64,000 bases of DNA from Clostridiaceae bacterium (GTDB lineage: Bacteria; Bacillota; Clostridia; Lachnospirales; Lachnospiraceae), in NCBI GenBank assembly GCA_009911065.1, contig QXWR01000001.1, positions 1 through 64,000 of the forward strand, in the 5' to 3' direction. Numbering within the stretch: position 1 is the first letter of the stretch; every line of letters begins with the position of its first letter. Shown here in pieces: positions 1 to 64,000 of the stretch. Under the pieces are notes generated by a model that saw only the letters and a list, made by a program, of their open reading frames with translations, did no database searches and had not been told where the DNA came from. The translations under genes and the position numbers were made by a program.

Positions 1-44
1 TGAGACGCTGGCCTAGCAACAAAGGGTTATACCCGTTCCACAAG

Positions 45-63
45 CCACCCGTTTTACGGGTGG
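45..63. repeat. Perfect inverted repeat inside the mobile element
   Basis: CCACCCGT (45-52) and ACGGGTGG (56-63) form an 8-bp stem with a 3-base loop. No T-run follows. It lies upstream of the recombinase unit and could end an upstream transcript or be a protein-binding site; the sequence does not decide. Confidence 0.5.
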
Positions 64-65
64 TA

Positions 66-94
66 TTGACTGAAACGTATCTCAAACATACATT
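66..94 (+). promoter_or_regulatory. Possible promoter for the small ORF-recombinase unit
   Basis: TTGACT (66-71) and TACATT (89-94) are separated by 17 bp, about 70 bases before the first start codon. The -10 is a 4/6 match only, so this is tentative. Confidence 0.3.
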
Positions 95-163
95 TCGATT
101 TTTCTGATTCATATTCTATTTTTCACCGGAATAGGTTGTAAAAAACATTGGGGCTTGTTTCAG

Positions 164-298
164 ATGGAAAAACAGAAAGAAACAAAAAAGCAAAAAGTAA
201 AAACATGGAGAATAATCCGGCGCTATCAATCTGAATTTTCCTGTCAGGAAGCAGTCAGACGATTGATTCAGGTTCATAAGGTTTTCAGAGAGGAGTAA
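164..298 (+). CDS. Small basic protein upstream of the serine recombinase
   Basis: A 44-residue ORF beginning ATG GAA AAA CAG and ending in a TAA whose last base overlaps the TAATG leading into the recombinase gene. The N-terminus is lysine/arginine rich and the C-terminal half contains EFSCQEAVRRLIQVHK, predicted helical. From memory, similar small ORFs with an EFSC-x-EA-x-RR core precede large serine recombinases in Clostridia mobile elements. The tight overlap suggests translational coupling and a role with the recombinase, for example a DNA-binding or excision accessory. The ribosome-binding site is weak. Function is inference. Confidence 0.6.
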   Translation: MEKQKETKKQKVKTWRIIRRYQSEFSCQEAVRRLIQVHKVFREE

Positions 299-300
299 TG

Positions 301-2013
301 ATGTCAGAAGGAAAAGAAAGATTTAGCTTACATAATTGCTATTTCCCAAAACAGTGGAGTGTAGGGATTTATGTCAGGCTTTCGGATGAGGACCGCGATA
401 AGAAAATGAAAACGGATTTGAGCCAGAGTATTAAAAATCAGACCGACTACTGCAAAGCCTTCATGGAAATTCTGAATAGCCAACCAGAGGAAAGATTTAA
501 ACTTGCTGAGTACAAGGTTTATTGTGATGACGACCAGACCGGAATGAATTTTGACCGCAACGGTTTTCGGGAGATGATGCGGGATGTGAAGGAAAATCGG
601 ATTGATTGTATTATTGTTAAAAATTTGTCCAGACTGGGGCGGTACGATACAGAGATGCAAAGGTATCTGGAAAAAGAGTTTGAGCAAAATGGCAGAGAAG
701 TCCGCCTGATTGCCATTGGCGATAATTATGACAGCTTATACAAAGAGCCAAGTATTGCAGATCGATTTCAGTTATTGATTAATCGGGAGTACTCTGAGCA
801 GCAGCATAGGAACGTTTGTATTGGTATGCATTCTATGCAGCGAAAAGGACTGTTTGTAGGGGCATTCGCCCCCTATGGTTATCAGAAAGATCCTGAAAAT
901 AAACACCATCTTATAGTTGATCCAACGGCTGCTATTGTGGTAGAGCGGATTTATGAGGAATATCTGAAAGGTATTTCACCAAAGGAAATCGCGGCTGGGC
1001 TGACCAGAGATGGAATCGTGAATCCAGCCACCTATAAGCGGCTTCATGGGTCAAATTTCAGATGCAGTAAAAAAATATCTGATGAAGAAGTCCATTGGCG
1101 CAGTGATGGGGTGAAAAAGATTCTAATGGATGAAACCTACACAGGGACACTGGTACAGCATAAGCAGGTGCAGAAAAAATTAACGGATGACAAGCCGACA
1201 CAAGTTGCCAAAAATCAGTGGATTCGCTGTGAAGGTACACATGAAGAGATCATTTCCAGGGAGCGATGGAAGATTGCCCAATCCATGATGAAAACAATTA
1301 AGCGGGATAGGACAAAAGAGGATGAGGTGACTATTTTTAAGGGGATATTAAAGTGCGGAGACTGTCGCCATGGGATGCGAAAAAAGTGGGACTCTTATAC
1401 ACAGCTTAAAACTGGTGAACCGGCGAAGTACTTATATTATAACTGTGCGACTTACCGCGATTACTGCCAGAATAAGAAACTTCTTGGAGAGAATGCTCCA
1501 AAGTGTACAAGCCATTATGTGTCAGATAAATTGCTTCGTGAGATTGTCATTGACGATTTGAATAAAATCATCCGTCAGGTAGAAAACTTAAGAGAACTGG
1601 CAGAGAAACATCAACAAACACCAAAGGCAGAGTTTTCTGGGGTTCGGCGTGAGATTGAGAACAAAAACAGGAGAATCCATCAGTACAGAGAGCGTTTACA
1701 AAGTGCCAGGTATTTGATGTATGACGGAACAATCAGTAAAGAGGAGTACGACAGTGATAAGAGGGCAATTCAGGCAGATATTGACCGTTTAAATAATGAA
1801 ATCAAGATGTTGCAAAAGTCCATTTCCAAGGTCAGTGATGTGCTTTCTAACCCGTGGGTAGAGAGGCTCTTGGAGAATGGCGTGATCACAGAACTTGATC
1901 GTGTTACAGTAGTGGAGTTTATTGATAAGATTTATGTGTATGAAAATAAGCATATTGAAATTGTCTATAAGTTCAGTGGAGAGTTTGACGGGTTGTTTAT
2001 TAAGTCCGTTTAA
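301..2013 (+). CDS. Large serine recombinase (site-specific integrase/transposase)
   Basis: About 570 residues. The N-terminal resolvase domain (roughly 20-170) has the catalytic serine in YVRLSDED and the KNLSRLGR motif. A recombinase domain follows (about 190-310, with FAPYGYQKDP), then a cysteine-rich zinc ribbon (CGDC...YYNC...C), a long coiled coil (about 430-510) and a C-terminal DUF4368-like segment ending near ELDRVTVVEFIDKIYVY. This architecture is that of TnpX-type recombinases which integrate and excise conjugative or mobilizable elements through a serine-DNA intermediate. The ATG at 301 is preferred over the one at 298 because AGGAG then sits 5 bases upstream. It is the penultimate gene before the chromosome junction, as expected for an element's terminal recombinase. 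Family assignment is secure; the element's type is not visible here. Confidence 0.95.
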   Translation: MSEGKERFSLHNCYFPKQWSVGIYVRLSDEDRDKKMKTDLSQSIKNQTDYCKAFMEILNSQPEERFKLAEYKVYCDDDQTGMNFDRNGFREMMRDVKENRIDCIIVKNLSRLGRYDTEMQRYLEKEFEQNGREVRLIAIGDNYDSLYKEPSIADRFQLLINREYSEQQHRNVCIGMHSMQRKGLFVGAFAPYGYQKDPENKHHLIVDPTAAIVVERIYEEYLKGISPKEIAAGLTRDGIVNPATYKRLHGSNFRCSKKISDEEVHWRSDGVKKILMDETYTGTLVQHKQVQKKLTDDKPTQVAKNQWIRCEGTHEEIISRERWKIAQSMMKTIKRDRTKEDEVTIFKGILKCGDCRHGMRKKWDSYTQLKTGEPAKYLYYNCATYRDYCQNKKLLGENAPKCTSHYVSDKLLREIVIDDLNKIIRQVENLRELAEKHQQTPKAEFSGVRREIENKNRRIHQYRERLQSARYLMYDGTISKEEYDSDKRAIQADIDRLNNEIKMLQKSISKVSDVLSNPWVERLLENGVITELDRVTVVEFIDKIYVYENKHIEIVYKFSGEFDGLFIKSV

Positions 2014-2038
2014 GCGTGTCAGTAAGATTTTAGACGAC

Positions 2039-2067
2039 TTGCAATATATCAGGCAGAATGTTATACT
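2039..2067 (+). promoter_or_regulatory. Sigma-A-type promoter for the unknown gene at the element end
   Basis: TTGCAA (2039-2044), 17 bp, TATACT (2062-2067), located just after the recombinase stop. It gives the next gene its own transcript. Confidence 0.55.
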
Positions 2068-2093
2068 TATATGGAAAGGGGAGTCATTTAGAA

Positions 2094-2573
2094 ATGACCC
2101 AAATGAAAGAACGTGTCGTGAATATTGTTCAGAGGCTTCCAGACGATAAGACCATTTCGCAGCTTGCTTACCAGGATCTGCAAAAATACAGAAAAGAGGG
2201 AGTGCAGGAAATAAACGATAAAGAGGAACTTGCACAGGCATTGGAGGAAGAATTTGATGAGTTAAGAAAGGAGTGTGGGATAGCCATGCCAGAAATGCGC
2301 GAAAAGAATGGGATTATTTATTTCGACAAACCTTATAAGACCACATTAGTGTCCTGGGTATTAGAACATGAGTTATGCGACAGCTTGGTTTTAGATAAAG
2401 AGGAGTTAATTGATGGTGGCTGTGACGAGTGGATCTATGTCCGTTGCTACGCCAGGAGCAGGGAATATAATAACCGCTTATATTCTGATGTATATTTGTC
2501 AGAACTAAAAAACGAGGGATTGAGAGTGCTGTATGGCTCTGGATGTCAGCAGGAGGTAGCTTATATTGATTAG
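2094..2573 (+). CDS. Unrecognised 159-residue protein at the right end of the mobile element
   Basis: I do not recognise this protein. The start at 2094 is chosen because AAGGGGAG (2076-2083) lies 10 bases upstream. The first about 65 residues are charged and helical (MTQMKERVVNIVQRLPDDK, then an acidic EELAQALEEEFDELRKE stretch). The second half is mixed alpha/beta with many aromatic residues (GIIYFDKPYK, DEWIYVRCYAR, RLYSDVYLSEL). No signal peptide, membrane segment or cysteine cluster is present. It sits between the recombinase and the junction with the amidase gene, so it is probably element cargo or an accessory such as a directionality or immunity factor. That role is only inferred from position. 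Confidence 0.6.
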   Translation: MTQMKERVVNIVQRLPDDKTISQLAYQDLQKYRKEGVQEINDKEELAQALEEEFDELRKECGIAMPEMREKNGIIYFDKPYKTTLVSWVLEHELCDSLVLDKEELIDGGCDEWIYVRCYARSREYNNRLYSDVYLSELKNEGLRVLYGSGCQQEVAYID

Positions 2574-2662
2574 AGCATTGTACAGCGAAAGCAGACGTTC
2601 ATTTTCTGTAAATGTCGCATTGACAGCAAATAAAGAATACCTTTTTGGGTCTGTTCCCGCCT
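2574..2662 (+). other. Right junction of the mobile element with the chromosome (attachment site region)
   Basis: Downstream of 2573 there is no coding signal until reading frame homology to an amidase starts abruptly at CCTGGTCATGGAGG (about 2651-2664), which encodes the PGHGG zinc-ligand motif. In related amidases the codons before this motif encode a beta strand ending in I-D; here they encode LFPP, which is unrelated. The crossover therefore falls within or just before that string. The exact core cannot be set without the left junction, which lies outside the window. Confidence 0.6.
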
Positions 2663-3220
2663 CCTGGTCATGGAGGAAATGATCCGGGGAAAGTGGGTGT
2701 GGACGGAAGCCTGGAAAAAGATATTAATCTGGAGATTGCAAAGAAGTTGAAAGCATATTTGGAGGCGTCAGACGTGGAAGTGGTTATGACGCGGGAAGTG
2801 GACAAAGGGCTTTATGGGGAGAAGGACAGCCGGAAAAAAATGGCAGATATGAAAAAACGTTGTGATCTGATTAATGAGACAAAACCAGAGCTGGTGGTCA
2901 GCATTCATCAGAACAGTTATCATGAGGAAAATGTTTCTGGAGGTCAGGTATTTTACTACAAGGACTCAGAAAAGGGGAAGGAATTGGCGGAGATTCTCCA
3001 AAAACGTTTTGATTTTGTCCTGGGGGAGAAGAATAAGAGATTGGCGAAGCCAAATGGAAATTATTATCTTCTGCTTCATGTGAAACAGCCGATTGTGATT
3101 GTGGAGTGCGGTTTTTTGTCAAACTGGAAAGAGGCGAAAGCTTTAAATACAGAAGATTATCAAGATCGAATGGCATGGACGATTCATATGGGAATCATGG
3201 AATATTTGAATCATCAATGA
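2645..3220 (+). CDS. cwlD: N-acetylmuramoyl-L-alanine amidase (CwlD-like), 5' end cut off by the mobile element
   Basis: Amidase_3 domain that cleaves the amide bond between muramic acid and the stem peptide. Visible are the first zinc histidine in GHGGNDPGK, the following Glu-containing helix (LEKDINLEIAKKL), the second histidine in SIHQNSYHEE, the FYYKDSEKG strand and the catalytic glutamate in IVECGFLSN. All catalytic residues are kept, but the signal/membrane anchor and first beta strand (about 30-45 residues in family members) are missing. The frame can be opened only by a TTG at 2645 with no ribosome-binding site, so this is a fragment rather than a complete gene. CwlD makes muramic delta-lactam in spore cortex; the subfamily call is from similarity of the visible part and is moderately certain. 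Confidence 0.8.
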   Translation: MGLFPPPGHGGNDPGKVGVDGSLEKDINLEIAKKLKAYLEASDVEVVMTREVDKGLYGEKDSRKKMADMKKRCDLINETKPELVVSIHQNSYHEENVSGGQVFYYKDSEKGKELAEILQKRFDFVLGEKNKRLAKPNGNYYLLLHVKQPIVIVECGFLSNWKEAKALNTEDYQDRMAWTIHMGIMEYLNHQ

Positions 3221-3294
3221 GATATGGGATTCATAAAAGGCGACCAAACGAGGTACTTCACATGAGGAAGTGTTCCTTTTGGCATCTGGATATA

Positions 3295-3357
3295 AAAAAA
3301 TACTTGAAAGCCGATTCCGGATATGGTATATTCCGAGTTTGCTTTCAAGTATTTTTT
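3295..3357. terminator. Bidirectional terminator between amidase and chemoreceptor genes
   Basis: A 17-bp perfect inverted repeat, arms 3295-3311 (A-run then TACTTGAAAGC) and 3341-3357 (GCTTTCAAGTA then T-run), so both strands end in a T-tract. The 29-base loop holds a smaller CGGA/TCCG stem. It serves the convergent genes on either side. Confidence 0.85.
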
Positions 3358-3404
3358 ATATTCGGATCATTAGGCTTTTATCAAAAATATAAAAGGAACC
3401 TTTA

Positions 3405-4988
3405 CTAAAGATTATTAAACACTACGGTTTCCTTCTCCAATCCCTCCACTACTTCCTGATTGATTCCCATGCGTTGTGTAATATCCTCCATATCATCGGC
3501 AAGATTTCTTGTATTGCCAGCCACACCAGAGATGCCGTTTGCCCCCTGGTCAATGACTTTTGTGATGGTGCTGATAGAATCTGCAATTTCGGACATGGAG
3601 TTTTTCAGGTGTTCGGTCCGCTTTTGAAATTCATCCATAGTTTGACGGATATAGGCAGCATCTTCTTTATACTGACTGCCGGATTTTACAAATTCCTGAA
3701 ATTCCGTGAGGACAGACTGGCTCATGTAATCAACCAGTTGCTGTGCGTTTTCAGAAAGATTGTATACAGCAGAAGTGACGATACGGTTGACATCCTGGAT
3801 ACGGTTGGCGGTTTCCTGGCTGGAATGAGCCAGATTGCGTACTTCGCTGGCAACAATGGCAAACCCTTTCCCGGCAGCTCCGGCATTGGCAGCTTCCACG
3901 GAAGCATTCAGAGCAATCAGCCGGGTTTGCTGACAGATGTTAAGAATGTCGCTGGTCAGTATTTGAATCTGATCCACACTTTTGCTTTTTTCAATGGCAT
4001 CGTTAAGGGTGTGGAGAATTTCATTTGCTTTGGCGTTGGTAATTTCCGCACTTTTTTGGGCGGATTGCTGCATGGTATTGGCGCGGGCATTCATCTCAAC
4101 CGTATAAGCGGTGATGGCGCTGCACTCTTTTGCAATATTTTCCACATCGGATTGGACATCCACCGTGTTGTCATTGATGGCAGATACACTGCCAGCTACC
4201 TCCTGAATGGTCGCGGACATCTGCTCTGCAAGAATAGAAAGGCTGGCAGCGCTGCCTTTGGAAGCCTGGGTTCTTTTAAGGACTTCGCCTGTCATGTTGT
4301 TAATGCGCCCGGAACTTTCCTGAATGGTTTTTAAAATGTTTTTCACCGGAATTACCACATGCTTGTTAATCAGATTCAATGCTGCAAACACCAGAAAAAT
4401 GCAGGCAATGACAGAAGCAGAGCCTCCTGCTATGGATATCATATACACGATAGAAAGGTGCATCCTTGCTTTGGAGGTCTGTTCCTGGATGGATGCGTTT
4501 AGAGTATCAATATCATTTTCCATGGCAGAAGCAGCGGAAGCGACATCTCCATTTGCCAGTGCATAGGCGTCCTGAGTCTTGTGGCTTGCGCTGGCGCAGA
4601 CCAGATGGACCAAGGCATGTTTGAAAGAGTCATAATGGGACAGAAGCTGTTCGTATTGGTTTTGATCTTTTGATATGACATGATACTCATATTTAGCAAG
4701 CATATCATCCAAAACAGCTTCCTCTTCCTTGATCTGCTGAACCAGTGTGATCATGGTGTCATAGTCCGTGGCCACAATGTGGCTTAGGGCCATTTTATGT
4801 ATATTCATGGAAGCCTGACAGATCTCTGCCAGCTGGCTTTTTCCTTCCATGTAATTGTCTGCAATGTTGGCAGCACTTGCATTTACATTATGAATGTTAA
4901 TAAAAGAAAGAAGGTTTGATAAAAGGGCTACAATACCTAAAAGGGCGACCGGTATAATCAAACGATGTTTTAAACTGATATTTTTCAT
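3405..4988 (-). CDS. Methyl-accepting chemotaxis protein
   Basis: A 527-residue membrane chemoreceptor. A short cytoplasmic start is followed by a membrane segment (about 12-31), an extracellular helical domain of about 150 residues resembling four-helix-bundle sensors, a second membrane segment (about 183-205) and a cytoplasmic coiled coil. The signalling tip reads [17 protein letters not shown] followed by [15 protein letters not shown], the region that contacts CheA/CheW in this family. The HAMP region is short and poorly conserved. GGAG lies 10 bases before the ATG. It follows an orphan sugar-binding lipoprotein gene on the same strand after an 84-base gap, so the pair may be cotranscribed, with the lipoprotein presenting ligand to the receptor (inference). 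No che or flagellar genes are in the window. Confidence 0.93.
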
Positions 4989-5072
4989 TACGGCTGCTAC
5001 TCCTTTTTTGTCTCCTGGGATATTTTTCGGAGATCAGAGTCGGTTTGGAAATAAAGTTCTCTTTACAGGGTA

Positions 5073-6314
5073 TTAGGGAGCAATAATGCCCTCTACCATA
5101 AGGTCAAGCTGTTCCTGAAGGCTTTCTCCGGAAGGATTCCCGGCCAGAATGTTTTCTGTAAATTCTGCCACTGGCTCCCAAAAATTCCCGCCGATTCGCT
5201 GGAGACAGGAAAATTCGGACTGTTCCAGCAATGCGGCAATCGCCGGTGAGCTTTGCACTTCATTTGAGGCGGCGGCATTTTTGTTGGCTGGTCCCTGTCC
5301 CCGCAGCATAAAGCGAAGCTTTTGATTTTCTTCGTTTGCAATCCACTCTGCCAGTTTGGCCGCCCATTCCCTGTGTTTGGAATAGGCATTTACCCCGATT
5401 AACTTGTATCCGGAGAAAGAGGTCATTTGAACTTGCTGTCCGGCACAGGTATAGGAGGGAAGCTTTGCAGCAGCAAAATTTTGTCCCCAGGTATCTTTAA
5501 TCGCTACAGCATTCCAGACTCCGTTAATGCCTGCAATAATGGTTCCGTTTTTTACTCCTTCCATAAAACCGGCATCATCTATGCTGACAAATCCAGGGTG
5601 TTTTGCCATGTCAGTCATGGCCTGAGCTACATCGGTTCCTTTTATCTTGCCCTCTGTGCTGTTCCAGGTGCAGTAATTGGTGATTCCGTCGTTATTCAGT
5701 CCAAGGGTAAGTCCGGTGCCGCCAAACAGAGCATATACATACCATCCGGAAGACCATTCCATGGAAACTTTTTTTCCGTGTTCCGCAGCAATTTCAAGCA
5801 TTTGATCCCAGGACTGAATGTCTTCCTCAGAAAAATAGCTCTTATTATAATAAAGAAAATATCCATTATCTGCTGTCAAAGGCAGGGCATATAAGGTGTC
5901 ATTTACACAGGCGGCCTGAACGGCTTCCGGAATGTTTGACTGCCGGAATAGATCTGCATTTTCTACGGGTTCCAATGCTCCGGCAGCTACTAAGGTGTTT
6001 AGCTGGTCATCGGCAAATGCAAATACGTCTGCGCCATTTTCCAGATCTTCCATCAATGCGTCGGTGCAGTGGCTTTCGCTTTGAGGCTGATAGTTAATGA
6101 CAAAATTTGCCTGTCCCCGGTACTGATTCTGAAATTCATCCATGATTTGACGCAGCAGCTCTTCATCTTCCGCAGCGCCCCAAACAGTCAAATTGACTGT
6201 GTCAGAAGCAGAAGGGGAAGGGTCTTTTGATGGTTTTGGACTGTTTTTCTGGCATCCGGATAGGAATACAGCCAACAAAAGGGCGGGGAGCCATAGATTC
6301 ATCTTTATTCTCAT
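5073..6314 (-). CDS. Extracellular sugar-binding lipoprotein (ABC-type family 1 solute-binding protein)
   Basis: About 413 residues. The start at 6314 (MRIKMNLWLPALLL) has GGAG 6 bases upstream and gives a clean lipoprotein signal peptide with lipobox LSGC; a TTG 15 bases further upstream is possible but has no site. The mature protein begins with a Ser/Pro-rich linker, then LTVWGAAEDEELL and the typical maltodextrin-binding-protein fold (GADVFAFADDQLNTLVAAGAL; NDTLYALPLTADN; WAAKLAEWIANEENQ). Family 1 binding proteins carry oligosaccharides to an ABC permease, but no permease or ATPase gene is adjacent. Instead a chemoreceptor follows. Ligand cannot be read from sequence. Confidence 0.9.
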   Translation of the reverse strand: MRIKMNLWLPALLLAVFLSGCQKNSPKPSKDPSPSASDTVNLTVWGAAEDEELLRQIMDEFQNQYRGQANFVINYQPQSESHCTDALMEDLENGADVFAFADDQLNTLVAAGALEPVENADLFRQSNIPEAVQAACVNDTLYALPLTADNGYFLYYNKSYFSEEDIQSWDQMLEIAAEHGKKVSMEWSSGWYVYALFGGTGLTLGLNNDGITNYCTWNSTEGKIKGTDVAQAMTDMAKHPGFVSIDDAGFMEGVKNGTIIAGINGVWNAVAIKDTWGQNFAAAKLPSYTCAGQQVQMTSFSGYKLIGVNAYSKHREWAAKLAEWIANEENQKLRFMLRGQGPANKNAAASNEVQSSPAIAALLEQSEFSCLQRIGGNFWEPVAEFTENILAGNPSGESLQEQLDLMVEGIIAP

Positions 6315-6330
6315 AACTTTCTCCGTCAAG

Positions 6331-6348
6331 TGTCACATTTGGGTGACA
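6331..6348. promoter_or_regulatory. Palindromic site just upstream of the binding-protein gene
   Basis: TGTCAC (6331-6336) and GTGACA (6343-6348) with a 6-base spacer, ending 17 bases before the ATG at 6314. It could be an operator or a small hairpin in the mRNA leader. The layout (6-bp arms, 6-bp spacer) resembles CRP/FNR-family sites but the half-site is not a classic one. Confidence 0.4.
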
Positions 6349-6436
6349 AAATTTTATGATATTTGAATTAAATATTTCTGGAATGGTTTGGTATCGATAA
6401 ACAGGAAAGTGTGAATTTAGAGAACGGGGCCAGCCG

Positions 6437-6697
6437 TTAGGACGGGCTGGCTCCATTTTCCTGTTCATAGACTTTTAGTGCCTGTGCTAGCTGATCCGGA
6501 CAGGAGGTAGGGCGGAAACCGCAATGAATGCCTTGCAGACGCTCAATCGCCTCGCTTACATCCATACCTTCCACCAGACGGGCGATTCCCTGTGTATTTC
6601 CAGAACAGCCGCCAACATACTGAACATTGGTAAGCTTGTGATCTTTCACATCAAAACGAATTTCCCGTGAACAGACATTGCGTGTTTTATAAACCAT
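6437..6697 (-). CDS. TSCPD domain protein (TIGR03905 family)
   Basis: An 86-residue protein matching the small stand-alone TSCPD family: N-terminal strand MVYKTRNVCSREIRFDV, then VGGCSGNTQGIARLVEGM and the name-giving TSCPDQLA near residues 69-76. The domain also occurs at the C-terminus of some ribonucleotide reductases. Its function alone is unknown; conserved cysteines suggest metal or nucleotide binding (inference). GGAGG lies 8 bases before the ATG. A GC-rich stem (6426-6435 with 6445-6454) straddles the stop codon but lacks a good T-run. Confidence 0.88.
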   Translation of the reverse strand: MVYKTRNVCSREIRFDVKDHKLTNVQYVGGCSGNTQGIARLVEGMDVSEAIERLQGIHCGFRPTSCPDQLAQALKVYEQENGASPS

Positions 6698-6793
6698 AAT
6701 AGCGATCCTCCATACTTAATCTTAAGAAATGATTTTCATAAACCAACCGATAAATTCAAGCAATATTCATATTATATCCAGTTATAAAAGGGA

Positions 6794-6821
6794 TTGTCAA
6801 GAGTTTTATATGTGATATACT
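6794..6821 (+). promoter_or_regulatory. Promoter of mtnN with extended -10
   Basis: TTGTCA (6794-6799), 16 bp, TGA-TATACT (6813-6821). The extended -10 makes this a strong sigma-A candidate; mtnN starts 73 bases downstream. Confidence 0.7.
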
Positions 6822-6893
6822 GTGTACTAGACGTTTGGATAAAAACATCAACAGACTCTGGAATAAAGACAATAAATAAAAAGGAGCAAGTCT

Positions 6894-7586
6894 ATGTTAG
6901 GAATTATTGGTGCGATGGCAGAAGAGGTGGAGCAGCTGAAGGCAGAAATGAAGGAGACTAAGGTGGTGTCTTTAGCTGGAATGGATTTTTATAAAGGAAA
7001 AATTCAAGACCGGGACGTTGTGGTGGTGCGGTCTGGTATTGGCAAAGTGAACGGAGCGGTATGTGTTCAGATTCTGGTGGACCGGTTTGGGGTAAAGGGA
7101 ATTGTGAACACAGGAATCGCCGGGTCTCTCAAGGCAGAGATTAACATTGGAGATTTGGTCTTGGCAACCGATGCAGTGCAGCATGATGTGGATGCCACAC
7201 AGTTTGGCTATGAGCCTGGGCAGATTCCCCAGTTGGGAGTGCTGGCCTTTAAGGCAGATCCGTCTTTAAGAGAGGCAGGGGTAAAATGCTGTCGGCAGGT
7301 GAATCCGGATATTGGAGTACATGAGGGGCGTGTGCTGACTGGCGATCAGTTTGTGTCCTCCAAAGACAAAAAGAAATGGCTTTATGAGACGTTTCAGGGA
7401 GCATGCACAGAGATGGAGGGAGCAGCCATAGCCCAGGCTGCTTACTTAAACCAGGTTCCCTTTCTGATTGTACGGGCTATTTCCGACAAGGCAGATGACA
7501 GCGCACAGATGGATTATGAAGAGTTTGAGCGAATGGCCATTGTTCACAGCGTAAATCTGACCAGAGCATTGATTGCTGCTGTTTAA
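6894..7586 (+). CDS. mtnN: 5'-methylthioadenosine/S-adenosylhomocysteine nucleosidase
   Basis: A 230-residue enzyme that removes adenine from methylthioadenosine, S-adenosylhomocysteine and 5'-deoxyadenosine, recycling SAM by-products in the cytosol. Visible are the start IGIIGAMAEE-like block (MLGIIGAMAEEVEQL), SGIGKVNGA, the TGDQFVSS loop, CTEMEGAAIAQ with the ribose-binding Met-Glu pair, and RAISDKAD carrying the catalytic aspartate. Length equals the family norm. AAGGAG sits 9 bases before the ATG. It has its own promoter and no cotranscribed luxS or SAM genes here. Confidence 0.96.
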   Translation: MLGIIGAMAEEVEQLKAEMKETKVVSLAGMDFYKGKIQDRDVVVVRSGIGKVNGAVCVQILVDRFGVKGIVNTGIAGSLKAEINIGDLVLATDAVQHDVDATQFGYEPGQIPQLGVLAFKADPSLREAGVKCCRQVNPDIGVHEGRVLTGDQFVSSKDKKKWLYETFQGACTEMEGAAIAQAAYLNQVPFLIVRAISDKADDSAQMDYEEFERMAIVHSVNLTRALIAAV

Positions 7587-7679
7587 ATGGGACAAGGACG
7601 GATGCCAATTAAGAATTGAATTTGAACTTGAGAATCAAATCTTATCGAACTTTGACGAACGATTCTAGGCTCCCTGAAC

Positions 7680-7708
7680 TTTCCAAAATGGATTTTGACC
7701 GCTATAAT
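7680..7708 (+). promoter_or_regulatory. Possible promoter for the gene at 7751
   Basis: TTTCCA (7680-7685), 17 bp, perfect TATAAT (7703-7708), 43 bases before the chosen ATG. Confidence 0.5.
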
Positions 7709-7750
7709 GATAGCTGTCTGAAAAAATCAGGAAAGAAAGGGGAGCTTTTT

Positions 7751-8746
7751 ATGTTGCAGTTATTAGAAACCGGACAAGCATTATATGTACTGGCTGGAAT
7801 TTGTTTTCTGGGGGTAGTTACCAGAATGATGACCAGCAATCTTTACAAAAGACTGATTAAAGAAAGTGGGAGCATGGCCACCACAAAAAATAAGAACCTG
7901 CGGGATTTGAAACAAAAAACGGAAAATACATATCGAATGAATCAGGGATTGCCAGACAGCGGCGCTTGGCTGGACCATCAGCTGTGTGAAATGAAATTTG
8001 GCGGGCTGACTCTGGCTGGATGGAGCAATTTTTCCATGCAGCTGACCTGGCTGTGCCTGCTGGCAGGGGGAACAGGAGCATTTTTTTCTTATTGGTATCG
8101 CCTGGACACTTTTTATGTCGTGCTCTATGGCGCAGGAGCCGTGTTGATGGCAATGTTTACCATGCTGTTTGACAATGGGACAGCTGGAGGAAGGCGGGAA
8201 CTTTTGGAAGCCTCTCTCCAGGATTATCTGGAAAATATTTTATGTCCCAGACTGGCGCGGAGTATGACCGAGGACAGCGGCTGGAATGACGGAGGGGATT
8301 CCAGAGCAAAAGTCCGCAGCTTTGTTCGTCTGGCAGACAGGGGAAATCAAGGGGATAGAAGAGGGGATACTCCAAAAGTCCGGGAGTCTGAGTCCGAGGA
8401 GGCATCTGGTGCAAATGGTGGCCGGATGGTAGACAGTACCGGGTCTAACGAGGGAAACAGCCAGGGAGACCGGGGAAATCATAGGGACCGGGATGGCATT
8501 CGGACCGCTGGACCTGGTAAAAGAAACGGCAAAAACGGAAGGCGGGAAGCGGCAGCTACAGCAATGGAAAAGTCTGGAGAGGAGACAAAGACCGGGGTCC
8601 GGGATGTGGATTATCTGAAAAAGAGTCTGGAGCAGATTGCGGCAAGTAAGGAAAAAGGCAAGGAAGGAGATGAAAGCTGGCTGAAAGATTTGGGACCAGA
8701 TGAGGTTCAGTTGATTGGTGATATTTTAAAGGAGTATCTTGCGTGA
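7751..8746 (+). CDS. Membrane protein with a highly charged low-complexity tail, unknown function
   Basis: I do not recognise a named family. The ATG at 7751 is chosen over an upstream frame opening because AAAGGGGAG lies 7 bases before it and a promoter -10 lies upstream. The 331-residue product has one N-terminal membrane segment (about 7-28), a cytoplasmic linker, and a pair of membrane segments (about 95-115 and 122-143). Residues about 180-290 are dominated by G, D, R, E and N in irregular repeats. The last 45 residues turn orderly again (DYLKKSLEQIAASKEKG; LGPDEVQLIGDILKEYL). The tail may be disordered with a terminal helical docking motif. Function unknown. Confidence 0.65.
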   Translation: MLQLLETGQALYVLAGICFLGVVTRMMTSNLYKRLIKESGSMATTKNKNLRDLKQKTENTYRMNQGLPDSGAWLDHQLCEMKFGGLTLAGWSNFSMQLTWLCLLAGGTGAFFSYWYRLDTFYVVLYGAGAVLMAMFTMLFDNGTAGGRRELLEASLQDYLENILCPRLARSMTEDSGWNDGGDSRAKVRSFVRLADRGNQGDRRGDTPKVRESESEEASGANGGRMVDSTGSNEGNSQGDRGNHRDRDGIRTAGPGKRNGKNGRREAAATAMEKSGEETKTGVRDVDYLKKSLEQIAASKEKGKEGDESWLKDLGPDEVQLIGDILKEYLA

Positions 8747-8838
8747 AGATTTGATTATGATGGAACACTAGAGTATGGAAGGCAGCGGTTTATCTGGCTT
8801 TGAAGGCTGCAAAACGGGGTAAAGACGGAGAGAAGCAG

Positions 8839-8861
8839 ATGTGATTTCAGATCGCATTTTT
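8839..8861 (+). terminator. Terminator after the charged membrane protein gene
   Basis: ATGTGAT (8839-8845) pairs with ATCGCAT (8851-8857), one G-U pair, followed by a five-T run. Confidence 0.55.
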
Positions 8862-8880
8862 ATATAGAGCGTGTAATTTA

Positions 8881-8910
8881 AGGCGTTTCCCAATCGTGAA
8901 ACGCCTTTTT
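8881..8910. terminator. Terminator between convergent genes
   Basis: AGGCGTTTC (8881-8889) pairs with GAAACGCCT (8898-8906) followed by T-run on plus. On minus it is followed by TAAATTA, so it works best for plus-strand readthrough and sits at the end of the 8915 gene. Confidence 0.75.
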
Positions 8911-8914
8911 AAAT

Positions 8915-9181
8915 TTATTCTTCTATAATCTGAAGTTCAAGAAAGTCAAAGGGAATGGACTCCATAAAAGAATCCTGAGTAAAACGGGTCTTGGACACCC
9001 TTTGAAATTCAGAAATATTCTGATCAAGCCAGATGGGCTTGCTTAAATCAAATTCATAGCAGATGTCCTCTAACGACTGAAAGACCATGGCAGTCCGGGA
9101 CATGCTGTAATCCGTGATGCAGACGATTGTATCTTGAATCATACGATTGTCTTTCCATATTTTTCCCCACATGCGAAACAT
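8915..9181 (-). CDS. Conserved hypothetical protein, 88 residues
   Basis: MFRMWGKIWKDNRMIQDTIV start, then DICYEFDLSKPIWLD and KTRFTQDSFMESIPFDFLEL. I recall this as a strongly conserved short protein across Lachnospiraceae with no assigned function. It is cytosolic, without cysteine clusters or membrane segments; the pattern of one beta strand, helix and an aromatic-rich C-terminus suggests a compact alpha/beta domain. AGGAGGA lies 7 bases before the ATG. It is monocistronic, ended by the convergent terminator. Confidence 0.75.
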   Translation of the reverse strand: MFRMWGKIWKDNRMIQDTIVCITDYSMSRTAMVFQSLEDICYEFDLSKPIWLDQNISEFQRVSKTRFTQDSFMESIPFDFLELQIIEE

Positions 9182-9433
9182 GGCAATTCCTCCTAATTTA
9201 TTTCCGCGGGCAATGAGCTAAGTGCCGTGCCTGTTCATCTTATCACGAAACAAAAGCTCCGTCAACGGATGCCCCGTAAACTGTGACAATGAATTTTTCA
9301 CGCTAAATCCATTGGAATCTTTTTACGGAAGCCCTTGCCCACAGGCATATTCTGTTGTAAACTATAAACATATTTTTATTCGACCGATCTAAAAAGGTCA
9401 GGAATCAGCACCTTGCAAAGGAGGACCATGTTT

Positions 9434-10525
9434 ATGGCACAGACGATGGAGGAATGTCTGGTATTTTTAAAAGAGGCAAAGGATGCATTGGAAGAGCTGC
9501 AAAGGCTGGATGGTCAGGAGCAGAAGCTTGCTCAGGAGGAAAAGCAGCTGGAGAAAAATCTGGAGGCAGAGCGCAGACAGATGGCAGACGCCGTGTTACA
9601 GACCGTGAAAAAACGGCGGGAGGAGGTAAGCGCTGCCTACGAGAAAGAAATCCGCAAAGTCAAAGAACAGTTGAAAAAGATGCGAAGCAAGCGGGAAAAA
9701 GCTAAGGGAAAAGGAGTCAGGGGACGAATTGAGGATGAGACAGCCATATTTTGGGAGCAGATTCGGGATTTAAAGCTGCAGAGAAAGAACCAGATTAAAC
9801 GGGAACATCTGCCGGGAATGTTTCATAGTTCTTTGTATTACAGCCTTTACTTTCCCCACTTTTTAAAAGAGTATCTGATGCTTTTTCTGTGGATTCTTGT
9901 GATCTTTCTGGCTGTGCCATGGGGCCTGTATTGGCTGCTGCCAGAGCAAAAACCCCTTTATCTGGCAGGAATTTATATCATTGATGTTTTGTTGGCAGGA
10001 GGCGGGTACATCTTGATCGGCAACCGGACAAAGATGCCGTACATGGAAGCTTTGCGGGAATGCAGAAAGATTCAGGATCAGATTTTGGAAAATAAGAAAA
10101 AAATCCGAAAAACCGCTGCCAGTGTCCGAAAAGACAAAAATGAAGCATTGTACAATTTGGGAAAATATGATGATGAGATAGCCCGACTGCAGCAGGAACT
10201 GGATGATGTGGCGGAAAAGCAAAAAGATGCGCTTAACACTTTTGAGACGGTCACAAAGAATATTCTCAAAGACGAGATTGAGAATAACTATAAGGCCAAG
10301 CTGGAACAGATGCAGAAGAATTATGAGCAGACAGCAGAGAGTCTGCGGAAAGTAAAGGAGAAGGTAAAGGAAAAACGTTTGTATGTGACGAATCACTATG
10401 GAACTTATTTGGGAAAAGAATTTATGAGTCCACAGAAAGCTGCTGAACTGTATAAGATTGTTGAGTCTGGTAAGGCCTCCAGTGTCAGTGAGTCTATCAA
10501 TGTGTATCAGAACCAGAAAAAGTGA
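9434..10525 (+). CDS. Membrane-anchored coiled-coil protein, unknown function
   Basis: The 363-residue product starts at 9434, where AAAGGAGG is 9 bases upstream; the ATG at 9428 would leave only 3. Residues about 1-115 are a coiled coil rich in Lys/Glu. Two membrane segments follow (about 145-170 and 175-195), separated by a short loop. Residues about 215-325 are a second long coiled coil. The last part (NHYGTYLGKEFMSPQKAAELYKIVESGKASSVSESINVYQ) is a short ordered tail. Both coils should face the cytoplasm. This layout suits a scaffold or membrane-linked DNA/cell-division factor, but no family is recognised. It is not obviously operonic with its neighbours. Confidence 0.7.
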   Translation: MAQTMEECLVFLKEAKDALEELQRLDGQEQKLAQEEKQLEKNLEAERRQMADAVLQTVKKRREEVSAAYEKEIRKVKEQLKKMRSKREKAKGKGVRGRIEDETAIFWEQIRDLKLQRKNQIKREHLPGMFHSSLYYSLYFPHFLKEYLMLFLWILVIFLAVPWGLYWLLPEQKPLYLAGIYIIDVLLAGGGYILIGNRTKMPYMEALRECRKIQDQILENKKKIRKTAASVRKDKNEALYNLGKYDDEIARLQQELDDVAEKQKDALNTFETVTKNILKDEIENNYKAKLEQMQKNYEQTAESLRKVKEKVKEKRLYVTNHYGTYLGKEFMSPQKAAELYKIVESGKASSVSESINVYQNQKK

Positions 10526-10602
10526 AATAGACAGAATCAAAGTATAAATTTCCCTGCAGGTGCTTATAATAGGAATAACAAAACGAGTACAGGCGGGGAT
10601 GT

Positions 10603-11202
10603 ATGAAGACAAGTTTGTGCAGAAAATGGAAAATAGGCAGAAAAATCTATTATTTTGATTCTGGTAAAGAATATGAGACGGAAATATTTGCCCGAACTCT
10701 CCATGAAATGATTGGGGAAATCATGGAGGAAGAGGGAAAAAGGGGGGTTCTGGCACTGTGCATTGGAACGGACCGTTCCACAGGCGACAGTTTGGGTCCG
10801 CTGATTGGGTACAAGCTGAAAGAACATGAGGTGCGTCAGATTCAGATTGTGGGAACGTTGGAGCGGCCGATTCATGCCATGAACCTGGAACAGTCTATGG
10901 CGATGATTCGAATCCGGTATCCCAAGCATGTGATTGTGGCAGTAGATGCGTCTGTGGGAAGCCAGGACCATGTAGGATGCATTACTTTAGGAAAGGGAGC
11001 TTTGCGGCCTGGTCTTGGAGTGTGCAAGGATTTACAGGCAGTGGGAGATATTTTTATTACTGGAATTGTAGGGGGATATGGAAACTATGATCCGCTGATG
11101 CTGCAGAGTGTCCGGTTGTCCATGGTGATGAAAATGGCGGATTATATCTGTGAAAGTGTATTTCTTGTCGAACAGTTTTTAGAAAACCGGGCATTGGTTT
11201 GA
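10603..11202 (+). CDS. yyaC: Spore protease YyaC family protein
   Basis: A 199-residue protein related to the GPR spore protease fold. The signature LCIGTDRSTGDSLGPLIGYKL (positions about 52-72) and VIVAVDASVG are clear, followed by the glycine-rich TGIVGGYGNYD. YyaC is widespread in endospore formers and linked to sporulation; its substrate is not established. Its presence supports a sporulating host. The start is an ATG preceded by GGCGGGG. A TATAAT-like string sits at 10565, but no convincing -35. Confidence 0.9.
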   Translation: MKTSLCRKWKIGRKIYYFDSGKEYETEIFARTLHEMIGEIMEEEGKRGVLALCIGTDRSTGDSLGPLIGYKLKEHEVRQIQIVGTLERPIHAMNLEQSMAMIRIRYPKHVIVAVDASVGSQDHVGCITLGKGALRPGLGVCKDLQAVGDIFITGIVGGYGNYDPLMLQSVRLSMVMKMADYICESVFLVEQFLENRALV

Positions 11203-11226
11203 CAAAATCAGCACTCTGCTTATGTT
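11199..11226 (+). promoter_or_regulatory. Promoter for the LysM protein gene
   Basis: Perfect TTGACA (11199-11204), 16 bp, TATGTT (11221-11226). The -35 overlaps the yyaC stop codon. Confidence 0.55.
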
Positions 11227-11287
11227 ATGATGGGCGTGTATAGGAAAAGAAATATTTGCAATGAAATCATAACAGCGGGGTGAAATT

Positions 11288-12649
11288 ATGGGAGAGTTTT
11301 ATAATCCATACCCAAAGCTGCCGAAAAATATCCGGCAGATTGGGGAGAGGGATTTGAATGTAAAGTTATATGTGGAGGATTATGTCAATACATATCTGAA
11401 ACGTCTGTATCCGACCGGTGGACAAGATCTGCGGGTCGGCCTTTTGGTAGGTGAGATTCGAACTCAGGAAGGTATGCCTTACCTTTTTGTGGACGGAGCT
11501 TTGGAAATGGAGGATGTGGTTCGGGATGGCAGCAAGGTGGATTTTACAGAGGAGGCGTGGGATCGGGCTTACCATGCCATTGAGGAGATGTTTCCAAAGC
11601 GAACGGTCCTTGGATGGTTTTTGTGCAGTGTTCCGGACCGGGTGCTAAGCCCTTTAAATTATTGGAAACAGCATGGAAAATATTTTCCGGAAAAAAATCA
11701 GCTGATGTATTTAAGCTGCGGTCTGGATGGAGAGGAATCGGTTTATGTGGCGTCGGAGGACGGTTTTTATAAACTGCGGGGATATTGTATTTATTATGAA
11801 AGAAACCAGATGATGCAGGATTACATGGTGTCCAGAAGAGATGTGCGCCGGGTAGAATCAGGAACAAAAGAGACCATTATCCGGGACTTTCGTCAGAAGA
11901 TGGAGGATAATAAAGAGGATGCAAGACGGCGGCGCTCCACGCTTGGGAGTCTTCAGACGGCCTGCGGCGTTCTTTCTGTGCTGGTATTGGCCTGCGGCGT
12001 TGCCATGTTTAATAATTATCACCGGATTAAGGAGATGGAATCGGTTATTGCTTCTGCTCTGCCAGAAGATATGGAGAAAAAATGGTCTGGTTTTTTAGGA
12101 AAAGAGGAAGAGACAAAGGAACAGGGAGAGCTATTGTTTGAGGAGGTGGCAGGAGAAGTATATCCCACCAAACCAAATTCTGTAATTGAGCCGGAGAGTA
12201 TGCCGTCGGGAGGAAATACCGTCATGGCAGGCAGTTTGGGAGAGGAGGGGAATTTGATTATAGATTCTGGAATGCAGGTTCCGGAAAGTCAGGATGCTTT
12301 GATGGCCGGAGCAGAAGGTTCTGGTTTGGAGAGTGGACAAGCCCAAGAAATCTATGAGGATGGAGTGCAGTCCCAGGAGACTTATGAGGCCCAGGAAACA
12401 ACAGGGGAAAATCCGGCAGAAGAATCTGCCAAAACCAGCCAAGGGGAGGAAACGTCGGCAGCACAGCCGGTTCAGGTTCCGTCAGACGCTATTGTTCATG
12501 TTGTGAAGGACGGAGAGACGCTTTATGGAATCTGCATTGAATATTATCACAGTGTCAACAATCTTCCCCAAATTTGCCAGTGGAATCAGCTGGGGGATGA
12601 GAACCGTCTTTCGGTTGGACAGGAATTGTATTTGCCGCCAATGGAATGA
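11288..12649 (+). CDS. Membrane protein with N-terminal MPN/JAB-like domain and C-terminal LysM domain
   Basis: 453 residues. Residues about 22-185 follow the order of a JAB/MPN metalloprotease fold: LRVGLLVGEIRTQEGMPYLFVDG, then DFTEEAWDRAYHAIEEMFP, then VLGWFLCSVPDRVLSPLN, then LMYLSCGLDGEESVYVA. The GWF block lines up with GWYHSHP...LSxxD of active enzymes, but both zinc histidines are replaced (L112, S114) and the final Asp is Asn (N124). A membrane segment (about 219-241) follows, then a Glu/Ser/Pro-rich linker of about 160 residues and a LysM domain (about 405-452, HVVKDGETLYGICIEYYH) for peptidoglycan binding. So a cytosolic pseudo-protease domain appears tethered to wall. The MPN assignment is by pattern and order; the LysM call is secure. 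Confidence 0.8.
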   Translation: MGEFYNPYPKLPKNIRQIGERDLNVKLYVEDYVNTYLKRLYPTGGQDLRVGLLVGEIRTQEGMPYLFVDGALEMEDVVRDGSKVDFTEEAWDRAYHAIEEMFPKRTVLGWFLCSVPDRVLSPLNYWKQHGKYFPEKNQLMYLSCGLDGEESVYVASEDGFYKLRGYCIYYERNQMMQDYMVSRRDVRRVESGTKETIIRDFRQKMEDNKEDARRRRSTLGSLQTACGVLSVLVLACGVAMFNNYHRIKEMESVIASALPEDMEKKWSGFLGKEEETKEQGELLFEEVAGEVYPTKPNSVIEPESMPSGGNTVMAGSLGEEGNLIIDSGMQVPESQDALMAGAEGSGLESGQAQEIYEDGVQSQETYEAQETTGENPAEESAKTSQGEETSAAQPVQVPSDAIVHVVKDGETLYGICIEYYHSVNNLPQICQWNQLGDENRLSVGQELYLPPME

Positions 12650-12664
12650 TTCAATGAAAAGCCT

Positions 12665-12693
12665 TTGACCCTGCAAAAAAAATGATGTATACT
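12665..12693 (+). promoter_or_regulatory. Promoter for the DUF5711 gene
   Basis: TTGACC (12665-12670), 17 bp, TATACT (12688-12693). Leader to the chosen start is about 85 bases. Confidence 0.75.
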
Positions 12694-12786
12694 AGTATAA
12701 CCAGTTTTAAGTATCCTTGCCGAAACAGAAAGATATTTAAAACGGGTTATACTAGAGTTCAAGATTCACAGGCAGGAGATAAGGCC

Positions 12787-14052
12787 ATGGGTGATATGAG
12801 CTTAATGAGCAGGGAAAGCAAAAAACAGCAGCTTCGCCGTCAGATGATCACGCCGGGTAAAGATTTTCCGTCTGGCAGAAGCCGGAAGGAAGAGGAAGAA
12901 TTATATGCAGCCCGACAGAAAAAGCGGCGAAAAAACCTGATAAAGGCCATAGGGATATTGGCGCTGGTATTTATTGTTGCCGGCGGCTGGTTTTATTATC
13001 AGCAGATTTACCGTTATACGGACTATGAGACCATAAGGCAGACTGCTTTGAGCCAGGGAAGTCTGGTTGGCTATAAAACGTTTGGAAAGAACGTGTTGAA
13101 ATATACCAGAGACGGAGCTTCCTATGTGGATAACCGGGGGGAGGCTGTGTGGAACGACAGTTATGAAATGAAACTTCCGATTGTGTCGGTAAATGGGGAT
13201 TATGCGGCGATTGCTGACCAGCAGGGCAATAAAATCTATATTTATAATACCAGTGGGAAGGTGGGAGAAGCCACAACCATTCTGCCAATAACAAAAGTGG
13301 CGGTTTCTGGTCTTGGGTTTGTGGCAGTAGTGGCAGAGGGACCGGTTTCCAGCTATTTGTACTGTTTTACCAAGGACGGCAGTTCCCACGGGACAGAGAT
13401 AAAATCCAATATGTCTGGAAACGGATATATGTTGGATGTATCGGTATCAAAAGACAGCACTCAGATGATGGCTTCTTATGTTTATCTAAAAGGCGGACAA
13501 GCCAAAAGCCGGGTTGTATTTTATAATTTTTCCGAGGTGGGAAAAACGAAATCCACCCGTCTGGTTGCTGGTTTTGACGAGTCTTTTGAAAATGCGGTGG
13601 TGCCTCGTGTGGCATATTTAAAAGAACCTTATTCCTGTGCTTTCAGCAGCACAGGTCTGGTGTTTTTTTCCTCCAAAAATCTTTTAAAGCCGGAAATGGT
13701 GAAACAGGTTTTGCTGGAAGAGGAAATTCAGGGAATTTTTTATTCCGATGAATATGTTGGTGTGGTTGTATGGAATAATACAGATCAGGGAGAAAAGCGT
13801 CTGGAAGTCTACCGGGCAGACGGAAAACATGTGTTAAGTAAGGAATTTACTTACGATTATACCCATGCGGATATTGACGGGGACCTAATCTTTCTGTATA
13901 ATGATAACTCGTGTAGGATTTATAATATGGCTGGGGTAGAAAAGCTGGATGCAGTTTTTGATTTTGCTGTTACAAAGATTCGGAAAGGATCTTCGCCCAG
14001 TACACTCTTGGTAACAGGACCTCAGGAAATGCGGGAGATTAAGTTAAAGTAA
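12787..14052 (+). CDS. DUF5711 family protein, membrane-anchored beta-propeller-like
   Basis: The 421-residue start at 12787 has AGGAG 8 bases upstream and lies downstream of the promoter at 12665-12693, which excludes the longer frame. A basic cytoplasmic head (about 1-48) leads to one membrane segment (about 50-70), then an external domain made of repeated four-strand units such as GDYAAIADQQGNKIYIYNTSG, VSVSKDSTQMMASYVYL and DGDLIFLYNDNSCRIYNMAG. This resembles a beta-propeller with WD/PQQ-like blades, as described for DUF5711. Function is unknown; partner binding at the cell surface is inferred. The transketolase gene follows closely. Confidence 0.8.
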   Translation: MGDMSLMSRESKKQQLRRQMITPGKDFPSGRSRKEEEELYAARQKKRRKNLIKAIGILALVFIVAGGWFYYQQIYRYTDYETIRQTALSQGSLVGYKTFGKNVLKYTRDGASYVDNRGEAVWNDSYEMKLPIVSVNGDYAAIADQQGNKIYIYNTSGKVGEATTILPITKVAVSGLGFVAVVAEGPVSSYLYCFTKDGSSHGTEIKSNMSGNGYMLDVSVSKDSTQMMASYVYLKGGQAKSRVVFYNFSEVGKTKSTRLVAGFDESFENAVVPRVAYLKEPYSCAFSSTGLVFFSSKNLLKPEMVKQVLLEEEIQGIFYSDEYVGVVVWNNTDQGEKRLEVYRADGKHVLSKEFTYDYTHADIDGDLIFLYNDNSCRIYNMAGVEKLDAVFDFAVTKIRKGSSPSTLLVTGPQEMREIKLK

Positions 14053-14091
14053 CAGGAACCTGACATACATACACAACATAGGAGGATACCA

Positions 14092-16083
14092 ATGAGTCAA
14101 TTAGATACATTATCAGTAAATGGGATTCGTATATTATCTGCAGATGCAATAGAGAAAGCTCATTCCGGCCATCCAGGGCTGCCTTTAGGGTGTGCTCCCA
14201 TGGCTTATGAGCTGTGGGTAAATCACTTAAATCATAATCCGGCTGACCCGAACTGGGCTAACCGGGATCGGTTTATATTGTCCGGCGGACATGGTTCTAT
14301 GCTTCTTTATTCCCTGCTTCATCTGTTTGGATATGACGGATTGTCAAAAGAGGATTTGATGGAGTTTAGACAGCTGGGTTCTAAGACGCCTGGACACCCG
14401 GAATATGGACATACGGCAGGAGTGGAGGCTACCACTGGACCTTTGGGAGCAGGTATGGGGATGGCTGTGGGAATGGCGATAGCAGAGACCCATCTGGCTT
14501 CTGTATTTAACCGGGATAATTACCCGGTTGTAGATCATTATACCTATGCCCTGGGTGGAGACGGATGCATGATGGAAGGAATTTCTTCCGAGGCATTTTC
14601 CCTTGCAGGCACACTGGGACTGGGAAAGCTGATTATATTGTACGATTCCAATCGAATCTCCATTGAGGGAGATACGGATATTACTTTTTCGGAAGATGTG
14701 GCGAAACGGATGGAAGCTTTCGGGTTCCAGACTCTTTATGTGGAGGATGGCAATGATTTGGAAGCCATAGGCAGGGCCATTGAGGAGGCAAAAGCCGATC
14801 TTTCCCGCCCGTCCTTTATTACCATTCGCACGGAGATCGGCTATGGATGTCCGGCAAAGCAGGGGAAGGCAAGCGCCCATGGCGAACCTTTGGGTGCTGA
14901 GAATGTAGCTGCTTTGCGGGAAAAACTGGGCTGGGAGTATTCGGAAGCATTTTATGTGCCGGAAGAGGTTTATGAGCATTTTCACAAGATTTCTCTGGAG
15001 AAGGCAGAAAGCGAGGCAGCCTGGAAGGTGATGTTTGCTGCTTACTGTGAAGAGTATCCGGAACTGGAAAAGTTGTGGAATCTTTACTACGAAGAGGGAA
15101 ATCATGAGGCAGCCAAAGCTCTTCTCCAGGATGAGGCGCTTTGGGAGGAGATGAAAAAGCCAGATGCCACCAGAAATGCTTCGGGGAAAATTTTAAACCG
15201 TCTTCAGAAGCTTCTCCCCAATCTTATGGGAGGCTCTGCAGATCTGGGTCCCTCCAACAAGACGATTATGAATCAGGCGGGAGACTATACCTTGGGGACT
15301 CCCGGCGGCCGCAATCTTCATTTTGGAGTGAGAGAGATGGCCATGACTGCCATTGGCAATGGATTGATGCTTCACGGCGGAATGCGTGGGTATGTGGCAA
15401 CGTTTTTTGTGTTCAGTGACTACACAAAACCCATGGCCCGTCTGTCTGCACTGATGAAAGTTCCCCTTACTTTTGTGTTTACCCATGACAGCATTGGGGT
15501 GGGAGAGGACGGACCAACCCATGAGCCGGTAGAGCAGATGGCCATGTTCCGGTCCATTCCTAATTTTCATGTATTCCGTCCCTGTGACGGGGTGGAGACC
15601 GCAGCCGCATGGTATAGTGCAGTTGCCTCAGACCATACTCCCACGGCTTTGGTGTTAAGCCGTCAGAACCTGCCGTCCGTGACTGGTACCAGCAGAGAAG
15701 CTCTCAAGGGTGCTTATGTGTTGGAAGACTGTGAGGGACTTCCGGAATTGATTTTGATTGCTTCCGGTTCCGAAGTGGCCCTGGCAGCAGAGGCAAAGGC
15801 AGTTCTGGACAAAGAAGGCAAAAAAGTAAGGCTGGTTTCCATGCCTTCCATGGGAGTATTTGAAGAGCAGACCGAAGCGTATAAGGAATCTGTACTTCCA
15901 AAGGCAGTGCGGAAGCGGTTGGCAGTGGAAGCGTTGAGCGGTTTTGGATGGCACCGCTATGTAGGTCTGGACGGAGCATTGATTACGATGGACGGATTTG
16001 GTTCCAGCGCTCCGGCGGCAAAGCTGTTTGAACATTTCGGATTTACAGTGGATCATATACTGGAAGTGGCCAGAAGTTTATAA
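14092..16083 (+). CDS. tkt: Transketolase
   Basis: A 663-residue thiamine-diphosphate enzyme moving two-carbon ketol units between sugar phosphates in the pentose phosphate pathway. Visible are the N-terminal substrate histidine ([12 protein letters not shown]), the TPP/Mg motif [14 protein letters not shown] extending to [18 protein letters not shown], and in the pyrimidine domain [14 protein letters not shown] with the catalytic Glu, plus [19 protein letters not shown]-terminal domain complete; length matches the family. AGGAGG is 8 bases upstream. It is ended by a strong terminator. Confidence 0.97.
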
Positions 16084-16106
16084 AAGCGTCAATTTAAACT
16101 CATCGA

Positions 16107-16137
16107 AACTCATCGGAAGAAATTCCGGTGGGTTTTT
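16107..16137 (+). terminator. Terminator of tkt
   Basis: AACTCATCGGAA (16107-16118) pairs with TTCCGGTGGGTT (16123-16134) with a GAAA loop and T-run. 12 bp including two G-U pairs. Confidence 0.85.
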
Positions 16138-16322
16138 AGTTTCGACAAATTTTATTCTTTCAGGTATTCCATTATTTTCCTAAATCCCTTAAAATAGTCT
16201 TACATTAGAGAAAAGCGGGCAGCACTCCCTATTTGGAGAAAGCGCACCTTCGGGACGGACTTAGGGCAGCTTAAATCTGTGCCTCAGGTGTGTAAAACAC
16301 CAAAGAAAGGGGGATGTGGTCT

Positions 16323-16517
16323 ATGTTCTTCTTACAGTTTTTAAGCTGTGTTGTGAGTATCTTTGCAGGCATTGTGAATGGACTTAATGGTTCAGTAGCA
16401 TTAGCTGAAAAGTATAAATCTTACATAGAACGGCGTAAGGGAAAGACAGAAAAAGACCCATCAGTTAGCTTGCTGGCATCGGATGGGCCTAAAGACGATT
16501 GCATAAGTAATCGTTAA
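16323..16517 (+). CDS. Small single-span membrane peptide, unknown (toxin-like layout)
   Basis: 64 residues from the ATG at 16323, preceded by AAAGGGGG about 9 bases upstream. Residues 1-22 (MFFLQFLSCVVSIFAGIVNG) form one membrane helix, followed by a basic stretch (KYKSYIERRKGKTEK) and a polar tail. The gene is isolated, with a structured leader of about 110 bases and its own terminator. Short hydrophobic peptide, basic tail and long structured leader are features of type I toxins, but no antisense RNA can be shown here. It could equally be a small membrane regulator. I do not recognise a named family. Confidence 0.5.
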   Translation: MFFLQFLSCVVSIFAGIVNGLNGSVALAEKYKSYIERRKGKTEKDPSVSLLASDGPKDDCISNR

Positions 16518-16526
16518 GTAAGTATG

Positions 16527-16553
16527 GGCGGCAGCTACATTGCCGTCTTTTTT
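16527..16553 (+). terminator. Terminator after the small membrane peptide
   Basis: GGCGGCA (16527-16533) pairs with TGCCGTC (16541-16547), followed by six Ts. Confidence 0.75.
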
Positions 16554-16657
16554 ATTATAATTCAATAGTAGCTTTTTGTCAGAGTGAAGTCAATAGAAAG
16601 TTCACTCTTCCTTAGTGGTTCATCTGTTCTGTAATTAGCGTGTCAGTGCCGAATATT

Positions 16658-16687
16658 TTGCATCTTTTGCTTGCATTCAAATATACT
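16658..16687 (+). promoter_or_regulatory. Promoter of the glucokinase gene
   Basis: TTGCAT (16658-16663), 18 bp, TATACT (16682-16687), about 67 bases before the start codon. Confidence 0.5.
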
Positions 16688-16754
16688 TTCTTTTATACTA
16701 CAGCTAACTGTATATCATATTCACAAATTAAAAAGGAAGTGGAGGAGCGTATCT

Positions 16755-17699
16755 ATGGAGAAAATGTGTATTGGTATTGATATTGGAGGGACTACCGTAA
16801 AACTGGGGCTTTTCACTGCCAGCGGTCAGCTTCTGGACAAGTGGGAGGTAGAGACCAGAAAAGAAGACGGAGGCAGATATATTTTGGAAGATGTGGCTGC
16901 TTCCATCAAGGCAACTTTAGCAGCAAAGGATATTCAGATGAGTGATGTGGCAGGGGCAGGCATGGGGGTCCCAGGACCAGTGATGCCAGATGGTTCTGTG
17001 GAGGTCTGCGTAAACCTGGGATGGAGAAATATGAATCCTCAGACCCAGCTTAGCGGGCTGCTGGGCGGTCTTTTCGTAAAAAGCGGCAATGACGCCAATG
17101 TGGCGGCCCTTGGCGAGATGTGGCAGGGAGGCGGCAAAGGTTATACGGACATTGTGATGGTTACACTGGGAACCGGAGTTGGAGGCGGTGTGATTATTGA
17201 TGAGAAAATCATTGCCGGCAAACATGGACTGGGGGGAGAGATTGGCCATATTCACGTGCGGGATGAAGAGCAGGAGCATTGTAACTGCGGCGGAGTGGGA
17301 TGTTTGGAACAGATTGCAAGCGCCACAGGAATTGCCAGAGAAGCCCGGAGAAAAATGGCCGCATCGGATGCACCTTCTTCCATGCGTCCGTACGGCGATG
17401 GAATTACTGCCAAGAATGTGATGGATGAGGCGAAAAACGGGGATGCCATGGCGCTGGAAGTGGCGGAGACGGTGGGCCGTTATTTGGGATTGATGATGGC
17501 TCAGATTGCCATGACTGTAGATCCGGAGATGTTTGTCATTGGTGGCGGCGTGTCCAGAGCCGGCCAGTTTTTGCTGGACCGGATTGAGAAATATTATGAC
17601 CATTATTCTCCCATTTCCAAAAATAAGGGAAAGGTTGGGCTGGCAAAGCTGGGAAACGATGCGGGAATTTACGGTGCGGCCCGGTTGGTACTTGGTTGA
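16755..17699 (+). CDS. glcK: ROK family glucokinase
   Basis: 314 residues, cytosolic, phosphorylates glucose with ATP. Visible are the N-terminal phosphate loop GIDIGGTTVKLGL, the substrate loop GNDANVAALGE with the catalytic Asp, GTGVGGGVI, the GEIGHIHV histidine and the zinc-binding ROK signature CNCGGVGCLE. Length is typical. The start at 16755 is set by GGAGG about 9 bases upstream and by the promoter position. A GC-rich two-part hairpin follows the stop (17724-17750). No sugar transport genes are adjacent. Confidence 0.94.
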   Translation: MEKMCIGIDIGGTTVKLGLFTASGQLLDKWEVETRKEDGGRYILEDVAASIKATLAAKDIQMSDVAGAGMGVPGPVMPDGSVEVCVNLGWRNMNPQTQLSGLLGGLFVKSGNDANVAALGEMWQGGGKGYTDIVMVTLGTGVGGGVIIDEKIIAGKHGLGGEIGHIHVRDEEQEHCNCGGVGCLEQIASATGIAREARRKMAASDAPSSMRPYGDGITAKNVMDEAKNGDAMALEVAETVGRYLGLMMAQIAMTVDPEMFVIGGGVSRAGQFLLDRIEKYYDHYSPISKNKGKVGLAKLGNDAGIYGAARLVLG

Positions 17700-17723
17700 C
17701 AGCCTGAAAATAAAATGAGGAGA

Positions 17724-17750
17724 CCCCGGAGGACTTTCGTCCAACCGGGG
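17724..17750 (+). terminator. GC-rich hairpin after glcK
   Basis: CCCCGG (17724-17729) pairs with CCGGGG (17745-17750), and inside it GGAC pairs with GTCC. No T-run follows, so it may slow or process rather than terminate. Confidence 0.4.
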
Positions 17751-17832
17751 CAATTATGAAAAATCTATGTGCAATTTTACTAGCGAATTTAGAAGATTTC
17801 CTAACTTTCTATACATTTAGTATAAAAACAAG

Positions 17833-17871
17833 ATGTGAACGGAATATGAACGCATTGTAAATAGATTGTAA
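17833..17871. repeat. Four near-periodic short direct repeats upstream of the pyrophosphatase gene
   Basis: Units GTGAACG, ATGAACG, TTGTAAA and TTGTAAC recur at steps of 11, 10 and 11 bp (about 17835-17872). On the minus strand they read TTACAA-like boxes. Such helical phasing is typical of response-regulator sites (for example Pho boxes). They lie downstream of a possible -10 TATAAA at 17821-17826. Confidence 0.35.
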
Positions 17872-17917
17872 CGGTTAGGGAGGAGAAAGAGAGAAGCGCC
17901 ATTTGCGGGAGGAGATT

Positions 17918-19585
17918 ATGACTGCAGAAAGAAAAAAGAAAACGATTGTAATCGGGCATAAGAATCCTGACACAGATTCGATCTGTTCGGCCATCTGTTA
18001 TGCCCGGTTAAAGAGAGCTATTACCGGCAATGTATACGAGCCAAGGCGGGCAGGACATATTAATGAAGAAACCCGGTTTGTACTGGATTATTTTGGCGCG
18101 GATGCGCCTCATCCTGTAGAGAGTGTAAGGACTCAGGTGCGGGATGTGGAAATCCATGAAATCGAGGGGGTAGACCGGAATATTTCCCTGAAAAAGGCAT
18201 GGAATTTGATGCAGGACGGGAATGTGGTGACGCTTCCAGCGGTGAGCAGCGACGGAAAACTGGAAGGGCTTATTACTGTGGGAGATATTGCGAAAACCTA
18301 CATGAATGTATACGACAGTAGTATTTTGTCAAAGGCACGAACCAGATACAGCAACATCCTGGAAACGCTGGAAGGATCGCTGCTGGTTGGAGACGAGACC
18401 AATTATTTTCAGGAAGGAAAGGTTTTAGTTGCAGCGGCCAATCCGGATATGATGGAGTATTATATTTCCCCCCATGATCTGGTGATTTTAGGCAACCGGT
18501 ATGAATCCCAGCTGTGTGCCATTGAGATGGAGGCAGACTGTATTATTGTGTGTGAAGGCGCGGCTGTGTCCATGACCATTCGAAAGCTTGCCCAGGAGAG
18601 AGGATGTACGGTGATTATGACGCCTTATGACGCCTACTTTGTGGCCCGTCTCATTAATCAGAGTATGCCTATTGAATATTTTATGCGTACAAAGGGACTG
18701 ATTACCTTTCAGGATACGGATTGTATTGACGATATCCGGGATGTGATGGCAAGCAAGCGGCATCGGGATTTTCCCGTTTTAGACAGGGACGGCAGGTACA
18801 GGGGGATGATTTCCCGCCGGAATCTTTTGGGAGCCAAAGGCAAACAGATTGTGCTGGTGGACCACAATGAGCGGAGTCAGGCTGTGGATGGTATTGAAAA
18901 TGCGGAAATTCTGGAGATTATTGACCATCACAAGCTTGGAACAGTGGAGACCATTGCCCCAGTATTTTTCCGAAATCAGCCGGTGGGATGTACAGCTACA
19001 ATTATTTATCAGATGTACCAGGAAAATCATGTGGAAATAGACAAAACAACAGCAGGGCTTTTGTGCAGCGCCATTATTTCGGACACCTTATTGTTCCGTT
19101 CCCCAACCTGCACGCCCATAGACCGGCAGGCGGCTCTTGCTTTGTCCGAGATTGCCGGGATTCAGGTGGAAACCTATGCGGGAGAAATGTTTGCGGCAGG
19201 GAGCAATTTAAAGGGAAAAAGCAACGAGGAGATTTTTTACCAGGATTTTAAGCGGTTCAGCGCTGGAAAAGTATCTTTTGGCGTTTCTCAAATCAGTTCT
19301 CTCAATGCAGAAGAGTTAAAAGAGCTGAAAGGACGTCTTTTGGATTATATGAAAAAGGTTCAGAAAGCGTCCAATGTGGATATGCTGTTTTTTATGCTTA
19401 CCAATATTCTCACAGAAACCACAGAGCTTTTGTGTGTGGGAAGCGGGGCGGCAGGGCTGATTCAGATGGCCTTCCATGTGGAGCAGACGAAGGAAGATAC
19501 AGACGGGGAATCTTTGGAGCTGCCGGGAGTGGTATCGAGAAAAAAACAGCTGATTCCAGCTATTATGGTGGCATGTGAGGGATAA
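17918..19585 (+). CDS. Manganese-dependent inorganic pyrophosphatase with regulatory CBS/DRTGG insert
   Basis: 555 residues. Family II pyrophosphatase, DHH superfamily, hydrolysing diphosphate to phosphate. The catalytic DHH part shows VIGHKNPDTDSICSAI at the start, EIIDHHKLG and ISDTLLFRSPTCT. Between them lie a CBS domain (NISLKKAWNLMQDGNVVTLPAVSSDG), a DRTGG-type domain (about 190-245) and a second CBS (PIEYFMRT...RHRDFPVLDRDGRYRGMISR). CBS domains bind adenine nucleotides and regulate such enzymes. The C-terminal DHHA2 domain closes it. The ATG at 17918 is chosen for GGGAGG with 5-base spacing; a TTG at 17903 is an alternative. Confidence 0.93.
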   Translation: MTAERKKKTIVIGHKNPDTDSICSAICYARLKRAITGNVYEPRRAGHINEETRFVLDYFGADAPHPVESVRTQVRDVEIHEIEGVDRNISLKKAWNLMQDGNVVTLPAVSSDGKLEGLITVGDIAKTYMNVYDSSILSKARTRYSNILETLEGSLLVGDETNYFQEGKVLVAAANPDMMEYYISPHDLVILGNRYESQLCAIEMEADCIIVCEGAAVSMTIRKLAQERGCTVIMTPYDAYFVARLINQSMPIEYFMRTKGLITFQDTDCIDDIRDVMASKRHRDFPVLDRDGRYRGMISRRNLLGAKGKQIVLVDHNERSQAVDGIENAEILEIIDHHKLGTVETIAPVFFRNQPVGCTATIIYQMYQENHVEIDKTTAGLLCSAIISDTLLFRSPTCTPIDRQAALALSEIAGIQVETYAGEMFAAGSNLKGKSNEEIFYQDFKRFSAGKVSFGVSQISSLNAEELKELKGRLLDYMKKVQKASNVDMLFFMLTNILTETTELLCVGSGAAGLIQMAFHVEQTKEDTDGESLELPGVVSRKKQLIPAIMVACEG

Positions 19586-19674
19586 GAAAAAGAATAAGAC
19601 AGAAAATTCCAATACATGCAACACGATATGAGAGGAGAATGGGAGGCAGGATGAGAAGAGAAAAGGAAAAAGCC

Positions 19675-20283
19675 ATGCCCGCAAAAAGGGAAATGTGGAA
19701 GCCGGGAAATATGCTGTATCCAACGCCGGCGGTGATGGTCAGCTGCAGTGACGGGGAGGGAAAGCCGAATATTATTACTGTGGCGTGGGCAGGCACCATT
19801 TGTTCCGATCCTCCCATGCTCTCTATTTCGGTGCGAAAAGAGCGGTATTCCTATGGTCTTATTGAGGCAAGCCGGGAGTTTGTGGTGAATCTGGTGAACC
19901 GTTCCCTGGCGTTTGCAGCAGATTATTGTGGTGTGAAATCCGGAAGGGATGTGGATAAATTTCACGAGATGGGGCTGACTCCAGTGGCCCTTCCCCATGT
20001 GAACACACCAGGAATCGGGGAAAGCCCGGTGTGTCTGGAATGTAAAGTAACACAGCAAATTCCTTTGGGAAGCCATGATCTGTTTTTGGCAGAGGTTGCA
20101 GGAGTGTCTGTGGATGAACGCTATCTGGACCAGAAGGGAAAGTTTTGTCTCAATGCCAGTGGTCTGGTTGCCTATTCTCATGGAGAATATTATGCATTAG
20201 GAGAAAAGCTGGGAAGCTTTGGGTATTCAGTGCGGAAAAAACCGTTAAAAAGGACCCGTGTGCAAAACCGGCAAAGGAGATAA
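19675..20283 (+). CDS. Flavin reductase family protein
   Basis: About 202 residues with the FMN-binding split-barrel fold: MLYPTPAVMVSCSDGEGKPNIITVAWAG, DPPMLSISVRKERYSYGLI, EFVVNLVNRSLAFAADYCGV. Members bind FMN and often act as NAD(P)H:flavin oxidoreductases or flavoredoxins; electron donor and partner are not evident. Three ATGs are possible (19639, 19651, 19675); the last has AAGGA at 7-base spacing and matches typical family starts just before MWKPGNMLYP. Four bases separate it from the next gene, so the two are cotranscribed. Confidence 0.85.
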   Translation: MPAKREMWKPGNMLYPTPAVMVSCSDGEGKPNIITVAWAGTICSDPPMLSISVRKERYSYGLIEASREFVVNLVNRSLAFAADYCGVKSGRDVDKFHEMGLTPVALPHVNTPGIGESPVCLECKVTQQIPLGSHDLFLAEVAGVSVDERYLDQKGKFCLNASGLVAYSHGEYYALGEKLGSFGYSVRKKPLKRTRVQNRQRR

Positions 20284-20286
20284 AAA

Positions 20287-20802
20287 ATGAAGTCTAATAT
20301 TACGTTAATCGGAATGCCGGCTTCCGGCAAAAGTACGATAGGAGTACTGCTTGCAAAACGCCTGGGATATTCCTTTTTGGATGTAGACCTGATGATTCAG
20401 GAGAAAACAGGAAAACTTTTGAAAGAAATCATCGCCCAGGAAGGGATGGAAGGATTTCTTTGGGTGGAAGAGAGAATTAACCAGACGATTCAGGCAGTAC
20501 ACACGGTTATTGCTCCGGGGGGAAGTGTGATTTACGGACCAAAAGCCATGAAGCATCTAAAAGACATCAGTCAGATCGTATATTTGAAACTTTCCTATGA
20601 GGAAGTGGTCCGGCGGCTGGGAGATTTGACGGACCGGGGAGTGGCGGTGAGAGAAGGAATGACCTTGCGGGACTTGTATGAAGAGAGAGTGCCTTTGTAT
20701 GAAGCCTATGCTGACCTGACGATCTGTGAGGGGGATAGGGGACCTGGAGCAGTGGTGGATGAGCTGCGGGCCATTATGGAAAAAGCGATGGGGAAATTAT
20801 AA
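20287..20802 (+). CDS. Shikimate-kinase-like P-loop kinase
   Basis: 171 residues with Walker A GMPASGKST (9-17) and the LDVD pair (D32, D34), as in shikimate kinase (AroK). However, the shikimate-binding Arg of the FRxxE motif is absent: the sequence at 57-61 is FLWVE. The GGG motif is APGGS, while the C-terminal ERVPLYEAYAD is kept. Usual annotation would be shikimate kinase, but substrate specificity is doubtful. No other aromatic-pathway gene is near; it lies between a flavin reductase and a phosphoglycerate mutase. Confidence 0.75.
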   Translation: MKSNITLIGMPASGKSTIGVLLAKRLGYSFLDVDLMIQEKTGKLLKEIIAQEGMEGFLWVEERINQTIQAVHTVIAPGGSVIYGPKAMKHLKDISQIVYLKLSYEEVVRRLGDLTDRGVAVREGMTLRDLYEERVPLYEAYADLTICEGDRGPGAVVDELRAIMEKAMGKL

Positions 20803-20865
20803 AAGAGAAACAGCCATTGAGACAGTGGGGAATTTGACTGGAATGGCTGCAAAAAGGAGGATATT

Positions 20866-22068
20866 ATGAAGTATATTGTAATGCTGGGAGACGGAATGGC
20901 AGATGACCCAGTAAAAGCCCTGGGAGATCGGACGCCTTTGGAGGTGGCCAAGAAGCCTAATATTGACCGGCTGGCCAGAACCGGAGAGCTGGGAATGGTA
21001 AAAACTGTTCCAGATGGGATGAAACCAGGAAGCGATGTGGCAAATCTTGCTGCTATGGGATACGATCCCAAATCCTGCTACACAGGACGTTCACCTTTAG
21101 AGGCGGTCAGCATCGGAATCAAGATGGGAGATTCGGATGTGGCTTTTCGCTGCAATCTGGTTACATTGTCAGAGGAGGAGGAATACGAGAATAAGCGAAT
21201 GGAAGATTACAGTTCCGGAGAGATCACCACTCAGGAGGCAGCAGAGCTGATTCAGGCAGTGGAGAACGCATTTGGGACGGATAAGATTCAATTTTATCCG
21301 GGAATCAGTTACCGACACTGTATGATTTGGCATGAGGGACCAGTGGGATTAGATCTGACGCCGCCTCATGACATATCGGATAAAAAAATCACATCCCATC
21401 TGCCGAAGAATCTGGTGATTCTGGACTTTATGCGCCGCAGTTATGACCTTTTAAAAGACCATCCGGTGAATCAGGCAAGAAAAGAGAAAGGGATGAATCC
21501 GGCCAATTCCATCTGGCTGTGGGGCGAGGGAACCCGTCCGGCTGTGTCTGGTTTTGAGGCGGCATACGGGGTCAAGGGATCTGTGATCTCGGCAGTGGAT
21601 CTCATCAAGGGAATCGGTATCTGTGCAGGAATGGAAGTTATTGAGGTGGAGGGAGCTACAGGAAACATTGACACCAATTTCAGGGGAAAAGGAGAGGCTG
21701 CGCTGAAAACCCTGCTGGATGGACAGGATTTGGTTTATATCCATGTGGAGGCGCCAGATGAATGCGGCCATCACGGAGATGTTGAGGGAAAGGTTCAGGC
21801 CATTGAACGGATTGATCAGGAGATTGTAGGTCCGCTGTTAGAGGGCCTTGCGGCAGCCGGCCAGGAATATTCCATTCTTGTTATGCCAGACCATCCCACT
21901 CCTCTTGCCATGAAAACCCATGTGGCGGACCCAGTTCCCTATCTTTTGTACCGAAGCACAACCGCGGCAGGAGAAGGGGCGGATACGTATACAGAGAAGA
22001 TCGCTGCTGCCACAGGAAGATATGTGGAGCATGGGTATGAGCTGATGAGAAAGCTGTTGGGAAAGTAG
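20866..22068 (+). CDS. apgM: Cofactor-independent phosphoglycerate mutase (ApgM type)
   Basis: 400 residues, alkaline-phosphatase superfamily. Start MKYIVMLGDGMADDP holds the metal-binding Asp; PDGMKPGSDVANLAAMGYDP holds the catalytic Ser (SDVAN); TGRSPLEAVSIGI, VEAPDECGHHGD and LVMPDHPTPLAMKTH hold the remaining metal ligands. Interconverts 3- and 2-phosphoglycerate in glycolysis with two divalent metals. The archaeal-like ApgM form is common in Clostridia. AAAGGAGG lies 7 bases upstream. Confidence 0.92.
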   Translation: MKYIVMLGDGMADDPVKALGDRTPLEVAKKPNIDRLARTGELGMVKTVPDGMKPGSDVANLAAMGYDPKSCYTGRSPLEAVSIGIKMGDSDVAFRCNLVTLSEEEEYENKRMEDYSSGEITTQEAAELIQAVENAFGTDKIQFYPGISYRHCMIWHEGPVGLDLTPPHDISDKKITSHLPKNLVILDFMRRSYDLLKDHPVNQARKEKGMNPANSIWLWGEGTRPAVSGFEAAYGVKGSVISAVDLIKGIGICAGMEVIEVEGATGNIDTNFRGKGEAALKTLLDGQDLVYIHVEAPDECGHHGDVEGKVQAIERIDQEIVGPLLEGLAAAGQEYSILVMPDHPTPLAMKTHVADPVPYLLYRSTTAAGEGADTYTEKIAAATGRYVEHGYELMRKLLGK

Positions 22069-22077
22069 AGGTTTTTT

Positions 22078-22950
22078 ATGTTTGAGAAGTACAAGCACAA
22101 TTTGATTGTGCGGAGAATAATAACCATTATGGCAGTGGTGGCGTCTGCCCTTTTGCAGACTTTTGTGATTCAGTCCTTTATTCGTCCGGCTCAGCTTTTG
22201 TCCGGAGGTTTTACAGGAATTGCCATATTGCTGGATGATATTGCATCTTTGTACGGAAAAAGTTTCTCCACATCTCTGGGGATTCTGGTGTTAAATATTC
22301 CGGTAGCCATATTGTGCAGCAAAAGCATCAGCAAAAGATTTACCTTTTACTCAGTCATACAAGTTTTTCTGGCTAGTTTATTTTTGAAAATCTGTGATTT
22401 TCAGCCTATATTTCAGGATCTGATGTTAAATGTACTGTTTGGAGGCTTTTTGTATGGAATTGCCATCGCCATGGCTTTGCGGGGCAATGCCTCAACAGGA
22501 GGAACGGACTTTATTGCCCTTTATGTGTCCAACAAAACCGGAAGATCCATATGGGAATATGTGTTTGCCGGAAATGTGCTGATCTTATGTGTGTTTGGGT
22601 ATATGTTTGGATGGCTGTATGCAGGGTATTCGATTTTGTTTCAGTTTGTTTCCACCAAAACCATTTCCGCCTTTCATCACCGCTATGAGCGGGTGACGCT
22701 GCAGATTACCACCACAAAGGCAGAAGAGGTGATTCGTGCATATGTGTCCAAGTGCCGTCACGGTATTTCCTGTGTGGAAGCCATTGGCGGGTACAGTCGT
22801 CAGAAAATGTATCTGCTTCATACGGTGGTTTCTTCCTATGAGGCGGCAGATATTATCCGGCTGATGCGAGCTGTGGACCCTCAGATTATCATCAATATAA
22901 TAAAAACGGAAAATTTTGTGGGAGGCTTTTATCAGGCGCCTATGGATTAA
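22078..22950 (+). CDS. YitT family membrane protein
   Basis: 290 residues. Five membrane segments (about 14-35, 48-68, 75-100, 112-135, 160-185) in the DUF161 region, then a C-terminal DUF2179 cytoplasmic domain (VTLQITTTKAEEVIRAYVSKCRHGISCVEAIGGYS). Family motifs SGGFTGIAILL and STGGTDFIA are present. Members are often called transporters, without a proven substrate. Starts 10 bases after apgM, so probably in the same transcript. Confidence 0.88.
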   Translation: MFEKYKHNLIVRRIITIMAVVASALLQTFVIQSFIRPAQLLSGGFTGIAILLDDIASLYGKSFSTSLGILVLNIPVAILCSKSISKRFTFYSVIQVFLASLFLKICDFQPIFQDLMLNVLFGGFLYGIAIAMALRGNASTGGTDFIALYVSNKTGRSIWEYVFAGNVLILCVFGYMFGWLYAGYSILFQFVSTKTISAFHHRYERVTLQITTTKAEEVIRAYVSKCRHGISCVEAIGGYSRQKMYLLHTVVSSYEAADIIRLMRAVDPQIIINIIKTENFVGGFYQAPMD

Positions 22951-22985
22951 CGTGACAAGCTTAGGAAGAAAGGGATGGAAGGATT

Positions 22986-24365
22986 ATGTATCAGATTGAT
23001 TTCAAAAAACCGCTGACCGTTCATTTTATCGGCATTGGCGGTATCAGCATGAGCGGGCTGGCTGAAATTCTTCTGCAGGAGAATTTTAAAGTCAGAGGTT
23101 CGGATACCCAAAAGAGTTTGCTGACGGAACATTTAAAAGAGTGCGGTGCAGAGATTTTCTATGGACAAAGAGGGGAAAATATTGGAGAAGATACGGATTT
23201 GGTCGTATATACAGCGGCTGTCCATGAGGACAATCCAGAGTATCAGGAGGTTTTAAAACGGGGGATTCCGGCCCTTACCAGAGCAGAGCTTTTAGGGCAA
23301 ATGATGAAAAATTATCACCATGCCGTGGCCATTGCAGGAACCCATGGAAAGACCACCACCACCTCCATGTTGACCGAGATTTTACTGGATTCAGACATGG
23401 ACCCTACCATTTCCGTAGGGGGGATACTTCCGTCTATCGGAGGCAATATTCGGGTGGGAGGACAGGAGTATTTTGTCACAGAAGCCTGTGAATACACCAA
23501 CAGTTTTCTATCTTTTTTTCCCACAATTGGGGTGATTTTAAATATTGAGGCGGACCATCTGGACTTTTTTAAGGATATTGATGATATACGTCGGTCCTTC
23601 CGAAAGTTTGCAGAGCGTCTGCCAAAAGACGGCGTGTTGATTTTCGATGGGAGTATTCCCAATCCGGAGGAGATTATAAGTGGACTTTCCTGTAAGGTTG
23701 TGGTTGTGAGCCATGGGCCGGAAGGAGATTATGGAGTTGGGGACATTGTTTATGATGACCTGGGCTGTCCGTCGTTTCCTGTGATGAAAAACGGTGTTTT
23801 ATGGGGGGAGGCTCATCTTTCGGTTCCTGGGGAACACAATGTGTACAATGGGCTGGCAGCCATTGCTGCCGCGGAGGTTTTGGGGGTACCTGGAGAGAAG
23901 ATTTTTTCAGGGCTGAAAAACTTTTCCGGCACAAAGCGGCGGTTTGAGAAGAAAGGCGTTGTGGGCGGCGTGACCATTGTGGACGATTATGCCCATCACC
24001 CAAGGGAAATTGCGGCAACTTTGAAGGCAGCCAGACATTATCCCCACAAAAAGTTGTGGTGTGTATTTCAGCCTCACACCTATTCCAGGACAAAAGCCCT
24101 GATGGAGGATTTTGCTACAGAGCTGGCGGCGGCGGATCAGGTGGTTCTTGCAGAGATTTACCCGGCCAGAGAGACCGACACTTTGGGGGTTAGTTCCAGC
24201 CAACTGGCGGAAAAAATTCAAAAACATGGTACATTAGCCTGCTGTCTGCCCACTTTTGAAGAAATTGAAATTTTTATTTTAAAAAATTGTTCCCCAGGGG
24301 ATTTGTTGATAACTATGGGGGCTGGAGACATTGTAAAAGTTGGGGAAAGGCTGCTTGGGCAGTAG
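22986..24365 (+). CDS. murC: UDP-N-acetylmuramate-L-alanine ligase
   Basis: 459 residues, first amino-acid-adding enzyme of peptidoglycan precursor synthesis in the cytosol. N-terminal UDP-binding domain (HFIGIGGISMSGLAEIL), Walker motif AIAGTHGKTTTTSM, the Mur ligase EACEYTNSF/ILNIEADHLDFF block, and C-terminal KRRFEKKG and VDDYAHHPREIAATLKAA. Complete, of typical length. The stop codon is followed at once by two DnaA boxes. Confidence 0.97.
   Translation: MYQIDFKKPLTVHFIGIGGISMSGLAEILLQENFKVRGSDTQKSLLTEHLKECGAEIFYGQRGENIGEDTDLVVYTAAVHEDNPEYQEVLKRGIPALTRAELLGQMMKNYHHAVAIAGTHGKTTTTSMLTEILLDSDMDPTISVGGILPSIGGNIRVGGQEYFVTEACEYTNSFLSFFPTIGVILNIEADHLDFFKDIDDIRRSFRKFAERLPKDGVLIFDGSIPNPEEIISGLSCKVVVVSHGPEGDYGVGDIVYDDLGCPSFPVMKNGVLWGEAHLSVPGEHNVYNGLAAIAAAEVLGVPGEKIFSGLKNFSGTKRRFEKKGVVGGVTIVDDYAHHPREIAATLKAARHYPHKKLWCVFQPHTYSRTKALMEDFATELAAADQVVLAEIYPARETDTLGVSSSQLAEKIQKHGTLACCLPTFEEIEIFILKNCSPGDLLITMGAGDIVKVGERLLGQ
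24304..24312 (-). promoter_or_regulatory. DnaA-box-like site inside murC
   Basis: Reads TTATCAACA on minus, 8/9 to TTATCCACA. Flanks the main cluster. Confidence 0.4.
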
Positions 24366-24383
24366 TTATCCACATTATCCACA
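24366..24383 (+). promoter_or_regulatory. Two head-to-tail perfect DnaA boxes
   Basis: TTATCCACA at 24366-24374 and again at 24375-24383 with no gap, starting the base after the murC stop codon. Confidence 0.85.
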
Positions 24384-24425
24384 TAGTTTTCCACTTTTTT
24401 GGGGAAGAAACTATGTGGATTTTTT
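24377..24425 (+). terminator. murC: murC terminator built on a DnaA box
   Basis: ATCCACATAGTTT (24377-24389) pairs with AAACTATGTGGAT (24408-24420), followed by five Ts. The second DnaA box is the 5' arm, so DnaA binding and terminator share sequence. Confidence 0.85.
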
Positions 24426-24438
24426 GCTTAACATAAGT

Positions 24439-24447
24439 TGTTGATAA
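24439..24447 (-). promoter_or_regulatory. DnaA-box-like site
   Basis: Reads TTATCAACA on minus, 8/9 match. Confidence 0.4.
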
Positions 24448-24522
24448 AATTTGCCAGGAAATCCAGATAATACGCAGAAAATGACCATATTCGACAGTTT
24501 TGGCATTGGCCGTCCACAAAAA

Positions 24523-24566
24523 TTATCCACTTTATCCACATTATCCACAATTCCTTTGGTGGATAA
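24523..24566. promoter_or_regulatory. Second DnaA-box group before the dnaD-like gene
   Basis: TTATCCACT (24523-24531, 8/9), TTATCCACA (24532-24540), TTATCCACA (24541-24549), all contiguous, then TTATCCACC on minus (24558-24566, 8/9). The group ends about 30 bases before the likely -10. Confidence 0.85.
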
Positions 24567-24595
24567 ATGCCCCTATTTTCTTTTGAAAAAGGATG

Positions 24596-24604
24596 TGCTA
24601 AAAT
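24596..24604 (+). promoter_or_regulatory. Extended -10 promoter of the dnaD-dnaC unit
   Basis: TGC-TAAAAT (24596-24604), no strong -35, 28 bases before the start codon. Its -35 zone abuts the DnaA boxes, so DnaA control is plausible. Confidence 0.5.
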
Positions 24605-24631
24605 AGAAATCAATGGAGAGGATGGGAAGGG

Positions 24632-25672
24632 ATGGATATGATTTGCAGTTTTCGGATGGAGGCCACAGTGGTGGCAAATACATTTATTGACCAATATATG
24701 GCAGCAGCCAACGGTGAATATGTAAAGGTTTATCTGTATCTTTTGCGGCATCAGCAGGAGAGCGTGGACATTGACCAGATTGCTGACGCGCTGAACCATA
24801 CGGAGGCGGATGTAAAGCGTGCTTTGTCTTATTGGGAAAAGCTGGGAGTTCTTAAAACAGCCGGAGAAAAACCGGAAAAGGCTGATTTGGGAATACAAAA
24901 GGAGGAATCCAGCCAAAAGGAGGACAAGCCGGTTTTAGAGGAAAAAGAGCCGGTTTTGGCTCAACCGACGCCTCTGCCCAAAAAGACCTCTGCCCAAAAA
25001 AGGCCCATATACAGTCAGGATCAGGTAAACCAGCTTGCAGAGGATGAGGACTTTACCCAGCTTCTTTACATTGCTCAAAAGTATATGGATAAGGTGTTTA
25101 CTTCCCGTGAATGCGAAGTGTTCGCCTATCTTTACGATGGTCTCCACATGACGGCGGAGCTTTTGGAGTATCTGGTGGAATATTGCGTGCAGGGCGGCCA
25201 TACCAGCATTCGCTATATTGAGACAGTGGGGTTAAGTTGGCATGAAAAGGGACTTGTCACAGTGGAACAGGCAAGGGCATTTGCCAGCGGTTTTACAAAG
25301 GATTCTTTTGCCGTGATGCGGTGCTTTGGGCTGACGGACCGGAAGCCGGGAGAGGGAGAAAAGCAGATGATTGAGCGGTGGTTTTCGGTTTATGGGTTTA
25401 CCAGAGAGATTGTGCTAGAGGCGTGCAACCGGACGATGGAATCCACCCACACCCCCAGTTTCCGGTATGCGGACAAGATACTGACTGAGTGGAAAAAGGC
25501 TGGAGTGAAAACCATAAGGGATATTGTTTTGCTGGATGAAAAACACCAGGGGAAAAAGAAATCCCGGACAGAGAAAAAGCCTTCCAACCAGTTTCATAAT
25601 TTTGAACAGCGAAGTACGGATTATGATGCCATGATGCTGGATCAGGTGAAGTCCTGGATTGGACAATCCTAG
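24632..25672 (+). CDS. DnaD domain protein (primosome component)
   Basis: 346 residues. N-terminal winged-helix DnaD-like part (VVANTFIDQYMAAANGEYVKVYLYLLRH, then DIDQIADALNHTEADVKRALSYWEKLGVL), a Lys/Glu/Pro linker (about 85-130), and a C-terminal DnaB_2/DnaD domain (LLEYLVEYCVQGGHTSIRYIETVGLSWHEKGLVT). In Firmicutes, DnaD/DnaB proteins remodel origin DNA and help load helicase at oriC and restart sites. The adjacent DnaC/DnaI-like loader gene supports this role. Starts at the first of two ATGs with GGAG upstream. Confidence 0.88.
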   Translation: MDMICSFRMEATVVANTFIDQYMAAANGEYVKVYLYLLRHQQESVDIDQIADALNHTEADVKRALSYWEKLGVLKTAGEKPEKADLGIQKEESSQKEDKPVLEEKEPVLAQPTPLPKKTSAQKRPIYSQDQVNQLAEDEDFTQLLYIAQKYMDKVFTSRECEVFAYLYDGLHMTAELLEYLVEYCVQGGHTSIRYIETVGLSWHEKGLVTVEQARAFASGFTKDSFAVMRCFGLTDRKPGEGEKQMIERWFSVYGFTREIVLEACNRTMESTHTPSFRYADKILTEWKKAGVKTIRDIVLLDEKHQGKKKSRTEKKPSNQFHNFEQRSTDYDAMMLDQVKSWIGQS

Positions 25673-25763
25673 AGTGGGGCGTGCAGATGGCGGGAATGAA
25701 TTTTCAGACACGCTCTAAGACAAGGGACGGAAGGAATCGGGCCAGAGAAGAAAGGGATAAGGG

Positions 25764-26762
25764 ATGGGACTGAACAATTCTCAATATAACCAGGTTATGA
25801 GAGAGTATGAAGAGCAGCAGCTGGAGAATCGATATGAGCAGCAGCGCCGGGTCATGGAGGTCTATGAACGTGTACCTCAGATTCGGGCTTTGGATGAGGA
25901 AATCCGGAATCAAGGGGCAAAAAGCGCCCGAATGGCCCTGAAAGGGGACGAGAATGCAGGAGAGCGGTTTCGGGAGAATCTGGCGGATCTTCGGGAACAG
26001 AAACAGGTGCTTTTAGCGGCGGCAGGTTATCCGCTGGATTACATGGACATGCAGTATCGGTGTCCGGCATGCAAAGATACCGGATATGAGGGCGGCAAAC
26101 GGTGCCGATGCTTTGAGCAGGCCAGAACCCGGATTCTGTATGCTCAGTCGAATATTCAGCAGGTTTTGGAGCGGGAGAATTTTCAAACCCTTTCCTACAA
26201 ATGGTACGACGGGGAACAAAAGCTGGAACGGCTTGGCATGACCGAGCTGGATTATATGAAAATCCTGGTGGGAAAGTGCAAGGAATTTGCAGCAGGTTTT
26301 CCGCAAAATGGCAGAAATCTTCTTTTTACGGGAAGCACAGGCGTGGGCAAGACGTTTCTGACCAACTGTATTGCAAAGGAACTGATTGACCGGTACCTAT
26401 CCGTTATTTACCTTACCTCTCAGGATTTGTTTGAACTGTTGTCCCGGTATAAGTTCGGCAGGGATTTCCAGGAAGATTCAGAGGAGGCATTCCGCCATGT
26501 TCTGGAATGTGAGATGCTGATTATTGATGATTTGGGGACCGAAGTGAATAATACGTTTGTTTCATCTCAGCTTTTTTACTGTATCAATGAACGGATCTTA
26601 AGACAGAAAGGAACCATCATATCCACCAATCTGTCGGTGGGAGCGCTGCAGGATATGTATTCAGACCGGGTGACTTCCCGGATTATGAGCCATTACGCTG
26701 TCATTCCATTATATGGAGGGGATATTCGAATGAAAAAGAAAAACTTCCGAGGATTAACTTGA
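25764..26762 (+). CDS. dnaC: DnaC/DnaI-like helicase loader ATPase
   Basis: 332 residues. N-terminal helical region, a zinc-binding stretch (YRCPACKDTGYEGGKRCRC, about 94-112), then an AAA+ domain: Walker A GSTGVGKTFLTN, Walker B MLIIDDLGTE, sensor 1 IISTNLS, arginine finger region SDRVTSRIM. This is the organisation of Bacillus DnaI and E. coli DnaC helicase loaders, which bring the replicative helicase to the origin. IstB transposition ATPases share the core, but the zinc region and DnaD neighbour argue for a loader. The stop codon overlaps the prs promoter. Confidence 0.88.
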   Translation: MGLNNSQYNQVMREYEEQQLENRYEQQRRVMEVYERVPQIRALDEEIRNQGAKSARMALKGDENAGERFRENLADLREQKQVLLAAAGYPLDYMDMQYRCPACKDTGYEGGKRCRCFEQARTRILYAQSNIQQVLERENFQTLSYKWYDGEQKLERLGMTELDYMKILVGKCKEFAAGFPQNGRNLLFTGSTGVGKTFLTNCIAKELIDRYLSVIYLTSQDLFELLSRYKFGRDFQEDSEEAFRHVLECEMLIIDDLGTEVNNTFVSSQLFYCINERILRQKGTIISTNLSVGALQDMYSDRVTSRIMSHYAVIPLYGGDIRMKKKNFRGLT

Positions 26763-26787
26763 CTTGCGTGAAGCATAATGATATAAA
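26759..26787 (+). promoter_or_regulatory. prs: Promoter of prs
   Basis: TTGACT (26759-26764), 17 bp, TATAAA (26782-26787). The -35 overlaps the dnaC-like stop codon. Confidence 0.75.
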
Positions 26788-26833
26788 AGAATCATTGTCA
26801 TACGTCAACACAACCAGAGGATGGAGGAAGAAC

Positions 26834-28012
26834 ATGATATACGAAGAAAAGACGATTGAGACCATTCCCGTAGGACCGCTGGGGCTGATTCCCTTACAAA
26901 GCTGTGCCGAGCTGGGGGCAAAAGTGAACAACTGGCTGATTGGGTGGAGAAAAGAGCGGGAGAGCGAGCACAAGTCCACCATCGCCTTTGCCGGTTATCA
27001 GAGAGATTCTTATATTGTGGAGGCGAGAACGCCTCGTTTTGGTTCCGGAGAAGGCAAGGGAACCCTAGAAGAGTCTGTCCGGGGGGATGATCTGTATATT
27101 ATGGTGGATGTATGTAACTACAATCTGACCTATTCCCTGTGCGGCATGACCAACCGGATGTCCCCGGATGATCATTTTCAGGATTTAAAGCGGGTCATTG
27201 CGGCAGCAGCAGGAAAGGCCCGCCGGATTAATGTGATTATGCCCTTTTTGTATGAAAGCCGTCAGCACCGCCGCTCCGGAAGAGAATCTTTGGACTGTGC
27301 TCTGGCTTTGCAGGAACTTACCAATATGGGAGTGGAGAACATCATCACATTTGACGCCCATGATCCCCGTGTGCAGAATGCCATTCCCCTGAAAGGCTTT
27401 GAGACCGTTCAGCCCATTTATCAGTATATTAAATATCTGCTTCAGGTGGAGAAAGAGCTGGACATTGACAGTGACCACATGATGGTAATTAGCCCGGACG
27501 AAGGAGGCATGAGCCGCGCCGTGTATTTTGCCAATGTGTTGGGACTGGACATGGGGATGTTTTACAAGAGACGGGATTACACCCGCATTATTAACGGGAG
27601 AAATCCCATTGTGGCCCATGAGTTTTTAGGGTCCAGCGTGGAGGGGAAGGATGTGCTCATCATTGACGACATGATTTCTTCCGGAGAAAGTATGCTGGAT
27701 GTGGCAAAAGAGTTGAAACGGCGGAAGGCCAGGAAAGTGTTTGTCTGCGCCACCTTCGGACTGTTTACCAACGGTCTGGCCAAATTTGACGAATATTATG
27801 CCAATGGGCTTATTGACCGGATTTTAACCACCAATCTGGTGTATCAGAGTCCGGAACTTTTGTCCCGCCCCTACTATGTAAATGTGGATATGAGCAAATA
27901 TGTTGCTCTGATTATTGATAATCTCAACCACGATGACTCTTTAAGCGATCTGTTAAACCCGGCAAGGAGGATTCATAAGCTGTTGGACCAGTATGCAAAA
28001 AGTCGTAAGTGA
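26834..28012 (+). CDS. prs: Ribose-phosphate pyrophosphokinase
   Basis: 392 residues; makes PRPP from ribose-5-phosphate and ATP for nucleotide, histidine and tryptophan synthesis. The PRPP-binding loop DVLIIDDMISSGESMLD and the flexible-loop/ATP region FLYESRQHRRSGRESLDCA are clear, with ITFDAHDPRVQNA for substrate contacts. It is about 75 residues longer than classic Prs, a form I associate with Lachnospiraceae and relatives. Start at 26834 fits GGAGGAAG and lies downstream of the promoter, excluding the longer frame. Confidence 0.92.
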   Translation: MIYEEKTIETIPVGPLGLIPLQSCAELGAKVNNWLIGWRKERESEHKSTIAFAGYQRDSYIVEARTPRFGSGEGKGTLEESVRGDDLYIMVDVCNYNLTYSLCGMTNRMSPDDHFQDLKRVIAAAAGKARRINVIMPFLYESRQHRRSGRESLDCALALQELTNMGVENIITFDAHDPRVQNAIPLKGFETVQPIYQYIKYLLQVEKELDIDSDHMMVISPDEGGMSRAVYFANVLGLDMGMFYKRRDYTRIINGRNPIVAHEFLGSSVEGKDVLIIDDMISSGESMLDVAKELKRRKARKVFVCATFGLFTNGLAKFDEYYANGLIDRILTTNLVYQSPELLSRPYYVNVDMSKYVALIIDNLNHDDSLSDLLNPARRIHKLLDQYAKSRK

Positions 28013-28036
28013 TGGAAAAGAACTGAGGACAGAGAT

Positions 28037-28651
28037 ATGAGCAAGGATAGAAATTATGAAGAACTGGCAGAAGCAGAGCGAGAAGCCGGTTTGGAACAGG
28101 ATGGCTGGAAAGTTCCCCAAAAGTCAAAGTTTGACTGGAAGAAAGAGCTGTGGGAATGGGTAAAGATTATTGTTTCGGCAGCGGTTATAGCTCTGGTCTT
28201 AAATACGTTTATCATTGCCAACAGCCAGGTGCCCAGCGGTTCCATGGAAAATACCATTATGACCGGAGATCGGGTGATCGGCTTCCGTCTGTCCTATCTG
28301 TTTCAGGAACCGGAGCGGGGGGATGTGGTGATTTTCCGCTTTCCGGATGATGAAAAGATTTATTATGTAAAGCGGATTATCGGACTTCCGGGAGATACGG
28401 TGGATATTTATGATGGACATGTGTATCTCAACGGTTCGGATACCCCTATGGAAGAGCCGTATGTGCGGGAGCCAATGATTCCTGAGCGGCCGATGCATTT
28501 TGAAGTGCCGGAGAACAGCTATTTCATGTTGGGAGACAACCGAAACTATTCCAAAGACGCCCGTGTGTGGCAGAATACTTATGTGAAGAAAAATAAGATT
28601 GTGGCAAAGGTTTTGTTCCGGTATTATCCTAAGCCGGGTATGATTAAGTAA
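28037..28651 (+). CDS. lepB: Signal peptidase I
   Basis: 204 residues. Charged cytoplasmic head, single membrane anchor (about 45-65, WVKIIVSAAVIALVLNTF), then the external catalytic domain with the nucleophile Ser in NSQVPSGSMENTI and the general-base Lys in YYVKRIIGLPGD; GDNRNYSKDAR is the C-terminal signature. Cleaves signal peptides of exported proteins. Complete; ended by a terminator. Confidence 0.95.
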   Translation: MSKDRNYEELAEAEREAGLEQDGWKVPQKSKFDWKKELWEWVKIIVSAAVIALVLNTFIIANSQVPSGSMENTIMTGDRVIGFRLSYLFQEPERGDVVIFRFPDDEKIYYVKRIIGLPGDTVDIYDGHVYLNGSDTPMEEPYVREPMIPERPMHFEVPENSYFMLGDNRNYSKDARVWQNTYVKKNKIVAKVLFRYYPKPGMIK

Positions 28652-28688
28652 TATGCTTTTGCTGACAAGATCAAAAAGCAGAGAAAGC

Positions 28689-28719
28689 AAAAGGCGGCTA
28701 AAAAAATGGGTCGCCTTTT
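28689..28719 (+). terminator. lepB: Terminator of lepB
   Basis: AAAAGGCG (28689-28696) pairs with CGCCTTTT (28712-28719). Confidence 0.75.
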
Positions 28720-28731
28720 GTCGTTTTAAAA

Positions 28732-28760
28732 TTGCCTTTTACAGGATAGTATGTTATATT
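28732..28760 (+). promoter_or_regulatory. Promoter of the nucleotidyltransferase gene
   Basis: TTGCCT (28732-28737), 17 bp, TATATT (28755-28760). Confidence 0.6.
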
Positions 28761-28762
28761 GA

Positions 28763-28793
28763 AAAGTAGTAAAAAGTAGTAAAAATCAGTAAA
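28763..28793 (+). repeat. Three tandem 10-bp repeats in the leader
   Basis: AAAGTAGTAA, AAAGTAGTAA and AAATCAGTAA follow each other directly after the -10. One per helical turn; a possible operator or simply slippage. Confidence 0.45.
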
Positions 28794-28818
28794 AGCCGGA
28801 TAGAAAGGATAAAACGGG

Positions 28819-29742
28819 ATGAAAAATACGACATTGGTGATTATGGCCGCAGGACTTGGCAGTCGGTTTGGCACCGGAATCAAGCAGCTGGAACCGGTTG
28901 GCCCAAATGGTGAAATTATTATGGATTATTCCATCCATGACGGGCTGGAAGCAGGGTTCAATAAAGTGGTGTTTATCATCCGCAAAGATTTGGAAGCAGT
29001 TTTTAAGCAGAAGGTCGGCAGGCGGGTTGAGGATGTGACGAAAGTGGAGTATGCCTATCAGGAGCTTCTGGCGCTGCCAGAAGGATACAAAGTGCCAGAG
29101 GGACGTACAAAGCCCTGGGGTACAGGACAGGCAGTTCTTTCCATAAAGGGGCTGGTCCATGAACCTTTTGTGGTGATCAATGCAGACGATTATTATGGAA
29201 AAGAGGCGTTTCGCAAAATCCATGATTACATGGTGCAGGAGATGGATACAGAGGCAAAGGTGTATGATATTTGTATGGCTGGTTTTATTTTGTCCAACAC
29301 ATTAAGCGAAAACGGTTCTGTGACTCGCGGCGTGTGCAGGCTGAATGAAGACGGCACCTTAAACCAGGTAAAAGAGACTTATGAGATTTGGCAGAAGGGA
29401 ACGGAGATTTCTGCCTGTGACGAGGAAGGAAATCCGGTTCTGGTAAGAGGAGATCAGCAGGTATCTATGAATATGTGGGGACTTCCGCCTGCATTTTTAG
29501 ATGAGTTGGAACGGGGATTTCCAGTTTTTCTGGACAATGCCGCGGGAAATTTAAAGGCAGAATACCTGCTTCCTAAATTTATTGATGAACTGATTCAGAA
29601 AAAAAAGGCGCAGGTAAAGGTGCTGGAGACCAGAGACAAGTGGTTTGGGGTCACTTATCAGGAGGATAAGGCAGCTGTGGCAGCTGCGATACAAGGTCTT
29701 GTGGAGAAGGGCGTATATAAGGAGAATTTGTATAACGGATAA
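28819..29742 (+). CDS. Nucleotidyltransferase family protein (sugar-phosphate nucleotidyltransferase fold)
   Basis: 307 residues. N-terminal LVIMAAGLGSRFGTGIKQLEPVG is the nucleotide-binding G-x-G-x-R-x-x...K motif of NTP transferases; FVVINADDYYGKEAF holds the metal-binding Asp. The middle (AGFILSNTLSENGSVTRGVCRL) and C-terminus differ from RmlA/GalU. These longer bacterial proteins are annotated only as nucleotidyltransferases; substrate unknown. It precedes an isoamylase-family protein, hinting at glucan or nucleotide-sugar metabolism (inference). Confidence 0.83.
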   Translation: MKNTTLVIMAAGLGSRFGTGIKQLEPVGPNGEIIMDYSIHDGLEAGFNKVVFIIRKDLEAVFKQKVGRRVEDVTKVEYAYQELLALPEGYKVPEGRTKPWGTGQAVLSIKGLVHEPFVVINADDYYGKEAFRKIHDYMVQEMDTEAKVYDICMAGFILSNTLSENGSVTRGVCRLNEDGTLNQVKETYEIWQKGTEISACDEEGNPVLVRGDQQVSMNMWGLPPAFLDELERGFPVFLDNAAGNLKAEYLLPKFIDELIQKKKAQVKVLETRDKWFGVTYQEDKAAVAAAIQGLVEKGVYKENLYNG

Positions 29743-29817
29743 CGAAAGAAGGTTGACAGGTGGAAGGCAGCTGCCGGGATATTGGAATGGCAGCAGAGGA
29801 AGAAAGGTGGCTGGAGA

Positions 29818-31719
29818 ATGCGGCAGTATAGGATTGACAACAAGGACAGGAAAGCATATCCATTAGGACTTATACATGTAGACGGGGGAATCCATGTCTC
29901 TGTGACAGCAGAGGCAAAAAGCTGTAATTTTGTGCTGTTTGGCACATCGCCGGAGGCGGAACCGGTTCGCATTCCGTTTCCCGAGGAGGGAAAGGTTGGG
30001 AACGTATGGGGGATGACATTGTTAGGAAAAGGTCTGGAACGTTTTGAATATGCCTTTGAGGCAGATGGAAGGCTTTTTTCCGATCCATACGGAGCTGCAT
30101 TTACAGGGCAGGAAGAATGGGGAAATCCGGAACAGGCTCACAAGTTACTGCATAGTCCGATTCGTGAAGAGGAATTTGACTGGGAGGGAGACCGGCCTTT
30201 GCAGCTTCCTTATGAACAATGCATAGTGTATCGCATTCACGTGCGGGGATTTACCAGACATTCTTCTTCCGGAGTGAAAAATAAAGGAACATTCCGGGGG
30301 ATTGTGGAAAAGATTCCTTATATGAAAGAACTGGGGATTACCACCCTGGAGATTATGCCTGCAGCAGAGTTTTCAGAGATTCTTATGGCATCCAGTCCAG
30401 GGAGTCCGGCAGGGACGGAAAAACCAACAGGCAGGGTGAATTACTGGGGATATGGACCGGCTTTTAACGGTGCGCCCAAGGCGTCTTATGCGGGAAAAAA
30501 ACGCAGGCCAGATACAGAGTTTAAAAATCTGGTAAAGGAACTTCACCGGGCAGGAATTGAGCTGGTGGCAGAACTGTTTTTCACGGGAAAGGAACCGCCA
30601 GTGTTTGTTCTGGATATGGTGCGGCGGTGGGTGCAGGAATACCATGTGGACGGCATTCATCTTACTGGCAATGTGCCGGTTAGCCTGTTGGCTTTGGACC
30701 CTTATCTGGCGGGCACCAAGCTTTGGACCCTTTCCTGGGACGGAGTGGAGAAAATACCAGGAGTCAAACGGTGTTTGGGAGAATATAACGATGGTTTTCT
30801 GATTGATATGCGCCGTGTGCTGAAAGGGGATGAGGGGCAGATGAATGCTCTGGCCTACCGCAGCAGACGAAATCCGGCAGATTATGGGGTGATTCATTAT
30901 CTGGCGGGCACCAACGGCTTTACGTTGATGGATTTGGTGTGTTATGAACAGAAACACAATGAGGACAACGGCGAAAATAATCAGGATGGAAGCGATTATA
31001 ATTATAGTTGGAACTGTGGCGTGGAAGGTCCGGTTCGAAAAAAGAAGGTTGTGGAGCTTCGAAGACAACAGCTTCGCAATGGTCTGCTTTTGCTGTTTTT
31101 AAGCCAGGGTACGCCTCTTCTCATGGCGGGAGACGAGTTTGGAAATTCTCAAAACGGCAATAACAATGCTTATTGTCAGGACAATCCCATTTCCTGGCTT
31201 AACTGGAATCAGAAAAAGACCAACAAAGATTTGGTGGATTTTGTAAAGGCTGCAATCCGGTTTCGAAAAAACCATTCTGTGTTCTGCCAAAGCAGAGAAC
31301 CGAGAATGATGGATTATCAAAGCTGTGGATTTCCCGATGTATCTTACCATGGCACAAAAGCCTGGTTTCCGGAATTTGACCATTTTCGGAGACAGCTGGG
31401 AATTTTGTATTGCGGAGATTACGGGAAGAAGCCGGACGGTACAAAGGATGATTACTTTTTTGTGGCATACAATATGCATTGGGAGCCTCATGAATTTGCC
31501 CTTCCCCATCTTCCGAAAGGGATGGGCTGGCATGTAGCCTTTGACACTGGGGATGGGGTTCATAATGGATATTTTGAACCAGGACAAGAACCTGAGATTC
31601 AAAATCAGAAGCGGAAAATGGTTGCAGGGCGGACGATTTTGGTTTTGATCGGAAAAAAGCTGGAAAAAAGAGAGTTGGAGCAAGAAAAGGAGCCAAACGA
31701 GGATGAACACATTTCATGA
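29818..31719 (+). CDS. Isoamylase/debranching-family GH13 protein lacking catalytic residues
   Basis: 633 residues. N-terminal CBM48-like beta domain (about 1-115), then a GH13 barrel with strong isoamylase/GlgX features: VNYWGYGPAFNGAPKASYA, MDLVCYEQKHNEDNGENNQDG, GTPLLMAGDEFGNSQNGNNNAYCQDNP (each partly conserved). The four catalytic regions are altered: region I reads ELVAELFFTG instead of a DVVxNH form; region II VDGIHLTG has His281 and Thr283 where Arg and the nucleophile Asp belong; region III TLSWD has Leu305 for the acid Glu; region IV AGTNGFTL has Thr365-Asn366 for His-Asp. So it should not hydrolyse glucans; a binding or regulatory role is inferred. ATG at 29818 preferred over TTG at 29782. 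Overlaps mazG by 17 bases. Confidence 0.85.
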   Translation: MRQYRIDNKDRKAYPLGLIHVDGGIHVSVTAEAKSCNFVLFGTSPEAEPVRIPFPEEGKVGNVWGMTLLGKGLERFEYAFEADGRLFSDPYGAAFTGQEEWGNPEQAHKLLHSPIREEEFDWEGDRPLQLPYEQCIVYRIHVRGFTRHSSSGVKNKGTFRGIVEKIPYMKELGITTLEIMPAAEFSEILMASSPGSPAGTEKPTGRVNYWGYGPAFNGAPKASYAGKKRRPDTEFKNLVKELHRAGIELVAELFFTGKEPPVFVLDMVRRWVQEYHVDGIHLTGNVPVSLLALDPYLAGTKLWTLSWDGVEKIPGVKRCLGEYNDGFLIDMRRVLKGDEGQMNALAYRSRRNPADYGVIHYLAGTNGFTLMDLVCYEQKHNEDNGENNQDGSDYNYSWNCGVEGPVRKKKVVELRRQQLRNGLLLLFLSQGTPLLMAGDEFGNSQNGNNNAYCQDNPISWLNWNQKKTNKDLVDFVKAAIRFRKNHSVFCQSREPRMMDYQSCGFPDVSYHGTKAWFPEFDHFRRQLGILYCGDYGKKPDGTKDDYFFVAYNMHWEPHEFALPHLPKGMGWHVAFDTGDGVHNGYFEPGQEPEIQNQKRKMVAGRTILVLIGKKLEKRELEQEKEPNEDEHIS

Positions 31720-32083
31720 TCTTCTTTCTATAGTGGACACTCTGCGGTCAGAAAAAGGCTGCTCCTGGGATCGGAAACAGACGTTTGAAAGCTTAAAAAC
31801 CTGCCTTCAGGAAGAGACTGGGGAGGTTATAGAGGCCATTGCCAATCAGGATATGGAAAATCTGTGCGAGGAATTGGGAGATCTGCTTTTTCTTATTGTA
31901 ATGTACAGCCAGATTGCCAGAGAGCAAGGAGCTTTTTCCATTGAGGACGTGGTGGATGGAGCCTGTGAGAAAATGGTGCGCCGTCACCCTCATGTATTTG
32001 GAAATCTCAGGGATTTATCGCCGGAGGAAAGTCTGAATTTATGGAATGAGATTAAAAAACAGGAAAAAGCTAAAAAACCTTGA
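31703..32083 (+). CDS. mazG: MazG-like nucleoside triphosphate pyrophosphohydrolase
   Basis: 126 residues, a single MazG domain. CSWDRKQTFESLKTCLQEETGEVIEAI and ENLCEELGDLLFLIVMYSQIA carry the EExxE...ExxD metal motif; RHPHVFG follows. Hydrolyses (d)NTPs to NMP and diphosphate, cleaning the pool of abnormal nucleotides. Half the length of E. coli MazG, as in many Clostridia. Start overlaps the upstream gene, so translation is likely coupled. Confidence 0.92.
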   Translation: MNTFHDLLSIVDTLRSEKGCSWDRKQTFESLKTCLQEETGEVIEAIANQDMENLCEELGDLLFLIVMYSQIAREQGAFSIEDVVDGACEKMVRRHPHVFGNLRDLSPEESLNLWNEIKKQEKAKKP

Positions 32084-32108
32084 CAAACAGGGGCAAAACG
32101 GATATAAA
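32080..32108 (+). promoter_or_regulatory. hup: Promoter of hup
   Basis: Perfect TTGACA (32080-32085), 17 bp, TATAAA (32103-32108). Overlaps the mazG stop. Confidence 0.85.
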
Positions 32109-32175
32109 TTGTAGAGTACACTATTTCAAGGTAGCAGCGAGAGCAATACCGAACGATTTTAGGAGGAAATAATCA

Positions 32176-32451
32176 ATGAATAAGACGGAATTAGTAGCAG
32201 CGATTGCAGAACAGGCAGAGATTTCCAAAAAGGATGCAGAAGCAGCGCTGAAGGCATTTGCAGATGTAGTGTCTGAAGCGTTAAAGAATGGTGATAAAGT
32301 GCAGTTGGTAGGCTTTGGTACTTTTGAGGTGTCTGAGCGGGCCGCAAGAGAAGGAAGAAATCCGCGGACAAAAGAGATTATCCCCATTAAAGCCTGCAAG
32401 AGTCCGAAGTTCAAACCCGGAAAGGCATTGAAGGACATTGTAAACGGATAA
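32176..32451 (+). CDS. hup: HU family DNA-binding protein
   Basis: 91 residues: [49 protein letters not shown] and [13 protein letters not shown]-like C-terminus. Histone-like protein that bends and compacts DNA as a dimer. AGGAGG is 9 bases before the ATG. Strong own promoter, as expected for an abundant protein. Confidence 0.97.
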
Positions 32452-32454
32452 TAT

Positions 32455-32694
32455 ATGAGATTAGATAAATATTTGAAAATATCCCGTCTGATTAAGCGGC
32501 GGACCGTGGCCAACGAGGCTTGCGACGCCGGACGGGTTTTGGTGAATGGAAAGCCAGCAAAGGCATCAGTGAATATTAAGGCCGGAGATCAGATTGAAAT
32601 ACAGTTTGGAACCAGCTCGGTAAAGGTAGAAGTGCTGGATGTTCAGGAGACGGTTCGGAAGGAAGAAGCAAAGGAACTGTATCGGTATTTGTAA
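32455..32694 (+). CDS. rqcP: S4 RNA-binding protein, RqcP/YabO-like
   Basis: 79 residues, almost entirely an S4 domain (MRLDKYLKISRLIKRRTVANEACDAGRVLVNG). In Bacillus, RqcP (YabO) joins RqcH in adding alanine tails to stalled nascent chains on 50S subunits. Position between hup and yabP matches Bacillus gene order. Starts 4 bases after the hup stop without a clear ribosome-binding site, suggesting coupling. Confidence 0.9.
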   Translation: MRLDKYLKISRLIKRRTVANEACDAGRVLVNGKPAKASVNIKAGDQIEIQFGTSSVKVEVLDVQETVRKEEAKELYRYL

Positions 32695-32699
32695 AATCG

Positions 32700-32728
32700 G
32701 CATAAGTAGGGAAACCTCCTCATATACT
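32700..32728 (+). promoter_or_regulatory. Sigma-E-like promoter of yabP-yabQ
   Basis: GCATAAG (32700-32706), 14 bp, CATATACT (32721-32728); close to the Bacillus sigma-E consensus (KMATATT, CATACAnT). yabP and yabQ are mother-cell sporulation genes, which supports the call. Confidence 0.55.
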
Positions 32729-32759
32729 GAAACCAGGTGTTTCGTATAGCAGGAGGTTT
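32712..32759 (+). terminator. Long hairpin spanning the yabP promoter -10 and ribosome-binding site
   Basis: AAACCTCCT (32712-32720) pairs with AGGAGGTTT (32751-32759); inside, ATAC-T-GAAAC pairs with GTTTC-GTAT. The 3' arm plus TTTTT is a terminator for hup-rqcP and also contains the yabP AGGAGG. A transcript starting at the sigma-E promoter lacks the 5' arm. Confidence 0.75.
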
Positions 32760-32763
32760 TTGT

Positions 32764-33048
32764 ATGGAGGAAAAATCGGGAAACCGTCCCCACACCTGTT
32801 TTTTGCAGAACCGTGCCGCAGCGAATCTGACAGGAGTTCGGGAGGTGGTGTCCTTTGATGAGAACCAGGTGGTTATGGATACGGATCTGGGGCTTTTGAC
32901 ATTAAAGGGAAAAGATCTGCATGTCAGTCGGCTCTCGGTGGAAAAAGGGGAGGTGGATGTGTCCGGAACTGTGGACAGCATGGCCTATTCCTCCAACGAG
33001 GCTTACCGGAAAGCAGGCCAGTCATTTTTTGTTCGGCTGTTTAAGTGA
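32764..33048 (+). CDS. yabP: Sporulation protein YabP
   Basis: 94 residues from the ATG at 32764 (AGGAGG 7 bases upstream). Contains the YabP/YqfC-family pattern RAAANLTGVREVVSFDENQVVMDTDLG, then LTLKGKDLHVSRLSVEKGEVDVSGTVDSMAYS. In Bacillus it is a sigma-E protein needed for normal sporulation together with YabQ in cortex assembly. Confidence 0.92.
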   Translation: MEEKSGNRPHTCFLQNRAAANLTGVREVVSFDENQVVMDTDLGLLTLKGKDLHVSRLSVEKGEVDVSGTVDSMAYSSNEAYRKAGQSFFVRLFK

Positions 33049-33064
33049 GGAAAGGGGCGTAGAG

Positions 33065-33409
33065 ATGAGTCCCAGTATTCATTTTGAGGCAAGACTTCTG
33101 GTTTTAGGAATTTTGGCAGGAGCCGGACTGATGGCGCTGTATGATGTTCTTCGGGTATTTCGGATGTTAATTCGCCACAGCTGGTTATGGGTGGGGCTTG
33201 AGGATCTGGGATACTGGATTTTTGCCGGATTTGCGGTATTTTATCTGTTATACCGGGAAAATGACGGAGCGTTACGGCTGTATGTAATCGGAACTGTGGG
33301 GGTGGTTATGATTCTTTACGACCGCTTTTGCAGTGTGTTTTTCCGAAAAGTGTTGAAAAAGATGGGAAGATGCTTTAAAATAGGCTTAACCAAAAGAAAC
33401 CGAAGATGA
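33065..33409 (+). CDS. yabQ: Spore cortex biosynthesis protein YabQ
   Basis: 114 residues, membrane protein with segments at about 10-28, 45-65 and 75-92 (ARLLVLGILAGAGLMALYDVLRVFR is diagnostic). Needed for cortex synthesis in the mother cell of Bacillus. The ATG at 33065 follows GGAAAGGGG. Forms an operon with yabP, 16 bases apart. Confidence 0.92.
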   Translation: MSPSIHFEARLLVLGILAGAGLMALYDVLRVFRMLIRHSWLWVGLEDLGYWIFAGFAVFYLLYRENDGALRLYVIGTVGVVMILYDRFCSVFFRKVLKKMGRCFKIGLTKRNRR

Positions 33410-33416
33410 GTGAGAG

Positions 33417-33779
33417 ATGGCAGGGACTGGAGCGGATGAGCTTATGGGCAAAAATAACGTCACTGGAAGGAATACAAAAAAGCGAAGGAACGACCGCTTA
33501 GGAAATCAAATGGCGATTGTGGGGATTACATTGGTAGTGTTCAGTTTGGGAGTAGTGGTGAACGTTAAAAGCGCTTCCATGAAAAAGAGAGATCAGGAGT
33601 ATCAGGCGCGGGAGGCCCTTTTACAACAGCAGTATGATCAGGAAGTTCTTCGGGCGGATGAGCTGAAAGAGTATCAGGTTTATGTACAGACAAAGCAATA
33701 CATTGAAGAGGTGGCAAAACAAAAGCTGGGGTTAGTAAAGCCAGATGAGATCTTGTTAAAGCCATCGGATGGGAACTGA
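33417..33779 (+). CDS. divIC: Septum formation initiator family protein (DivIC/FtsB-like)
   Basis: 120 residues: basic cytoplasmic head, one membrane segment (about 32-50, MAIVGITLVVFSLGVVVNV), coiled coil (KKRDQEYQAREALLQQQYDQEV) and the conserved end YIEEVAKQKLGLVKPDEILLKP. Part of the FtsL-DivIB-DivIC divisome complex. Two starts are possible, 33417 and 33444; neither has an ideal site, and the longer is given. Position after yabQ matches Bacillus. Confidence 0.88.
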   Translation: MAGTGADELMGKNNVTGRNTKKRRNDRLGNQMAIVGITLVVFSLGVVVNVKSASMKKRDQEYQAREALLQQQYDQEVLRADELKEYQVYVQTKQYIEEVAKQKLGLVKPDEILLKPSDGN

Positions 33780-33950
33780 CGGAATCTTGTGATTTATTAC
33801 ATAGAAAAATGCGTTCTATGAAACAAAAACGCTCCGCGAGGATCGCCCTGTGGCTAAGAAGCATCCTGTGGTTAAAGGGGACCCTTTGCAGGCGGAGAAT
33901 TTTTACGAAGATCGGAAAAGTTCACGGGAATACAATCCCTTCCTGCCGCA

Positions 33951-33956
33951 TATAAT
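33951..33956 (+). promoter_or_regulatory. spoIIE: Candidate -10 element of spoIIE
   Basis: A perfect TATAAT 21 bases before the GTG start. No -35 at 17 bp is evident, and Bacillus spoIIE also has an unusual spacing controlled by Spo0A, but no clear Spo0A box is seen here. Confidence 0.4.
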
Positions 33957-33977
33957 GTGGTTTAGGAGGGGATTTTT

Positions 33978-35384
33978 GTGTGGAGACGGTCAAAACGCCG
34001 GGATATGGCGGATGTAAATGTATATACAGCCAGTCGGCTGGTGGACATGGCCAGGTCCTTAGGGACTCTTGCCAGATCTTGTGAGGATGAACTGGACGAG
34101 AACCGGGGCCTTACCAGGGAGGATGCCCTTGGGGCCATGCAGATGTCAGCGGCCATGGTATGCGGTGGCTGCAGCCGTTGTAATCTTTACAGTGACAGCG
34201 GAAAAGAGGACAGCTATTATTTGTATTACCTGCTGCGGGCTTTTGAGCAGAAGGGCCAGGTGGAATTTGAGGACATGCCCAGGTTCTTCATGGAGACGTG
34301 CCGCAGACGGGAGGATTATTTGTCTCAGCTAAACCGGAATTTAGGACGGGCTACCATGAATTTGGAATGGAAGAATCGTTTTTTGGAGAGCAGAGATACG
34401 GTTATGGTTCAGTTTCGGGAGCTTGCTTCTATATTGGAGGAGTTTGCCCATCAGATGGAACAGGCGTCGGACATTACCGGAGTAAAAGGAGAGGCAGTAA
34501 AGCGAATCTTTCGGCAGCATCATATGTTGGTGGAGAATCTGCTTTTGCTGGAGCATGAGAATCGGCAGAGAGAAGCATATCTGACGGTGCGGACCACCAA
34601 TGGCAAATGTGTGACTGCCAAAGAAGCTGCGGAGATATTAGGAAATGCTATGGGAAACAAGGGATGGTACGCTCCAAAGGACACCCGGACGCTGGTGACA
34701 AGGCAGACGGCTACCATTCATTTTGCTGAGGCAGGAAGATACCGGATGATGTATGGAGCTGCCCGTCTGCCGCGGGAGGGAGAATCATTTTCCGGGGATA
34801 ATTTTACATATTCCGAGGAGGCTCCGGGCCAGGTGATTATGAGCATTTCAGATGGAATGGGAAGCGGGGAGCAGGCATGTCAGGAAAGCAGGCGAGTGGT
34901 GGAGCTGGCACAGCAGCTTCTGGAAACGGGATTTTCGGCCAGAGCCGCCTTGAAAATGGTAAACACGGTACTTATGCTGACTGGAGCGGAACAACATCCA
35001 GCTACCATTGATTTGTGCTGCGTGGATTTGCATACGGGTGTGCTGGAAGCTATGAAGTTAGGGGCAGTAGCCACATTTATTTTAAGCGGAAACGGGGTGG
35101 AGATTCTGGAGGCAGGAGAGGTGCCGGCCGGAGTCCTAAAAGATGTGGAACCAGTGCTGCTATCCCGGAAGTTGTGGGACGGGGACCGGGTGATTATGGT
35201 GACAGATGGTGTGTTGGAGGCGTGTCCAGGTGTAGATAAGGAAGGAAGCCTTCGGGAGTTTATTGAAGGGATGAAAGTACACAGCGTCCAGGAAATGGCA
35301 GACGACATTCTTCAATTTGCCTGTCAGGAAGAACTGCCCAGGGATGATATGATGGTATTGGTAGGAGGAATGTGGAGGAGGTGA
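33978..35384 (+). CDS. spoIIE: SpoIIE-family PP2C serine phosphatase, short soluble form
   Basis: 468 residues starting at GTG 33978 (AGGAGGGG 6 bases upstream). Residues about 1-260 match the central SpoIIE region (VCGGCSRCNLY cysteines; helices around 90-190). The PP2C domain spans about 265-468 with ISDGMGSGEQACQESRRVVEL, TIDLCCVDLHTG, MKLGAVATFIL, VIMVTDGVLEACPG and LPRDDMMVLVGG. SpoIIE dephosphorylates SpoIIAA to activate sigma-F in the forespore. Bacillus SpoIIE has about 830 residues with ten N-terminal membrane spans; none are present here or immediately upstream. Neighbours tilS, hpt and ftsH match Bacillus order. Confidence 0.92.
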   Translation: MWRRSKRRDMADVNVYTASRLVDMARSLGTLARSCEDELDENRGLTREDALGAMQMSAAMVCGGCSRCNLYSDSGKEDSYYLYYLLRAFEQKGQVEFEDMPRFFMETCRRREDYLSQLNRNLGRATMNLEWKNRFLESRDTVMVQFRELASILEEFAHQMEQASDITGVKGEAVKRIFRQHHMLVENLLLLEHENRQREAYLTVRTTNGKCVTAKEAAEILGNAMGNKGWYAPKDTRTLVTRQTATIHFAEAGRYRMMYGAARLPREGESFSGDNFTYSEEAPGQVIMSISDGMGSGEQACQESRRVVELAQQLLETGFSARAALKMVNTVLMLTGAEQHPATIDLCCVDLHTGVLEAMKLGAVATFILSGNGVEILEAGEVPAGVLKDVEPVLLSRKLWDGDRVIMVTDGVLEACPGVDKEGSLREFIEGMKVHSVQEMADDILQFACQEELPRDDMMVLVGGMWRR

Positions 35385-35441
35385 CAGGTCTTTTTTTGCT
35401 TTAGAAGGAAGAGTGTTTTCCAACAGAAGGTGTCTGAAAAG

Positions 35442-35507
35442 GATAGAAAATGCCCATTAGTATTCCATCCGGTTTTTGTCTGGATGGAGCGTTTTCTGTC
35501 TTTTTTT
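35442..35507 (+). terminator. spoIIE: Terminator of spoIIE
   Basis: GATAGAAAATGC (35442-35453) pairs with GCGTTTTCTGTC (35489-35500), followed by seven Ts; inside, CCATCC pairs with GGATGG. Confidence 0.85.
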
Positions 35508-35526
35508 AGTTTCAATTCGTTCCTCC

Positions 35527-35555
35527 TTGCATCCATCCATTTTCAATGTTATAGT
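35527..35555 (+). promoter_or_regulatory. Promoter of tilS-hpt-ftsH
   Basis: TTGCAT (35527-35532), 17 bp, TATAGT (35550-35555), 34 bases before tilS. Confidence 0.7.
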
Positions 35556-35588
35556 AAATATTTAGAAAAAACGGACCGGAGGCAATTT

Positions 35589-37064
35589 ATGTGGAAAAAG
35601 GTATGGGATTTTGTGGAAAAGCACCATATGCTTCGCCAGGGAGATCGGGTGGTGGTGGGGGTTTCCGGTGGGGCAGATTCGGTTTGTCTGCTGGCAGTTC
35701 TGGCAAAGAATCAGCTGGATTTAAAACTTAGAGCAGTCCATGTTCACCATGGTCTTCGGGGAAAGGAGGCGGATAACGACGCAGAATTTGTCCGTGATCT
35801 GTGCGGGAAATGGGGGATACCTTTCAAGTTGGTATATCGAAATGTGGCTGAATATGGAAAGGAACATGGACTTTCTGTGGAGGAGGCAGGCAGAGTGCTC
35901 CGCTATGAAGCCTTGGAGGAAGTGGCAAATGAATGGGAAGACCATGAGGGAGAAAAGGTATGGATTGGGGTGGCTCATCATCAGGATGACAATGCAGAGA
36001 CAATACTGCACCATTTGTTTCGGGGAAGCGGACTTCGTGGATTGTCTGGAATGAGAGCTGTGCAGGGAAATCGGATTCGGCCTCTTTTGATTGTTGGGCG
36101 TCAGGAGATTTTGGAGTACTTAACGGACCGGAACCTAACCTGGCGTGAGGATTCTACCAACCAGTCGGAACATTATACCCGGAACCGGATTCGACATTGT
36201 CTGATTCCTTATATGACAGAACAGATCAATCATCGGGCGGTGGAGAACGTTCTTCATGCAGGAGAAATTTTTGCCAGGGCAGACCAATATTTGGAGAAGC
36301 AGGCAGGTCTGGTATGGGACAAATATGGGTGGGAGAATCGGGAGCAGCTGGTTATGGCGGGAATCCAGCTGAAGGGATTTTTAAGACAGGACCCCATTAT
36401 TCAGGATTATCTGGTGCGCAAAATGCTGGAAGCTGCAGCATCCGGACAAAAAGACATTACGGCAAAACATGTAAGGCAGATTGAGGGGCTGGCAGAAGGA
36501 GGTCCGGGAGGAAGCTGTGATTTACCGGGAAATCTGCGGGTAGTGAGAACGTATGAGAGTCTGTATGTGGAGGCTTATGGAAAGAAGGACCAAAAAGTAG
36601 ACAAGGAGATTAGGGAGAATGGGGAGATAGTTGTTCTTCCAGATCCGGGAGAAGAGGCAGTTTGGGTGGGGAAAATGGGATTTCGTGCGTTTTTTCGGGA
36701 GAATGGGACAGAAATTCCGAAAAAAGAGTATACGAAATGGTTTGATTATGATAAAATAAAAGATACGCTATGTATTCGGCGCCGACTGGCAGGAGATTAT
36801 CTTGTTTTGTCTGGAGGCGGCCGCAAACCGTTGCGAAGATTTCTGATTGATGAGAAAGTTCCAAGAGAGCAACGGGATCAAATTGTGGTGCTGGCAGAAG
36901 GAAATCGGATTCTTTGGGTAGTCGGATACCGAATCAGTGAATATTATAAGATCAGAGAAGATACACATACAATACTTCAGGTGGATTTTTACGGAGGAAA
37001 CGCATATGGCGGAAAAGATTCGGGTATTATTGTCAGAAGAAGAAGTAGATCAGAGAATCTGTGA
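35589..37064 (+). CDS. tilS: tRNA(Ile)-lysidine synthase
   Basis: 491 residues; attaches lysine to C34 of the minor isoleucine tRNA so that it reads AUA. PP-loop GVSGGADSVCLL near residue 30, then the HVHHGLRGKEADNDAEFV and HHQDDNAETILHHLFRGSGLRGLSG blocks, and a C-terminal domain with RRLAGDYLVLSGG and DEKVPREQRD. Start fixed by CGGAGG and promoter. The C-terminus runs about 20 residues past the usual end and overlaps the hpt start by 59 bases. Confidence 0.95.
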   Translation: MWKKVWDFVEKHHMLRQGDRVVVGVSGGADSVCLLAVLAKNQLDLKLRAVHVHHGLRGKEADNDAEFVRDLCGKWGIPFKLVYRNVAEYGKEHGLSVEEAGRVLRYEALEEVANEWEDHEGEKVWIGVAHHQDDNAETILHHLFRGSGLRGLSGMRAVQGNRIRPLLIVGRQEILEYLTDRNLTWREDSTNQSEHYTRNRIRHCLIPYMTEQINHRAVENVLHAGEIFARADQYLEKQAGLVWDKYGWENREQLVMAGIQLKGFLRQDPIIQDYLVRKMLEAAASGQKDITAKHVRQIEGLAEGGPGGSCDLPGNLRVVRTYESLYVEAYGKKDQKVDKEIRENGEIVVLPDPGEEAVWVGKMGFRAFFRENGTEIPKKEYTKWFDYDKIKDTLCIRRRLAGDYLVLSGGGRKPLRRFLIDEKVPREQRDQIVVLAEGNRILWVVGYRISEYYKIREDTHTILQVDFYGGNAYGGKDSGIIVRRRSRSENL

Positions 37065-37530
37065 GGTTGCTGCTCAGATCAGCAAAGATTACGAAGGAAA
37101 AGAGGTTCATCTAATCTGCATTCTCAAAGGCGGTGTTTTCTTTACATGTGAGCTGGCAAAGCGGTTGACGGTGCCGGTCAGCCTGGACTTTATGTCTGTG
37201 TCCAGCTATGGGGCAGACACCAAATCCAGCGGTGTGGTCCGTATTGTGAAGGACTTGGATGAACCGCTCAAGGGCAGAGACGTACTTATTGTGGAGGATA
37301 TTATAGATTCCGGCCGGACTCTTTCTTATCTTATCCAGGTACTTAATCAGCGGGAGCCGGCCAGCATCCGGCTGTGTACGCTTTTGGACAAACCGGAGCG
37401 GCGGGTGAAAAAGCAAGTGAAGGTGGACTATACCTGTTTTACCATTCCAGATGAGTTTGTGGTGGGCTATGGTTTGGATTATGCGCAGAAATATCGAAAT
37501 CTGCCCTATATCGGAGTCGTGGAATTTTAA
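37006..37530 (+). CDS. hpt: Hypoxanthine phosphoribosyltransferase
   Basis: 174 residues; salvages hypoxanthine/guanine with PRPP. MAEKIRVLLSEEEVDQRI start, LICILKGGVFFTCELA, and the PRPP motif VLIVEDIIDSGRTL followed by RYR-type C-terminus (AQKYRNLPYIGVVEF). GGAGGA lies 7 bases before the ATG. Lies between tilS and ftsH as in Bacillus. Confidence 0.95.
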   Translation: MAEKIRVLLSEEEVDQRICEVAAQISKDYEGKEVHLICILKGGVFFTCELAKRLTVPVSLDFMSVSSYGADTKSSGVVRIVKDLDEPLKGRDVLIVEDIIDSGRTLSYLIQVLNQREPASIRLCTLLDKPERRVKKQVKVDYTCFTIPDEFVVGYGLDYAQKYRNLPYIGVVEF

Positions 37531-37608
37531 AGCACCTGTAGGCATTTGTGGGAGCGTGTATCAAATTACTGCCCTGAAAAGGGGCGGTTGGTGAGGAGGC
37601 AACTTTCA

Positions 37609-39432
37609 GTGAGACAACAGACTTTTAGAGGAACCGGGATTTTGCTTTTGGCGCTGGTTTTGGTGACTGTGCTTTGGTTTGCACAGGCCCTTCAGGACAG
37701 CAGCCAGCAGCGTTTGACCAATCAGGAGTTTTTGAGTATTCTGGATAGTGTAGAAGTTAGCGGAGTCACAATTCGCCAGAATGAACAGGCGCCCACAGGT
37801 GAGGTGGTGTTTCTGATTGATAACCAGGAATTTAGCGCCTATGTGTCCGATGTTAATGAGGCAGGAAGGCTTTTGGAGCAGCGGAACATAGACTATCTGG
37901 TAGACAATGTTCCTCAAAGTAATTACTGGCTCAGCGTGATTTTGCCCGTTGGAATCTCAGTGCTTTTGGCTATTGTTTTGATTTTTATGATGAATATGCG
38001 AGCAAGCGCCGGAGGCGGGGCTAATTCCCGAATGATGAATTTTGGAAAAAGCCGCGCTCGGATGACCCACAGCAGCCGGGTGAATTTTAAAAGTGTGGCA
38101 GGGCTGAAAGAGGAAAAGGAAGACCTGGAAGAAATGGTGGATTTCTTGAGAAATCCTCAAAAATACACCAGTGTAGGCGCCCGGATTCCCAAAGGGGTGA
38201 TTCTGGTAGGACCGCCAGGAACTGGTAAAACCATGCTTGCTAAGGCAGTGGCAGGCGAGGCTGGAGTTCCTTTTTTCAGCATATCCGGTTCGGATTTTGT
38301 GGAAATGTTTGTAGGCGTAGGTGCATCCAGAGTGCGGGATTTGTTTGAGGATGCCAAGAAGAACGCTCCCTGCATTGTTTTTATTGACGAGATTGATGCA
38401 GTGGCCAGACGGCGTGGAACTGGAATGGGCGGCGGACACGATGAGCGGGAACAGACTTTAAATCAGCTTCTGGTAGAGATGGATGGATTTGGCGTCAATG
38501 AGGGGATTATTGTCATGGCAGCCACGAACCGGGTTGATATTTTAGATCCGGCCATTTTGCGGCCTGGTCGATTTGACCGAAAGGTGGCAGTGGGAAGGCC
38601 GGATGTGAAAGGGCGGGAAGAGATTTTAAAGGTTCATTCTCAGCAAAAGCCCTTGGCAGATGATGTGGATTTAGGGCGGGTGGCCAGGACTACTTCTGGT
38701 TTTACAGGGGCAGATTTGGAAAATCTGATGAATGAAGCAGCGATTAATGCGGCAAAAGACAACCGTTCCTATATTCTCCAGGCAGACATTGAGCGGTCTT
38801 TTGTAAAGGTTGGCATTGGAGCAGAGAAAAAAAGCCGGGTAATCTCAGAGAAGGAAAAAAGAATTACCGCTTATCATGAGGCTGGCCACGCAATCCTTTT
38901 TCATGTGCTTCCAGATGTAGGGCCGGTGCATACGGTTTCCATCATTCCAACTGGAATTGGGGCGGCTGGTTACACAATGCCTTTGCCAGCGGAAGATGAG
39001 ATGTTCAATACAAAAGGAAAGATGCTGCAGGATATTATGGTTTCTTTGGGAGGCCGGATTGCGGAGGAGATTATTTTTGAAGATGTGACCACCGGCGCTT
39101 CCCAGGACATTAAACATGCCAGCAAAATTGCACGGGCCATGGTGACAAAGTATGGTATGTCCGAGACGGTTGGTATGATTGATTATGGCAGTGATGAAGA
39201 TGAGGTTTTTATTGGACGGGATCTGGCCCATGCCCGAAGCTATGGAGAGGAAGTTGCCGGTGCCATTGACACAGAGGTAAAACGAATTATCGACGAATGT
39301 TATCAAAAAGCGAAAAATATTATTTTACAGCACCGGAGCGTGCTGGATCAGTGTTGTGAGCTTCTGGTGGAAAAAGAAAAGATCGGACAGCAGGAGTTTG
39401 AAGAGCTGTTTCAACCCCAGTTTCAGGGATAA
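37609..39432 (+). CDS. ftsH: ATP-dependent zinc metalloprotease FtsH
   Basis: 607 residues from a GTG at 37609 (GAGGAGG 9 bases upstream). Two membrane segments (about 8-28 and 104-126) flank an extracellular domain; then AAA+ with Walker [14 protein letters not shown], Walker [39 protein letters not shown], and the zinc protease motif HEAGH with the third ligand Asp in TTGASQDI. Degrades membrane and short-lived cytosolic proteins; needed in sporulation in Bacillus. Complete. Confidence 0.96.
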
Positions 39433-39526
39433 AAGGGATTTGAAAAACACTTTCTGTCAGATGTGCATAAAAACAAGTTAAAAACTTATATATGTTTGTG
39501 CAGACTTATTTCCCGGAATGTGCTAT

Positions 39527-39635
39527 TATAATAGCGTAACCCCCCAATACATTATATAGTTTTTGCTACACCCCATAAGAAACGAAATACCTTCTCCTGA
39601 AAGAGCCGACTACCCCGTCGGCTCTTTCACTTTGC
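39527..39635 (+). ncRNA. Candidate small RNA between ftsH and the GH13 gene
   Basis: A perfect TATAAT (39527-39532) is followed by about 95 bases that end in a 13-bp hairpin, TGAAAGAGCCGAC (39598-39610) with GTCGGCTCTTTCA (39617-39629). No ORF lies between. Three C-rich unpaired stretches (CCCCCC near 39541, ACCCC near 39570, ACCCC in the hairpin loop) could pair with ribosome-binding sites, as in known Gram-positive regulatory RNAs. The T-run after the hairpin is weak. Confidence 0.4.
39598..39629 (+). terminator. Strong hairpin downstream of ftsH
   Basis: 13-bp perfect stem with loop TACCCC. Followed by CTTTG rather than a long T-run. Confidence 0.6.
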
Positions 39636-39813
39636 AGAGAATTTATGTTATGTAATTTTTCCTTTCCTGGAACAGCTTCTTAAACAGACAATTATATCAA
39701 ATGACCGATGATTTTTGCTTGATGTAAAGGATAAAAAGTCGTCTTAAAACACTGGCGTTGTCAGCATAATAGACAAGAAACGAATGGTTTTCTGCGAAAA
39801 ACGAAGAAACTGG

Positions 39814-39842
39814 TTGTATCTTGGGAGAGAATCAGATAAAAT
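39814..39842 (+). promoter_or_regulatory. Promoter of the GH13 gene
   Basis: TTGTAT (39814-39819), 17 bp, TAAAAT (39837-39842). Confidence 0.6.
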
Positions 39843-39891
39843 AGAATATAGCATCAAGGAATAGTATAAACGAGAGGATATTGTTTGAATT

Positions 39892-41955
39892 ATGGATGAA
39901 TATTGTATAGGACTGAACCGGCAGGCATTGTTTTCGGATGAGACATCGAATTTTCGAATACCGGAGGAGCCAGATACAGGTGATCGGACCGTGCTTCGTT
40001 TTCGGACAGCTAAAAACGATGCAGATACGGTTTATTACGTTGAGGAAGAAAAGGGGCTGCAGGCCCGGATGATTAAAGTATCCTCAGATGGGGTGTTCGA
40101 CTATTATGAATATGTGGTCGTGGTGGGGGAGAAACCAAGATTTTATTATTTTAAGATAAAAAAGGGGGAGGAAATCTGCTATTACAATCGGTTGGGGGTT
40201 GTGACGGAACAACCAGAGAATTATATGTTTCGTATTACTCCTGGCTTTCATACGCCGGAATGGGCAAAGGGGGCGGTCATGTACCAGATTTTTGTGGACC
40301 GTTTTTGCCAGGGAAATTTGGATAATGATGTCTGTTCCAGAGAGTATGTGTATATTGGGAGACCTGTGAGCCGGATTGAAGACTGGGGGCAAATACCGTC
40401 TGCCATGGATGTGGGCTGTTTTTATGGAGGGGACTTGCAGGGAGTATGGGACAAGCTGGATTATCTGCAGCATTTGGGAGTGGAAGTGATTTATTTTAAT
40501 CCTTTGTTTGTATCTCCCTCTAATCATAAATACGATACCCAGGATTATGATCATATTGACCCTCATTATGGAGTGATTGTGAAAGATGGGGGAGATCTGG
40601 TAGCAGAGGATGCGTGTGACAATGAACATGCTACCCGTTATCAGATTCGGGTGGCTTCTCCAGAGAACCTGAATGCCAGTGATGCGTTTTTTGCCCAGTT
40701 TATGGAGGAAGTTCATCGCCGTGGGATGAAGGTGATTATTGACGGTGTGTTTAACCACTGCGGATCTTTTAACAAGTGGCTGGACCGGGAGCTGATCTAT
40801 GCCCGTCAGGGAAAATATGAGCCGGGAGCATATGAGTCGGAGGAAAGTCCTTATCGGACCTTTTTCAAGTTTTATAAGGAAAATGAATGGCCCTACAACA
40901 GCAGCTATGACGGATGGTGGGGGCATGACACATTGCCAAAGCTGAATTATGATTCAGAGGCATTATATGAATATATTTTGGAGATTGCCCGCAAATGGGT
41001 GTCGCCACCGTATTGTGTGGACGGATGGCGTCTGGACGTGGCGGCAGATTTAGGTAATTCCAGCCAAATGAATCACAAATTTTGGCATGATTTTCGAAAA
41101 CAGGTAAAGGAGGCCAATCCAGAGGCGATCATTCTGGCGGAGCATTATGGAGATCCGCGTAGCTGGCTGGAGGGAGACCAGTGGGATACGGTTATGAACT
41201 ATGATGCTTTTATGGAGCCAGTTACTTGGTTTTTGACTGGAATGGAAAAGCACAGTGATGAATATAACGGAGGATTGTATGGTGATGGCAAGGCATTTTT
41301 TCAGATGATGCGCTACAACATGAGCCATATGCAGACGCCCTCCCTGTTGGTGGCGATGAATCAGCTTTCCAACCATGATCACAGTCGTTTTCTCACCAGG
41401 ACGAATCAGATGGTAGGAAGAACCGGCACGGTGGGACCGGAGATGGCAAGTGTCAATGTAAAGCCGGCGGTAATGCGGGAGGCAGTGATGATTCAGATGA
41501 CCTGGCCAGGAGCGCCTACCTTGTATTATGGAGACGAGGCAGGAGTTTGCGGGTGGACAGACCCGGACAGCCGGAGAACTTTTCCATGGGGACATGAAGA
41601 TTTTGAGATGATGGATTTTCACCGTTATATGATTGCTATTCACAAGAATTTGCCGGCTTTGCGCCGAGGTTCGATAAAGCAACTGGCTGCGGATCATCAG
41701 CTGATTGCTTATGGCCGGATGTATGGCTCCAATAAATGTGCGGTGGCTGTAAACAATGGGGATTATGAGCGGCAATTGGAACTTCCAGTATGGGAAATTG
41801 GAGTTGTGGGTCATCCAATTATGAGGCGGCTTATGTTTACTTATACAGATGGATATAATGCGGGAATAAAAGAGTACGAAGTAAAGGACGGAAAGGTGGA
41901 AGTGAAACTGCCTCCTTATTCCGGGATTCTGCTTTCCGTAGGAGAGAAAAGGTAG
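39892..41955 (+). CDS. GH13 alpha-glucan hydrolase (neopullulanase/cyclomaltodextrinase type)
   Basis: 687 residues, no signal peptide, so cytosolic. N-terminal beta domain (about 1-118), then the barrel starting WAKGAVMYQIFVDRF. Catalytic regions intact: DGVFNH (284-289), DGWRLDVA with nucleophile D382, AEHYGD with acid E417, SNHDHS with D496. The region around YIGRPVSRIEDWG and the N-terminal domain point to the neopullulanase/cyclodextrinase branch, acting on maltodextrins. The ribosome-binding site (GAGAGGA, 13 bases) is weak. Monocistronic; the next plus-strand element is a tRNA. Confidence 0.92.
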   Translation: MDEYCIGLNRQALFSDETSNFRIPEEPDTGDRTVLRFRTAKNDADTVYYVEEEKGLQARMIKVSSDGVFDYYEYVVVVGEKPRFYYFKIKKGEEICYYNRLGVVTEQPENYMFRITPGFHTPEWAKGAVMYQIFVDRFCQGNLDNDVCSREYVYIGRPVSRIEDWGQIPSAMDVGCFYGGDLQGVWDKLDYLQHLGVEVIYFNPLFVSPSNHKYDTQDYDHIDPHYGVIVKDGGDLVAEDACDNEHATRYQIRVASPENLNASDAFFAQFMEEVHRRGMKVIIDGVFNHCGSFNKWLDRELIYARQGKYEPGAYESEESPYRTFFKFYKENEWPYNSSYDGWWGHDTLPKLNYDSEALYEYILEIARKWVSPPYCVDGWRLDVAADLGNSSQMNHKFWHDFRKQVKEANPEAIILAEHYGDPRSWLEGDQWDTVMNYDAFMEPVTWFLTGMEKHSDEYNGGLYGDGKAFFQMMRYNMSHMQTPSLLVAMNQLSNHDHSRFLTRTNQMVGRTGTVGPEMASVNVKPAVMREAVMIQMTWPGAPTLYYGDEAGVCGWTDPDSRRTFPWGHEDFEMMDFHRYMIAIHKNLPALRRGSIKQLAADHQLIAYGRMYGSNKCAVAVNNGDYERQLELPVWEIGVVGHPIMRRLMFTYTDGYNAGIKEYEVKDGKVEVKLPPYSGILLSVGEKR

Positions 41956-41969
41956 GGAACGTTTTTGTG

Positions 41970-42053
41970 AATTGCACAAAGCAAAACATGGGGGATGGCT
42001 TGCATATGGAGTATCGCTTGCTATACTTGCATTTCTTGTTTTGTGCAATTTTT
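41970..42053 (+). terminator. Possible long-range terminator of the GH13 gene
   Basis: AATTGCACAAA (41970-41980) pairs with TTTGTGCAATT (42040-42050), followed by TTT. The 59-base loop contains smaller stems. Long loop lowers confidence. Confidence 0.4.
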
Positions 42054-42170
42054 GTTTTGCGTCGTTTTTGATTCTACACAGTTTTTGTTCTGGGCAATCA
42101 AAGAATTATCCCTGTAAACCGGAATTTTATTTTAGATTGGATTCTTACGGAAGAAAATTTAAAATTGTGG

Positions 42171-42199
42171 TTGAAATTTTTTTGTGTTTATAGTATAAT
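42171..42199 (+). promoter_or_regulatory. Promoter of tRNA-Gly(CCC)
   Basis: TTGAAA (42171-42176), 17 bp, TATAAT (42194-42199), 11 bases before the tRNA. Confidence 0.85.
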
Positions 42200-42209
42200 T
42201 AAATCGTTC

Positions 42210-42280
42210 GCAGATGTAGTTCATTGGTAGAATATCAGCTTCCCAAGCTGAGGAGGCGGGTTCGATTCCCGTCATCTGCT
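42210..42280 (+). tRNA. tRNA-Gly (anticodon CCC)
   Basis: 71 bases. Acceptor GCAGATG/CATCTGC, anticodon stem TCAGC/GCTGA with loop TTCCCAA, T-loop GGTTCGATTCC. Discriminator T; CCA not encoded. Decodes GGG. Confidence 0.95.
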
Positions 42281-42291
42281 TCTTTATTTGG

Positions 42292-42344
42292 CCTTGGAAA
42301 TGCTGGAGATTTTGCTGGAAGCCAGTGTTTGCAAGGGTTTTTTT
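42292..42344 (+). terminator. Terminator after tRNA-Gly(CCC)
   Basis: CCTTG...CTGG pairs with CCAG...CAAGG (imperfect stem 42292-42336), followed by seven Ts. Confidence 0.65.
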
Positions 42345-42390
42345 ATGTCACATAGGTTGATTGCAGATATACCCTCTAAATCCGTCCCCT

Positions 42391-42753
42391 CTAAACAATC
42401 TCCGCTCCAAAAGGCATCAGCGCCAGCTTTGCCAGCTTAAACTGCTGCAGGCCAAAGGGAATCCCGATCACGGTCACACAGAGCAAAAGTCCCAAAAACA
42501 GATGTTCCAAAGCCAAAGGCAATCCTGATACCAAAAGCCAGATCACATTCAAAATAAATGACCCAGCTCCGCCCCCATACACCACCTCTTTTCCAAAAGG
42601 AAAAAAACTTAAAGATGCCAGTTTAAAGCACTGCAGCCCTACCGGCATTCCGATAATTGTGATACACCAAAAACATCCGGCCAAACACCAGCTTAAGCCG
42701 CTGATCAATCCTCCGCACACAAACCAGATCACATTTCCCAGACAACCCATCAT
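42391..42753 (-). CDS. YccF domain membrane protein
   Basis: 120 residues made of two similar YccF repeats, each with a membrane helix pair and the motif IGIPVGLQxFKLAxLxxxPFG (here GMPVGLQCFKLASLSFFPFG and GIPFGLQQFKLAKLALMPFG). Four membrane segments predicted. Function unknown; domain also found in E. coli YccF. AAAGGAG precedes the ATG. Confidence 0.92.
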   Translation of the reverse strand: MMGCLGNVIWFVCGGLISGLSWCLAGCFWCITIIGMPVGLQCFKLASLSFFPFGKEVVYGGGAGSFILNVIWLLVSGLPLALEHLFLGLLLCVTVIGIPFGLQQFKLAKLALMPFGAEIV

Positions 42754-42790
42754 TCTGTCTCCTTTCTATTAAACGGAATGTGCATGTACA

Positions 42791-42842
42791 AAAAAATCCT
42801 TGAAACGCTGGCATTTGATAACAAATCCAGTATTCTCAAGGA
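42791..42842 (-). terminator. Terminator of the tRNA-Phe/tRNA-Gly transcript
   Basis: On minus, TCCTTGA (42842-42836) pairs with TCAAGGA (42803-42797), plus inner CTGG/CCAG, followed by a six-T run (42796-42791). Confidence 0.8.
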
Positions 42843-42853
42843 TAAAACAAAAG

Positions 42854-42926
42854 AGCGACAGACGGGACTCGAACCCGCGACCCCGACCTTGGCAAGGTCG
42901 TACTCCACCAACTGAGCCACTGTCGC
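42854..42926 (-). tRNA. tRNA-Gly (anticodon GCC)
   Basis: 73 bases on minus. Acceptor GCGACAG/CTGTCGC, anticodon stem-loop CGACCTTGCCAAGGTCG, T-loop GGTTCGAGTCC. Discriminator T. Decodes GGC/GGT. Confidence 0.95.
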
Positions 42927-43000
42927 ATATGATTCTTTCAACAAAGGAAATTCTACCACATTCTCAGAAAAAAATCAACTATTTTTAAAAAATTATTCAA

Positions 43001-43073
<73 letters not shown>

Positions 43074-43091
43074 GTCTGAATTACTTTTCTC

Positions 43092-43120
43092 ATATTACCT
43101 TATATTCCTGATTTTGTCAA
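43092..43120 (-). promoter_or_regulatory. Promoter of the tRNA-Phe/tRNA-Gly unit
   Basis: On minus, perfect TTGACA (43120-43115), 17 bp, TAATAT (43097-43092). Confidence 0.85.
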
Positions 43121-43264
43121 TATCGAATCCATTATATCTCACGGCGAACGTATGGTTTGGGAAAATACATCGAGTTTTTCATAGTAGGTGGATTGGGATT
43201 TAGGGAAAAAACGAAAGATACATTCAAGATTTCCATTTGTAAATAGAAACTTTCATTCATAACC

Positions 43265-43293
43265 TTAACAAATTGAGAAAAATGGTTTAAAAT
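43265..43293 (+). promoter_or_regulatory. Promoter of the HD protein gene
   Basis: TTAACA (43265-43270), 17 bp, TAAAAT (43288-43293). Confidence 0.65.
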
Positions 43294-43340
43294 GAATAAA
43301 AAACAGAAAGACAACACAGTTGTCATGTCAGGAGGATGTT

Positions 43341-43922
43341 ATGGAAAGCCAGATTACAAGAAAAGAAGCGCTGGAACTTTTGAAAGAGCACAACCAGGAA
43401 CCGTTTCATATTTTACATGGGCTTACAGTGGAGGGCGTAATGCGGTGGTATGCACGGGAGTTAGGATATGGTGCCGAGGAAGATTTTTGGGGAATAACCG
43501 GACTGCTGCATGATATTGATTTTGAAAAGTTTCCCCAACAGCATTGTGTTAAAGCGCCGGAACTTTTGCGGGCCGGGGGCGTGGGAGAGGATATGATTCA
43601 TTCTATCTGTTCCCACGGCTATGGACTTTGCAGTGATGTGGAGCCGGTTCATGAGATGGAAAAGGTGCTGTTCGCGGCAGATGAGCTGACCGGACTGATT
43701 GGAGCGGCTGCAAAGATGCGCCCTTCTAAAAGCTGCAAAGATATGGAGGTATCCAGTTTAAAGAAGAAGTTTAAAGATAAGAAATTTGCTGCCGGATGTT
43801 CGCGGGATGTGATTCGTCAGGGGGCTGAACGGCTGGGGTGGGAGTTGGATGAACTGTTTGCTAAAACCATTGAGGCCATGCGGTCCTGCGAAGATGCAAT
43901 CGCAGAAGAGATGGAATACTAG
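43341..43922 (+). CDS. HD (HDIG-like) domain hydrolase
   Basis: 193 residues from ATG 43341 (AGGAGG, 5 bases). HD metal ligands: H in FHILHGLTVEG, HD in ITGLLHDIDFEKFP, H in SICSHGYG, D in LFAADELTGLI. Typical of phosphohydrolases acting on nucleotides or phosphate monoesters; substrate unknown. C-terminal helices have KKFKDKKFA. Monocistronic. Confidence 0.88.
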   Translation: MESQITRKEALELLKEHNQEPFHILHGLTVEGVMRWYARELGYGAEEDFWGITGLLHDIDFEKFPQQHCVKAPELLRAGGVGEDMIHSICSHGYGLCSDVEPVHEMEKVLFAADELTGLIGAAAKMRPSKSCKDMEVSSLKKKFKDKKFAAGCSRDVIRQGAERLGWELDELFAKTIEAMRSCEDAIAEEMEY

Positions 43923-43981
43923 ACCTTTTTTCAAACACACTTTGGAACGGCTTTAAAATATAAGAAATGAAGTTTCCTGCG

Positions 43982-44010
43982 TTGTATTTTCATTAAAATT
44001 GTGCTATACT
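43982..44010 (+). promoter_or_regulatory. Promoter of the 41-residue peptide gene
   Basis: TTGTAT (43982-43987), 17 bp, TGC-TATACT (44002-44010), an extended -10. Confidence 0.75.
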
Positions 44011-44061
44011 GAGACACAAGGTCAGTAACGGGACGAAAGAAATGGAGCAGGAGGAAACAGA

Positions 44062-44187
44062 ATGGAACTGATGTATTTTATGGCAGGTGTGTTGTTGATC
44101 ATTATTTTTGCTGTTGTCGCCACGGTGACTACGGTAGCCAGTACAGCAGCCGTCATCGCAATGGAAGAGGAAGACGACGAAGATTGA
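44062..44187 (+). CDS. 41-residue membrane peptide with acidic tail
   Basis: MELMYFMAGVLLIII opens a single membrane helix (about 5-33, rich in Val/Ala/Thr), ending in the acidic tail MEEEDDED. Supported by AGGAGG at 7-base spacing, an extended -10 promoter and a terminator, so it is a deliberate single-gene unit despite its size. N-terminus probably outside, acidic tail in the cytosol or the reverse; topology uncertain. I do not recognise it. Small single-span proteins of this kind often modulate larger membrane complexes (inference). Confidence 0.75.
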   Translation: MELMYFMAGVLLIIIFAVVATVTTVASTAAVIAMEEEDDED

Positions 44188-44253
44188 CATTCGAGTTTGG
44201 ATAACCCTTGAACATTTTACGAGTTTATATAGAAAGGGTTTGAGAAAAAGAAG

Positions 44254-44294
44254 AAATCCGACAGAATCTTTTTAAAAGAGTCTGCCGGATTTTT
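44254..44294. terminator. Shared terminator of the 41-residue peptide gene and feoA
   Basis: AAATCCG-A-CAGA (44254-44265) pairs with TCTG-C-CGGATTT (44281-44292), T-run on plus; on minus it follows the feoA stop and is also T-rich. Confidence 0.75.
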
Positions 44295-44529
44295 ACTCTG
44301 GGGAGATTTTTACAAAAATTTCGTTGGCATATTCCCGGCGCAGGGCTAAAACCACTCCCCGTACCCGATAGACGCCCATGCTTTTGCGGAAAGGTTTGCG
44401 AATACACTGCAGTTTTTCGCCAGGAGCAAATCCAAGATCAATGAGAAGTTGTCTGGTACATGATTCACTGGCAAGCCATACCACTTTTGCAGTTTCGTCT
44501 GGATTCATGTAATTTAAAGGAAGAACCAT
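44293..44529 (-). CDS. feoA: FeoA domain protein
   Basis: 78 residues, an SH3-like FeoA domain: MVLPLNYMNPDETAKVVWLAS, LLIDLGFAPGEKLQCIRK and YRVRGVVLALRREYANEIFV. FeoA assists the FeoB iron(II) permease; FeoB is not nearby, so this may be a stand-alone copy. Start at 44529 has AAAGGAG 9 bases upstream and gives the usual length. Confidence 0.88.
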   Translation of the reverse strand: MVLPLNYMNPDETAKVVWLASESCTRQLLIDLGFAPGEKLQCIRKPFRKSMGVYRVRGVVLALRREYANEIFVKISPE

Positions 44530-44679
44530 TTCTTCCTGCTCCTTTGGATATGGTTTGTTATTGATACTATATGGAGGAAGGTCTTTTTTGGTGATACCGA
44601 ATGAAACGCTGTTTGGATAGAAAAGTAAAATAAAAAAGTGAAATAAAAGAGAAGAAGACAAAACAGACAGGAAAATGTC

Positions 44680-44869
44680 AAAAACAAGAAACCCACCGAG
44701 GGGTCGGTGGGTTTCTTGCGTTACTTTTGGGAATGGTAGGTATACAAATAAAAGAAAATGGTTTTAGGGGGGCCTGCCAGAATTACTCCTGGCAGGTATG
44801 AGTATGAAAAAGCTTTATTATTTCAAGTATAGGCTTGAAATAAAGGCTCATTACCCTTTCGGATAATGT
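44680..44869 (-). ncRNA. Candidate minus-strand structured noncoding RNA
   Basis: Four hairpins in order on minus: CATTATCC-GAAA-GGGTAATG (44868-44849, with a GNRA loop and a G-U pair possible only on this strand); CTTTATTTCAAG with CTTGAAATAATAAAG (44845-44813); CCTGCCAG with CTGGCAGG (44796-44773); and a 14-bp terminator stem (44718-44685) followed by TTTTT. A -10 TATACT lies at 44881-44876, placing the 5' end at the first hairpin. A TTGACA (44898-44893) is only 11 bp from it. No ORF. Not recognised as a known class. Confidence 0.6.
44685..44718 (-). terminator. 14-bp perfect terminator hairpin
   Basis: CAAGAAACCCACCG (44685-44698) and CGGTGGGTTTCTTG (44705-44718), loop of 6. The T-run is on the minus strand, so it ends a leftward transcript. 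Confidence 0.85.
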
Positions 44870-45037
44870 ACTTAAAGTATAAAGAACATTTGTGTCAAAA
44901 GTGTGACTCTACCATAAAAAAAATATAAACAAAATAAAAAATAAAAAAACCCTTTCAAAAACCCCCATATTTGTATATAATATAAAGAAAAGAAAAAAGA
45001 GTCAAGCTGTGTCATATATATGTTTGAATGAATCGGA

Positions 45038-45065
45038 TTGACATTTAAAATAATGTAAATACTGT
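45038..45065 (+). promoter_or_regulatory. Possible mreB promoter
   Basis: Perfect TTGACA (45038-45043), 16 bp, weak TACTGT (45060-45065). Another TATAAT lies at 44976-44981. Confidence 0.4.
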
Positions 45066-45116
45066 TAATGTTGGAAAACAATGGAATAGAAGGAACAAAC
45101 AGGAGGACAAATAGGA

Positions 45117-46121
45117 ATGTTGGTATCCAATGACATCGGAATCGATCTAGGTACAGCTAGTATTTTGGTATATATTAAAGGTAAAGGCGTGGTTTTAAAA
45201 GAGCCGTCTGTGGTGGCGACAGATCGGGATTCTGGACGTATTATGGCCATTGGCGAGGAGGCGCGTCTGATGATCGGAAGAACGCCGGGGAATATTATTG
45301 CCATACGTCCATTGCGTCAAGGCGTGATTTCCGATTATACTGTGACAGAAAAAATGTTAAAATATTTTATTACAAAGGCAGTTGGAAAAAGAACCCTCCG
45401 AAAGCCCAGGATTGCTGTATGTATTCCCAGCGGGGCTACGGAAGTGGAGCGGAAGGCAGTAGAAGACGCTACTTACAATGCAGGAGCAAGAGATGTGGCG
45501 ATCATTGAGGAGCCGGTTGCGGCTGCTATCGGTGCAGGAATTGACATTTCCAAGGCATGTGGAAATATGATTGTGGATATTGGAGGCGGTACGGCAGATA
45601 TTGCGGTGATTTCTCTGGGGGGTCCTGTGGTAAGTACCTCCATCAAGGTGGCAGGAGATGATTTTGACGAGGCATTGGTCCGTTATATGAGGAAAAAGCA
45701 CAATCTTCTCATTGGTGAGCGAACTGCTGAGGAAATCAAGATCAACATCGGAGCTGCTTATCGCAGGCCGGAGGTGCTGACCATGGAGGTTCGGGGAAGA
45801 AACCTGGTGACTGGTCTTCCCAAAACCATTGTGGTAACTTCCGACGAGACCCTGGAAGCCTTGCGAGAGCCTGCTATGCAGATTGTAGATGCAGTCCATA
45901 ATGTGCTGGAGCGGACTCCGCCAGAGCTGGCAGCAGACATTTTTGACCGGGGTATTGTGATGACGGGCGGCGGCGCACTGCTCAATGGCTTGGACCAGCT
46001 GATTGAGGAAAAGTCCGGAATTACAACCATGGTGGCGGAAGATCCGCTGACAGCAGTAGCCATTGGAACGGGCAAATATATTGAATTTCAGCACGGGGAT
46101 TTTAGAGCACGTGACTATTAA
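45117..46121 (+). CDS. mreB: MreB/Mbl family rod-shape actin homologue
   Basis: 334 residues: phosphate-1 motif NDIGIDLGTASILVY, IAVCIPSGATEVERKAVEDA, phosphate-2 IVDIGGGTADIAVISLGG, and adenosine motif IVMTGGGALLNGLDQLI. Forms membrane-bound filaments guiding elongasome wall synthesis. No mreC/mreD follow, which fits an Mbl or MreBH paralogue; which one is not decidable here. AGGAGG is 10 bases upstream. Confidence 0.95.
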   Translation: MLVSNDIGIDLGTASILVYIKGKGVVLKEPSVVATDRDSGRIMAIGEEARLMIGRTPGNIIAIRPLRQGVISDYTVTEKMLKYFITKAVGKRTLRKPRIAVCIPSGATEVERKAVEDATYNAGARDVAIIEEPVAAAIGAGIDISKACGNMIVDIGGGTADIAVISLGGPVVSTSIKVAGDDFDEALVRYMRKKHNLLIGERTAEEIKINIGAAYRRPEVLTMEVRGRNLVTGLPKTIVVTSDETLEALREPAMQIVDAVHNVLERTPPELAADIFDRGIVMTGGGALLNGLDQLIEEKSGITTMVAEDPLTAVAIGTGKYIEFQHGDFRARDY

Positions 46122-46151
46122 TGGGATATAAGGAGCACTCCTGGCGCAAAT

Positions 46152-48407
46152 ATGGCGACAATAACAGGATATGTAGAAAAAATAAAATTTCGGAATGAAG
46201 AAAACGGCTATTCCGTCCTGGCAGTAGAGTCTGGCGGACAGGAGTTTGTGCTGGTGGGAACCTTTCCTTATATTGGAGAAGGGGATCAGATTGAGGCACA
46301 AGGACGGATGACTGAGCACCCGGTTTATGGGGAGCAGCTTCAGGTGGAAAAATATGAATTAAAAACCCCGGAAGATACTGTGTCCATGGAGCGGTATTTG
46401 GGTTCCGGGGCAATCCGGGGAGTGAAGGCGGCTTTGGCGGCCCGCATTGTGCGGCGTTTTAAGGCAGATACGTTCCGGATTATTGAGGAAGAACCAGAGC
46501 GTCTGGCGGAAGTGAAGGGGATCAGTGAGAAGCTGGCCCGCTCCATTTCCCAGCAGATGGAAGAGAAGAAGGAGATGCGTCAGGCCATGATGTTTCTCCA
46601 GGGATATGGGATTTCCATGAATCTGGCATTGAAGATTTACCAGGAATATGGTCATCAGCTGTATGGAATCATTAAGGAAAATCCTTACAAACTGGCAGAT
46701 GATATTTATGGAGTCGGTTTTAAGATGGCAGATGAGATTGCCGGACGGGTGGGGATTGTCATGGATTCGGATTACCGGATTCGGAGCGGAATCTTTTACT
46801 GTCTGGTTCAGTCAACGGGAAATGGCCATACCTATCTGCCCAAAGAGGAATTGTTGAAAAATGCCTCTGAGCTTCTTGGCGTTATGCCTGATGTCATGGA
46901 AAAGCATTTGATGGATTTGCAGATGGACAAGAAAATCGTGGTAAAGGCAGGAGAAGGGGAATTATCTCCGGAATCCCAAACCACCGGCACACATGTGTAT
47001 GCGTCTCAATATTACTATATGGAGATGAACGCTGCCCGAATGCTTCATGACTTGAATATTCGAGGCAGCCAGCCAGAGGATGGGATTCGCCGGAAATTGG
47101 AACAAATCTGTGCAAAAGAGGGGATTGAACCAGATGAAATGCAGCTGCAGGCAGTGGTTCAGGCGGTCAACAGCGGACTTCTGATTCTCACAGGGGGTCC
47201 TGGCACAGGAAAAACCACCACGATCAATACAATTATCCGCTATTTTGAACAGGAGGAGATGACGATTCTCCTTGCAGCACCCACAGGCAGAGCGGCAAAG
47301 CGCATGACCGAGGCCACTGGCTATGAGGCAAAGACCATTCACCGGCTGTTGGAGCTAAACGGAGCGCCAGATGACGACCGAGGAATCATGGGGATGCGTT
47401 TTGAAAAAGGGGAGGAGAACCCTTTGGATGCAGATGCCATTATCATTGACGAAACTTCCATGGTGGACATTTATTTGATTCATGCTCTGTTAAAAGCAAT
47501 CAGCCCAGGAACCCGTTTGATTCTGGTGGGAGACGTAAATCAGCTGCCCAGCGTTGGGGCAGGAAATGTGCTGCGGGATATGATCGAGTCGGAAATGTTT
47601 CCAGTGGTGCGTTTAAACCGGATTTTCCGGCAGGCGGCAGAGAGCGATATTATTGTCAATGCACACCGGATTCATGGAGGAGAACAGATTCCTTTGGGAA
47701 AGCCGAGTAAGGATTTTTTGTTTATCCGGGGGGACCAGCCAGACGGAATCATTGGTTCTATGATTGCGCTTATAAAGGACAAGCTCCCCAAATATGTTCA
47801 GGCGGATTCCTTTGACATTCAGATTATGACTCCCATGCGCAAAGGCGCCTTGGGGGTGGAGCGGCTGAACCGCATTCTTCAGGAGCACCTAAATCCGGCC
47901 TCACCTGCAAAGGCAGAAAAAGAAACTGGTCAGACGGTTTTCCGGGTGGGAGACAAGGTAATGCAGATCAAAAACAACTACCAGATGGAGTGGGAGATTC
48001 GCAGCCGTCATGGGATTGTGACAGACAGTGGTACTGGCGTTTTTAACGGAGATATTGGAATCATCCGGGAGATTAACGGCTTTTCAGAAGAGATGACAGT
48101 GGAGTTTGACGAAGGGCGAATGGTAAATTACGGATTTCGTCAGCTGGAAGAGCTGGAACTGGCGTATGCGATTACCATACATAAATCTCAGGGCAGCGAA
48201 TATCCGGCAGTGGTAATTCCCGTTCATTCCGGTCCACGGATGCTTATGACCCGGAATCTGATCTACACAGCAGTAACCCGCGCACGCAAATGCGTCTGTC
48301 TGGTAGGGATTCCAGAGATGTTTCAGGTGATGGTGGACAATGAAATTGAGCAGAAGCGATATACTGGGTTAAAGGCGCGAATCCGAGAGATCGGAGCGTT
48401 TGCATAA
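46152..48407 (+). CDS. recD2: ATP-dependent helicase RecD2
   Basis: 751 residues, SF1B 5'-3' DNA helicase. N-terminal OB-like domain (MATITGYVEKIKFRNEENGYSVL), helix-hairpin-helix region (LAEVKGISEKLARSI), Walker A TGGPGTGKTTTINTI, motif II AIIIDETSMVD, motif III LVGDVNQLPSVGAGNVL and the C-terminal UvrD_C_2 with AYAITIHKSQGSEYPAVVIP. RecD2 acts without RecBC in replication-fork repair. Complete. Starts 30 bases after mreB with no near ribosome-binding site. Confidence 0.95.
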   Translation: MATITGYVEKIKFRNEENGYSVLAVESGGQEFVLVGTFPYIGEGDQIEAQGRMTEHPVYGEQLQVEKYELKTPEDTVSMERYLGSGAIRGVKAALAARIVRRFKADTFRIIEEEPERLAEVKGISEKLARSISQQMEEKKEMRQAMMFLQGYGISMNLALKIYQEYGHQLYGIIKENPYKLADDIYGVGFKMADEIAGRVGIVMDSDYRIRSGIFYCLVQSTGNGHTYLPKEELLKNASELLGVMPDVMEKHLMDLQMDKKIVVKAGEGELSPESQTTGTHVYASQYYYMEMNAARMLHDLNIRGSQPEDGIRRKLEQICAKEGIEPDEMQLQAVVQAVNSGLLILTGGPGTGKTTTINTIIRYFEQEEMTILLAAPTGRAAKRMTEATGYEAKTIHRLLELNGAPDDDRGIMGMRFEKGEENPLDADAIIIDETSMVDIYLIHALLKAISPGTRLILVGDVNQLPSVGAGNVLRDMIESEMFPVVRLNRIFRQAAESDIIVNAHRIHGGEQIPLGKPSKDFLFIRGDQPDGIIGSMIALIKDKLPKYVQADSFDIQIMTPMRKGALGVERLNRILQEHLNPASPAKAEKETGQTVFRVGDKVMQIKNNYQMEWEIRSRHGIVTDSGTGVFNGDIGIIREINGFSEEMTVEFDEGRMVNYGFRQLEELELAYAITIHKSQGSEYPAVVIPVHSGPRMLMTRNLIYTAVTRARKCVCLVGIPEMFQVMVDNEIEQKRYTGLKARIREIGAFA

Positions 48408-48453
48408 ATTCAAGTCGATGAAAAGACAGATACGTCAAAAAGACAGGAGGGGC

Positions 48454-49203
48454 ATGAACCAGAGATTATCTCAATGGACCTTATGGTTGGGAAATGAATT
48501 TACAGATCTTTTGTTCCCCCGCAGATGTCCGGTCTGCGGCGGCATTGTGACGCCTAAGGAGGAGATGGTCTGCGTTCCTTGCCGGGAAAAGCTTTCTGTG
48601 GTAAGACAGCCTGTGTGCAAAAAGTGCGGCAAGGAAGTGGCGGATGAAAAGGTGGAATATTGTCTGGACTGTACACGCCACAAAAGAACATTTGAGTCTG
48701 GCAGAGCGCTTTTAAACTATAATGAAGCAGCCAGCCGTTCTATGGCGGCAATCAAATATAAAAACCGAAGAGAATACCTGGACTTTTACGGTGCGGCCAT
48801 GGGGCGGCGCTTTGGCAGGGTGGTGAGGGAATGGAAAGCGGAAGCACTGGTTCCGGTTCCGGTCCATCCTTCCCGTCGGCGCATTCGGGGATTTAATCAG
48901 GCAGAAGAGCTGGCCAGACGTCTGAGCCGGGAATGGGGGATTTTGGTAGATGCGGACCTTTTGATACGGGACCGGAAAACCATGCCTCAGCGGGACTTAA
49001 ATCCGGCAGAGCGTCTGAAGAACCTTCAAAAGGCGTTCCAGATAAATCCAGCTTGGACTGGCAAAGACATGTGGAACCGGGTGGCGCTGGTGGATGACAT
49101 TTACACGACGGGAAGCACCATAGAGGCATGTTCCAGAGTGTTAAGGGAAGCAGGAGTGAAAGAGGTTTACTTCCTGGCGGTTTGCATTGGCAATGGGCTG
49201 TAA
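48454..49203 (+). CDS. comF: ComF family protein
   Basis: 249 residues. N-terminal zinc fingers (FPRRCPVCGG...CVPCR and CKKCGK...CLDC, about 20-75) followed by a phosphoribosyltransferase domain with VALVDDIYTTGSTIEACS. ComF works in DNA uptake (ComFC) in transformable bacteria, probably recruiting partners to single-stranded DNA. The ATG at 48454 has AGGAGGGG just upstream. Overlap with recD2 is avoided by this start. Confidence 0.9.
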   Translation: MNQRLSQWTLWLGNEFTDLLFPRRCPVCGGIVTPKEEMVCVPCREKLSVVRQPVCKKCGKEVADEKVEYCLDCTRHKRTFESGRALLNYNEAASRSMAAIKYKNRREYLDFYGAAMGRRFGRVVREWKAEALVPVPVHPSRRRIRGFNQAEELARRLSREWGILVDADLLIRDRKTMPQRDLNPAERLKNLQKAFQINPAWTGKDMWNRVALVDDIYTTGSTIEACSRVLREAGVKEVYFLAVCIGNGL

Positions 49204-49257
49204 CCGTTGGATTATGGCTTACAAAGGGGAGAAATCAAAGAATGTTTGGAAAAAAGA

Positions 49258-49286
49258 TTGACGCGGTTCCTTTGTTATGTTATAGT
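49258..49286 (+). promoter_or_regulatory. Promoter of the rpmG-secE-nusG-rplK-rplA unit
   Basis: TTGACG (49258-49263), 17 bp, TATAGT (49281-49286). Confidence 0.8.
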
Positions 49287-49372
49287 AAGGTGGCGAATGG
49301 AAGAGCTTAGGTCTTTTTTTTGTGCTCAGAAAAAGACCGTGATTCAAGAAAATTTGAGTGGAGGTGGAAGTT

Positions 49373-49522
49373 GTGCGCACAAGAATTACACTGGCTTGTA
49401 CAGAATGCAAGCAGCGGAATTACAACATGACGAAGGATAAGAAGACCCATCCGGACCGCATGGAGACAAAGAAATACTGCAGATTTTGTAAGACTCATAC
49501 CCTGCATAAGGAAACCAAGTAA
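49373..49522 (+). CDS. rpmG: Ribosomal protein bL33 (zinc form)
   Basis: 49 residues from a GTG at 49373 (GGAGGT 7 bases upstream): [44 protein letters not shown]. Two CxxC pairs (C9/C12, C36/C39) bind zinc. Located just before secE as in most Firmicutes. Confidence 0.95.
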
Positions 49523-49534
49523 GGAGTGTGAAGA

Positions 49535-49753
49535 ATGGCAGATACTACAAATACTGCAAAAGCTCCCAAGACAAGTTTTGTTAAGGGCCTGAAGGCTGAA
49601 TTCAAAAAGATTATCTGGCCAAATCAGGAGACGGTTGCCAAGCAGAGCGCGACAGTAATGGTGGTTACTATTTTGCTCGGCGCAGTGATCGCGCTTTTGG
49701 ACTATTTAATCAAGAGCGGTCTTAACGTCATTTTGTTTTTAGGACAAGGGTGA
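49535..49753 (+). CDS. secE: Preprotein translocase subunit SecE
   Basis: 72 residues with one membrane segment (about 42-62). KGLKAEFKKIIWPNQETVAKQS is the conserved amphipathic SecE motif. Part of SecYEG channel. AAGGAG upstream; tightly linked to nusG (4-base gap). Confidence 0.95.
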   Translation: MADTTNTAKAPKTSFVKGLKAEFKKIIWPNQETVAKQSATVMVVTILLGAVIALLDYLIKSGLNVILFLGQG

Positions 49754-49757
49754 TTTT

Positions 49758-50273
49758 ATGGCAGAAGCAAGATGGTATGTGGTCCATACCTATTCAGGCT
49801 ACGAGAACAAAGTAAAAGTAGACATTGAGAAGACCATTGAAAACCGTAATCTTCAGGAGCAGATTCTGGAGGTGTCCGTCCCTATGCTGGAAGTGGCAGA
49901 GATGAAGAACGGCGTGGAGAAGCTGGCGGACAAAAAGATGTTTCCAGGTTATGTGCTGATTCACATGGTTATGAACGACGACACCTGGTATGTAGTGCGG
50001 AACACCCGCGGCGTCACAGGATTTGTGGGTCCAGGGTCCAAGCCGGTTCCTTTAAGCGAGGAAGAGATGACAGGGCTTGGGTTTGCACGGAAGGATATAA
50101 CGCCGGAATATCAGGAAGGCGACATGATTGTTGTGACGGCAGGGGCCTGGAAGGACACAATTGGGTCCATTCAGACCATCAACGAAGGCAAGAAAACCCT
50201 TACGATCAATGTCGAGATGTTTGGCCGTGAAACACCGGTTGAACTTAGCTTCACGGAAGTGAAGAAAATGTAA
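49758..50273 (+). CDS. nusG: Transcription termination/antitermination factor NusG
   Basis: 171 residues: NGN domain (ARWYVVHTYSGYENKVKVDIEK...FPGYVLIHMVMNDDTWYVVRNTRGVTGFVG) and C-terminal KOW (EGDMIVVTAGAWKDTIGSIQTINEGKKTL). Binds RNA polymerase clamp and couples to ribosome or Rho. Complete. Confidence 0.97.
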   Translation: MAEARWYVVHTYSGYENKVKVDIEKTIENRNLQEQILEVSVPMLEVAEMKNGVEKLADKKMFPGYVLIHMVMNDDTWYVVRNTRGVTGFVGPGSKPVPLSEEEMTGLGFARKDITPEYQEGDMIVVTAGAWKDTIGSIQTINEGKKTLTINVEMFGRETPVELSFTEVKKM

Positions 50274-50279
50274 CACAAA

Positions 50280-50307
50280 GTGGGAGGGAAATCCCCGACA
50301 ATACCAC
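50280..50307 (+). promoter_or_regulatory. L1-binding-site mimic upstream of rplK (copy 1)
   Basis: A 28-base element GTGGGAGGG...CCCCGACAATACCAC. GTGG pairs with CCAC and GGG with CCC, leaving an asymmetric GA / CGACAATA loop that resembles the L1 site in 23S rRNA helix 76-77. Just before the rplK ribosome-binding site, fitting L1 autoregulation. Confidence 0.75.
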
Positions 50308-50326
50308 AATATAGGAGGTCATTATC

Positions 50327-50752
50327 ATGGCAAAGAAAGTAACTGGCTATATCAAATTACAGATTCCGGCAGGCAAGGCCACTCCGGCTCCGCCAGTAGG
50401 TCCCGCACTGGGTCAGCATGGCGTGAACATTGTGCAGTTTACCAAGGAGTTTAATGCAAGAACCGCAGATCAGGGCGACCTGATTATCCCGGTTGTAATT
50501 ACCGTGTATGCGGACAGAAGCTTTAGCTTTGTAACCAAAACTCCGCCGGCAGCTGTGTTGCTGAAAAAGTATTGCAAGATTAAATCTGGTTCCGCAGTTC
50601 CCAACAAGACAAAAGTGGCGACGATTTCCAAGGCTGATCTGCAAAAGATTGCTGAGACAAAGATGCCGGACTTAAATGCAGCAAGTCTTGAGGCGGCGAT
50701 GAGTATGATCGCAGGCACTGCAAGAAGTATGGGCATTACAGTTGGCGAATAA
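50327..50752 (+). CDS. rplK: Ribosomal protein uL11
   Basis: 141 residues: [56 protein letters not shown]. Binds the GTPase centre of 23S rRNA. TAGGAGGT upstream, preceded by the L1-type element. Confidence 0.98.
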
Positions 50753-50842
50753 AAATTGAGGCAAAGGCCGAGGATGGGGGCTTTGGTCCCCTGGAAATGA
50801 AAGAAACTTTAGGCGCATATGCGTTTGAAGGGATGAAAAAGC

Positions 50843-50870
50843 GTGGGAGGGAAATCCCCGACAATACCAC
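50843..50870 (+). promoter_or_regulatory. L1-binding-site mimic upstream of rplA (copy 2)
   Basis: Identical in all 28 bases to the element at 50280-50307, and followed by the same TAGGAGGTCATT leader into the start codon. A duplicate control site for rplA. Confidence 0.75.
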
Positions 50871-50885
50871 TAGGAGGTCATTGAT

Positions 50886-51581
50886 ATGAAACGTGGAAAA
50901 AGATATCTTGAGGCGGCTAAGAATGTGGACCGCTCTGTACTTTATGATGCAGCAGATGCAATCGCCATGGTAAAGAAGACGGCGGTTGCCAAATTTGATG
51001 AAACCGTTGAAGCTCATATTCGGACTGGATGTGACGGCCGTCATGCAGATCAGCAGATTCGTGGCGCGGTTGTGCTTCCTCATGGAACTGGTAAAGTGGT
51101 TCGCATTCTGGTGTTTGCCAAAGGCGCAAAGGCAGATGAGGCTCAGGCAGCAGGAGCAGATTATGTGGGAGCTGAGGAGTTGATTCCGAAGATTCAAAAC
51201 GAAGGCTGGCTGGATTTTGATGTGGTTGTGGCGACTCCGGATATGATGGGCGTAGTAGGTCGGTTGGGCCGTGTACTTGGTCCGAAGGGACTGATGCCAA
51301 ACCCCAAGGCAGGAACCGTAACCATGGATGTGACCAAGGCTATTAACGACATTAAAGCCGGTAAGATCGAATACAGACTTGATAAGACCAACATTATTCA
51401 TGTGCCTATTGGCAAGGCTTCTTTTACAGAAGAGCAGTTAGCGGACAACTTCCAGACGCTTATGGATGCAATTATTAAAGCTAGACCAAGTGCATTAAAA
51501 GGAACATTTATTAAGAGCGCAACCCTGACTTCCACCATGGGACCAGGCGTGAAGCTGAATGTTTCCAAGTTGATGGCTTAA
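50886..51581 (+). CDS. rplA: Ribosomal protein uL1
   Basis: 231 residues: [74 protein letters not shown] (domain-II signature). Forms the L1 stalk and represses its own operon by mRNA binding in many bacteria. Complete. Confidence 0.98.
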
Positions 51582-51719
51582 GTCCAAGTTACGTCTGCAG
51601 AACGGGAAAACAATACCTTTGCCTGTGTCTGATTTTGAGTATCAGATCAATAGGGATGTTCCTTGTCTGGCTGCGTCAGACAGGAAGATGCTTCCCGCAG
51701 AATGTAACGAATTTAGTAA

Positions 51720-51748
51720 TTGACAAAAATAAAAGTCTATGGTATCAT
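51720..51748 (+). promoter_or_regulatory. Promoter of rplJ-rplL
   Basis: Perfect TTGACA (51720-51725), 17 bp, TATCAT (51743-51748). Confidence 0.8.
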
Positions 51749-51756
51749 GGACAAGT

Positions 51757-51885
51757 ATTGACTGCCGAAGACAGCAGGTGCCGTAAGGCATAAGGTGAAA
51801 ACGCCTGCCGAGGGAATGTACAAAACCATGGATTTTGGTGACTTTGTAGAGTCTCTCTGTCGTTTGCCGGCAGAGAGACTTTTTC
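51757..51885 (+). promoter_or_regulatory. L10 leader (ribosomal protein L10 autoregulatory element)
   Basis: GACTGCCGAAGACAGCAGGT, then GCCGTAAGGC, AAGGTGAAAACGCCTGCCGAGG: the conserved kink-turn-containing leader bound by L10(L12)4 in Firmicutes. It ends in an attenuator, GTCTCTCTG (51851-51859) with CAGAGAGAC (51871-51879) and T-run. Confidence 0.9.
51851..51884 (+). terminator. Attenuator terminator of the L10 leader
   Basis: 9-bp stem followed by five Ts, about 130 bases before rplJ. Confidence 0.85.
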
Positions 51886-52016
51886 TCAGAAGGAAAGGAC
51901 GCCGCCAAGGTGTCTTTGTAGAAAGCAGTCGAGAAATTCGCAACAGGGACCGAACGGATTGTTTAAACACATTCCAACAAAAACTGTTGCAAAAATCTGA
52001 CAGGAGGTAGATATTC

Positions 52017-52511
52017 ATGGCAAAAGTTGAGTTGAAACAGCCAATCGTAGCAGAGATTTCGGATTTGCTGAATGGCGCCGCATCTGCTGTGGCGGTAGAT
52101 TACCGTGGACTGACCGTTGCCCAGGATACAGAGCTTCGAAAGCAGTTGAGAGAAGCCGGGGTCACTTATAAAGTATATAAGAATACCCTGATCCGGCGTG
52201 CAGCGGAAGGAACCGATTTTGCTGCGCTGGACCCTCATTTGGAGGGACCGACAGCGATTGCGGTGTCTAAAGAAGATGCTACAGCTCCTGCTCGTATTCT
52301 GGCTGAGTTTGCCAAGAAGGCTGACAAGCTGGAGATTAAGGCAGGTGTTGTGGAAGGAACGTATTATGATGCAAAGGGGATGCAGGCAATTTCCAGCATT
52401 CCGTCCAGAGAGGTTTTGCTGGGCAGATTGTTTGGCAGCATGAAGTCTCCCATTGCAAATTTTGCTCGTGTCCTTAACCAGATTGCTGAAAAGCAGGGAG
52501 AGAACGCATAA
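52017..52511 (+). CDS. rplJ: Ribosomal protein uL10
   Basis: 164 residues: VELKQPIVAEISDLLNGAASAVAVDYRGLTV, YKVYKNTLIRRA, LEGPTAIAVSKEDATAPARIL. Anchors L7/L12 dimers on the ribosome. AGGAGGT upstream. Confidence 0.98.
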   Translation: MAKVELKQPIVAEISDLLNGAASAVAVDYRGLTVAQDTELRKQLREAGVTYKVYKNTLIRRAAEGTDFAALDPHLEGPTAIAVSKEDATAPARILAEFAKKADKLEIKAGVVEGTYYDAKGMQAISSIPSREVLLGRLFGSMKSPIANFARVLNQIAEKQGENA

Positions 52512-52631
52512 TCATTTTACTGTGACTTATATGACAGAGTAAAAGAAAACCGGAAGTCACAATTTAGATTTTAAACGAATCCCGATTGTGGCAGCGAGAA
52601 TAAGAAGAAAACTGAAATGGAGGAAATAAAA

Positions 52632-53006
52632 ATGGCAAAATTGACGACTGCAGAATTTATTGAAGCGATCAAAGAATTATCTGTTCTGGAATTAAATGAG
52701 TTGGTAAAGGCATGCGAGGAGGAGTTTGGTGTATCTGCTTCTGTTGGCGTGATTATGGCTGGTCCTGCTGGTCCTGCTGATGCTCCAGAAGAGAAGACCG
52801 AGTTCGACGTTGAGCTGACCGATGTTGGTCCTAACAAGGTTAAAGTTATCAAGGTAGTTCGTGAAGCAACTGGTCTGGGCCTGAAAGAGGCAAAGGACGT
52901 AGTTGACAGCGCTCCAAAGGTAGTAAAAGAAGGCGCTTCCAAGGAAGAGGCTGACGATCTGAAGGCAAAACTGGAAGCAGAGGGAGCAAAAGTTACCTTA
53001 AAGTAA
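52632..53006 (+). CDS. rplL: Ribosomal protein bL12
   Basis: 124 residues from ATG 52632 (GGAGG 9 bases upstream; the ATG at 52617 lies before the site). N-terminal dimer domain, hinge with [13 protein letters not shown]-terminal [38 protein letters not shown]. Recruits translational GTPases. Not followed by rpoB, which is unusual. Confidence 0.97.
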
Positions 53007-53148
53007 TTTCAGTTTGTCTTGTGTGTCAGATGATGGACCAGTGGATTTCTCTTATGTTGAGAGAAACCGGCAATCATTTGGCAGATGAATATACTCTTGT
53101 TGAGTATAAAACCGTTATAGAAGTTTTCAGTACTGGATGGCGGAATCG

Positions 53149-53195
53149 AAAAGAACCTTCGAGACCTGCATTCTGCGGGTGTTGGGGGTTCTTTT
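53149..53195 (+). terminator. Terminator after rplL
   Basis: AAAAGAACC (53149-53157) pairs with GGTTCTTTT (53187-53195), with an inner CCTGCA/TGCGGG stem. Confidence 0.75.
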
Positions 53196-53229
53196 GTTTC
53201 GAAAAATTTTTTGTGACACATGTATAATT

Positions 53230-53253
53230 AATTACATAAAAAATGTAATTTTT
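53230..53253 (+). terminator. Second terminator-like hairpin
   Basis: AATTACAT (53230-53237) pairs with ATGTAATT (53243-53250), then TTT. Confidence 0.5.
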
Positions 53254-53347
53254 CGACAGGATTTTGCAGAAACATTCGGGTTCTATGGATGGGGGGTCAT
53301 GTCAATACCGGAAAAACATCGGTTACATAGATATTAAAAATGGCTAC

Positions 53348-53373
53348 AAATCGCGATTTTTCGTGATTTTTTT
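53348..53373 (+). terminator. Third terminator-like hairpin
   Basis: AAATCGCGA (53348-53356) pairs with TCGTGATTT (53361-53369) across TTTT, then four Ts. The rest of 53007-53628 holds no supported ORF. Confidence 0.6.
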
Positions 53374-53466
53374 GATATGGATGTAACTTGAAACCAGAGG
53401 GTGGCGGAGCAGGCCCATAATTTATAAAAAATTCATAATAAATACTCGAAAATTGGCTTAAAACCC

Positions 53467-53495
53467 TTGACAGAGGGAAAAAAAGGTGTTAAGCT
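53467..53495 (+). promoter_or_regulatory. Candidate promoter of cspA
   Basis: Perfect TTGACA (53467-53472), 17 bp, weak TAAGCT (53490-53495), giving a leader of about 125 bases. Confidence 0.45.
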
Positions 53496-53524
53496 TAGCT
53501 AGTATTTTCACAAGGGCTTTTGAT

Positions 53525-53584
53525 TCACATATTTGTGTAAGTCTCGAAGTTCGTTCGTGATTTACACAAATATGTGATTTTTTT
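53525..53584 (+). terminator. Attenuator-like hairpin in the cspA leader
   Basis: TCACATATTTGTGTAA (53525-53540) pairs perfectly with TTACACAAATATGTGA (53562-53577), followed by seven Ts, 45 bases before the cspA start. Confidence 0.7.
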
Positions 53585-53628
53585 GTTTCTGGGAAAATAC
53601 GTAAAATAAATGGTAGGAGGTATCCATT

Positions 53629-53838
53629 ATGAATAACGGTACAGTTAAGTGGTTCAACGCAACTAAAGGTTATGGCTTTATTACCAATGATGCTACCGGT
53701 GAGGAAGTGTTTGTGCATTTTTCGGGAATTGTAGCAGATGGTTACAAGACTTTGGAGGATGGTCAAAAGGTTACTTTTGATACCACCGAAGGAAACCGTG
53801 GCGTACAGGCGGTAAATGTGCATGTAGTTGCTGCTTGA
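53629..53838 (+). CDS. cspA: Cold shock protein
   Basis: 69 residues with RNP1 GYGFITN and RNP2 VFVHFSGI motifs ([16 protein letters not shown]). Single-stranded nucleic-acid chaperone. AGGAGG 8 bases upstream; leader with a strong AT-rich hairpin may control it. Confidence 0.96.
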
Positions 53839-53854
53839 GCAAACTTGCAGAAGG

Positions 53855-53902
53855 CGGCGGTGCGGTCGGAGAAGGAACTCCGGCTGCACCGCCGTTTTTT
53901 TT
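53855..53902 (+). terminator. cspA: Terminator of cspA
   Basis: CGGCGGTGC (53855-53863) pairs with GCACCGCCG (53886-53894), then eight Ts; inner GGAG/CTCC stem. Confidence 0.9.
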
Positions 53903-53914
53903 GTGGAAATTCTC

Positions 53915-53943
53915 TTGCATTATAATGGAAAATGGTGTATAGT
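53915..53943 (+). promoter_or_regulatory. Promoter of the tagaturonate reductase gene
   Basis: TTGCAT (53915-53920), 17 bp, TATAGT (53938-53943). Confidence 0.65.
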
Positions 53944-53980
53944 AGATAAACAAACCAAGGTTCTATGTTGATTGCTTAAA

Positions 53981-53996
53981 ATGTAAGCACTTACAT
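53981..53996. promoter_or_regulatory. Operator palindrome (cre-like) before the tagaturonate reductase gene
   Basis: ATGTAAG-CA-CTTACAT, 7-bp perfect arms. It matches the CcpA cre consensus at 15 of 16 positions (the central CG is CA), and could also bind a GntR/LacI-type hexuronate regulator. It lies about 30-40 bases after the predicted start of transcription, a roadblock position. Confidence 0.6.
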
Positions 53997-54050
53997 AATG
54001 GCAAGATCAGGTGCATAGGCAGGGAAAAATAAAAACGGAGGTTACAGGCG

Positions 54051-55382
54051 ATGAGCAAAGAGACAGTGATTCAGTTTGGAGAAGGCGGATTTTTGCGTGG
54101 TTTTGTGGATTATTTTTTCCAGAAGATGAAAGATCAGGGGTTGTTTGACGGTTCGGTTGTTGTGGTACAGCCGATTGAGAGAGGAATGTGTGAGATGCTG
54201 GAGAAACAGAACTGTGAGTACAATCTGTTTCTGCGGGGAATTGACGGCGGCCAGGTAGTGGATGAGCACACACATATTGAAGTGATTTCCCGATGCCTGA
54301 ATCCGTACACAGACCATGAGGGGTACATGGCTTTGGCAGAGAATCCAGATTTTCGGTTTATCGTTTCCAATACCACGGAAGCCGGAATTGTATATGAAGC
54401 AGACAACCAGTTTTCAGACACTCCTGCCAAAAGCTTCCCAGGCAAGCTGACACAGCTTTTGTATAAGCGGTATCAGCTGGGGTTAAAGGGATTTATTATT
54501 CTTTCCTGCGAACTGATTGATCATAATGGGGAAGAGCTGGAGAAGTGCTGTATGCAGTATGCGGATTTGTGGAACCTGGGAGAGGAATTTAAAACCTGGA
54601 TGAAGGAGGAAAATGATTTCTGTTCCACGCTGGTTGACCGGATTGTGACAGGATTCCCAAGAGATGAGCATGAAGCTTTGTGTAAGCGGATTGGGGAGCA
54701 GGATAACATGATGGATACAGCGGAGATTTTCCATCTGTGGGTGATTCAGGGAGACCATGAAGATGAACTTCCTCTCAAAAAGGCAGGTTTTCATGTGGTT
54801 TGGACAGACAATGTAGATCCGTATAAAAAGCGCAAGGTAAGAATTTTAAACGGCGCTCACACTTCCATGGTTTTGGGGGCGCATCTATACGGACTGGAGA
54901 CCGTAGGTCAATGTTTGAAGGATGAGAAAGTTTCCGGCTTGCTGAAAAAGTGTATTTTTGATGAGATTATCCCCACGATTGGAGATACGGAGGATAACCG
55001 CCAGTTTGGTGAAGCTGTGTTGGAGCGTTTTTCCAATCCATTTATTCGCCATCTTCTTTTGTCCATTGCTTTAAATTCTGTTTCCAAGTTTAAGGCACGG
55101 GTGCTTCCGACAATTTTGGAGTATAATGAGAAATTTGGAAAATATCCTCAGGGACTGACGTTTTCACTGGCAGCATTGATCGCGTTTTATCGCACCGATG
55201 CAGCCAATGACGGGGAAGAAATTATGAAATATATGAAAGATGCGTCTGTGGCGGATATTTTAAAGAAGGAAGAATATTGGGGACAAGATATAAGCGGCCT
55301 GCTGCCAGATGTTCAAAAGTGGTATGATCAAATTGAGAAAGATGGAATGGAGAAGGCTTATGAGGAAGTATTGAGTCTTTAA
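54051..55382 (+). CDS. uxaB: Tagaturonate reductase / mannitol dehydrogenase family oxidoreductase
   Basis: 443 residues. Rossmann start IQFGEGGFLRGFVDYFFQKM (glycine-rich, typical of altronate oxidoreductase UxaB), GLKGFIILSCELIDHNGEELEKC, and the catalytic Lys region KVRILNGAHTSMVLGAHLYGLETVGQ. Converts tagaturonate to altronate with NADH in galacturonate use. About 40 residues shorter at the N-terminus than E. coli UxaB. No other hexuronate genes adjoin; the palindrome upstream suggests catabolite or uronate control. Confidence 0.88.
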   Translation: MSKETVIQFGEGGFLRGFVDYFFQKMKDQGLFDGSVVVVQPIERGMCEMLEKQNCEYNLFLRGIDGGQVVDEHTHIEVISRCLNPYTDHEGYMALAENPDFRFIVSNTTEAGIVYEADNQFSDTPAKSFPGKLTQLLYKRYQLGLKGFIILSCELIDHNGEELEKCCMQYADLWNLGEEFKTWMKEENDFCSTLVDRIVTGFPRDEHEALCKRIGEQDNMMDTAEIFHLWVIQGDHEDELPLKKAGFHVVWTDNVDPYKKRKVRILNGAHTSMVLGAHLYGLETVGQCLKDEKVSGLLKKCIFDEIIPTIGDTEDNRQFGEAVLERFSNPFIRHLLLSIALNSVSKFKARVLPTILEYNEKFGKYPQGLTFSLAALIAFYRTDAANDGEEIMKYMKDASVADILKKEEYWGQDISGLLPDVQKWYDQIEKDGMEKAYEEVLSL

Positions 55383-55407
55383 GCCAAAGAGGAAAATGAA
55401 TTTAGAA

Positions 55408-55446
55408 AGAATCGCTGTTCTGGGGGGAGGCAGCGGTTCTTTTTTT
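55408..55446 (+). terminator. uxaB: Terminator of uxaB
   Basis: AGAATCGCTG (55408-55417) pairs with CAGCGGTTCT (55431-55440), then six Ts. Confidence 0.85.
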
Positions 55447-55590
55447 ATGCTCAACAGATGTAGAAAGGAAGTATGCAGCGAAAACTGCCTGAGTTTGGCC
55501 CACGATTAGGAAGAAGATGAATCTTGGATTCTGAAAGCAGGGGGGTGGTTCATATATTGTAGGAAAATAGATGGTGGAGGGTAATCGGTT

Positions 55591-56391
55591 ATGGCCATAG
55601 AAACGAATGCCGGGATAGAGAAATGTGAGATTGTGCGCAGAAGAAGGAGAAGATGGAGTTTTGGGCAGCAGGCTATGGTTTTGCTGTTGGTGGTGATGGT
55701 GGATGGGGCGCTGTTTGGAACAGCAGCTGGGGTGATGAAGAACGGGATGGATGGGAAGGCTAAGACTATGGTTGGTAAATCGTCCATGGAGGACGGACAG
55801 ACAGACAGGGTTTTTGAGGCAGCTGGGGAGGCAGAAGGAAAGGTGGTTGCATTAACCTTTGATGATGGTCCTCATGAGACTTGTACAGCAGAGCTTTTGG
55901 ACGGACTAAAGGAACGTGGGGTTAAGGTGACTTTCTTTCTCATGGGTCAGAGCATTGAAGGGAATGAAGAGCTGGTTAGACGGATGCAGCAGGAAGGACA
56001 TTTGATTGGAAATCACAGTTATCGGCATATTCAGCTGACAAAGGCAGGGGAAGAGCGGGTTTGCGATGCAGTGGAACAGACAGGGACCATGATTGAGGAG
56101 ATTACCGGAATACGGCCGCAATATCTGCGTCCGCCTTATGGAGATTGGAATGACAGGCTGGAATGCCGTCTGGATTTGACTACGGTATTTTGGTCAGTGG
56201 ATTCCCTGGACTGGAAGTTAAAAGATACAGGGCGGATTGTGGACTATGTGGAAAAACGAGTCAGAAGCGGAGATATTGTTTTAATGCATGATATTTTTCC
56301 TACTTCTGTGGAGGCAGCTTTGGAATTGATTGATGATTTGAAAGAACAGGGCTATCAGTTTGTGACAGTGGAAGAGCTTTTGATTGATTAA
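55591..56391 (+). CDS. Polysaccharide deacetylase (NodB domain)
   Basis: 266 residues. Basic head RRRRRRW, one membrane anchor (about 26-48), short linker, then NodB domain: metal Asp in ALTFDDGPHET, histidines in GNHSYRHIQLT, RPPYGDWN and catalytic His in VLMHDIF. Acts outside on N-acetylated glycans, most likely peptidoglycan or a spore/wall polysaccharide (PdaA/PgdA-like). GGAGGG upstream. Monocistronic. Confidence 0.92.
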   Translation: MAIETNAGIEKCEIVRRRRRRWSFGQQAMVLLLVVMVDGALFGTAAGVMKNGMDGKAKTMVGKSSMEDGQTDRVFEAAGEAEGKVVALTFDDGPHETCTAELLDGLKERGVKVTFFLMGQSIEGNEELVRRMQQEGHLIGNHSYRHIQLTKAGEERVCDAVEQTGTMIEEITGIRPQYLRPPYGDWNDRLECRLDLTTVFWSVDSLDWKLKDTGRIVDYVEKRVRSGDIVLMHDIFPTSVEAALELIDDLKEQGYQFVTVEELLID

Positions 56392-56448
56392 AAGTTCCTT
56401 TTAAGAAAAGCAGGATGTTTCGTTAAGGTATGCAAAAACAGAAAATTG

Positions 56449-56457
56449 TGATATACT
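56449..56457 (+). promoter_or_regulatory. rarA: Extended -10 promoter of rarA
   Basis: TGA-TATACT (56449-56457); -35 weak (TATGCA). Confidence 0.55.
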
Positions 56458-56537
56458 TCTTTTGTGAGAAAACAAAAATAAAAGGGAAAAGACCACAAAA
56501 GCTATTGGAGAACCACAGGAGAGGATGAGGTGATTTC

Positions 56538-57866
56538 ATGGATTTGTTTGACTATATGAGAACGGCGACACAGGAGCGGGAGTCTCCTCTTGCCTCACGG
56601 ATGCGGCCCAGGACCCTGGACGAAGTGGCTGGTCAGAAACATATTATTGGGAAGGACAAGCTTTTGTATCGGGCCATTCGTGCAGACCAGCTGGGATCGG
56701 TTATATTCTATGGTCCTCCGGGAACCGGGAAAACGACGCTGGCACGGGTGATTGCCAATACAACCAAAGCAGATTTTCGCCAGATCAATGCCACCGTAGC
56801 AGGGAAAAAAGACATGGAAGAGGTGGTGGCTTCCGCAAAAGACGCCTTAGGTATGTACGGGAAAAAGACCATTTTGTTTGTGGATGAGATTCACCGGTTT
56901 AATAAAAGCCAGCAGGATTACCTGCTTCCCTACGTGGAGGATGGAACGCTTACCTTGATTGGAGCAACTACGGAGAATCCGTATTTTGAAGTAAATGGAG
57001 CGCTTTTGTCCCGCTCCCGGCTGTTTGAATTAAAAGCGCTGAATCAGGAAGAGATAAAAGAACTGATTTACCGGGCTGTGTCAGACAAAGAACGGGGAAT
57101 GGGAAATTATGAGGCGGTGATGGAAGAGGAGGCAGCCGATTTCTTGGCGGACATAGCAGGGGGAGACGCAAGGGCAGCATTAAATGCAGTAGAGCTGGGG
57201 ATTTTGACAACCGAACGGAATTTGGAAGACGGCAAGATTCACATTACTTTGGGTGTAGCGCAGGAATGTATTCAAAAGCGGGCAGTCCGGTATGACAAGG
57301 ATGGGGACAATCATTATGACACCATCTCTGCTTTTATAAAAAGTATGCGCGGGTCAGACCCAGATGCGGCCGTGTATTATCTGGCCCGGATGTTGTATGC
57401 AGGGGAAGACATTAAGTTTGTTGCCAGACGGATTATGATTTGTGCTTCTGAAGATGTGGGAAATGCCGATCCCATGGCACTGGTTGTAGCGGTGAGCGCA
57501 GCCCAGGCAGTGGAGCGGGTGGGGATGCCGGAGGCCCAGATAATTTTGTCCCAGGCAGTGACCTATGTGGCCACAGCGCCCAAAAGCAATGCAGCTGTGT
57601 GTGCCATCAGCGATGCTATGGACGCAGTGAAAAACCGGCAGTCCATGCCAGTGCCAGCCCATTTGCAGGATTCTCATTACAGAGGAGCAGCAAGGCTGGG
57701 ACATGGTCTGGGGTATCAGTATGCCCATGATTTTCCGAATCATTATGTAAAGCAGCAGTACCTGCCAGATGGAATGGAAGAAGAAGTTTTTTACCATCCT
57801 GGAGATCTGGGATATGAAAAAAAGATTCAGGAACATATGGAGAAGATTCGAAGAGAAACGACGTAA
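56538..57866 (+). CDS. rarA: Replication-associated recombination protein A (RarA/MgsA)
   Basis: 442 residues, AAA+ clamp-loader-like: [22 protein letters not shown], Walker [16 protein letters not shown], Walker [16 protein letters not shown], sensor [19 protein letters not shown], and C-terminal tetramer domain [19 protein letters not shown]...[11 protein letters not shown]. Acts at stalled replication forks. Complete. Confidence 0.95.
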
Positions 57867-57939
57867 AAGAAATATTGGATAAACAAAAAAAACTCTTTCC
57901 TTTTTTGGAAAACCGTTATATAATACCCGTATATGGGAC

Positions 57940-58090
57940 AGGGGAGTAGCTGTGCTCGTCAGCGCTCTCCTCGTATCTGTTATCAAGATTTTCTGGAATC
58001 ATTTATTACCCCTAAGCAGCGATTAATCAGGCGAACAGATTGGAGTCTGTCCGCATAAGGGACCAATGGACGGAAAAAGATCATTATTTC
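57940..58090 (+). other. Structured leader of rho
   Basis: Between rarA and rho there are about 250 bases without an ORF. GGGG near 57942 can pair with CCCC near 58010. Later ACAGA pairs with TCTGT, and GTCC with GGAC followed by ATTGG/CCAAT. Possible autoregulatory leader; no known class recognised. Confidence 0.35.
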
Positions 58091-58115
58091 ATAATTTAGA
58101 AATGGAGAACATTAT

Positions 58116-59525
58116 ATGAGAGAAAAATTACAGACATTGCCGTTGGCAGAGCTAAAGGAGTTAGCAAAATCCCAAAAAATTAAAGGAGGCAGCACAATGC
58201 GGAAGGCAGAACTGATTGATGCGCTGTGTGAAGCAGCAGAGCAGGAGGAGATTATCAAAACTGCTGTGGCGCCGCCGACACCCAAACCCCAGACAGAAGC
58301 AAAAGGTGAGGACCGAAGTCAGGTTCGCCAGCCCCGTCCTGTACAGAATGGACGTCAGGTCGAGACATTAACTCCACAGGAAATTGCCGAGTTAGACAGC
58401 GGAATCAGCGCTAATGGCATTTTGGAGGTTATGCCGGATGGGTTTGGATTTATCCGGTGTGAGAATTTTCTTCCGGGGGAGAATGACGTATATGTGGCGC
58501 CGTCTCAGATTCGGCGTTTTAACTTAAAAACCGGCGATATTATTGCCGGAAACCGGAGGGTAAAGACCGCGGCAGAAAAGTTTGCTGCTCTGTTATACAT
58601 CAAAAATGTCAACGGGTATCCCATCAGTGTGATTGAGAAGCGTCCAAGCTTTGAGAACCTTACACCAATTTTTCCCAATGAGCGTCTTCATATGGAAACC
58701 GTGGGAAGAACCACTACCGCTATGCGGGTATTGGATCTTTTATCTCCTATTGGAAAAGGGCAGCGTGGCATGATTGTGTCACCGCCAAAGGCAGGAAAAA
58801 CCACACTGTTAAAGCAGATTGCCCAGGCCATAACCACCAACCATCCGGACATGCATCTGATTATTCTGCTCATTGATGAGCGGCCTGAGGAGGTTACAGA
58901 TATTAAGGAATCTGTAATCGGAGACAATGTGGAGGTGATTTACTCTACCTTTGATGAATTGCCGGAGCGCCACAAAAGAGTGTCTGAGATGGTGATTGAG
59001 CGGGCCAAGCGTTTGGTGGAACACAGGAGAGATGTAATTATCCTTTTAGACAGCATTACAAGACTGGCTCGTGCTTACAATCTGGTTGTGCCTCCCAGCG
59101 GACGTACTTTGTCCGGAGGTTTGGACCCAGCGGCTCTTCATATGCCAAAACGCTTTTTCGGAGCTGCCAGAAATATGCGGGAAGGGGGCAGTCTGACAAT
59201 CCTGGCCTCTGCCCTGGTGGAAACAGGAAGCCGTATGGATGATGTGATTTATGAGGAATTTAAGGGAACTGGCAATATGGAGCTGGTTCTGGACCGAAAG
59301 CTGTCTGAAAAGAGAATATTCCCTGCCATTGATATTTTAAAGACCAGTACCCGACGGGATGATCTGCTTTTAAATCAGGAGGAGGCAGAGGCAGTGGATA
59401 TTATCCGGAAGGCAACCAATACCTTAAAACCGGAAGATGCGGTGGAGAGAATCCTGGATTTGTTTGCCAAGACCAAAACCAATCGGGAATTTGTAGAAAA
59501 CGCCAAGAGAATCCGCTTTTATTGA
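58116..59525 (+). CDS. rho: Transcription termination factor Rho
   Basis: 469 residues. N-terminal helix domain ([20 protein letters not shown]), short charged insert (about 45-85), RNA-binding CSD ([37 protein letters not shown]), then RecA-type motor with Walker [16 protein letters not shown], Walker [19 protein letters not shown]-loop and R-loop ([19 protein letters not shown]). Hexameric RNA translocase. Complete. Followed by rpmE as in many Firmicutes. Confidence 0.97.
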
Positions 59526-59536
59526 TGATTTTTATC

Positions 59537-59565
59537 TTGCAAAAGGGATATCTTTATGGTATACT
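59537..59565 (+). promoter_or_regulatory. rpmE: Promoter of rpmE
   Basis: TTGCAA (59537-59542), 17 bp, TATACT (59560-59565). Confidence 0.75.
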
Positions 59566-59589
59566 TAGAAAGCTGTTTATAGATGTGAG

Positions 59590-59636
59590 GTGATTTTAAC
59601 AACGTATGACGGCAATGAGAGTTGTTAGAGGATCAC
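59590..59636 (+). promoter_or_regulatory. Leader hairpin before rpmE
   Basis: GTGAT-TT-TAACAAC (59590-59603) pairs with GTTGTTA-GAGG-ATCAC (59621-59636), a two-part stem with an asymmetric internal loop. No T-run, so not a terminator; a possible L31-binding leader. Confidence 0.45.
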
Positions 59637-59675
59637 AAGACTATAGAATAAGATAAAGACAAAGAGGTGAAAATC

Positions 59676-59885
59676 ATGAAAGAAGGTATCCATCCAGCCT
59701 ATTATCAGGCAAAAGTGACCTGCAACTGTGGGAATGAGTTTGTAACCGGTTCTACCAAGAAGGAGATTCACGTGGAAATTTGTTCCAAGTGTCACGCTTT
59801 CTATACCGGACAGCAGAAGACAGCAGCAGCCCGCGGTCGTATCGATAAGTTTAATAGAAAGTATGGTATGAACGCGAACGCATAA
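59676..59885 (+). CDS. rpmE: Ribosomal protein bL31 (zinc form)
   Basis: 69 residues from ATG 59676 (AGAGGTG 6 bases upstream). CNCGNEF and [10 protein letters not shown] provide four cysteine ligands for zinc. [12 protein letters not shown] ends it. Complete. Confidence 0.96.
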
Positions 59886-59906
59886 CTGTTTTGAATGGGC
59901 GCAGAG

Positions 59907-59952
59907 TAAGGTTGAGACTTAAGTGGAGACACTTTGGCTCAACCTTATTTTT
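59907..59952 (+). terminator. rpmE: Terminator after rpmE
   Basis: TAAGGTTGAG (59907-59916) pairs with CTCAACCTTA (59938-59947), inner AAGTG/CACTT, then five Ts. Confidence 0.85.
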
Positions 59953-59970
59953 GCTGGAAAGGAGTTTTTA

Positions 59971-60930
59971 ATGAAATATTCCGGGATCGGCGGTCAGGCG
60001 GTCATTGAAGGAATCATGATGAAGAATCAGTCCGACTATGCCACTGCAGTACGCAAACCAGACGGAGAGATTGAAATTCAAAAGGAACAGTATGTCAGCA
60101 TGACCGATAAGGTAAAATTCTGCTCTCTGCCTTTTATCCGTGGAGTGTTCAATTTTGTGGATTCCATGATTTTAGGTATGCGTACCTTGAGTTTTTCCGC
60201 AGGCTTTTATGAGGATGATGAGGATTCAGAGCCAGGGCCTTTTGAAATGTGGTTGGACAAAGTGTTTGGGGAGAAAGTGGAGAAGGCGCTGATGGCGGCT
60301 GTAATGGTATTTTCCGTGGTGATGGCCATTGGAATTTTTATGGTGCTGCCTCTTTTGATTGCCGGAGGGTTCCGGCGGTTTGTTGCGTCGCCTACGGTGA
60401 TGGCAATTTTGGAGGGATGTATCCGGATTGGAATTTTTGTGGCATATATTTTGTTGATTTCCCGTATGGAGGATATTCGCCGCACTTTCATGTATCATGG
60501 GGCAGAGCACAAATGTATTAACTGTATTGAACATGGAATGACTCTGACCGTGGATCATGTGCGCCAAAGCTCCAAGCAGCATAAACGGTGCGGAACCAGT
60601 TTTTTGATTATTGTAATGGTGATTAGTATTTTGTTCTTTATGGTAATCCGCGTGGAGACGGTGTGGCTTCGAATTGTAAGCCGAATCCTGCTGATTCCGG
60701 TGATTGCCGGTGTGTCCTATGAGTTTTTGCGGCTTGCAGGACGAAGCGACTCGGCACTGGTGAATTTTTTAAGTAAGCCAGGTATGTGGATGCAGAATCT
60801 TACGACCAAAGAGCCGGATGACAGTATGATTGAAGTGGCTATTGCAGCAGTCAATGCTGTGTTTGACTGGAAAGCTTATCTGAGGGAAAATTTTCCGGAA
60901 ACCAAAATCCGGGAGGACCAAGACCTATGA
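59971..60930 (+). CDS. DUF1385 membrane protein
   Basis: 319 residues from ATG 59971 (AAAGGAG 8 bases upstream). MKYSGIGGQAVIEGIMMKN is diagnostic; membrane segments at about 110-135, 145-165, 210-230 and 238-255; between them YHGAEHKCINCIEHG, with His/Glu/Cys residues that could bind metal. Conserved between rpmE and prmC-prfA in many Firmicutes; function unknown. Overlaps prmC by 4 bases (ATGA). Confidence 0.9.
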   Translation: MKYSGIGGQAVIEGIMMKNQSDYATAVRKPDGEIEIQKEQYVSMTDKVKFCSLPFIRGVFNFVDSMILGMRTLSFSAGFYEDDEDSEPGPFEMWLDKVFGEKVEKALMAAVMVFSVVMAIGIFMVLPLLIAGGFRRFVASPTVMAILEGCIRIGIFVAYILLISRMEDIRRTFMYHGAEHKCINCIEHGMTLTVDHVRQSSKQHKRCGTSFLIIVMVISILFFMVIRVETVWLRIVSRILLIPVIAGVSYEFLRLAGRSDSALVNFLSKPGMWMQNLTTKEPDDSMIEVAIAAVNAVFDWKAYLRENFPETKIREDQDL

Positions 60931-61832
60931 CGTTGTTTCGGCTTTTGACAGAAGGAACCCGTATATTGGAGCAGGCAGGCAGTCCGGATGCAAAGGAAGA
61001 TGGGAAACAGCTGTTGCTGGCTGCGTTTCATCTGGATATGGTTCATTTTTTGATGAATCGAATGGAGGAGTTAGAGGACAACAGCAGAAACCGGGATCAG
61101 ATACAACTATACCGGGAGATGATCGGGCGGCGGAAAAAAAGATGCCCTTTGCAGCAGATATTAAACCGACAGGAATTTATGGGGCTTGAATTTTATGTAA
61201 ATCGCCATGTGTTGATTCCCAGGCAGGATACAGAGACTTTGGTGGAGCTGGTCCTAAGGGAGGAAGAGATGGCAGCCCAAAAGGGGAAGAGAAATTTAAG
61301 CTTGCTGGATTTGTGTACTGGATCAGGATGTATCGCAATCAGTCTTGGGGTAAAGGGGAACTTTCACAAGATCACGGGAACTGACATTTCCGGGGAAGCC
61401 CTTTTGGTAGCCAGACGAAATGCTGACACCTTGCTGCCTTTTAAAGAAACCAAAAAGGTGGAGATGGAATTTTTCCAGGGCGATTTGTTTGAGGCTTTGC
61501 CAAAGGATGGCAGAAAATATCACATTATAACGTCCAATCCGCCCTACATTCCAACGAAGGTAATTAAAACGCTGGAGCCAGAAGTGCGGGATTTCGAGCC
61601 AATGACGGCTCTGGACGGGGCGGAAGACGGGCTTTTCTACTACCGAAGGATTGCCAGTGAGGCAGGGAATTATCTACAGCCGGACGGCAGGCTGTACCTG
61701 GAGATTGGCCATGACCAGAAAAAGCCGGTGGAGGAGATTTTGGCAAAGGCTGGATATGAGAATATTTGTACTTATAAAGATTTACCTGGAAAGGACCGGG
61801 TAGTGTCTGCACAATGGCCCAAGAACCTGTGA
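60927..61832 (+). CDS. prmC: Peptide chain release factor N5-glutamine methyltransferase
   Basis: 301 residues; methylates the GGQ glutamine of RF1/RF2. N-terminal helical domain, then SAM site [25 protein letters not shown], and catalytic NPPYIP. Adjacent to its substrate gene prfA. Starts inside the stop of DUF1385, so coupled. Confidence 0.95.
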
Positions 61833-61851
61833 CTGGGAAAGAGAGGAAAAA

Positions 61852-62928
61852 ATGTTTGATCGATTAGATGATATGCTGATCCACTATGAAGAGATCATGC
61901 AGGAATTAAATGAGCCGGGAGTTGCAGAGGACCAGAACCGTTTCCGGCGCATTATGAAGGAACAGTCGGATTTAGCTCCTGTGGTGGAGGCTTATCGGGC
62001 TTATAAAAAGGCAAAACAGGACATATCGGACAGTCTGGCTCTTTTGGAGGAAGAAAGTGACGAGGAGCTGAAGGAGCTGGCAAAGGAAGAGCTTTCTGAC
62101 GCAAAAAAGCGGGTGGAGCAGTTGGAACAGGAGCTTAAGATTCTTCTTTTGCCCAAAGACCCTAATGATGACAAGAATATTATTCTGGAGATTCGTGCAG
62201 GAGCCGGAGGGGATGAAGCGGCTTTGTTTGCCTCAGAGCTGTACCGGATGTATGTAAGTTATGCTGAGAGTCAGAGATGGAAGGTGGAGCTGGTCAGCTT
62301 AAATGAAAATGGAATCGGCGGATTTAAGGAAGTAGTTGCCATGATTACCGGCAAGGGGGCTTATTCCAGGATGAAATATGAAAGCGGCGTGCATCGGGTG
62401 CAGCGGGTGCCGGAGACAGAGTCGGGAGGAAGGATTCATACTTCCACGGCAACTGTAGCTGTCATGCCGGAGGCGGAAGATGTGGATGTGCAGATTGATT
62501 TGAATGAATGCCGTATTGATGTGATGCGGGCTTCCGGCAATGGAGGACAGTGTGTTAATACCACAGATTCCGCAGTTCGTCTAACCCACATTCCCACAGG
62601 AATTGTGATTTACAGCCAGACAGAAAAATCACAGCTTCAAAATAAGGAAAAGGCATTTCGCCTGCTTCGCTCCAAGCTGTATGATATAGAGATGGAGAAG
62701 AAGGCCAGCGCAGAGGCAGCAGAACGGCGGAGTCAGATCGGAACCGGCGACCGGTCCGAGAAGATTCGCACTTATAATTTTCCTCAAGGCCGGGTGACAG
62801 AGCACCGGATAAAGCTGACTTTGTATAAGATTGATTCCATTATGAACGGAGATATTCAGGAGTTGCTTGACAGCCTGATTGCAGCAGATCAGGCCAAACG
62901 TCTGAGCACACTGGAAGAGCAGGGATAG
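61852..62928 (+). CDS. prfA: Peptide chain release factor 1
   Basis: 358 residues; reads [48 protein letters not shown], and the catalytic GGQ in [10 protein letters not shown]. The codon-recognition PxT region is PET. Complete. Confidence 0.97.
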
Positions 62929-62953
62929 TTTTAGGCTTTACAGGGGGAGTTGT

Positions 62954-63808
62954 ATGTCAATTTCTTATGGAAGTATGCTGCCAGATGGAGAGAGACTAAT
63001 TACGGTTGTAGTTGACCAGCATGGAAAAGCAGTGATGGAAGGGGTTTTGTATTTGGGATGTCAGCCTACAGGAAGGAATTTTTCCGGTTATGTGGCGCTG
63101 ACCCGAATGATGGAGGAATATTTTGAACATATCCAATATCCCCGACCTGTTATGAACCTAAGAGGATTGCAGCTGGGCAAAAACAATGAGGCAGTCCGGA
63201 AGGAAGAAGGGGTTTTGCGGCGCTGCGGCAGCATCAGCAGTTATGTGATTCGGGTCACGCAGCGCCAGAATGCCAGCTGGCAGGGGATTGTGGGAAGGGA
63301 AGACGGGGCAGCCTGCCGTTTTTCCAGTTTTCTGGATTTGGTCGTTTGTCTGGAGAAAGATTTAGACAGACTGACAGCCGGAAAAAGTAATAAAGATGAA
63401 ATAAAGGTGAATCAAAGATTTGAGACAAGGCCAGAACAGGGGATCGGGCAGAAGCCAGAAAAAGAATATAAAGGGGAAGCTGGCCGGTTAGAGGGAGGAT
63501 GGGAAGGAAAAGCCGACCTGGATTTGGTGCAAAAAGGGAAACAGGAACAGGTGGAACGGTATCTGGAGATTGTGATGGGGTTTCCAAAGACAGAGAAGAT
63601 TATGCCAGATACCATCCAGTACCATTTCCAGATGGAGGACAGAAGCCGGACATTTGTGGTCCGTTTTCTTTTTTATGAAAACTGCACCTGCCAGGGAACC
63701 CTTTACTGGCAGGAGGGACACAGAGAGGAAAGCTTCCGAAGCTTTCTGGAACTGGTACTGATGATGAGCGGAGCCATTGGAGATGAAACTTATTTCCCTT
63801 GTGACTAA
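62954..63808 (+). CDS. DUF6145-like protein with repeated beta-beta-alpha units
   Basis: 284 residues, cytosolic. Two clear copies of a 40-residue unit, about 97-138 (SYVIRVTQRQNASWQGIVG...FSSFLDLVVCLE) and 232-274 (TFVVRFLFYENCTCQGTLY...FRSFLELVLMM), plus a more diverged one at 14-58 (ITVVVDQHGKAVMEGVLYLG). Between the second and third is a Lys/Glu/Gly-rich linker (about 143-195). Similar units with an N-x-S-W-Q-G core recur in small Lachnospiraceae proteins as I recall. Function unknown. Follows prfA by 25 bases, probably cotranscribed. Confidence 0.7.
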   Translation: MSISYGSMLPDGERLITVVVDQHGKAVMEGVLYLGCQPTGRNFSGYVALTRMMEEYFEHIQYPRPVMNLRGLQLGKNNEAVRKEEGVLRRCGSISSYVIRVTQRQNASWQGIVGREDGAACRFSSFLDLVVCLEKDLDRLTAGKSNKDEIKVNQRFETRPEQGIGQKPEKEYKGEAGRLEGGWEGKADLDLVQKGKQEQVERYLEIVMGFPKTEKIMPDTIQYHFQMEDRSRTFVVRFLFYENCTCQGTLYWQEGHREESFRSFLELVLMMSGAIGDETYFPCD

Positions 63809-63866
63809 GAAAGCAGCGGGGATTTGACTTTCAGACACATGGTAAGAGAAATAAGTTTCGGTTTCT

Positions 63867-64000
63867 TTATGACAAATGTTCAAGAGGACTTACGGCCTGG
63901 AGGGTGTAGTGTACCGTCAGTTCTTTCCGGATATAGGCTTTTTTGTAGTTCCGGATGATTCTCTGCATTACCATCTTGCCGTTCTCATAGGATGCAGAGG
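63867..64000 (-). CDS. C-terminal part of an unrecognised protein (runs off the window)
   Basis: 43 codons and a TAA stop at 63869-63867 on minus, reading SASYENGKMVMQRIIRNYKK then AYIRKELTVHYTLQAVSPLEHLS. The frame is open to the window edge. The mix of aromatic and basic residues looks like real protein, but it is too short to place. Converges on the gene at 62954; no terminator is obvious between them. Confidence 0.5.
   Translation of the reverse strand, partial: SASYENGKMVMQRIIRNYKKAYIRKELTVHYTLQAVSPLEHLS

Follow-up and report, generated by a model that had tools for sequence, protein, structure and literature searches.

The integration of a site-specific element into the amidase gene cwlD, on which the germinability of spores depends, of a gut bacterium of the Lachnospiraceae is well supported by the sequence of a 64,000-nucleotide stretch of its DNA (hereafter the window; assembly GCA_009911065.1, contig QXWR01000001.1, positions 1 to 64,000) and by related genomes. 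Probably this is a small non-phage intervening element of the skin type, which would be removed from cwlD in the sporulating mother cell. The part of the locus contained in the window has the following features:

1–71, no strand assigned: end of an inserted repeat; the contig break falls inside the element here
109–137, forward strand: promoter-like pair resembling sigma-E sites, TCATATT (109–115), 14-bp spacer and AATAGGTT (130–137)
164–298, forward strand: small ORF of 44 aa, its stop overlapping the recombinase start; candidate directionality factor, from position
298–2013, forward strand: large serine recombinase of 571 aa, assigned by Pfam domains
2058–2573, forward strand: ORF of 171 aa within the element; no family match
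2648–2683, forward strand: attR, with the element-side arm GGTCTGT (2648–2654) and the 18-bp core GGTCATGGAGGAAATGAT (2666–2683)
2669–2670, forward strand: predicted crossover dinucleotide CA, part of the first zinc-ligand His codon
2669–3220, forward strand: 3' part of cwlD, beginning with the His codon of the first zinc ligand and including the stop; the 5' part (G000:C252:12731–12874) lies outside the window

The split cwlD gene

The amidase frame is open from position 2624 and ends with the stop codon at 3218–3220. It matches the CwlD model TIGR02883 with 204.6 bits at model positions 7–189, short of the cut-off of 221.55, and it matches Amidase_3 from position 5. For most of the same-family homologues among the matches listed the homology begins at query residue 5–8 and the open frame extends upstream (typically 230–280 codons); thus the window copy is cut at the GHGG motif, as was proposed in the initial annotation, where the frame was described as truncated at its first zinc-ligand motif. 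The same annotation placed a large serine recombinase shortly before the amidase, and both the Pfam domains of this protein and the spacing (~0.6 kb from the recombinase stop to the amidase frame) bear this out.

The 5' half that had been predicted for the far end of the element was found in the window genome on contig C252 (G000:C252:12731–12876), where it is followed by the left end of the element with the same 18-bp core. This core, repeated at C252:12872–12889 as the other junction, spans the His codon of the first zinc ligand, and joining of the two halves at the core gives a full-length CwlD in frame. A second intact cwlD, named in the initial annotation as a finding that would speak against it, was not found: the next TIGR02883 match in the genome reaches 148 bits versus 204 for the split copy and sits in an amidase frame of 320 codons. 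On C252 the 5' half is preceded by a GH18-type gene (Pfam Glyco_hydro_18), which likewise precedes the intact cwlD of G172, a genome of the same genus, and which is the correct upstream marker of cwlD in the window genome. A metallophosphoesterase-like gene, named by eye upstream of cwlD in locus L023, was rejected as such a marker, having no match in the window genome.

Contig C108 ends at position 1 of the window, and bases 1–71 belong to a repeat in which ten other contigs of the assembly also end; judging from its hairpin, we take this repeat to be IS200/IS605-like. A related contig (L092) runs from C252 directly into the window with 96–98% identity and does not contain the inserted repeat, C252:15669 being joined to window position 71. 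Since L092 bridges C252 and the window, the element comprises ~5.4 kb plus one inserted IS-like repeat.

Attachment sites and predicted excision

The arms GGTCTGT and ACAGACC are each located 21 nt from the CA, on either side of it. In 8/8 rebuilt attP sites the arms are complementary at 6–7 of 7 letters and symmetrical about the CA, while in the control only 3 of 240 slid centres gave at least 5 of 7. As in skin-like elements, the attL/attR pair is composed of a short direct core with inverted arms, and the recombinase gene adjoins one attachment site (attR at 2666).

In the favoured explanation the element, with its inserted repeat, has entered cwlD at the first zinc-ligand His codon; the recombinase would join attL and attR at the central CA, the element leaving as a circle and the complete cwlD frame being rebuilt. 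A sigma-E-type promoter would turn on the recombinase together with the small ORF upstream in the sporulating mother cell, the repair of cwlD would be confined to this doomed cell, and the spore would retain the element. Such timing would match the compartment in which cwlD of C. difficile is transcribed, this gene being under sigma-E control according to PMC3789822.

Recombinase, putative promoter and other contents of the element

The recombinase exceeds the Pfam cut-offs for Resolvase, Recombinase and Zn_ribbon_recom, with DUF4368 slightly under its cut-off (23.5 vs 25 bits). Its nearest name-annotated match is TndX from enterococcal plasmids (~30% identity across 94% of the protein), and in a PDB search the SP-beta integrase YokA was the best match, a domain of TnpX being matched as well. 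The TndX/TnpX-type recombinases, which belong to Tn5397 and Tn4451-like elements, are only remote kin of the window recombinase. In the phage and plasmid collections (E 1e-50) no recombinase match exceeded 34% identity; small "phage" records were considered as excised forms and discarded, two of the five matches having been read (L187 and L188) and found to carry tandem recombinases, not cwlD elements.

The sigma-E-like pattern has a single match in the window, with 0.06 expected. A relaxed pattern is found at the equivalent position in 11 of 13 clade loci versus 12 of 530 background stretches, and the motif is missing at all four ICE-like loci and at 12 of 13 distant loci. The promoter is proposed from its motif, whose score is unexceptional for a 300-bp stretch. 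In the window genome the strict pattern has no match upstream of spoIVA, the GH18 gene, cwlD or the SigK-type and PdaA-type genes; a looser pattern precedes spoIVA (TGATAAA-N14-CATATGCT) with a score of 13, which is reached by 41 of 426 background stretches.

The 44-aa ORF is conserved in 8/8 aligned loci and has no NCBIfam match. From the position of its gene the product is the likeliest candidate for the directionality factor; its structure model, consisting of two helices (mean pLDDT 65.4, pTM 0.30), was not interpretable and was set aside. The 171-aa ORF resembles rearranged pieces of the cargo that adjoins the recombinase in G111. Among the ORFs read, which came from seven clade elements and both arms of the window element, no phage structural gene was recognised; an HMM scan covered some of these ORFs. 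Conjugation genes were not recognised in the clade elements. One recombinase per element is present in the clade maps read.

Recurrence in related genomes and sporulation genes of the hosts

Among the 14 recombinases most similar to that of the window 12 are followed by the 3' part of cwlD, and in the remaining two cases the contig stops too early to show what follows. Besides the window genome, ten genomes carry both ends of the split on a single contig, where the element size is 1.9–6.6 kb, the smallest (1.9 kb) being that of G032, while the G111 element has 3.1 kb. The recurrence in many genomes, the small size and the movement between species were not anticipated in the initial annotation. 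The halves of cwlD were joined in 11 genomes and aligned with six intact relatives: all 11 joined genes are full-length and in frame, with no stops or frameshifts, and the 13 clade 3' parts read are all open to the stop. Outside these 11 loci a candidate 5' half is present in L138 and L171; no 5' half was found within 10 kb to the left in L098, and L160 was rejected as a split, its amidase having a complete start of its own. In the search for a second cwlD the cut copy was the best match in 16/16 split genomes, other amidases reaching at most 151 bits.

Sigma-E scores above its cut-off in the window genome as well as in 15/15 other split genomes tested. In the window genome SpoIVA is over the cut-off too, the SigK-type protein is over one of two cut-offs, and the PdaA-type protein scores 296.1 bits versus a cut-off of 298. 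As expected for a skin-like element, sigma-E and SpoIVA over cut-off point to a putative spore former as host, and no second copy of the interrupted gene was found in it.

Alternative explanations

The excision of a skin-like element in the mother cell has to be weighed against an ordinary mobile islet, whose attachment site would be the stretch of cwlD that codes for the conserved GHGG motif and whose excision would be rare and unregulated. In that case cwlD would be inactive throughout the lineage, and the spores of carriers would germinate poorly or would not be made. Horizontal movement into the identical codon is consistent with this: the element moves between species, dS of its recombinase being far lower than that of the surroundings, and, as it does so, the intact halves may reflect recent arrival. 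Also consistent are other amidases of distant bacteria (G141, L118, L133) that are interrupted at this motif, and copies of cwlD cut next to recombinases that belong to elements resembling conjugative transposons, TcpC adjoining a related recombinase in G027. However, the undamaged state of all joined genes and clade 3' parts, the conservation of the sigma-E-like promoter before the recombinase and the retention of sigma-E by the hosts argue against an islet, as does dN/dS, which is not raised in split 3' parts relative to intact genes; on the whole we consider it unlikely. Dating of the insertion by dN/dS was rejected because many pairs have reached saturation of dS and the recombinases arrived later than the DNA around them.

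The idea that cwlD targeting arose once was rejected as well, the label requiring 13 changes on the 64-row recombinase tree against a shuffled mean of 19.6. Besides clade duplicates the tree omits 28 of 80 loci (among them L102, L104, L122, L147, L166, L168 and L171), the labels of distant rows come from BLAST or by-eye reading, and L092 is labelled "other" because its contig ends.

Less likely still is a phase-variation switch, in which the element would leave and re-enter at a low rate in growing cells and give a mixture of cwlD-on and cwlD-off cells irrespective of sporulation. A precedent is yin in yabG of C. botulinum, of which a single pure culture contained both the integrated and the excised form (PMC10747680), and possible stabilising modules occur in some elements (PIN proteins in G111 and L100, DUF4258 in L093). 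The type of promoter, however, favours sporulation timing, and the rejoined cwlD is absent from the window-genome assembly, where a degenerate pattern matched C252 alone; the latter argument is weak, since assemblies collapse minor forms. A misjoin of unrelated contigs C252 and C108 is very improbable: although the contigs break within the element, in a repeat present in many copies, and the genome is listed as 6.23% contaminated, L092 bridges the contigs and ten other genomes carry the split on one contig.

Relation to known intervening elements

The kind of element described here is already known from skin, SP-beta, vfbin, gin and yin, while the cwlD target, the small size and the recurrence appear to be new. 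Like skin in sigK of B. subtilis and C. difficile, it is an element with a large serine recombinase that splits a sporulation gene, precise excision restoring the gene in skin and being predicted to do so here; it differs from skin in its target and size, and the ORFs read included none recognisable as a phage gene. Skin excision in C. difficile is limited to the mother cell by the small sigma-E-controlled protein CD1234 (PMC5025042), whereas here a promoter-like motif precedes the small ORF and the recombinase together, and excision is predicted from sequence. The gin element in gerE of B. cereus ATCC10987 is, according to PMC5595907, also non-prophage and has a sporulation-expressed serine recombinase GirC with a small factor GirX, a pairing to which the cwlD element offers a candidate counterpart; gin, however, is 28.6 kb long with 31 genes and three recombinases, in contrast to the one recombinase per element in the clade maps read and the other target of the cwlD elements. 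SP-beta in spsM, vfbin in spoVFB and yin in yabG likewise lie in sporulation genes, but their targets differ and PMC10747680 describes them as prophages or prophage-like. The word "amidase" is absent from the text of PMC10747680, and a search of open-licence PMC full texts, judged by titles, openings of abstracts and matching passages, gave no paper on an element in cwlD.

In a broader reading, for and against which we see about equal chances, very small, horizontally spreading elements that behave like sporulation-specific DNA introns land repeatedly at the zinc-ligand codon of cwlD, each bringing a recombinase, a small protein as its partner and a promoter active in the mother cell. An element in a germination gene would then be cheap, its removal being limited to the dying cell while the spore keeps it. 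If so, a number of gut Lachnospiraceae would rely on rearrangement of their DNA for spore germinability, and, if cwlD has to be rebuilt by excision, this trait would hinge in these commensals on a recombinase and its directionality factor, with a bearing on their host-to-host spread and on their culturing from spores. For work on directionality control the family supplies numerous small and divergent serine recombinase systems whose attachment sites are clear. In G105 and G396 the split is present without a recombinase inside the element, and under the DNA-intron reading these two would need a recombinase in trans; the G396 element carries a protein with a Spo0A_C domain.

Interruption of cwlD and its predicted rejoined product

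At the beginning of the window the sporulation amidase gene cwlD follows two other genes:

298-2013: large serine recombinase, 571 aa
2058-2573: ORF of 171 aa without family match
ending at 3220: cwlD 3' part

The initial annotation described the amidase frame as starting abruptly at its motif, and the window copy is indeed cut at GHGG, while in most of the listed homologues from the same family the match begins at query residue 5-8, with the frame continuing further upstream. The predicted 5' amidase half at the far end of the element was found on C252, another of the 284 contigs of the window genome, with the same junction sequence. Position C252:12860 is the single genome-wide match to a degenerate pattern for the VxDxGHG coding sequence, and the reversed pattern has no match in the whole window genome. 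This 5' half comprises a start codon, a membrane-like segment (by eye) and ...KPVVVIDSGHGGND, reaches a stop 16 codons past the GHGG start, and is preceded by a GH18 protein gene (Pfam), a homologue of which also precedes cwlD in the same-genus genome G172 and other relatives. Both junctions have GGTCATGGAGGAAATGAT in common (window 2666-2683, C252 12872-12889), and the halves fused at the His codon give a complete CwlD alignable over its length with intact relatives; the uninterrupted cwlD of G172 is a 235-codon frame. Further along, window 3405-6329 carries genes for a chemotaxis receptor and a solute-binding protein, which separate cwlD from the TSCPD and PNP_UDP_1-family genes; these two stand directly 3' of cwlD in the related genome G111.

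The end of C252 and the start of C108, the contig whose first 64 kb form the window, are the two ends of apparently one multi-copy repeat, and both ends are present on C19, a further contig of this genome, in inverted arrangement. The 3.9-kb contig L092 of a related Lachnospiraceae MAG aligns with C252:13843-15669 at 96% and continues gapless into C108:71-2044 at 98%; since it bridges the two contigs, by these alignments they belong to one element of 2,795 + 2,598 bases, about 5.4 kb. The repeat is inserted about 40 bp before the sigma-E-like promoter motif described below, and the left arm has genes for two proteins whose N-termini look signal-like by eye, one of them with a C-terminal choline-binding repeat. 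At the sequence level it is well established that a recombinase element has integrated into cwlD, splits it and is precisely removable.

Recurrence in related genomes and attachment-site geometry

Recombinase relatives were sought in one genome per species (84,980 species), the query being an alignment of three recombinases. Among the best 80 of 111 relatives the 14 closest (L092-L105, 54-98% identity; L096 and L101 being contigs of G111 and G274) are labelled Lachnospiraceae, Clostridiaceae, Clostridium and Clostridiales, among others. The cwlD 3' part follows the recombinase in 12 of the 14; in the remaining two the contig ends 34 bp past the recombinase (L092) or within it (L104). With the window counted in, 13 clade loci carry the 3' part, and the 5' half was located in eight; in L094, L097, L101 and L102 the contig stops before any 5' half, and none lies within 10 kb to the left in L098. 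One MAG (MGG03618) has two differing copies of the clade recombinase on separate contigs, L097 and L104; the L104 copy runs off its contig. PIN-domain or DUF4258 proteins, perhaps element-stabilising toxin-antitoxin modules, occur near the attR junction of several cwlD elements (L054 7411-7956, L100 9071-9460, L093 11820-12134).

In the fused element ends GGTCTGT and ACAGACC flank a CA, each 21 nt away. Complementarity of these arms is 6 or 7 of 7 letters in all eight clade sites, and with slid centres 5 or more letters were complementary at only 3 of 240. The junction-shared sequence measures 18 bases in the window genome and from 2 (CA, genome G396) to 12 in ten other joined loci. From the arm symmetry and this minimum, the predicted crossover point is the CA in the His codon.

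Possible use of the split gene and probable horizontal spread

The expectation that no second intact cwlD exists was borne out: across the 16 split genomes tested, which include the window genome, the truncated copy always scores best against CwlD (164.7-208.4 bits, starting at model position 4-9), and every other amidase stays at or below 151 bits. Neither the split genomes nor intact G172 (206.1 bits) reach the family cut-off of 221.55 bits. Sigma-E is above its cut-off in the window genome, 15 other split genomes and G172. For six split 3' parts and 11 intact genes (12 given, one with the motif unrecognised), with pairs of dS 2.5 or more or undefined dropped, median dN/dS of the split parts was no higher than that of intact genes: 0.051 split-split (10/15 pairs), 0.094 intact-intact (27/55) and 0.109 split-intact (29/66).

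Recombinase dS is 0.34 versus 1.95 for the cwlD 3' part between the window genome and L094, 0.17 versus 1.82 between L097 and L105, and 0.49 versus 2.61 for the GH18 flank between the window genome and L093. By these values the recombinases are younger than their surroundings, so the element appears to move horizontally into the same cwlD codon, and the time of its arrival cannot be read from the constraint on cwlD. The phages, plasmids and viral contigs searched contained no recombinase relative above 34% identity.

Promoter motif and probable mode of action

The sequence TCATATT-N14-AATAGGTT occupies 109-137 and stands 189 bp upstream of the recombinase. No other site in the window fits its pattern, for which 0.06 matches were expected and 6 of 100 shuffles gave one or more; L102 and L104 have the exact pattern too. 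A relaxed pattern is present at -188 to -234 in 11 of the 13 clade loci inspected and in G032, a genome outside the clade; elsewhere it occurs in 12 of 530 background stretches, in none of four ICE-like or related loci (L073-L076) and in one of 13 distant loci. L101 and L103, the two clade loci that lack it, have TCATTAA-N14-CATAATTT at -196 and TCATTAC-N14-CATAACCT at -178. Evidence pointing away from sigma-E control is that motif scores at single sites are unexceptional and that the strict pattern is missing before the spoIVA, GH18, cwlD, SigK-type and PdaA-type genes of the window genome. In C. difficile the sigma-E -35 contains ATA and cwlD is under sigma-E control (PMC3789822).

Between motif and recombinase lies a 44-aa ORF, kept in 8 of 8 aligned loci, doubled in L093 and with a look-alike in G032 (by eye). 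Serine-recombinase directionality factors reportedly lack significant mutual sequence similarity (PMC5025042), so the assignment of this ORF as a candidate directionality factor rests on position.

Motif, host and analogy make excision restricted to the mother cell the likeliest mode of action. The structural features of skin, gin and kin are shared by the cwlD element, which would work as they do, and no element in cwlD was described in the open-licence PMC full texts searched.

Split amidase genes outside the clade

Among the matches listed, at least 258 of 397 sampled family genomes have a cwlD match at E 1e-20, and individually inspected matches gave a lower bound of at least 10 cut at the motif (the window genome, G111, G274, G032, G105, G396, G176, G027, G142, G152). 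The main gene of the 1.9-kb element in G032 is a recombinase 32% identical to that of the window, and related recombinases directly precede the cut cwlD in G027, G142 and G152; a Lysozyme_like-NLPC_P60 protein near the cut gene is common to G027 and G152, and the conjugative-transposon protein TcpC is nearby in G027. The same codon is split in G396 and G105 by 3.1 and 6.6 kb, respectively, with no recombinase recognised within either segment:

L173 (G396) 6280-9351, reverse strand: cwlD-splitting segment
L082 (G105) 1264-7860: cwlD-splitting segment

By eye, the two segments have a similar secreted protein in common; that of G396 also encodes a Spo0A_C-domain protein.

Of the 66 other loci in the best 80, 13 gave a BLAST match to a CwlD-like 3' part close to the recombinase, L160 having been dropped from this count; the three tested by HMM (L111, L112, L117) matched TIGR02883 from model position 7-8, below cut-off. 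LysM amidases of L118 and L133 start at the same motif (HMM-tested), and a different amidase is cut there in G141. On a 64-row recombinase tree the cwlD label requires 13 changes versus 19.6 in shuffles, which together with the other cut amidases indicates that several integrase lineages meet this motif. Amidase_3 proteins of uncultured Bacilli-type genomes begin abruptly at HGG just after a serine recombinase (L118 and L133 by HMM, with LysM repeats; L125, L126, L131, L135 and L151 by eye).

Other genes beside related recombinases may be split as well. A manganese-catalase-like ORF, which we take to be CotJC and possibly another split spore-coat gene, lies 15-25 bp from the recombinase end in L137 (11618-12040, reverse strand), L146 (7515-7940, reverse strand) and L154 (by eye only); in the former two the family profile is covered for its first half only. 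PRK06851-type ORFs of Caloramator proteoclasticus and an Alkaliphilus MAG (L145 5941-6765, L155 11557-12432), possibly another split gene, stand immediately after recombinases and are missing roughly 80 positions at the start of the profile. In L110 (11753-12154, HMM) and L169 (by eye) a recombinase of the same broad family is followed by the 3' part of an ABC-transporter ATPase.
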